Origin: a virus
Strand: one strand, 5' to 3'
DNA length: 20,910 nt
Virus record (IMG/VR): IMGVR_UViG_3300021197_001317
Coordinates: 1 to 20,910 of that record
Both the position numbers and the translations under genes were made by a program. This document shows, piece after piece, positions 1 to 20,910 of this stretch (within the stretch, counting starts at the first letter, position 1; the number at the start of each line of letters is the position of its first letter). The notes beneath the pieces were generated by a model that had not been told where the DNA came from, ran no database searches, and saw only the letters and a list, made by a program, of their open reading frames with translations.

Positions 1-204
1 GCCCCTCTTCCGAGGTTTTCGAAGGCTACCTTTGAACGTTGCAGGATAGGTTAAACCCACCAAGACCTTCGAAGCGAATCGTTGCCGATGCCATCCCTGT
101 GTTCATGCAGGGTCATCATCGCTATGTGTAATGAGCCGTAGACACGCCATATAGCCTACGTTTGCAGTGGTTGGTTTCGCCTAACTCACACTCATTGGGA
201 ATCT
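1..204. other. Stretch downstream of the leftward arm, no confident gene
   Basis: No convincing gene is seen. A minus-strand 22-residue ORF (positions 119 to 51, beginning MMTLHEHRDG) is possible but too short to call. A weak 5-bp hairpin (CCCTG at 95-99, CAGGG at 108-112) lies inside it. No U-tract terminator follows the last leftward gene. The leftward arm may continue past the window edge. Confidence 0.4.
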
Positions 205-579
205 TTATGACAGGAACTCAGTGATGTTGTACTGTGCGTCCTCGATGCGCAACTCTTGCACTTCGTTTGCATGGCTTAGCTTCTTAGCAAACCACAGCTT
301 GAACTCCATCATATCCTCACCATGACAACCCCATGAGCCATTCTTGATGACGCTTCTACGCTGTCCGTTTTGATCGTACATAACGAGGAAGGCATATATG
401 TATGGGGCGTTCCTTGCACCCCCTTCTTCGATTCGATACTCGATAGCTATCTTTCGATTTCCACCATCTATGAAGGTGTTCGTGAGTATGGACTTGTGAT
501 TGTCGGGGTTGATTCCGACTACTTCCAGTCTGTCCCATGCACCTAGCATTTGGGTTAATGTGTTGTGTGTACACTTCAT
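205..579 (-). CDS. Hypothetical phage protein, 124 aa
   Basis: A 124-residue soluble protein with no signal peptide or membrane segment and no family I recognise. It has alternating strand-like stretches in its middle (IAIEYRIEEG, APYIYAFLVMY) and an acidic, helix-like C-terminus. The ATG at 579 is well supported: it follows a leader identical over 26 nt to that of the next gene upstream (640-816). The gene lies directly downstream of the self-cleaving ribozyme at 600-649, so its message would begin about 26 nt before the ATG after cleavage. It is the last confident gene of the leftward arm in this window. It could be an early host-interaction protein, but only its position suggests that. Confidence 0.75.
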   Translation of the reverse strand: MKCTHNTLTQMLGAWDRLEVVGINPDNHKSILTNTFIDGGNRKIAIEYRIEEGGARNAPYIYAFLVMYDQNGQRRSVIKNGSWGCHGEDMMEFKLWFAKKLSHANEVQELRIEDAQYNITEFLS

Positions 580-600
580 GTAATTGAGATTTTGATTTTG
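575..600 (-). repeat. Leader repeat copy 1 (CAAAATCAAAATCTC leader)
   Basis: This 26-nt segment is identical to 812-837. On the minus strand it reads CAAAATCAAAATCTCAATTA followed by the start codon region of the 205-579 gene. Shorter versions of the core (TCAAAATCT) lie just upstream of the starts at 2439, 3619 and 4364, and a looser one upstream of 3144. No Shine-Dalgarno is visible, as is usual in Bacteroidota, so an A-rich translation-initiation element is the likely role. Here the repeat starts where ribozyme stem I ends. Confidence 0.8.
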
Positions 601-649
601 ACACAGACGCCTATCGGCGTTTCGACCATTCAGGTCTCGTCAGTGTGCC
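600..649 (-). ncRNA. Type I hammerhead self-cleaving ribozyme (copy A)
   Basis: Read on the minus strand, all parts of a hammerhead are present in order. Stem I 5' strand GGCACA is at 649-644 and core CTGACGA at 643-637. Stem II GACC/GGTC (636-633, 627-624) has loop TGAAT. Core GAAA is at 623-620. Stem III CGCC/GGCG (619-616, 611-608) has loop GATA. Then come U607 (pairing with the last A of GAAA), C606 as the cleavage-site residue, and stem I 3' strand TGTGTC at 605-600. Cleavage is predicted between 606 and 605. Stem I is the open stem, so this is topology type I. The invariant CUGANGA, GAAA and UH residues are all intact. The UGA stop of the upstream gene (640-642) is itself U4-G5-A6 of the catalytic core. 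Assignment is by motif and pairing; activity is inferred. Confidence 0.92.
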
Positions 650-816
650 TGACTATTAAGTCTGTGGATTTCATCCAGTAACCACCACCTCTGCTCATCG
701 GTGAACTCCCCGTATGTCTGAAGCTGACGCTCCTCGAAATACTTCACCTTGTCCTTGTTCTGCTTGAACATATGGTAGGCAATCTTAGGTAGGTATCCGT
801 TTTCGTATCTGTTCAT
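640..816 (-). CDS. Hypothetical phage protein, 58 aa
   Basis: A small basic and aromatic protein starting MNRYENGYLPKIAYHMF, with a helical C-terminal half containing EQRWWLLDEIHRL. I do not recognise the family. The start at 816 is chosen because it follows the repeated leader at 812-837. A longer reading from 855 would begin inside the promoter -7 box. The last three codons and stop (GCA CAC TGA) form part of the hammerhead ribozyme, so the gene's 3' end and the ribozyme share 10 nt (640-649). It is the first gene after the promoter at 853-885. Confidence 0.72.
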   Translation of the reverse strand: MNRYENGYLPKIAYHMFKQNKDKVKYFEERQLQTYGEFTDEQRWWLLDEIHRLNSQAH

Positions 817-837
817 GTAATTGAGATTTTGATTTTG
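812..837 (-). repeat. Leader repeat copy 2
   Basis: Exact 26-nt copy of 575-600, placed identically relative to the start codon of the 640-816 gene. Here the leader is produced by a promoter about 30 nt upstream, not by a ribozyme. Both routes therefore give messages with the same 5' element. Confidence 0.8.
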
Positions 838-852
838 TCGATGTTGACACCG

Positions 853-885
853 CAAAGATAATGTAAAGAATCCTTAACTTCCAAA
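853..885 (-). promoter_or_regulatory. Leftward Bacteroidota-type promoter P1
   Basis: On the minus strand a TTTG -33 element (885-882) is followed 21 nt later by TATCTTTG (860-853), matching the Bacteroidota TAnnTTTG -7 box. An A-rich AAATAAA tract lies directly upstream, as in P2 (2478-2509) and P3 (4431-4462). Predicted start is near 849, giving a leader of roughly 33 nt to the ATG at 816. A 6-bp inverted repeat (TAACTC/GAGTTA, 896-910), which contains the stop codon of the preceding gene, lies 10 nt upstream of the -33 element. Confidence 0.8.
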
Positions 886-900
886 TTTATTTTTTTAACT

Positions 901-1161
901 CTATGAGTTAGAGTCAGTTACGACCACCCCATCGACCTGATGAGAGTAGCACCAATGCCCATCGTCTAGAGTGAGTACGTAATTATCCCTAAGGTGTAAC
1001 ACTTCATCCACCTCATGCCCATATTTGTCTGAAGCGTTAAGCGTTTGCTCGACCGCTATAACGTTTGCGACAGTTCGGGAATGAGCACCAAACCCACCCC
1101 GATAAACAACTCCCGTCCCCTTCCTGATAGGAAGGCGTTCATTCATAAATTCTACTTTCAT
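901..1161 (-). CDS. Small phage protein of an SH3-like hypothetical family, 86 aa
   Basis: The sequence has the look of a small beta-barrel: RKGTGVVYRGGFG near the N-terminus, a glycine-centred turn at KYGHEVDEV, and LTLDDGHWCYSHQVDG near the C-terminus. I have seen this 'Y-R-G-G-F-G ... D-G-H-W-x-Y' pattern in uncharacterised phage proteins, but no function is established. The ATG at 1161 overlaps the stop of the upstream gene 1158-1265 by ATGA, suggesting translational coupling. The stop codon lies inside the 896-910 inverted repeat just ahead of promoter P1. Confidence 0.75.
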   Translation of the reverse strand: MKVEFMNERLPIRKGTGVVYRGGFGAHSRTVANVIAVEQTLNASDKYGHEVDEVLHLRDNYVLTLDDGHWCYSHQVDGVVVTDSNS

Positions 1162-1265
1162 AATTTCTCGTCTTGGTATTTGTCATGCTGTTCGTCCGCT
1201 TCTTCAAAGAAGTCGCGCTCCTCAGGCTCTTCGTCTGAGGGGTAGTCATATCCTTCTCTCCACAT
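1158..1265 (-). CDS. Very acidic small protein, 35 aa
   Basis: The ORF reads MWREGYDYPSDEEPEERDFF and continues with EEADEQHDKYQDEKL. It is extremely acidic (15 Asp/Glu of 35) and has no recognised family. Support comes from its ATGA overlap with the start of the downstream gene at 1161 and from its place in a tightly packed same-strand run. A strongly acidic small phage protein could mimic DNA or bind a basic partner, but nothing in the sequence proves that. Confidence 0.6.
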   Translation of the reverse strand: MWREGYDYPSDEEPEERDFFEEADEQHDKYQDEKL

Positions 1266-1269
1266 ATTT

Positions 1270-1431
1270 TCAATATTTAGTTAGGTCAAATTGAGTTCCC
1301 TTAAAGGCTTCCTCCAGTATTCTGGAGTTGCTTCCGTCGGCTTTCATATACGCATCGATCAGTGCGGATTCAAATCCTCCGCAGGTGTTAATTCGCTTGT
1401 TTAAGGCGTCAAGTTGTGGTTGAGTTTTCAT
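1270..1431 (-). CDS. Small hypothetical protein, 53 aa, possible paralogue of its neighbour
   Basis: The protein starts MKTQPQLDALNKRINTCGGF and has the core ESALIDAYMKADGSNSRILE. The next gene upstream (1428-1580) contains a similar core, DEIIDAYIHF followed by SDAFDT, so the two may be diverged duplicates. The family is unknown to me. Its ATG overlaps the stop of 1428-1580 by ATGA, and it ends 4 nt before the start of 1158-1265. That spacing is typical of a translationally coupled operon. Confidence 0.65.
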   Translation of the reverse strand: MKTQPQLDALNKRINTCGGFESALIDAYMKADGSNSRILEEAFKGTQFDLTKY

Positions 1432-1580
1432 TGTATTGAGAAGTTAACAAGGTTAATACTAGTTTTGGTGTCAAATGCATCCGAAACCATTTTACAGGCT
1501 TCGAAGTCATTCGAATAAGAGAAGTGGATGTAAGCATCGATGATTTCATCAACACTAAATTCATTGAAGTGGTTTGGCAT
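1428..1580 (-). CDS. Small hypothetical protein, 50 aa
   Basis: The protein starts MPNHFNEFSVDEIIDAYIHF and continues with a helix-like DFEACKMVSDAFD stretch. It shares an I-I/L-D-A-Y-I/M core with the following gene (1270-1431). The stop overlaps that gene's ATG by ATGA, and the start lies 11 nt after the stop of 1592-1996. It has no known domain, membrane segment or signal peptide. Confidence 0.65.
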   Translation of the reverse strand: MPNHFNEFSVDEIIDAYIHFSYSNDFEACKMVSDAFDTKTSINLVNFSIQ

Positions 1581-1591
1581 CGTGTTAAGCG

Positions 1592-1996
1592 TTATCCATA
1601 TACGACGTCACCGAGTAACGCCAATTGGAGCCATGAGTTAGCCGTGTAAAAGTCATCATCTTCCATTATCATATCACGGAAGTGACTAGGTTGGTCTGAG
1701 GCAAGGAGTTGCATACCCTTTACCATTCCGTCCCAAGTGAGTTCCAAATCATCCTCACTATAAGTGTCGTAAACCTTGAGGCTATGTGCCTTATTCGCCC
1801 TCAGGTATCCATATATACGAGGCTCGTAGCACTGAGTTACATTTTCAATGTCCGAAACTTCCTTCGGATTTGCTTCGCACCAGTCACTTGCTACCTCGTA
1901 GGACTTAACATTGATTTCAAAAATATCCTCACCATAAAGTGCATTGCACAGCATATCAAGCATACGTGTGTCTTCGATTTCAGTTACTACTTTCAT
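1592..1996 (-). CDS. Conserved phage hypothetical protein, 134 aa
   Basis: An acidic soluble protein whose C-terminal third (DGMVKGMQLLASDQPSHF, then DDFYTANSWLQLALLGDVVYG) resembles a domain I have seen in many uncharacterised phage proteins. In those the pattern is a helix, a conserved His-Phe, then 'D-x-x-T-A-x-x-x-L-Q-x-x-x-x-G-x-x-x-Y-G' at the end. No biochemical role is known to me. The ATG at 1996 begins 2 nt before the stop of the upstream gene (1997-2131), giving close coupling. It sits mid-operon under promoter P2. Confidence 0.72.
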   Translation of the reverse strand: MKVVTEIEDTRMLDMLCNALYGEDIFEINVKSYEVASDWCEANPKEVSDIENVTQCYEPRIYGYLRANKAHSLKVYDTYSEDDLELTWDGMVKGMQLLASDQPSHFRDMIMEDDDFYTANSWLQLALLGDVVYG

Positions 1997-2131
1997 TTAT
2001 GAAAAATTTAATTGGATTTGCATTTGTTCGTCTACGTTTAACTCGTCCCATTCCGACGTGTTACACAATACATCTAAGCCTAACGCCTCAGCATCGAAGA
2101 GCATCTGCTCTAGCAATTTTGCCTTGTTCAT
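1997..2131 (-). CDS. Small acidic protein, 44 aa
   Basis: The ORF reads MNKAKLLEQMLFDAEALGLD and continues VLCNTSEWDELNVDEQMQIQLNFS. It is amphipathic at the N-terminus and acidic overall, with no family recognised. Its ATG at 2131 overlaps the stop of 2128-2439 by ATGA, and its stop abuts the start of 1592-1996. A 17-nt stretch of its coding strand (GCTGAGGCGTTAGGCTT, minus 2092-2076) recurs on the plus strand at 4575-4591 in the control region. Confidence 0.62.
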   Translation of the reverse strand: MNKAKLLEQMLFDAEALGLDVLCNTSEWDELNVDEQMQIQLNFS

Positions 2132-2439
2132 TTGATTGGGGTTTCGAAGTTCGGAACGCCTAAGGTGTATCCTCGGCGAGTATCATGTAGCATGAGAACA
2201 GGGTGGACTTCGACAGGGTCATTGATACCCCATTCGTTCTTGTCATCTGTGATGACCCCTTGGTCTTTCAAGTAAGCATATGCTTGTCCTGCGATATTGC
2301 CTATCGCATAATCATATGAGAGCCACTTAGTGACGTTGTTACGTTCGTCTTTGATTCGAACCCTAGCACCTTTGGTGTTGGTTGGTGCGAAGTACTCTAC
2401 GTGTAAGGCACGGAGTCGGGGGATTGTGTTGTAATCCAT
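2128..2439 (-). CDS. Conserved phage hypothetical protein, 103 aa
   Basis: The N-terminal part (PRLRALHVEYFAPTNTKGAR, then VRIKDERN) and a middle helix (YDYAIGNIAGQAYAYLKDQG) match a pattern I associate with uncharacterised small proteins in marine phages ('V-x-Y-x-x-x-T-N-T-K-G-x-R-V'). No function is known to me. The ATG at 2439 follows the leader CAAAATCTCAATC and is the first gene after promoter P2. It starts the run of ATGA-coupled genes that extends to 901. Confidence 0.75.
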   Translation of the reverse strand: MDYNTIPRLRALHVEYFAPTNTKGARVRIKDERNNVTKWLSYDYAIGNIAGQAYAYLKDQGVITDDKNEWGINDPVEVHPVLMLHDTRRGYTLGVPNFETPIK

Positions 2440-2477
2440 GATTGAGATTTTGAAGTGGTTGGCTGAATTGCCGACTG

Positions 2478-2509
2478 CAAAGATATAACAGACTTTTCGT
2501 TATTCCAAA
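2478..2509 (-). promoter_or_regulatory. Leftward Bacteroidota-type promoter P2
   Basis: On the minus strand TTTG (2509-2506), a 20-nt spacer and TATCTTTG (2485-2478) fit the Bacteroidota consensus. The upstream AAAATAAATTTGGAA block is nearly identical to that in P1. Predicted start is about 2474, with a leader of about 35 nt to the ATG at 2439. Confidence 0.82.
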
Positions 2510-2520
2510 TTTATTTTTAT

Positions 2521-2539
2521 AACTGATTGTTAATCAGTT
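2521..2539. repeat. Perfect 8-bp inverted repeat upstream of P2
   Basis: AACTGATT (2521-2528) and AATCAGTT (2532-2539) are separated by GTT. The repeat contains the TAA stop of the 2530-3144 gene and ends 11 nt upstream of the P2 -33 element. On the leftward RNA the hairpin is followed by A, not U, so it is not a standard intrinsic terminator. A regulator site or RNA 3'-end hairpin is possible. Confidence 0.6.
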
Positions 2540-3144
2540 AGTTTGAGCCATCGGTTTCGCATGACGACCCACACAATAGCCTGCAACTCGTAAGGCTTAT
2601 ACCCTAGGCGTTTCGCGACACTCACGAAGTGAGATTCTAGTCTGTCGTATTGTTTTGGGGTGAACGATTCCAGTGTTTTCTTAGGCTTCAACGAAGTTGT
2701 TAGGAAGGCTCTAGCCATCCACTTGTCAAGCGTTACGACTGACTCGTCACGATCCCCTACGTTTAAGGCGAATGCATATGTCTTACGGGATTCCTTCGTG
2801 ATTTTGGTTTCACCACTCCGAATGCTCCAAGCCCTAACCTTGTTAGAGTTGTAAGTGCAAACCTTGAAATCGTCGAGGCTTAAGCCTTTCGCATATGCCT
2901 CACACAAGTTCCAAGCATCAACTTTGTTGCGTTCCCATTTGTTGTTTGGTGACAAAGCTGAGATGATACCAGCCGCCATTACCTTAGTAATGTCGAAGGC
3001 ATTAGATAAAGTCTGAGCGAAGCTCATTGCATCGCTATACCACAGCATTCCTTCGTGTAACTCCTGAGGCGTAGCACGCCCCACGTGAGTTTCGATTCGT
3101 TTTGTGGCATCATTCAGCTTAAGCTGAGACCATGATGTTACCAT
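2530..3144 (-). CDS. Conserved phage protein of unknown function, 204 aa
   Basis: This belongs to a phage family I recognise by pattern but not by proven function. Its hallmarks are MLWYSDAMSFAQ at residues 33-44, AGIISALSPNNKWERNKVDA near 58-77, a basic KTYAFALN segment, VVTLDKWMARAFL in the middle, and YELQAIVWVVMRNRW at the C-terminus. The all-helical look with a conserved 'L-S-P-N-N-x-W-E-R-N' and a late Asp-Lys-Trp is faintly reminiscent of helix-hairpin-helix DNA glycosylases; that is speculation. The ATG at 3144 follows a CTCAAATCTTT leader directly downstream of ribozyme copy B. Its stop lies in the 2521-2539 inverted repeat. Confidence 0.75.
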   Translation of the reverse strand: MVTSWSQLKLNDATKRIETHVGRATPQELHEGMLWYSDAMSFAQTLSNAFDITKVMAAGIISALSPNNKWERNKVDAWNLCEAYAKGLSLDDFKVCTYNSNKVRAWSIRSGETKITKESRKTYAFALNVGDRDESVVTLDKWMARAFLTTSLKPKKTLESFTPKQYDRLESHFVSVAKRLGYKPYELQAIVWVVMRNRWLKLTD

Positions 3145-3165
3145 AGGTAATAAAGATTTGAGATT

Positions 3166-3217
3166 GACATAGACCCCCCTAAGGGGGTTTCGGCTATTGA
3201 AGCCTCATCAGTATGCC
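3166..3217 (-). ncRNA. Type I hammerhead self-cleaving ribozyme (copy B)
   Basis: On the minus strand the parts are as follows. Stem I 5' strand GGCATA is at 3217-3212 and core CTGATGA at 3211-3205. Stem II GGCT/AGCC (3204-3201, 3195-3192) has loop TCAAT. GAAA is at 3191-3188. Stem III CCCCC/GGGGG (3187-3183, 3178-3174) has loop TTAG. Then come U3173, cleavage residue C3172, and stem I 3' strand TATGTC at 3171-3166. Predicted cleavage is between 3172 and 3171. Compared with copy A, paired changes preserve pairing in all three stems while the core is constant except for the permitted variable position. The TAA stop of the upstream gene (3218-3220) abuts stem I. Activity is inferred. Confidence 0.93.
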
Positions 3218-3619
3218 TTACGCCTTATCTGAAGGGTGAGTGTAATCAGCAAGTTGCTGAAGTTCCTTTTCATAAGCATCGTTTCCAACGATTGGCAACT
3301 CCATTCGATTAGAGAGTATCTCTAATGCATCTCCAATCGGCTCTTGGAGATTTATCATCTCTTCGCATATATCATATGCCGCATTTACGTCTAAGGCGTC
3401 GAGCCGACTGAATGGGAGCCAAGCATCTCCTAAGGCTTCGTGCGCCCTGTCAATCTGATGTATCAGATTCATAATTTTATCAATCAATACTTGATTGCAT
3501 TGTTCCTTGAACTCCTTGGAGTTGAGGTAGTCGAAATCAACCGTAAGGTTGCAGCATTCAGCCGTCATATTCAGTTCCTGAATAAGTTCTTCGTGGTTGG
3601 TGGATGGGAAAGTTATCAT
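3218..3619 (-). CDS. Hypothetical protein, 133 aa, helical
   Basis: A mostly helical acidic protein with long amphipathic segments (CNQVLIDKIMNLIHQIDRAH and NAAYDICEEMINLQEPIGDA). No family is recognised and there is no membrane segment. The start at 3619 (MITFPSTNH) is preferred over an upstream TTG at 3643 because it follows the ATCAAAATCTC leader seen before other starts in this arm. The stop codon lies immediately 5' of ribozyme copy B. Confidence 0.7.
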   Translation of the reverse strand: MITFPSTNHEELIQELNMTAECCNLTVDFDYLNSKEFKEQCNQVLIDKIMNLIHQIDRAHEALGDAWLPFSRLDALDVNAAYDICEEMINLQEPIGDALEILSNRMELPIVGNDAYEKELQQLADYTHPSDKA

Positions 3620-3643
3620 AGATAAGAGATTTTGATGAAACAA

Positions 3644-3657
3644 CCCCCCGAAGGGGG
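3644..3657 (-). promoter_or_regulatory. CCCCC-UUCG-GGGGG hairpin in the intergenic leader
   Basis: On the minus strand CCCCC (3657-3653) and GGGGG (3648-3644) enclose TTCG, the very stable C(UUCG)G tetraloop. It is followed by GTTGTTTC and then the leader of the 3218-3619 gene. The short U-rich tail allows a weak terminator, but a 5' stabilising or processing hairpin fits equally. It occupies the place where ribozymes A and B sit elsewhere in the arm but has no CUGANGA or GAAA core. Confidence 0.7.
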
Positions 3658-3698
3658 ATGCTTCGTGTTAAGTGTTAGGTATATACGTTAATCTTCGA

Positions 3699-4364
3699 TT
3701 AGAAATTCATTTCAATTTGACCGACAACTTCGTTGCCAATCTCCGCTAGAAGCTGAGCTTCTAGTTGCGCTCTCTTTCTTAACTCGTTAAGACGGCGGAC
3801 AGCATCTTCAGGACTTTCGTCTTTCAGACGACGGAACTCCGTAGTCAATTCAGCTTTGCTGACTGACTTGGATGCTTTAGCATCAGCGTTATGCCTTCCG
3901 AGTGAGGCGACTTTCTCAGCAGCTTCGCTGACATTTGCCGTTTTCTTATCAGCCTTGCTGATGACACCAACTTCTCTCTTACGAGATTTCATCTCGTCGG
4001 AGTCAGCGACTATCTCCGAAGGAGTTCTTTTGGTCGGCTTCGCCTTACGCTTTGAAGCTTTAGCTTTCGGCTTCTTAGTAGCCTTCGGCTTCTTTGGAGA
4101 CTCTTCAACAACTTGTTGTTGTCTCATGAATTCAGCAAACATCTCAAGGAGATGGTTTTGGTCAACCTCGGCTTTCGCCTTAGGCTTGGAAACCTTCGGT
4201 TTAGAAACCTTCGGTTTGGACTGCTTCTCGACATACTCTCGTAGAGAGTCGATAGCTTTGAACGCCTCATCCTTCCTAGCTTTGCTAGGGTTGAAGGCAA
4301 CTTTGTTGACAGACTTCGTTACTGCTTGCAGTAACTCTACACGGAGTTGGTTGGCTTTAGCCAT
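3699..4364 (-). CDS. Histone H1-like Lys/Ala/Pro-rich basic protein, 221 aa
   Basis: The protein has a helical N-terminus (MAKANQLRVELLQAVTKSVN). A strongly basic central region follows, with PKVSK and KPKAK repeats and RKAKPTKRTPSE, resembling the low-complexity tail of bacterial and phage histone H1-like proteins. It ends in a helical C-terminal domain with charged Arg/Glu repeats (VRRLNELRKRAQLEAQLLAE). Binding and compacting DNA is the natural inference; no enzyme motif is present. The start at 4364 is chosen because a longer in-frame reading from 4445 would begin upstream of promoter P3 and be untranscribed. It is the first leftward gene, with a 62-nt leader holding a 7-bp hairpin. Confidence 0.75.
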   Translation of the reverse strand: MAKANQLRVELLQAVTKSVNKVAFNPSKARKDEAFKAIDSLREYVEKQSKPKVSKPKVSKPKAKAEVDQNHLLEMFAEFMRQQQVVEESPKKPKATKKPKAKASKRKAKPTKRTPSEIVADSDEMKSRKREVGVISKADKKTANVSEAAEKVASLGRHNADAKASKSVSKAELTTEFRRLKDESPEDAVRRLNELRKRAQLEAQLLAEIGNEVVGQIEMNF

Positions 4365-4380
4365 GGATAAAGATTTTGAG

Positions 4381-4398
4381 TAACCCCTTAGGGGGTTA
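4381..4398 (-). promoter_or_regulatory. 7-bp leader hairpin of the histone-like gene
   Basis: On the minus strand TAACCCC (4398-4392) pairs with GGGGTTA (4387-4381) around loop CTAA, just before the CTCAAAATCTTTATCC leader. It lies within the 5' untranslated region made by P3, in the same relative position as the ribozymes and the UUCG hairpin. Confidence 0.7.
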
Positions 4399-4430
4399 GT
4401 TAAGGTCAACGGAAATCGTCGACTCGGCGG

Positions 4431-4462
4431 CAAAGGTATAACCAACTTTTCGATTTCACAAA
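4431..4462 (-). promoter_or_regulatory. Leftward Bacteroidota-type promoter P3
   Basis: On the minus strand TTTG (4462-4459), a 20-nt spacer and TACCTTTG (4438-4431) match the consensus. The AAAATAAATTTG block is shared with P1 and P2, and the spacer contains CGAAAAG as in P2. Predicted start is about 4427. It drives the first gene of the leftward arm. Confidence 0.82.
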
Positions 4463-4897
4463 TTTATTTTGCCTGATGTTTTTTTACTACGTAGTAGTAT
4501 ATACCCCATCAGATCGCATACGCATGATGAGGCAGACCTGTGTCGCATTAGGCGTATCCGTCTCCGTCGGCAGGGCTGAGGCGTTAGGCTTGAAGTGTCA
4601 CCCCTAGGGTGAGGTAGGTTAGTTGCATTTTGGTTTAGGTGGGGGGATTGTTCCCTCTCTCTTTCAGAGGGTTAAACGGATTCGCTTCGACAATTGCTTG
4701 AAGTAGAAGGGGCTAACCTGTTGCAAATCAGTGGACTAGCTGCTGTCAATACCTGGAATGTATGCGCAATCATCCGTCTCGATTGACCCACGGGGGTCTG
4801 CCGCTGCGTTTCGGACGTGTATGTGCGGCGTGCATATACCTATATAATCCCCACGGTATGCATTACAAACCCTTTTTTCAAGGTGATCAAAAATCAT

Positions 4898-4919
4898 TTA
4901 CTTAAACCATAAGATCACT
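4898..4919 (+). repeat. Imperfect direct repeat, copy 1 (TTACYTAAACCATA...ATCACT)
   Basis: TTACTTAAACCATA followed by AGATCACT. It is matched at 4962-4985 with a 2-nt insertion and two substitutions. It is AT-rich and lies in the inter-arm control region, so it could be an iteron or regulator-binding site. Confidence 0.6.
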
Positions 4920-4961
4920 AATCGGTGTTTAACCTTTTGCCTTTCAGCGTGTTATACTGTA

Positions 4962-4985
4962 TTACCTAAACCATATTAAATCACT
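4962..4985 (+). repeat. Imperfect direct repeat, copy 2
   Basis: TTACCTAAACCATA followed by TTAAATCACT, the second copy of the element at 4898-4919. The two starts are 64 nt apart, about six helical turns, which would put both on the same DNA face. Confidence 0.6.
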
Positions 4986-5187
4986 TGACTTTGTAAGAAA
5001 AAAGCTGTAACTTCGCCAAAGCTCTTTTAGCGATAAAGCTTCGAAGCTGTTTATATCGAAGTAGATGTCTTATAGAGTGCGTACACGCACTAGACAGAAA
5101 CTACTAAGCGTCACTCAATAAACGAAGCTGTGCATGGCGCAAGGACTGTGCTGATCTATAGTGTGTTTAAGGGTAAAAGAAATAACT

Positions 5188-5195
5188 TATATTTG
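5188..5195 (+). promoter_or_regulatory. Rightward promoter -7 box TATATTTG (near-leaderless)
   Basis: TATATTTG matches TAnnTTTG. A poor -33 element (TTTA near 5166) lies about 18 nt upstream. The ATG at 5200 is only 4 nt after the box, so the predicted transcript begins at or within a base or two of the start codon. Confidence 0.7.
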
Positions 5196-5199
5196 TCTT

Positions 5200-5346
5200 A
5201 TGTACGCAAAGAAGAAGAAGAAGCCGATGTACGGCAAAGGAGGTAAGGTTGTTTACGCTCAGGGAGGTAAGTTCCCAGACCTTACTGGCGACGGTAAAGT
5301 TACACTGGCCGATATCCTGAAGGGTAGAGGAGTAAAAAAAGATTGA
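5200..5346 (+). CDS. Small basic protein with EF-hand/dockerin-like loop, 48 aa
   Basis: The N-terminus is a lysine run (MYAKKKKKPM) followed by glycine-rich YGKGGKVVYAQGGK. The C-terminus holds DLTGDGKVTLADILKGRG, a calcium-loop pattern (D-x-T-G-D-G-x-V-T-x-x-D) as in one half of a dockerin or EF-hand. I have seen similar K/G-rich short proteins ending in 'GDGKVTxxDILxGRGV' in uncultured marine phages; no function is established. The start at 5200 is chosen over an upstream alternative at 5161 because the promoter box lies at 5188-5195. The stop overlaps the next ATG (TGATG). Confidence 0.75.
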   Translation: MYAKKKKKPMYGKGGKVVYAQGGKFPDLTGDGKVTLADILKGRGVKKD

Positions 5347-5897
5347 TGTCTCCAAAGAAAAAAGATCGGCGTAAGCCTAAGTACGCTAAAGCCGAGGGCA
5401 AAGAACAGTCTCCAGAAGAAAGGCTAGTTGACGCTATAGCTAGCCAGGAAAGAGGACCTGAATCATTGCTTTACTTGCTAGAGTCTATGCGGTCACCAAC
5501 CTCTACAGAACGAAGAGCAGAAGCATTTGATTCTAGTAGAAGATTCACCCCCATGGGTAGGTCTTTTGAGAAAAGCGGAAAAGCTATGTATCAAGGTCCT
5601 TCAGAGACCGAAGGTGAATACAGAGGCTCTGGTGCTCTCCCCACTAGACAGGATATATCAGAGATTACTGGTGGCAGAGGAGAGATGTCCTCTAGGGGTG
5701 AAATTCAAGTAGCTAAGATGCTAAGGGACCCAGGTGTAATGAGATTCTTTATGGACCTATACGGTGAGCCTGGAAAACAAAGAAGAGCAAGTACAGTTTC
5801 CCTCGGCGGAGGATCCAGAAGAGAAGATGATTGCCAGCCAGATAGAACTGGCAAGGTCCCTGCTAGCTGCAAAGGACAGAAGGATGCTTACAATTAA
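5346..5897 (+). CDS. Hypothetical charged protein, 183 aa
   Basis: A hydrophilic Lys/Arg/Glu/Ser-rich protein beginning MSPKKKDRRKPKYAKAEGKE, with short helical pieces (EERLVDAIASQE, SLLYLLESM, IQVAKMLRDPGVMRFFMDLY) and much low-complexity linker. No family is recognised. It could be a virion-associated or scaffold-like protein, judging only from composition. The ATG at 5346 shares an A with the preceding stop. The last 134 bases overlap another ORF in the +1 frame (5764-5904) that also looks like coding sequence. The C-terminus in this frame is glycine/Arg-rich and ends QKDAYN. Confidence 0.65.
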   Translation: MSPKKKDRRKPKYAKAEGKEQSPEERLVDAIASQERGPESLLYLLESMRSPTSTERRAEAFDSSRRFTPMGRSFEKSGKAMYQGPSETEGEYRGSGALPTRQDISEITGGRGEMSSRGEIQVAKMLRDPGVMRFFMDLYGEPGKQRRASTVSLGGGSRREDDCQPDRTGKVPASCKGQKDAYN

Positions 5898-5904
5898 TGG
5901 GTAG
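5764..5904 (+). CDS. Overlapping small helical protein, 46 aa (+1 frame, GTG start)
   Basis: In the +1 frame relative to the preceding gene, an uninterrupted ORF reads MSLENKEEQVQFPSAEDPEE and continues with KMIASQIELARSLLAAKDRR to the stop at 5902-5904. The regular amphipathic helix and acidic N-terminus look like genuine protein. There is no ATG; GTG at 5764 is the first usable start after an in-frame stop. The alternative is that this is the real C-terminus of 5346-5897 reached by a frameshift or a sequencing error. Confidence 0.5.
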   Translation: MSLENKEEQVQFPSAEDPEEKMIASQIELARSLLAAKDRRMLTING

Positions 5905-6043
5905 CAAGAACTACTTCAATCCGAGGCTTAAGCGAATTAACCCTGCGTATATTGCAGAGAAAAATAAATTCAATGAGGTTAAGCAAAAATCTAATGCTAA
6001 AAGAAGTGGTGAAGTCCAACACCGCGACAAGAAAAGGGATTGA
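5897..6043 (+). CDS. Small basic hypothetical protein, 48 aa
   Basis: The ORF reads MGSKNYFNPRLKRINPAYIA and continues to GEVQHRDKKRD. It is strongly basic and has no recognised family. The ATG shares bases with the TAA of the upstream gene (TAATG). It overlaps the N-terminal 71 bases of the endolysin gene in another frame. The composition and junction favour a real gene, but the overlap makes this only moderately certain. Confidence 0.5.
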   Translation: MGSKNYFNPRLKRINPAYIAEKNKFNEVKQKSNAKRSGEVQHRDKKRD

Positions 6044-6434
6044 CAACACCCCTGACCAGTGGGCAGTCAATAACCTACAAGCTGTAGCCGACCATATCTT
6101 CCAACCAATACGTGATCACTTCGGCGTACCCATCGGTATTACATCTGGGTTTAGGTGTAAGGAATTAAATAAAGCTGTTGGAGGGAGTAAGTATTCCCAG
6201 CACATGATTGGTGAAGCTTTAGATATCGACGCCGATATATATGGTCGCATTACCAATTCGGATATATTTAATTTCATAAAAGAAAATCTAGATTGGGATC
6301 AGATGATCTGGGAGTTTGGCGATGATGAGAACCCTGCCTGGATTCATGTGTCATTCAAAGAGAGCGGCGGGAACAGGAACCAGATAAAGAAAGCCCACAG
6401 GGACAAAAAAGGAGTGTACTACAGCATCATGTAG
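5973..6434 (+). CDS. M15 family peptidase, probable endolysin, 153 aa
   Basis: The N-terminus MRLSKNLMLKEVVKSNTATR is typical of the phage Peptidase_M15_3 (D-Ala-D-Ala carboxypeptidase-like) family. Zinc ligands are visible: His77 in SQHMIGEALD, Asp84 in the same motif (S-x-H-x-x-G-x-A-x-D), and His125 in AWIHVSF. Glu114 in WEFGD is a candidate active-site residue. The length is that of the single-domain family, with no signal peptide. It is expected to cut peptidoglycan cross-links at lysis. The start at 5973 is chosen by family alignment over an upstream ATG at 5952. No holin is recognised next to it, so lysis partners are not identified here. Confidence 0.9.
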   Translation: MRLSKNLMLKEVVKSNTATRKGIDNTPDQWAVNNLQAVADHIFQPIRDHFGVPIGITSGFRCKELNKAVGGSKYSQHMIGEALDIDADIYGRITNSDIFNFIKENLDWDQMIWEFGDDENPAWIHVSFKESGGNRNQIKKAHRDKKGVYYSIM

Positions 6435-6452
6435 TGGTAAAATTGGATTGTG

Positions 6453-6460
6453 TATATTCG
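6453..6460 (+). promoter_or_regulatory. Possible weak promoter box TATATTCG
   Basis: TATATTCG differs from TAnnTTTG at one position and lies 20 nt upstream of the ATG at 6480. No good -33 element is seen, so this is tentative. Confidence 0.35.
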
Positions 6461-6479
6461 CGATCCTAAATTTTTTACC

Positions 6480-6617
6480 ATGCAAGAAAAAGAAGAAGAC
6501 TTCAACGTAGACTTCCTGGATTCAGAGAGAGTTGAAAAGACCGAAGAGAAGGTCAAGAGCGGAAAGATTACATGCAATATCCACGCTCCAGAAGGATGCG
6601 AGAATTGCAGCGGCTAA
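6480..6617 (+). CDS. Small acidic Cys-containing protein, 45 aa
   Basis: The ORF begins MQEKEEDFNVDFLDSERVEK and ends with CNIHAPEGCENCSG. The C-H-C-C spacing could bind zinc like a minimal knuckle, but no named family fits. The ATG follows a possible TATATTCG box. Its stop codon overlaps the stop codon of the convergent minus-strand gene 6614-7033 by three bases, an unusually tight convergent junction without a terminator. Confidence 0.6.
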   Translation: MQEKEEDFNVDFLDSERVEKTEEKVKSGKITCNIHAPEGCENCSG

Positions 6618-7033
6618 AGTCCGTTATAGAAACGCTGTACAGCCAACCTACCTTTCTGAGATAAAGCATACCTAACCCTGTAATTAAATTTAGTCTCATC
6701 TCTGAACAGGTGGTCGTCCTCGTTTTGCGACGGCGTTAGTTTATCAAAGTGCTTGTACATGTACCCGTCATTCACCATCGGGTATATGAACCTTTCTGAT
6801 ATATTCTTTGCGCTCATTCCGTAATTATCAGCTGCCCAATAGATAGTGAAGAACTCCAGATCATACACGAACAGCATGAAGTTTAACCTAGCTCTAGTTA
6901 TGTCGGGATTGCTATCTAGAAAAGCATAAGTAGCACTCCTTATATTCTTAAGGTAATTATGTCCTACATACTTTTCTGGAAGCTTTGAAACCTCCCTAAA
7001 TAGTCGCGATTTTTTTACCGTTGACTTGGGCAT
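6614..7033 (-). CDS. Winged-helix-like (MarR-like) protein, 139 aa
   Basis: A basic N-terminus (MPKSTVKKSRLFREVSKLPE) is followed by helices and the segment YGMSAKNISERFIYPMVNDG, which looks like a helix-turn-helix recognition region. YRVRYALSQKGRLAVQRFYN then resembles the 'Y-x-L-T-x-x-G' end of a MarR-type wing. A DNA-binding regulator is plausible but not certain; a phage structural role was considered and looks less likely. The start at 7033 is used because a longer reading from a TTG at 7063 would start inside the opposing promoter box. It is the only leftward gene in the rightward arm and shares a promoter region with 7073-7381. Confidence 0.6.
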   Translation of the reverse strand: MPKSTVKKSRLFREVSKLPEKYVGHNYLKNIRSATYAFLDSNPDITRARLNFMLFVYDLEFFTIYWAADNYGMSAKNISERFIYPMVNDGYMYKHFDKLTPSQNEDDHLFRDETKFNYRVRYALSQKGRLAVQRFYNGL

Positions 7034-7046
7034 CTTCTTTGTGTCG

Positions 7047-7054
7047 TATATTTG
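7047..7054 (+). promoter_or_regulatory. Rightward promoter -7 box TATATTTG
   Basis: TATATTTG is preceded by TTG at 7026-7028 (18-nt spacer), fitting the Bacteroidota consensus well. Predicted start is about 7058, giving a leader of about 15 nt to the ATG at 7073. Confidence 0.75.
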
Positions 7055-7060
7055 ATTATA

Positions 7061-7068
7061 CAAATCTA
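7061..7068 (-). promoter_or_regulatory. Opposed leftward -7 box TAGATTTG
   Basis: On the minus strand TAGATTTG fits TAnnTTTG and lies 6 bp from the rightward box. Predicted start is about 7057, with a 23-nt leader to the ATG at 7033. No good -33 element is seen, so it is the weaker of the pair. The two boxes together form an inverted repeat that could also be an operator. Confidence 0.55.
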
Positions 7069-7072
7069 AACC

Positions 7073-7381
7073 ATGGACAAGAAGGACACGCTATTCTTTG
7101 CTGAAATGTATTCCTTAGTCAGGAAGATGGAGGAGACTATTGATGAGTTTGACATGAAGGACAGAACCATTGCTTCGATAGTTATAGGTCTTATCGATCT
7201 TGACTCAGTTGAGTACGGGGAGGTTGATGCTCAAATGAAAACAATGTACAGCTTTAACCTTCAAAGCAGAGAAGAGCTTGAGGCTGTTAAAGATGTCATG
7301 GATTCTACGTACAAGGACGACGACGACGATGACATAGACCTTGACGATCTTCTTGGTGGCCTTGGTATATCATTAAACTAA
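7073..7381 (+). CDS. Acidic hypothetical protein, 102 aa
   Basis: A helical protein ending in a poly-Asp stretch (YKDDDDDDIDLDDLLGGLG). It is not a recognised family. Such acidic tails can mimic DNA or dock basic partners, but that is inference. The start at 7073 lies 15 nt downstream of a predicted transcription start, and its stop overlaps the ATG of the next gene (TAATG), so it opens the 7073-8854 operon. It is transcribed opposite to the winged-helix-like gene from interleaved promoters. Confidence 0.7.
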   Translation: MDKKDTLFFAEMYSLVRKMEETIDEFDMKDRTIASIVIGLIDLDSVEYGEVDAQMKTMYSFNLQSREELEAVKDVMDSTYKDDDDDDIDLDDLLGGLGISLN

Positions 7382-7617
7382 TGGAAGGACTTATTAGAAA
7401 GATTGTGGTCGGAAAAGACCCCAAGAATGGAATGGCATATTATATCGGTATGCGAGCTGGCACTGGATCCATATCTGCTATTGTTATGGATGACGAGCAC
7501 CTATTCCGTTACCAGAAAAAGAGATACTTAATTTATATTGAACGTGATGGCTCAACCATGCTATGGAAGTCTATTGACTCCATGCCGTGCATGGTAGAGT
7601 TTGACCTTAATTTTTAA
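7381..7617 (+). CDS. Small beta-rich hypothetical protein, 78 aa
   Basis: Alternating strands (GLIRKIVVG, MAYYIGMRAG, SISAIVMDD, KRYLIYIE, MLWKSI, MVEFDLNF) suggest a small beta-barrel. No family is recognised and there is no membrane segment or signal. It is coupled to the previous gene by TAATG and followed 3 nt later by the GroES-like gene. Confidence 0.7.
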   Translation: MEGLIRKIVVGKDPKNGMAYYIGMRAGTGSISAIVMDDEHLFRYQKKRYLIYIERDGSTMLWKSIDSMPCMVEFDLNF

Positions 7618-7620
7618 TTC

Positions 7621-8205
7621 ATGAAGAGTTTAAACTCATTCGTCGTTCATGTACCTAAGAGGTATAACGACGAGATCAAAACAAAAAGTGGCCTTAAATT
7701 ATATTTAGACACTAAGTTCCAACCGTTTGAAAACAGAATCAATGAAGGAGAAGTTGTATCGGTACCTGCTAAATTTAAAACAGGGGTTGAGGTTGGCGAC
7801 ACCCTTTACTTCCATCATCTTGTTGTTTTGGAGGATGGTCAGCCTCTTCCTGTTAACGACGATCATTACGTTGTTCGTTACGATCCTGTCGTTGCCCTTA
7901 ATTGCCAAGCTATTTGCTACAAGTCTAAAAAAGACGGCAAAGTATATCCGCTCTCTACCTGGTCAATTCTTGAGCACGTTGAGCAGAAAAAAACGACTAA
8001 ATCGAATGTTATCGAAGTTATTGAGGTTAAGGAGAGAGAAGTTAAGACAGCTAAGGTCGCTTTTGATTCTGAAGGGCTGAAGACTATGGGGGTAAAGAAG
8101 GGGGATATCGTGGGTATTATTAAGGACTCGGACTACCCCTTTAACATAGACGGAAACAAATTATATAGGACTCGTATGCAAGACTTAATGTATATTGAGG
8201 CATAA
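7621..8205 (+). CDS. GroES-like co-chaperonin-fold protein, 194 aa
   Basis: The N-terminal part has a GroES-like outline: a short opening strand with a basic pair (VVHVPKRYND), a mobile-loop-like TKSGLKLYLDTKF with hydrophobic LYL, then EGEVVSVP and VEVGDTLYFHH. That matches the GroES order of 'G-x-V-x-x-V-G ... V-G-D-x-V-x-F'. The C-terminal end (VKKGDIVGIIKD, KLYRTRMQDLMYIEA) resembles the closing half of GroES, as if the fold were split by an insertion or duplicated. At 194 aa it is about twice host GroES length and longer than T4 gp31. Assisting host GroEL to fold capsid protein would be the expected role. The identification is by pattern only. Confidence 0.6.
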   Translation: MKSLNSFVVHVPKRYNDEIKTKSGLKLYLDTKFQPFENRINEGEVVSVPAKFKTGVEVGDTLYFHHLVVLEDGQPLPVNDDHYVVRYDPVVALNCQAICYKSKKDGKVYPLSTWSILEHVEQKKTTKSNVIEVIEVKEREVKTAKVAFDSEGLKTMGVKKGDIVGIIKDSDYPFNIDGNKLYRTRMQDLMYIEA

Positions 8206-8216
8206 ATTTAATTGAC

Positions 8217-8486
8217 ATGTTTGAAATGGATAAGGATCACCTCTGGCACTTGCTAGAGGAAGAAGAGTGTTTGCTTGCCGATGGATTTGATGATGCTGTA
8301 ATAGGCATTAGCCACCAGGCTCACGACGTATCAAGAGCTGTATACGATGTAAGAAAGATTATTGCTATCCTTTGTGAGGATGATGAGATGACCGACGAGG
8401 ATGCTATGGAACACTTTGAGTACAATATAGCTGGGGCATACTTAGGGCCTAAGACGCCGATATTTGTTTTTGGGTATGGCGAGTAA
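8217..8486 (+). CDS. Conserved phage hypothetical protein, 89 aa
   Basis: An acidic helical protein whose C-terminus (EDAMEHFEYNIAGAYLGPKT, then PIFV) matches a small family I know from many phages and some prophages ('D-A-x-E-x-F-x-F-N-x-x-G-A-x-x-G-x-x-T-P-x-F'). No function is established; it usually sits among small packaging-proximal or replication genes. Its end overlaps the ATG of 8476-8763 by 11 nt. Confidence 0.8.
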   Translation: MFEMDKDHLWHLLEEEECLLADGFDDAVIGISHQAHDVSRAVYDVRKIIAILCEDDEMTDEDAMEHFEYNIAGAYLGPKTPIFVFGYGE

Positions 8487-8763
8487 CTTCACTACAATTA
8501 GCGCCTCCAAGAGCCTAATGAAAAGCATGGAGGTCGCTATTAACAATATGATCGAAGAGATAAAAAAGCCCGTCGATCCAGATGCTGGGGGATCAGCCAG
8601 AAAAGCTGAACTTCAATCAATAAAGCAAACAGCCGTAGACTGTAAGGAGCTTATCGTTGAGAGACAACGGTTAGAGCAAATGATTAAAGAACTACAAACC
8701 AATGGACAAATCGAACAAGACAAAGACTACTCAGGGGGATTTGCAGAGAAGTTCTCAAAATGA
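8476..8763 (+). CDS. Coiled-coil protein upstream of terminase, 95 aa
   Basis: The protein starts MASNFTTISASKSLMKSMEV and carries a long charged helix (ARKAELQSIKQTAVDCKELI, then VERQRLEQMIKELQ) suited to a coiled coil. A small terminase subunit is an option from size, helix and position before the large terminase, but no DNA-binding motif is clear. ATG 8476 is chosen over TTG 8464. The 3' end overlaps a 50-codon ORF (8702-8854) in another frame. Confidence 0.65.
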   Translation: MASNFTTISASKSLMKSMEVAINNMIEEIKKPVDPDAGGSARKAELQSIKQTAVDCKELIVERQRLEQMIKELQTNGQIEQDKDYSGGFAEKFSK

Positions 8764-8854
8764 TGCCACTGGACTTATATACTGGGGTGACTACAACTTT
8801 GACAATCAGTCAGTTACCACCGATCATCTAATAGTTCGCTTTAACTTAAGTTGA
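8702..8854 (+). CDS. Small overlapping protein, 50 aa
   Basis: In a frame different from 8476-8763, an ATG at 8702 opens an ORF reading MDKSNKTKTTQGDLQRSSQN, then DATGLIYWGDYNFDNQSVTT and DHLIVRFNLS. The second half looks like a genuine beta-strand protein and fills the otherwise empty gap up to the HNH gene. An in-frame stop at 8681-8683 rules out a longer form. It overlaps the previous gene by 62 nt. Family unknown. Confidence 0.55.
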   Translation: MDKSNKTKTTQGDLQRSSQNDATGLIYWGDYNFDNQSVTTDHLIVRFNLS

Positions 8855-8866
8855 TCCCCACTCAGC

Positions 8867-9214
8867 ATGGCCTATAAGAATAAAGAAGATCAGGCTCGTG
8901 CTGCGCTGAAACACTACGAAAAAAACAAGGCTAAGATAAAAGAGAGGTCTAAGAAGAGAAACATTAATCAACGAAATAAAAATAAAGATTTCGTCGATAG
9001 GGTAAAAAGAAAATCCAAATGTTTGGATTGTGGTGAGGGGAACCCCGTCGTATTAGATTTTGACCACGTAAGGGGTGAGAAAAGAGCCAACATATCAGAC
9101 ATGGTTCGTTGGTCTTACTCTATAGATACGATAAAAAAAGAGATTAGAAAGTGTGAGGTCAGGTGCTCAAACTGTCATCGCAAAAAAACACATGAGAGAA
9201 GAATGCACCAGTAG
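8867..9214 (+). CDS. HNH endonuclease-like protein, 115 aa
   Basis: A Lys/Arg-rich helical N-terminus (residues 1-50) precedes zinc-binding C52-x-x-C55, then VLDFDHVRGEKR with D64 and H67 as the HNH active-site entry, and C96, C100-x-x-C103 and H104 in VRCSNCHRKKTHE. This is the short phage HNH form seen as free-standing homing-type or packaging-associated nucleases. Next to the large terminase it could assist packaging, or be a selfish element. The stop codon lies inside the tRNA-Arg gene: the last three codons and stop share 10 nt with the tRNA 5' end. Confidence 0.85.
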   Translation: MAYKNKEDQARAALKHYEKNKAKIKERSKKRNINQRNKNKDFVDRVKRKSKCLDCGEGNPVVLDFDHVRGEKRANISDMVRWSYSIDTIKKEIRKCEVRCSNCHRKKTHERRMHQ

Positions 9215-9278
9215 CTCAGTTGGATAGAGCATCTGCCTTCTAAGCAGACGGTCACAGGTTCGAACCCTGTCTGGTGTA
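9205..9278 (+). tRNA. tRNA-Arg (anticodon UCU)
   Basis: A complete cloverleaf is seen. Acceptor GCACCAG/CTGGTGT has one G-U pair; the D stem is GCTC/GAGC. The anticodon stem TCTGC/GCAGA carries loop CTTCTAA with anticodon TCT (reads AGA, and AGG by wobble). The T stem ACAGG/CCTGT carries TTCGAAC, and the discriminator is A. CCA is not encoded. AGA and AGG are frequent in the neighbouring late genes, so the tRNA probably supports phage codon use. Its first 10 bases overlap the HNH gene end, so it must be processed out of the same transcript. Confidence 0.96.
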
Positions 9279-9296
9279 CGAATTAAATTAAACAAC

Positions 9297-9485
9297 ATGC
9301 CCGATCTAATTTGCAAAGAATGTAAAGCAGAGAAATCTGTAAGAAGCCTCACTATGAAATTTAAAGACGGTAGTGTTTACTACCCTGAAGGACAGTGTGA
9401 GTGTGGCCACCAAATGGAGATCAAAAACCCTAAAGAAGGTGTACCTTCGCTGGGTAGAATGGACTCACATGGACAGAGCTACTGA
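9297..9485 (+). CDS. Small zinc-ribbon protein, 62 aa
   Basis: C6-x-x-C9 in LICKECK and C34-x-C36-x-H38 in QCECGHQME give a likely zinc site. The tail GVPSLGRMDSHGQ is a pattern I associate with small proteins found just before phage large terminase genes. A packaging-related role is inferred from position only. Its TGA overlaps the terminase ATG (TGATG). Confidence 0.75.
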   Translation: MPDLICKECKAEKSVRSLTMKFKDGSVYYPEGQCECGHQMEIKNPKEGVPSLGRMDSHGQSY

Positions 9486-11611
9486 TGTCCAATTTAATAG
9501 ACATAGAAGGCTATGAAGCTAAGGGGATTAAGATCGACCCTAACGGTACAGAAGGAGAAGTTGTTGAGCTCCACGGGTTACTCGTGGTCCTACCGAAGAG
9601 ACCGCGCAAATCGGAAATTCTCTTCCATGACCAACCAAAGAAGCTGCAAATGTGGAAACGCATTCCTATGCCAGAGGAGATGCAAAGAATACGCAGTATG
9701 GATGAGTGGTTCGAAAAACCTTCCGAGTTTCGATCGAGATTTCGTGTATACATCGAACAAGAGTTTCAGCGTAGGCGCGACGGTGTATGGTTTTACAATA
9801 ATGGGGAACCTACGTATATTACAGGGAGACACTATATGTTTCTACAATGGTCTAAAATTGATATCGGATACCCATCATACCTTGCTTTCCAAAAAGACAT
9901 CTTTACGCACATGGCTGCTTGCGAGGTTGATACTCGTTGTTTCGGTCAGCTATATACTAAGTGTCGTCGTTCTGGCTACACTAATATATGCTCTTCTGTG
10001 CTTGTTGACGAAGGCACTCAAGTTAAGGAAAAGCTTTTGGGCATTCAGTCAAAGACTGGTAAGGACTCTCAGGAGAACATATTCATGAAAAAGGTGGTTG
10101 CGATCTTTCGCGGCTACCCATTCTTCTTCAAGCCAATTCAGGACGGTACCACAAACCCTCGTATGGAGTTGGCATTTCGTGAACCATCTAAGCGTATCAC
10201 AAAGAACAACAAGACCTCTCAGGTTGGTGACGCGCTAAACACAGTGATAAACTGGAAGAACACTACCAACAACGCATACGACGGGGAGAAGCTACACATG
10301 CTTTATCTGGACGAGGCTGGAAAGTGGGAGAAGCCAACAGACATCAGAGAGGCATGGAGGATTGAGAGGACTTGTTTGATTGTGGGAAAGCGAGTCATAG
10401 GGAAGGCTATGGTGGGTAGCACCGTAAACCCAATGAGCAAAGGAGGTGAAGAGTACAAGGGTTTATGGAAAGACTCGGACCCAAACGAGAGGAATAACAA
10501 CGGAAGGACAAAGTCAGGACTATACAGAATATTTATTCCAGCGTATGATGCTCTCGAAGGATTCTTTGATTCTTATGGTAACTCCATAGTTAATGATTCT
10601 GAAGACCCGATCGTTGGCATAGACGGAGACGAAATAAACCAGGGTAGCAGGAGATATCTCAAGAACGAGAGAGAGTCTTTTAAGGAAGACCCATCAGAGC
10701 TTAATGAGATTATCAGGCAGTTCCCCTTCACCGAGGACGAGGCGTTTAGAGACAGCATAGAGGGAAGTTTATTCAACATAGGTAAGATATATCAGCAGAT
10801 AGAGCATAACGACAACCTGTACCCTAATCCAGTAGTGAGAGGAAACTTTATCTGGAAAAAGAAAGACGAAGAGGTTGTTTTCTCTCCAGACTCAAACGGT
10901 AGGTTTAGAGTTTCATGGTTACCTCCAGACGATCTTCGAAATAAAAAGTTTGAGGATCGAGGTAAGGTTAAGCCATCTAATTCACACATAGGTTGCGGCG
11001 GGGTTGACTCGTACGACCTTGACTCAACTGTTGATGGAAGAGGATCAAAGGGAGCGTTACACATGTATAACAAGTTTAACATGGAGGTTCCGTCAAACAT
11101 GTTTGTCGTTGAGTACGCATCCAGGCCAGACCTTGCAAGCATATTCTATGAAGATGTTTTAATGTGTGCATTCTTTTACGGATACCCGTTATTGATAGAA
11201 AACAACAAGTACGGTATAGCCAGATACTTTGAGTCCAGGGGTTACGACGGGTACTTAATGGATCGACCTAACTTCCTAAAGAATCCGAACTCATCAGCAA
11301 ACGTAAAGACTAAAGGGATCCCCTCTAACTCTCAAGACGTAATACAGTCTCACGCACAGGCAATAGAATCCTACATTCATGATCATGTTGGAATAAAGCC
11401 AGAATCAGATCAGATCGGCAATATGTATTTCAACAGGACTCTAGAGGACTGGATTGGATATAAGATAGACAAGCGTACCAAGTTTGACTTAACGATTAGC
11501 TCTGGATTGGCCCTGCTTGCCTCGCAAAAAGTCAAGAAGGAAAAGATCAAACAAACCTTTAATGACAAGACTTTCTTCAGGACCTACAAGCCGAAAGCCT
11601 GGCACTCGTAG
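9485..11611 (+). CDS. terL: Terminase large subunit, 708 aa
   Basis: The packaging ATPase-nuclease. The N-terminal ATPase has a Walker A-like KCRRSGYT at residues 159-166 (without the classical GKS/T), Walker B LHMLYLDEA at 270-278 (Asp276, Glu277), and a C-motif-like GSTVNPM at 311-317. The linker segment FTEDEAF at 416-422 is typical of phage TerL. The RNase H-like nuclease begins around 503 with CGGVDSYDLDSTVDGRGSKG (Asp508 a likely metal ligand) and includes LLIEN (Glu572) and a further conserved RGYDGYLMDRP. The length and motif spacing resemble large TerL proteins of Bacteroidota phages, including crAss-like ones; that comparison is from memory. The start overlaps the zinc-ribbon gene. 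Confidence 0.9.
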   Translation: MSNLIDIEGYEAKGIKIDPNGTEGEVVELHGLLVVLPKRPRKSEILFHDQPKKLQMWKRIPMPEEMQRIRSMDEWFEKPSEFRSRFRVYIEQEFQRRRDGVWFYNNGEPTYITGRHYMFLQWSKIDIGYPSYLAFQKDIFTHMAACEVDTRCFGQLYTKCRRSGYTNICSSVLVDEGTQVKEKLLGIQSKTGKDSQENIFMKKVVAIFRGYPFFFKPIQDGTTNPRMELAFREPSKRITKNNKTSQVGDALNTVINWKNTTNNAYDGEKLHMLYLDEAGKWEKPTDIREAWRIERTCLIVGKRVIGKAMVGSTVNPMSKGGEEYKGLWKDSDPNERNNNGRTKSGLYRIFIPAYDALEGFFDSYGNSIVNDSEDPIVGIDGDEINQGSRRYLKNERESFKEDPSELNEIIRQFPFTEDEAFRDSIEGSLFNIGKIYQQIEHNDNLYPNPVVRGNFIWKKKDEEVVFSPDSNGRFRVSWLPPDDLRNKKFEDRGKVKPSNSHIGCGGVDSYDLDSTVDGRGSKGALHMYNKFNMEVPSNMFVVEYASRPDLASIFYEDVLMCAFFYGYPLLIENNKYGIARYFESRGYDGYLMDRPNFLKNPNSSANVKTKGIPSNSQDVIQSHAQAIESYIHDHVGIKPESDQIGNMYFNRTLEDWIGYKIDKRTKFDLTISSGLALLASQKVKKEKIKQTFNDKTFFRTYKPKAWHS

Positions 11612-11617
11612 TTTTAC

Positions 11618-11625
11618 TATATTTG
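11618..11625 (+). promoter_or_regulatory. Promoter -7 box TATATTTG before the portal gene
   Basis: TATATTTG lies 7 nt after the terminase stop. Predicted start is about 11629-11630, exactly where the GAGTTA/TAACTC hairpin begins. No strong -33 TTTG is seen (TCGTAG region), so strength is uncertain. Confidence 0.65.
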
Positions 11626-11654
11626 CAATGAGTTAAAATAACTCTACTCATTGC
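11625..11654 (+). promoter_or_regulatory. Nested inverted repeats in the portal gene leader
   Basis: GCAATGAG (11625-11632) and CTCATTGC (11647-11654) form a perfect 8-bp inverted repeat. Inside it GAGTTA (11630-11635) and TAACTC (11639-11644) form a competing 6-bp hairpin with loop AAA. The outer right arm ends 2 nt before the portal ATG. It could be a 5'-terminal stabilising hairpin, a translation switch, or an operator over the start site. Confidence 0.65.
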
Positions 11655-11656
11655 AG

Positions 11657-14086
11657 ATGTATAGTACAAGTAAAAAATCTTCTAGCTTTCCAGACCCATT
11701 AGCTTCTTCAGAAGAGAAGCAGACAAAGGATTACGGTCTGAAATACGCTAAATCCATTTACCAGCAGTGGGGGAAGATAGATGATGAAGGGTCTAGTTTT
11801 AAAAGCAGAAAGCGTGTATTCGAAAGAAACAGGAAGTATGCGAATGGAACTCAAGACACCAGCATATATAAATCTCTCCTTTCATCCCTGGACCCTAATA
11901 ACGGCGACGGCAGTATGCTTAACCTGGACTTTACTCCAGTCCCCATACTACCTAAGTTCGTTAGAATCGTAGTAAATAAAATTCTATCGCTCAACCCTTA
12001 TCCCAACTTAGAGGCTGTTGACCCTTTGTCATCATCTGAAAAAGATCAGGAGAGAAGGAAGATTGAGATGATGATTGAGGCTCGTAACGAACTTGCTGAA
12101 ATAGAAGAGAAGACTGGTGTTAGCGTCGGCATGAAGTCGAGTGAAATCCCAGAAACTCTTGAAGAGGCCGAGATATTTATCGGCAACAACATTAAGTCTT
12201 CTTCTGAAATAGCAGCTCAAATTTCTACAAGCCTTACGCTAGAGTGGAATGATTTTAACGACTCTACACTTAGGAGATGCGTTAACGACTTAGCCATCTT
12301 GGGTATGTCTGTTGTTAAGAGAAGCAACGATCCTCAGTACGGGATAAGAACTGATTACGTAGACCCAGCTACTTTTATTCATAGCCATACAGAGGACCCA
12401 AACTTTGATGATCTAACATATGCGGGTAGCGTAAAGTATGTTACAATAAATGAGTTACGTCGTTTAGCTGGGGATCAATTTACAGAAGAGGACCTTAAGA
12501 AGATTGCTCAGTCTTCGCGGAAGAGATACGGTCACGAATCGAGTATGAGTAATTCCAGTCTAGACAAGACGACAAACATCAATCACCAAGGATATAACGA
12601 GTACAAAGTCGGCATACTTGATTTTGAGTTTATGTCTGTTGACTGTGAGTACTTCGAATCAAAAGAAAGTAGATATGGGAATTTAGGCTTCTATTCGAAA
12701 GGTAGCTCTTATAAAGGTCCTCAGAATTCTGTATTCAGCAGAGAAGTAGTAAAGCTAGAGAGCGCTTCTATTTACGGAGGGTGCTATGTGTTGGGTACTG
12801 AATACCTGTTTAACTATAGGAAGCAAAACAACATACCGAAGAATGTTCACGACATAACTAGAACAAACCTTTCGTATTCTGTTTGCGCTACCAACCTTCT
12901 AGATATGATGCCAAAGTCCATGGTGGATAGCTGCATCGGATTTGCGGATCAACTTCAGCTTACTCACCTAAAGATTCAACAGGCCGTAGCTAAAGCCAAG
13001 CCAGACGGAATCATTATTGATATTGAGGGTCTTGAAAATGTGCAGCTTGGAAAAGGCGGAGAACTTCAACCTCTTGAACTTCATGACATATACGAGCAAA
13101 CTGGTGTTTTCTATTACAGAAGTAAGAACCCAGAAGGAGGTTTCCAGAACCCACCGATACGCGAGATAGGTAACAGCATACGAAACATCAATGAGCTCAT
13201 TGGTTTGTACAACCACTACCTAAGAATGATCCGCGACGCTACAGGAATAAACGAGGTCATGGATGCTAGCTCCCCTAAGGGAGACTCTTTGGTGGGTGTC
13301 AGGCAGCAAGCATTAGCCGCCGCTAATAATGCTATTTATGACATCACAAATTCAACAATGATCCTTTATAAGAAGGTTTGTAGTGATATAGTAAAGTGTA
13401 TTCAGGTCATCCACCCTGACTCAGTTCTTTATAGAATATACGAGAACGCCGTAGGTAGCGAGAACATGAAGGTGCTCAGTTCTTTTAGGAACTTAGCCAT
13501 GTACAACTTTGGCGTTCGTGTTGTGAAAGAAATGGAAGAGGGTGAGCGGCAGTACTTAGAGCAAAATATTCAGATTGCCCTTTCTCAAAAAGAAATCGAT
13601 TTAGAAGACGCTATAGCTGTTCGTCAACTGAAGGACATCAATCAGGCTGAAAGACTGTTAGTGGTTAGGAGAAAAAAGAGGATCATGATGAACCAGCAGA
13701 TTGCTATGCAGAATTCTCAGCAACAAGCTCAGATTCAGCAGCAGTCAGCTATGGCATCTTCTCAGGCTAGACAGCAAGAGATGCAGATAGAGGCTCAGTT
13801 GAAATCCCAAGAGATGCAAATGAAGGCTCAAATGGAGGCTCAGCTTGAGGGGGTTAAGCATGAGTTTAGAAAAGAGATAGAGCTAATCAAGGCTCAGGCC
13901 ACCCTAGGATTTAAAGAAGACGACGAGAACTTTAAGCAAAAGCTTGAGGTGCTCAAAGAAGATAGAAAAGACGACAGGGTGAAGAAGCAGGCCGTTGAAC
14001 AAAGCAAACTCATTTCTCAGCGAAGTGGGGTTCGAGGGGAGCTTTCAGATCAGCCCTCTAGCAATCAAATCCAGATACTACCTTAA
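11657..14086 (+). CDS. Portal protein, 809 aa
   Basis: Residues 30-110 carry YAKSIYQQWGKIDDEGSSF, a Trp/Arg-rich helical entry, GDGSMLNLDFTPVPILPK and FVRIVVNKI, which match the start of crAss-like and related Bacteroidota phage portal proteins as I know them. The middle has a long helical and beta core (SYSVCATNLLDMMPKSMVDS; NPPIREIGNSIRNINELIGL; DATGINEVMDAS). The C-terminus (about 665-790) is a Gln/Met/Lys-rich coiled coil (AQIQQQSAMASSQ, MQIEAQLKSQEMQMKAQ), probably in the capsid interior. ATG 11657 is preferred over TTG 11651, which falls in the inverted repeat. It forms the dodecameric DNA gateway at the capsid vertex. Confidence 0.85.
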   Translation: MYSTSKKSSSFPDPLASSEEKQTKDYGLKYAKSIYQQWGKIDDEGSSFKSRKRVFERNRKYANGTQDTSIYKSLLSSLDPNNGDGSMLNLDFTPVPILPKFVRIVVNKILSLNPYPNLEAVDPLSSSEKDQERRKIEMMIEARNELAEIEEKTGVSVGMKSSEIPETLEEAEIFIGNNIKSSSEIAAQISTSLTLEWNDFNDSTLRRCVNDLAILGMSVVKRSNDPQYGIRTDYVDPATFIHSHTEDPNFDDLTYAGSVKYVTINELRRLAGDQFTEEDLKKIAQSSRKRYGHESSMSNSSLDKTTNINHQGYNEYKVGILDFEFMSVDCEYFESKESRYGNLGFYSKGSSYKGPQNSVFSREVVKLESASIYGGCYVLGTEYLFNYRKQNNIPKNVHDITRTNLSYSVCATNLLDMMPKSMVDSCIGFADQLQLTHLKIQQAVAKAKPDGIIIDIEGLENVQLGKGGELQPLELHDIYEQTGVFYYRSKNPEGGFQNPPIREIGNSIRNINELIGLYNHYLRMIRDATGINEVMDASSPKGDSLVGVRQQALAAANNAIYDITNSTMILYKKVCSDIVKCIQVIHPDSVLYRIYENAVGSENMKVLSSFRNLAMYNFGVRVVKEMEEGERQYLEQNIQIALSQKEIDLEDAIAVRQLKDINQAERLLVVRRKKRIMMNQQIAMQNSQQQAQIQQQSAMASSQARQQEMQIEAQLKSQEMQMKAQMEAQLEGVKHEFRKEIELIKAQATLGFKEDDENFKQKLEVLKEDRKDDRVKKQAVEQSKLISQRSGVRGELSDQPSSNQIQILP

Positions 14087-14087
14087 C

Positions 14088-14465
14088 ATGGCTACAACTA
14101 TAAACTTAGACACGTCTCAAAGAGTTGACATCATATGTAAGAGAGGTGACACGTTCTCCCTTAGGCTTACATTGGCAACCGATGATACGCCACCAGTTGG
14201 AGACTTTGCTCAAACCGATTTGTTTCTTATGCAGGTTCGTGATGCCGACACTAACGACTCTTCCACTATTTTGCAAATTGAACCTACAACCCCAGACCCT
14301 TCGACAGCCACAGCTATAGACTTTACAGAATCCGCTACCAACATGAAGGCTGTTAGCTCTGGGCTATATGTTTATGACATTGAGCAGAAGACTGCGGCTG
14401 GAGTTGTTACAACTTTAATCTACGGTACATTTAAGGTAAATGAAGATGTTTCTATAACGCTTTAA
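14088..14465 (+). CDS. Small beta-sandwich virion protein, BppU-N-like, 125 aa
   Basis: The N-terminus MATTINLDTSQRVDIICKRG is followed by DTFSLRLTLATDD and then beta strands ending GTFKVNEDVSITL. The 'R-G-D-T-F-x-L-x-L' opening resembles the first Ig-like domain of baseplate-upper or fibre-anchoring proteins. It likely attaches or spaces the fibres encoded just downstream. ATG 14088 follows the portal stop by one base; a longer reading from 13995 overlaps the portal and is rejected. Confidence 0.65.
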   Translation: MATTINLDTSQRVDIICKRGDTFSLRLTLATDDTPPVGDFAQTDLFLMQVRDADTNDSSTILQIEPTTPDPSTATAIDFTESATNMKAVSSGLYVYDIEQKTAAGVVTTLIYGTFKVNEDVSITL

Positions 14466-14474
14466 TAATTAGCT

Positions 14475-16130
14475 ATGCCACTAAGTGTAGACCAACCTTC
14501 TAAAATAATTGTATCTAGTTCTACTGGCGGGTTAATAAAGGTTTCTGTAACTAGCATAACTGAGTCAAAGACTGTCAGTATAAATCAGGTTACATCAAAC
14601 AACATTACTGTTGCTGGTGCAATTGGCGCTGGACCAGCTGGCCCTCAAGGGCCTGCGGGACCTTCAGGTGCCGACGGTGCCGACGGAGCTGCGGGTGCTG
14701 ATGGAGCTGCGGGTGCTGATGGTGCTCAGGGTCCTGCTGGCCCTGCTGGTGCTGATGGCGCTGACGGAGCCCCAGGTGCCGACGGAGCTGACGGAGCTGA
14801 TGGTGCGGATGGAGCTGATGGTGCGGACGGGGTTGAGGCAACTTTTACGCAGAACTACGTGGCTAATATGCCCACGGTAAACAACATAGTTAAGACTTTC
14901 GGCAAGTACAAAAACGGAGATACCATACCAGCTAATGGTAAGACAGCTGCTGAGCTTTTGGTTGATGCGTTCACGGACGCTATTAACCCAAGCCCTAGCT
15001 TTAGTCTTTCTGGACCTGATTGGCAGCACCCTTCAAACGCATCTTCTGTAACTATATCCTCTATAAACTTTGGTATCGCTAACCAAGGCGCTACTGGAAC
15101 TGCTGTACTTGAGTACCAGTTATCTACTAGCACATCTACACCTACTGGATCCTGGACCACGGTTCAATCGTACACATCTTCTGAGGTTACTTTTGGGGCT
15201 TCGAATCTATCAAAGGTTTACAGCACTGGTGAGGCTTGGGCTAGTAACAATGTATTTCACTTTCGCCTTAGGGTTACAGATAGTACTAGCGGTACAACCG
15301 AACAGACAGCAAACGTCTTTACAGTAGCCAATAGCTTTGACTCGCCTCTTATTAGCGACAAACAAATAACCAGGAGTAACTCTTCTATTTCTGCTGCAAC
15401 GGGTACAACCTCTACAACCAGAGAGTATGGTGACGTTCAGTCTACTCTTCGTTATGACGTAAGAAGGGATGAGCTTTATGATCCGTTGATTGACTCTGTT
15501 GTACAGGTTAAAATAGGTAGCAATTACAGGGAGATAACAACACCTAACTCTACAACAAGCCTTGCTTCTTTAGGTAATGGATCTACGCAGAATAACATCT
15601 CTCTGGCTATAAACACGGACTCAATTACTGTTGCTACAGACGGATCTACTGATTTAACAGCGGAGGCCACACCTCATGAATATAGGATTGTTGTTGATAG
15701 CACTTATGGAACCGACACCTCTGGTGACTTTTCCAACATAAACTATTACTACTCTTATCAGGTGTGTTTCGATACAACAGCCTTGACTACTGGATCTTCT
15801 CAGTCCGACGTTCAAACTGTTTATGCAGCGTTTGGTGGCGACGACAGCGGCAGTAACGAAAGAGAGATCAAGACAGGATCCTATCCTTCAAGCATAGGGA
15901 ATATCAATACATACACTGTTCAAACGAGCAATAAGTTTATGTATATATTCTATCCAGGCAGCACCGACATAAGCGCCATGACCTTAGACGGTGTGTCCCC
16001 AACTCTAGGGGCATTTACTGATTTAGGTACCTTTACTTTAAGCAACCGCTACGGGGTCTCAACTACGTACACGGTTTACAAATCCAATTCAACTAACGCA
16101 TTTAACAACAATTTCTTAAACATATCCTGA
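14475..16130 (+). CDS. Collagen-like fibre protein, 551 aa
   Basis: A short N-terminal attachment domain (residues 1-52) is followed by 23 perfect Gly-X-Y triplets (53-121; GPA, GPQ, then mostly GAD), forming a bacterial-type collagen stalk that can trimerise without hydroxyproline. The rest is a large beta-rich head with Ser/Thr-rich strands (SPSFSLSGPDWQHPS, FHFRLRVTDS, YGVSTTYTVYKSN) suited to receptor binding. No chaperone domain or peptidase is seen. It is coupled to the next gene by TGATG. The GAD-rich stalk is coded by tandem GGTGCTGAT-like repeats prone to length change by slippage. Confidence 0.85.
   Translation: MPLSVDQPSKIIVSSSTGGLIKVSVTSITESKTVSINQVTSNNITVAGAIGAGPAGPQGPAGPSGADGADGAAGADGAAGADGAQGPAGPAGADGADGAPGADGADGADGADGADGADGVEATFTQNYVANMPTVNNIVKTFGKYKNGDTIPANGKTAAELLVDAFTDAINPSPSFSLSGPDWQHPSNASSVTISSINFGIANQGATGTAVLEYQLSTSTSTPTGSWTTVQSYTSSEVTFGASNLSKVYSTGEAWASNNVFHFRLRVTDSTSGTTEQTANVFTVANSFDSPLISDKQITRSNSSISAATGTTSTTREYGDVQSTLRYDVRRDELYDPLIDSVVQVKIGSNYREITTPNSTTSLASLGNGSTQNNISLAINTDSITVATDGSTDLTAEATPHEYRIVVDSTYGTDTSGDFSNINYYYSYQVCFDTTALTTGSSQSDVQTVYAAFGGDDSGSNEREIKTGSYPSSIGNINTYTVQTSNKFMYIFYPGSTDISAMTLDGVSPTLGAFTDLGTFTLSNRYGVSTTYTVYKSNSTNAFNNNFLNIS
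14631..14837 (+). repeat. Gly-X-Y coding repeat of the collagen-like stalk
   Basis: 23 consecutive nine-base units code Gly-X-Y. The second half is dominated by GCTGATGGA/GGTGCGGAT type units that are nearly identical. The gene frame is preserved throughout, and other frames over the same DNA give only repetitive shadow ORFs. Confidence 0.9.
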
Positions 16131-16657
16131 TGCCAGTTGAAGTAGGAAGAGCAGGCGAATACGGCCATAACAACTCAGCAAAAGCTTTTGTTGATTCTAA
16201 CTTCGTGAGGGGCGGTGTCAGGGTGGTTGCTAACGACGCTGGCTTAACTGGCCTTACGTCTGTAAGCGATCAGCTTAAGGAGTACGTTACTATAGTTTAT
16301 CATGAAGCTGATAGCAAGCTTTACCTTTTGGTAGACTCCAGCAATATCGCCACTAAAGCCACTGGTTGGACGGACCTAGGGGACCTTATGGGTACGGGCT
16401 CTGGTATAGAAAACGTACACGAAGACACATCCCCACAGCTTGGCGGAAACCTTGATGTCTTTTACAACGGGACGACAAGATCTATCGTTAACTCGAATAG
16501 CGGGTCTGACATTCAGTTCACCCCAACGGGGACGGGAAAGATCAGTCTAGATGGTCTTGTGCAGTTTAAGCGGTTTGACCCCTCGTCACCCCCTACAGCT
16601 TTTGAGGGGGGCATGTATGCGGACACTGATGACAACTTATACTTCGGAGTGAGCTAA
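16130..16657 (+). CDS. Fibre/decoration protein, 175 aa
   Basis: The N-terminal domain (GRAGEYGHNNSAKAFVDSNF, VRGGVRVV) is followed by a beta-rich part with EDTSPQLGGNLDV (98-110) and SDIQFTPTGTGKISLDG. These short motifs recur in marine phage tail-fibre and appendage proteins, where 'P-Q-L-G-G-x-L-D-x-N' strands build beta-helical shafts. It shares its start with the stop of the collagen-like gene. Role in virion surface is inferred from motif and context. Confidence 0.75.
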   Translation: MPVEVGRAGEYGHNNSAKAFVDSNFVRGGVRVVANDAGLTGLTSVSDQLKEYVTIVYHEADSKLYLLVDSSNIATKATGWTDLGDLMGTGSGIENVHEDTSPQLGGNLDVFYNGTTRSIVNSNSGSDIQFTPTGTGKISLDGLVQFKRFDPSSPPTAFEGGMYADTDDNLYFGVS

Positions 16658-16668
16658 TAAAAACGTTG

Positions 16669-16676
16669 TATATTTG
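16669..16676 (+). promoter_or_regulatory. Promoter -7 box TATATTTG in the fibre module
   Basis: TATATTTG sits in a 54-nt intergenic gap. Predicted start is about 16680, giving a 32-nt A-rich leader to the ATG at 16712. No TTTG is seen at the expected -33 spacing. Confidence 0.65.
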
Positions 16677-16711
16677 TTGAAATATCCAGAAAACAAAAAA
16701 AATAGTATATC

Positions 16712-18010
16712 ATGGCATCATGGAAAAAAGTCCTGATTTCGGGGCAGGATTTAACAGACACTACCGACTTAGCAGGTAATACTGGTGCTTTAGGCGTCGG
16801 TAACAACGGTGGTATCTCTATTGATGGAGGCGTCGCTGACGTTACAGGGGTTCTTCTAGGAACAAGCACAGTAAACTTCGCGCTTAATATTACTGGTCTC
16901 GGCGCTGCTGACATTGCAGAAGCCACTGACCAGCTTGCTTTCCATGACAACGGCACGGGTCTACCTAAAAGAACCACCACTGCCAAGTTTGCTCAGATGC
17001 TTGCTGGTTCGGCAGCAACTACTGGTATTAGGGACATCAACAACACCCTAGAGGTAAACACCGCCGCTGCCACTGCCATTTCAACTCCAGCTGGAACCGA
17101 GAAAATTTTGGTGTGGGACGGAACTGCTCATAAGTCTGTAACTATCGCTCAGATTGCCGCAGAAGCAAGTGACGGCGATATCACTTCTGTGGTTGCAGGA
17201 GCTGGATTGACTGGAGGGGCTACAACAGGTGATGCTACTTTAGATATTGGTGCAGGTTCTTTAATTGATGTTGCGGCTGATGCAGTCAGCGTAGACTTAA
17301 CGGAAGCTTCCGCAGAAACTATCGCGGCAGGCGACAACCTCATCTTCTTGGATGGTGGTGCTACTGGCACCGCTGCAAAGGGTAGCGTCAACGATTTAGC
17401 CTCACTTCTTGCTGGTAGTGGACTGACAGCAACAGGAGCTGTGCTTGCTGTTGACACCGTTGCTCTTGGATCTGGAACTTCAGGGAACTACGCTTCTGCT
17501 GTTACAGCGGGAGACAACATTGCAGTAAGTGGATCTGCTGGTGAGGGTTCCTCGTTTGCAGTTGCTCTTGCCACAAACGTAGATGTTGCTGGAACCCTTG
17601 ATGTAACTGGAGATGCTACGTTTGACGCAGCCGTTACCATTACTGGTAATCTAACGGTAGAGGGGAGTACTACTACAATAGATTCTACTAACCTACTGGT
17701 TGAAGATCAGTTCATCTACCTCAACGACTCAGGCACCGCCACGAATGTAGATCGAGATGGTGGTTTCGTTGTTGAAGGGTTTACAAAAAGCGTCGCTTTC
17801 GGTTACCATCAGAGCGATGACAGATTTGTCTTCGATAAGACTGGCGCTACTAGCGGCATGACCAGCATTGATCCTAATGCGTTCTTCACTCACGTTCACA
17901 TCAATACCGCTGTTCCTACAGATGGTACAAACGGAGCGGATAGTGACTTCGCTCAAGTTGGAAACCTGTATGTCAATTCTAGCACCCAAGACATTTATAT
18001 CTACTCATAA
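16712..18010 (+). CDS. Fibre/appendage protein with MASWKK N-terminus, 432 aa
   Basis: The N-terminus MASWKKVLISGQDLTDTTDL is a short module also carried by the 18388-19548 product (MADWKKILTAGS), probably a common anchoring peptide. The body is Ala/Gly/Thr/Asp-rich beta repeat (for example VAGAGLTGGATTGDATLDIG), and near residues 313-350 it has TTIDSTNLLVEDQFIYLNDS, a motif I have seen in marine phage fibre proteins. Codon and residue bias (small residues, few Lys) suit an extended, beta-helical virion surface fibre. It begins a transcription unit with its own TATATTTG promoter. Confidence 0.75.
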   Translation: MASWKKVLISGQDLTDTTDLAGNTGALGVGNNGGISIDGGVADVTGVLLGTSTVNFALNITGLGAADIAEATDQLAFHDNGTGLPKRTTTAKFAQMLAGSAATTGIRDINNTLEVNTAAATAISTPAGTEKILVWDGTAHKSVTIAQIAAEASDGDITSVVAGAGLTGGATTGDATLDIGAGSLIDVAADAVSVDLTEASAETIAAGDNLIFLDGGATGTAAKGSVNDLASLLAGSGLTATGAVLAVDTVALGSGTSGNYASAVTAGDNIAVSGSAGEGSSFAVALATNVDVAGTLDVTGDATFDAAVTITGNLTVEGSTTTIDSTNLLVEDQFIYLNDSGTATNVDRDGGFVVEGFTKSVAFGYHQSDDRFVFDKTGATSGMTSIDPNAFFTHVHINTAVPTDGTNGADSDFAQVGNLYVNSSTQDIYIYS

Positions 18011-18012
18011 TA

Positions 18013-18186
18013 ATGGGAATTCTTAGCAAGGGTAAGAATGTTGGTGGCATTACCACTGACACCTTGACTCAGCAAGAGCTTACGTATATTTTAAAGACGC
18101 TACATGATTGTAGCTTCGATGGAAAAGACGTACTCTTGTTGGCAGACGTAGTAAATAAACTTCAGAATCAACTGAAGGCTAAATAA
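18013..18186 (+). CDS. Small helical protein, 57 aa
   Basis: The ORF reads MGILSKGKNVGGITTDTLTQ, then QELTYILKTLHDCSFDGKDV and LLLADVVNKLQNQLKAK. It is helical, with a short strand-like N-terminus, and has no family name. It begins 3 nt after the stop of the fibre gene and probably encodes a small virion or assembly protein, as its neighbour does. Confidence 0.7.
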   Translation: MGILSKGKNVGGITTDTLTQQELTYILKTLHDCSFDGKDVLLLADVVNKLQNQLKAK

Positions 18187-18210
18187 TTTCAAACCTTTAA
18201 TTAAATTCAA

Positions 18211-18381
18211 ATGAAATTAGACATCACAGAAGTGTACTTCTTAAGCGAAGTAACAAAGCAGGCAAACATCAAAGCCTCAGACGCTGGCACTATTGTTTCT
18301 CTTCTGGGGAAACTAGAGAAGGAGTTCGAGCGTCTTCAAAAACTTCAACAAAAAGAAGATACCAAACTTCAAAAAGCCTAA
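18211..18381 (+). CDS. Small coiled-coil protein, 56 aa
   Basis: The ORF reads MKLDITEVYFLSEVTKQANI, then KASDAGTIVSLLGKLEKEFE and RLQKLQQKEDTKLQKA. The C-terminal half is a charged coiled coil. Preceded by an AT-rich leader (TTAATTAAATTCAA). It and the previous gene form a pair of small helical proteins between two fibre genes. They may be assembly chaperones, but only the context suggests that. Confidence 0.7.
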   Translation: MKLDITEVYFLSEVTKQANIKASDAGTIVSLLGKLEKEFERLQKLQQKEDTKLQKA

Positions 18382-18387
18382 TGATAA

Positions 18388-19548
18388 GTGGCCGACTGGA
18401 AAAAAATATTAACGGCTGGCTCTGTAAAGGCTGCTGATATAGACTCTGAGAGCTCTACCGACGGTTACGTTTTAGCCTCGGATGGGGCTGGAGGTGCTGC
18501 TTGGGAGGCTGCTTCAGGGTCTAGTGATTACAACGTGTTTGCTGACGTTACTGCAAGAAACGGTGTAGCCTCCTCAAGCCGAAAAGAAGGTTATCTCGCG
18601 TACACTAAAAACAACAATGAGCTTCGTGTTTACAAGTCTACGGATACAGGCAACACTGCTTGGCAGACAGGATCGAACTGGCTTTTAGTCCCTCACAATA
18701 CGGATGAGTACGGGGTTGTAACTGCTGCCACTTTGGTTGCAGCGAATGACGATAAGTATTTTTTTCAGCTTTACGATGCAGACAGCGACACGTACAAGAA
18801 GCTTTCTCAGAACGATTTCTTTGGGTGGTTCGCAACCGCCTTCGCTCAGATCTTAATAGACCAAGGCTTAGGAACTGTTGATACTTATTCGGCAGCTGGA
18901 TCAAATATCGTAGGAGATCTGGATGGCGACGGTCAAGTCAGCACAGCTGACCTGCTTTTGTTTCTTGGGAATTTTGGTATTGGAGCCCCCTTTACTATAG
19001 ACTGGACCGCAGACTTTCAAGGCGACGGGTCTGTCGTAAACTTCACTGGGTCAAGTGATTATGGAACCTACAAAACCATAACATTTGAATCTAGCGACCT
19101 TACTGGTGGCCTTACATCTACTGGGATTGATAATGGGTTCAACGACGCTAATGACTATCTGACTTTAGAGGATGGTACTAATTTTACTTTGTCTTCTAAT
19201 ATGTTAGGAACGGGACAAATTCCTGACGTCGCTCAAGCCACTATTAAGCTGAACGTGAATAAAACCGTTCCAGCTTTTTCATACGTTGCGCCACGTCTTA
19301 AAATTGAATTCGTTAATAATAGTTCTGTTGCTGTAACTGCTTACCATCAATTCCCTCCTATCTCAAACGAAGATCAATCGTCAGCTACTTGGGAGTATTC
19401 ACAAACAGAAAGTATTATTGACGTTTTGAATTCATTTTATCCACCCACTTACGACGAAATAAGGCTCACTATAGAGGCCTCAACTCTTTCTGACGACTTT
19501 GTAAACCTTAAGGCGGGAACTAAAATTGAGTTTGTAGCAAACAACTGA
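18388..19548 (+). CDS. Fibre/appendage protein with internal dockerin-like repeat, 386 aa
   Basis: The GTG start at 18388 is used because the encoded MADWKKILTAGSVKAADI matches the MASWKK N-terminus of the upstream fibre gene. After a beta-rich part (RVYKSTDTGNTAWQTGSNWL) comes a calcium-loop repeat GDLDGDGQVSTADLLLFLGN at 176-195, a single dockerin type I half (D-x-D-G-D-G-x-V-x-x-x-D). The C-terminal half is a beta-sandwich-like domain (SSDYGTYKTITFESSDL; KLNVNKTVPAFSYVAPRLKI). Two loop halves are usual in dockerins; only one is visible here. Probably a receptor-binding or joint protein of the appendage. Confidence 0.75.
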   Translation: MADWKKILTAGSVKAADIDSESSTDGYVLASDGAGGAAWEAASGSSDYNVFADVTARNGVASSSRKEGYLAYTKNNNELRVYKSTDTGNTAWQTGSNWLLVPHNTDEYGVVTAATLVAANDDKYFFQLYDADSDTYKKLSQNDFFGWFATAFAQILIDQGLGTVDTYSAAGSNIVGDLDGDGQVSTADLLLFLGNFGIGAPFTIDWTADFQGDGSVVNFTGSSDYGTYKTITFESSDLTGGLTSTGIDNGFNDANDYLTLEDGTNFTLSSNMLGTGQIPDVAQATIKLNVNKTVPAFSYVAPRLKIEFVNNSSVAVTAYHQFPPISNEDQSSATWEYSQTESIIDVLNSFYPPTYDEIRLTIEASTLSDDFVNLKAGTKIEFVANN

Positions 19549-19550
19549 TT

Positions 19551-20801
19551 ATGGCAAAGGTAATAATTAGCAAAACAAACAACCTGGTAACCGTACAGAC
19601 TACGAATAGGTTTGTTAATTACGAAACAGGCGTTCTTCAAGCGTCAGCAGGGACAAGTGGGGGTAGGATAATTTTGACCGACACTGACACCAGTCAGAAG
19701 GTTTTGAATAATTTTGATATTACTCAACTCGTTGATTCCACCGACACAGTTTTTGGCGCCACCGTTAGTGCCGCTGTTACAGCTTTAAACGCTGTCGTAA
19801 ACGCAGCTCCAGACACGCTGATCAAGAGCACAGACAAAGTAACAGCCTTGGACGGGGTTACAGCATCTGACTTTACTGGGAAATCTGGTTACGCCGTAAT
19901 CGTTGACGGGACTGATTTAAACCTTTCTACTAGTGGTAAGCTGTTGTTTAACAACCACGACGAGCTAAAGCTAGGCGCTGACTTAGACCTATCTACAAAT
20001 AAGATCTACACCACAGCAACAAACGGTGACATTATTTTAGATCCTAGTGGGACGGGTGACGTGAAGCTGGGCAACTACACCCTGGATGGAGACCAGTCTG
20101 TGGGGTCGGGTCAAGACAACTATGTACTGACATACGACCACTCTTCTACTAAGATAAGCTTAGAGGCGGCTCCTTCAGGCGGAACAAACACAAACATTGC
20201 AAATGCCAACCTAACTGCGGATGCTAACCGCACGTTAGACATGAACGGCAACAGTTTGGTGATTGACAATAATGGCGGGGATTTTACTCTAAGCGATTCG
20301 GCGGCGTCTGACACATACCTGACGGCAGGGAGTAATGAGCTAGTGCTTGGAGACACCTTAATGACTGTAAAAGCTAGCGGCAAGTTTATTGCTGAGTCTG
20401 GAATAGAGCAAGACGAAGCAAATCTAAGTTTGGCGGGCGCATATGGCGCTGGAGCTGACATTACGTTTTTAGGATCCTCTTCTTCTTCGACTACTGCGGG
20501 ACGTATTTATTACTATAACGGAACTACGTGGGTTTTTTACACGTCAGCAACAGAGGCCCCTCAAAAAGCATTGTTAGGTATACCTGTAGGCACTACGATG
20601 GCAAAGGGTTTCATTTTGAAAGGGTTTGTTAATCCAAACGGAGCCACTGGGTTCACAACAGCCTCTCCTGTTTTTGGCGCAACAAACGCAGGTGCAACCA
20701 CTACAGCTCCGACGACTGGATTTCAAAGAGTAATGGGTCACTCCATTAGCACTAGTGTTATCTACTTTAACCCTTCTCAAGACTATATAGAGCTAAGTTA
20801 A
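19551..20801 (+). CDS. Beta-rich tail fibre/decoration protein, 416 aa
   Basis: The protein starts MAKVIISKTNNLVTVQTTNR, followed by a helix-strand domain and a shaft of short repeats (ADLDLSTNKIYTTATNGDII, LDPSGTGDVKLGNYTLDG, ANRTLDMNGNSLVIDNNGGD). These are typical of beta-helical or beta-prism phage fibres. The C-terminal domain (GRIYYYNGTTWVFYTSATEA) could bind a receptor or end the fibre. The ATG follows the previous stop by two bases, and its stop overlaps the next ATG (TAATG). Confidence 0.78.
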   Translation: MAKVIISKTNNLVTVQTTNRFVNYETGVLQASAGTSGGRIILTDTDTSQKVLNNFDITQLVDSTDTVFGATVSAAVTALNAVVNAAPDTLIKSTDKVTALDGVTASDFTGKSGYAVIVDGTDLNLSTSGKLLFNNHDELKLGADLDLSTNKIYTTATNGDIILDPSGTGDVKLGNYTLDGDQSVGSGQDNYVLTYDHSSTKISLEAAPSGGTNTNIANANLTADANRTLDMNGNSLVIDNNGGDFTLSDSAASDTYLTAGSNELVLGDTLMTVKASGKFIAESGIEQDEANLSLAGAYGAGADITFLGSSSSSTTAGRIYYYNGTTWVFYTSATEAPQKALLGIPVGTTMAKGFILKGFVNPNGATGFTTASPVFGATNAGATTTAPTTGFQRVMGHSISTSVIYFNPSQDYIELS

Positions 20802-20910
20802 TGCCTGATATTTCCAAACTTAGTGGCATAGATATTGACTCAATAGCTAAAATGTCAGGGGTGGATAAATCCTCTATAGCTAAAGTCGGAGGCGTGTCTA
20901 AAGCGGCTTC
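20801..20910 (+). CDS. Start of a protein with 11-residue repeats (partial)
   Basis: Only the first 36 residues are in the window. After MPDIS come KLSGIDIDSIA, KMSGVDKSSIA and the start of a third copy, KVGGVSKAA. The 11-residue periodic unit 'K-x-S/G-G-I/V-D/S-x-x-S/A-I/A-A' is a fibre-adaptor type N-terminus I have seen in marine phages. Continued by the sequence beyond the window edge; function not determined. Confidence 0.75.
   Translation, partial: MPDISKLSGIDIDSIAKMSGVDKSSIAKVGGVSKAA

Follow-up and report, generated by a model that had tools for sequence, protein, structure and literature searches.

Hammerhead ribozyme B, located between two genes of a phage sequence of 20,910 nucleotides (positions 1 to 20,910 of IMG/VR record IMGVR_UViG_3300021197_001317; hereafter the window), probably acts as a self-cleaving type I hammerhead that punctuates mRNA, splitting a polycistronic phage transcript. 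By all criteria that can be tested computationally B is a hammerhead, and its cut site is predicted. More than 100 related elements were found in viral contigs, and sequence comparison among them indicates that the hammerhead structure is under selection.

Sequence and fold of hammerhead B

The element lies on the minus strand, which the preliminary description had left unstated but had implied by placing the cleavage site at 3172/3171. Read from 3217 to 3166, the RNA is GGCAUA CUGAUGA GGCU-UCAAU-AGCC GAA A-CCCCC-UUAG-GGGGG-U C/UAUGUC, with the stroke at the predicted cut (Table 1). The core is complete, as that description held, comprising C3 U4 G5 A6 N7 G8 A9, G12 A13 A14, the pair A15.1-U16.1 and C as H17. 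The minus-strand reading also bears out a five-base-pair CCCCC/GGGGG stem III and a position directly after a stop codon, the TAA of the upstream open reading frame (ORF) adjoining stem I. The pairs that were said to differ between B and hammerhead A, the other copy in the window, do differ on both sides: C-G to U-A at pair 5 of stem I, A-U to G-C at pair 2 and C-G to U-A at pair 4 of stem II, and G-C to C-G in stem III.

The layout is that of a type I hammerhead, with stem I open to the transcript and stems II and III closed by loops. In thermodynamic folding, the exact hammerhead is both the minimum free energy (MFE) and the centroid structure of the elements on their own; when flanking sequence is added, stem I of B and of A is displaced in the MFE. 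The core bases, the core-adjacent pairs 1.1-2.1, 10.1-11.1 and 15.1-16.1, the three helices and the covariation agree with the class rules of PMC3088659. Stem I is bordered by A residues at either side (98% and 96%) and loop II is usually U-NNN-U, which suggests a tertiary contact between loop II and the stem I region.

Table 1. Features of hammerheads B and A and of the surrounding genes in the window
Feature	Position	Strand	Basis	Remarks
Hammerhead ribozyme B, type I, stem I open	3217..3166	minus	descriptor, folding, covariance model	
B stem I	3217-3212 with 3171-3166	minus		6 bp
B core CUGAUGA	3211-3205	minus		
B stem II	3204-3201 with 3195-3192	minus		4 bp; loop UCAAU
B GAA	3191-3189	minus		
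B A15.1-U16.1	3188 with 3173	minus		
B stem III	3187-3183 with 3178-3174	minus		5 G-C pairs plus A15.1-U16.1
B C17, predicted cut	3172/3171	minus		cut after C3172
B leader	3145..3171	minus	predicted cut	27 nt, G-poor, UAUGUCAAUCUCAAAUCUUUAUUACCU, predicted unstructured
Gene downstream of B	2530..3144	minus		204 aa, DUF7178 / phrog_3842, no assigned function
Gene upstream of B	3218..3619	minus		133 aa, ATG 3619, TAA 3220-3218
Candidate -7 box TACCTTTG	4431..4438	minus	read from sequence	transcription unit 4364..2530 containing B
Hammerhead ribozyme A	649..600	minus	descriptor, covariance model	predicted cut 606/605
A leader	580..605	minus	predicted cut	26 nt, predicted unstructured
Gene downstream of A	205..579	minus		124 aa; elsewhere a promoter replaces A
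Gene upstream of A	640..816	minus		58 aa, MNRYENGYLPK...SQAH (stop); promoter-driven in the window
Bacteroidota-type promoter of the 58-aa gene	853..885	minus		TTTG 885-882, TATCTTTG 860-853

A descriptor scan of the window returned two matches only, A and B, while the same descriptor matched once per about 5.5 Mb in a control shuffled in blocks of two bases. The covariance-model scan proposed in the preliminary description was carried out with a model (R2) built without the window sequences, and gave 73.0 bits (E 1.5e-18) for B and 68.9 bits (E 2.1e-17) for A. At its curated cut-offs, Rfam makes no hammerhead call in the window: A scores 23.5 bits with Hammerhead_1 against a cut-off of 34, and B scores 26.2 against 56.3 with RAGATH-1-hammerhead and 16.5 against 48.5 with Hammerhead_3. 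With the covariance model, a hammerhead group is found that escapes Rfam at the curated cut-offs.

Covariation among related elements

The differences between A and B had been taken as covariation, and so as evidence of a selected structure. The homologues collected since then keep the pairing and sustain that reading. In a pairing-free test, the DNA search pattern was limited to the core letters and a single strand of stem I; in 78 of 97 distinct matches, each of the 13 pairs tested across stems I, II and III is perfect, and the remaining 19 scatter, mostly as by chance. Across 79 relatives, 13 of 15 base pairs show changes on both sides, with a covariation score of 0.660 against 0.195 for shuffled and 0.038-0.094 for slid versions; these 79 rows were chosen by a descriptor that requires pairing, and the pairing-free pattern is the cleaner test.

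In cultured isolates of Elemovirus whose locus is about 97-100% identical, stem II is either GACU/AGUC or GGUU/AACC. In elemoF_6-3D, stem II is a natural hybrid, GACU/AACC, with two mismatches, and other records are identical there; stem III of the Elemovirus element contains one A-A mismatch. Deposited Elemovirus records with the locus number 68; they are from isolates on a single Flavobacterium strain, and some of them appear in two databases. The two intact stem II versions together with the natural hybrids make these isolates a ready test system. Annotation places a small CDS (gp66) antisense to the Elemovirus hammerhead at NC_055853.1 16030-16137, and likewise in several records; it is probably not a gene.

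Source phage and distribution

Terminase and portal match those of flavobacterial podoviruses (Elemovirus, Callevirus and relatives), the promoters of the window are of the Bacteroidota type (TTTG / TANNTTTG), and its leaders are without Shine-Dalgarno sequences; the hosts are probably flavobacteria. The element was met in only 6 of the 30 terminase relatives searched, a set with many fragments, and is therefore dispensable; records that have it contain one to three copies. Among seven named relatives of the terminase/portal lineage scanned with the first model, Elemovirus elemoF alone gave a match. Host or prophage copies were considered and set aside: across 84,980 bacterial and archaeal genomes, the strict pattern had no match, and a looser one had seven, two of them real hammerheads on related Flammeovirgaceae MAG contigs.

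BLAST of two family-like hammerheads against named phages found none of the group with its leader. Through this search we met a complete hammerhead motif between two small genes of Agrobacterium phage OLIVR1 (NC_055840.1, L250:1495-1544), a cultured member of the Schitoviridae. Elsewhere in the window there are collagen-like GPAGPAG/GADGAD repeats of a probable structural protein (14475-16130, plus strand), dockerin-like DGDG motifs (5161-5346 and 18388-19548), and a tRNA-Arg (TCT) at 9205-9279 (plus strand) that overlaps the end of the ORF at 8867-9214.

Gene context and leader geometry

The predicted cut is separated from the downstream ATG by 20-33 nt in 101 of 111 distinct elements with a downstream ORF (median 26; search restricted to 8-75 nt). 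Nearly all elements are in the sense of the downstream gene. On the opposite strand, an ATG-started ORF is nearby in only 18 of 116 cases, at distances of 4-74 nt that scatter without a peak. The upstream stop is the core UGA in 23 of 110 elements, as in A, where UGA 642-640 ends the 58-aa gene, and many other stops lie only a few nt away from stem I. Spacing to the downstream start varies less than spacing to the upstream stop. The 115 downstream ORFs form 60 clusters and the 120 upstream ORFs 55, so the element is tied to no particular gene. As with other gene-flanking phage hammerheads, more than one is present, in sense, flanking individual genes. Seven hammerheads in L200 and L145, contigs of other lineages with Shine-Dalgarno leaders, stand 25-32 nt before the start.

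For the 133-aa gene upstream of B no family was found, and for the DUF7178 gene behind B no promoter of its own was seen. The last 20 nt of the A leader match, letter for letter, the leader of the gene at 816, which is promoter-driven. Two GC hairpins of the window that contain no hammerhead core are located on the minus strand, one (CCCCC/GGGGG, 3645-3662) close upstream of the leader of the gene at 3619 and the other (CCCC/GGGG, 4377-4395) close upstream of the leader of the gene at 4364.

Unusual arrangements were also observed. In L200 (3547-6047, minus strand), of another phage lineage, five hammerheads crowd into 2.5 kb, and every one precedes a gene whose leader has a Shine-Dalgarno sequence. 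L105 (4213-4412, plus strand) has tandem hammerheads; in stem III of the second is a structured insertion, roughly 100 nt long and without a tRNA. Cleavage at both sites would free a small RNA of about 150 nt.

Exchange with promoters and other elements

Ribozyme and promoter replace one another at the gene behind A and in other families. Orthologues of the 124-aa gene (mostly 75-92% identical; L280, L281, L283-L292) have a promoter at the place of A. Ten distinct orthologue sites score as promoters there; these promoters are consensus matches, whose leaders would measure about 26-45 nt counted from the -5 position of PMC6847099. The leader next to the ATG, AATCAAAATCTCAATTACATG or nearly so, is conserved between the promoter orthologues and the window behind A. 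The 58-aa gene presents the reverse case, with a promoter in the window and L292 and a hammerhead in L045, L126, L280 and L285. Behind this gene A is kept in L045, L126, L285 and L292, with the core UGA as stop, and the next gene differs.

Such alternation occurs in six gene families, some of them overlapping, compared with a base rate of promoter matches at 11 of 258 ORF starts in general. The same place is occupied by a tRNA in five gene families and by a long hairpin in eight, under simple pattern rules, with overlapping families and some matches sharing one site. At B, no promoter replacement was seen, and exchange with a terminator-like hairpin was found in one relative: in L004/L279, the only close relative found with the same gene upstream of B, the orthologue (71% identical) has the same stop, followed by a GC hairpin and a T run.

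The alternation suggests that an RNA cut may do part of the job of a promoter. A more general reading, which we advance tentatively and would stop a little short of calling probable, is that Bacteroidota phages possess interchangeable 5'-end devices (promoter, hammerhead, tRNA, long hairpin) before a standard leader of roughly 25-30 nt; the ribozyme would then stand in for a promoter, and recombination at the leader they have in common would move genes from one device to another. In such a set, the tRNA would be cut by tRNA-processing enzymes, and the long hairpin would possibly be an RNase III site.

Several individual loci deserve mention. Long perfect hairpins GTATATATACTCTCTC...GAGAGTATATATAC are found in L097:11600-11690, L166:12870-12958 and L189:7900-7987 (all plus strand), where relatives have a hammerhead, and are possible RNase III sites. 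The standard leader directly follows tRNA-like 3' ends in L275, L050 and L237 (minus strand), and these families have hammerheads elsewhere. A conserved long hairpin, CCUAAAGG...GAGAGUCGG...CCUUNGG, with a possible pseudoknot, is positioned just upstream of the standard leader in L129 (minus strand, near 4709 in reverse-complement count), L121 (6100-6220, plus strand) and L189 (6190-6310, plus strand), and further in L097, L100, L119, L164 and L199. It had no Rfam match at the five loci scanned and is possibly a new leader RNA. It precedes similar genes, mostly MNNFNFSD..., and we rejected it as a general module.

Proposed role of the ribozyme

In the proposed mechanism, a polycistronic transcript would run, probably from a promoter near 4435, through the genes at 4364 and 3619 and through B into the DUF7178 gene. 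The hammerhead would fold in the RNA right after the upstream stop and cut after C3172. Stems II and III, and with them most of the ribozyme, would stay on the upstream mRNA and form its structured 3' end, which would bear a 2',3'-cyclic phosphate. The downstream mRNA would begin with 5'-OH, followed by a G-poor, unstructured leader of 27 nt up to the AUG. The ribozyme would in this way supply the 5' end of the DUF7178 gene, with a leader similar in length and kind to one made by a promoter in these hosts. In flavobacteria, the 5' UTR of primary transcripts has a median length of 24 nt (PMC9723704); initiation operates without a Shine-Dalgarno sequence and is modulated by the absence of structure around the start codon (PMC6847099). 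We infer that B cleaves in the cell and that the phage benefits, through a free leader for initiation without Shine-Dalgarno, through separate stability of the two mRNAs, or both. Leaders of the same kind precede genes without a ribozyme, which counts against the leader model; the leader is therefore not specific to the ribozyme. The 26-nt spacing could simply be the closest hairpin position that spares the ribosome site, and the structured 3' end of the upstream mRNA may matter as much as the leader.

Alternatively, the ribozyme could serve the upstream gene by providing a defined, structured 3' end instead of a terminator while transcription continues, the leader being a by-product. The location of B directly after a stop codon would fit such a role, as would the terminator-like hairpin that ends the orthologous gene in L004, the stops that coincide with the core UGA (23 of 110) or fall within a few nt of stem I, and the constancy of A behind the 58-aa gene in L045, L126, L285 and L292, where the gene that follows A differs. 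However, it is the downstream-start distance that is the more constant, and the promoter exchanges are on the downstream side. We regard this explanation as possible, though somewhat less likely than not. A 3'-end role and a 5'-leader role are compatible.

A regulated switch, in which the cut is controlled by upstream translation running past the stop, by a competing fold, or by salt or a ligand, and the two genes are expressed by turns, appears unlikely. An upstream ribosome would reach into the ribozyme where the stop is in or beside it, stem I is lost in flanked MFE folds, and control by salt was suggested for a halovirus hammerhead (PMC3088659). Yet the flanking genes are unrelated, no conserved extra domain is present, and the candidate switch hairpin, in which an upstream CAG flank would hide the core CUG, was rejected because it is not enriched over random flanks. 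Least probable is a mobile or decaying element without a role in the phage; its patchy distribution and the two stem II mismatches of the natural elemoF hybrid would be expected of one, whereas sense orientation, fixed geometry, perfect pairing through many double changes, one to three copies per record among carriers and an orthologous position kept behind one gene all argue against it.

Relation to known systems

Gene-flanking hammerheads of phages and prophages, and their proposed role in cutting long transcripts into gene-length mRNAs, are already published (Perreault et al. 2011, PMC3088659); some of them are reported to cleave in vitro and in E. coli. The present group shares with them a position between small phage genes and several copies per genome, but many of the earlier examples are near prophage integrase genes, unlike this group. 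The accessible text of that paper does not describe constant leader geometry or promoter exchange. In the literature on phage hammerheads and leaders, nothing closer than PMC3088659 was found in full text, largely outside subscription papers, and this hammerhead group, its fixed leader and the promoter exchange were not found in the searchable full-text literature. A review regards the purpose of prokaryotic hammerheads as an open question (PMC6155905), and ribozyme/promoter alternation at orthologous genes offers a concrete, testable answer.

The best Rfam matches, RAGATH-1-hammerhead (RF03152) and Hammerhead_1 (RF00163), have the same core and fold, and the matches found to them are all below the curated cut-offs; the RAGATH-1 model differs in that its stem II is shorter and it has a further hairpin on the 5' side. 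Like B, HHphage of haloviruses HF1/HF2 is a hammerhead that closely precedes a start codon, there within an early operon (PMC3088659, PMC7230728). It differs in belonging to an archaeal virus, in its distance of 13 nt from the start codon, in being a structural variant and in occupying one site. In HF1/HF2, the mapped mRNA 5' end lies no more than three nt from the cleavage site.
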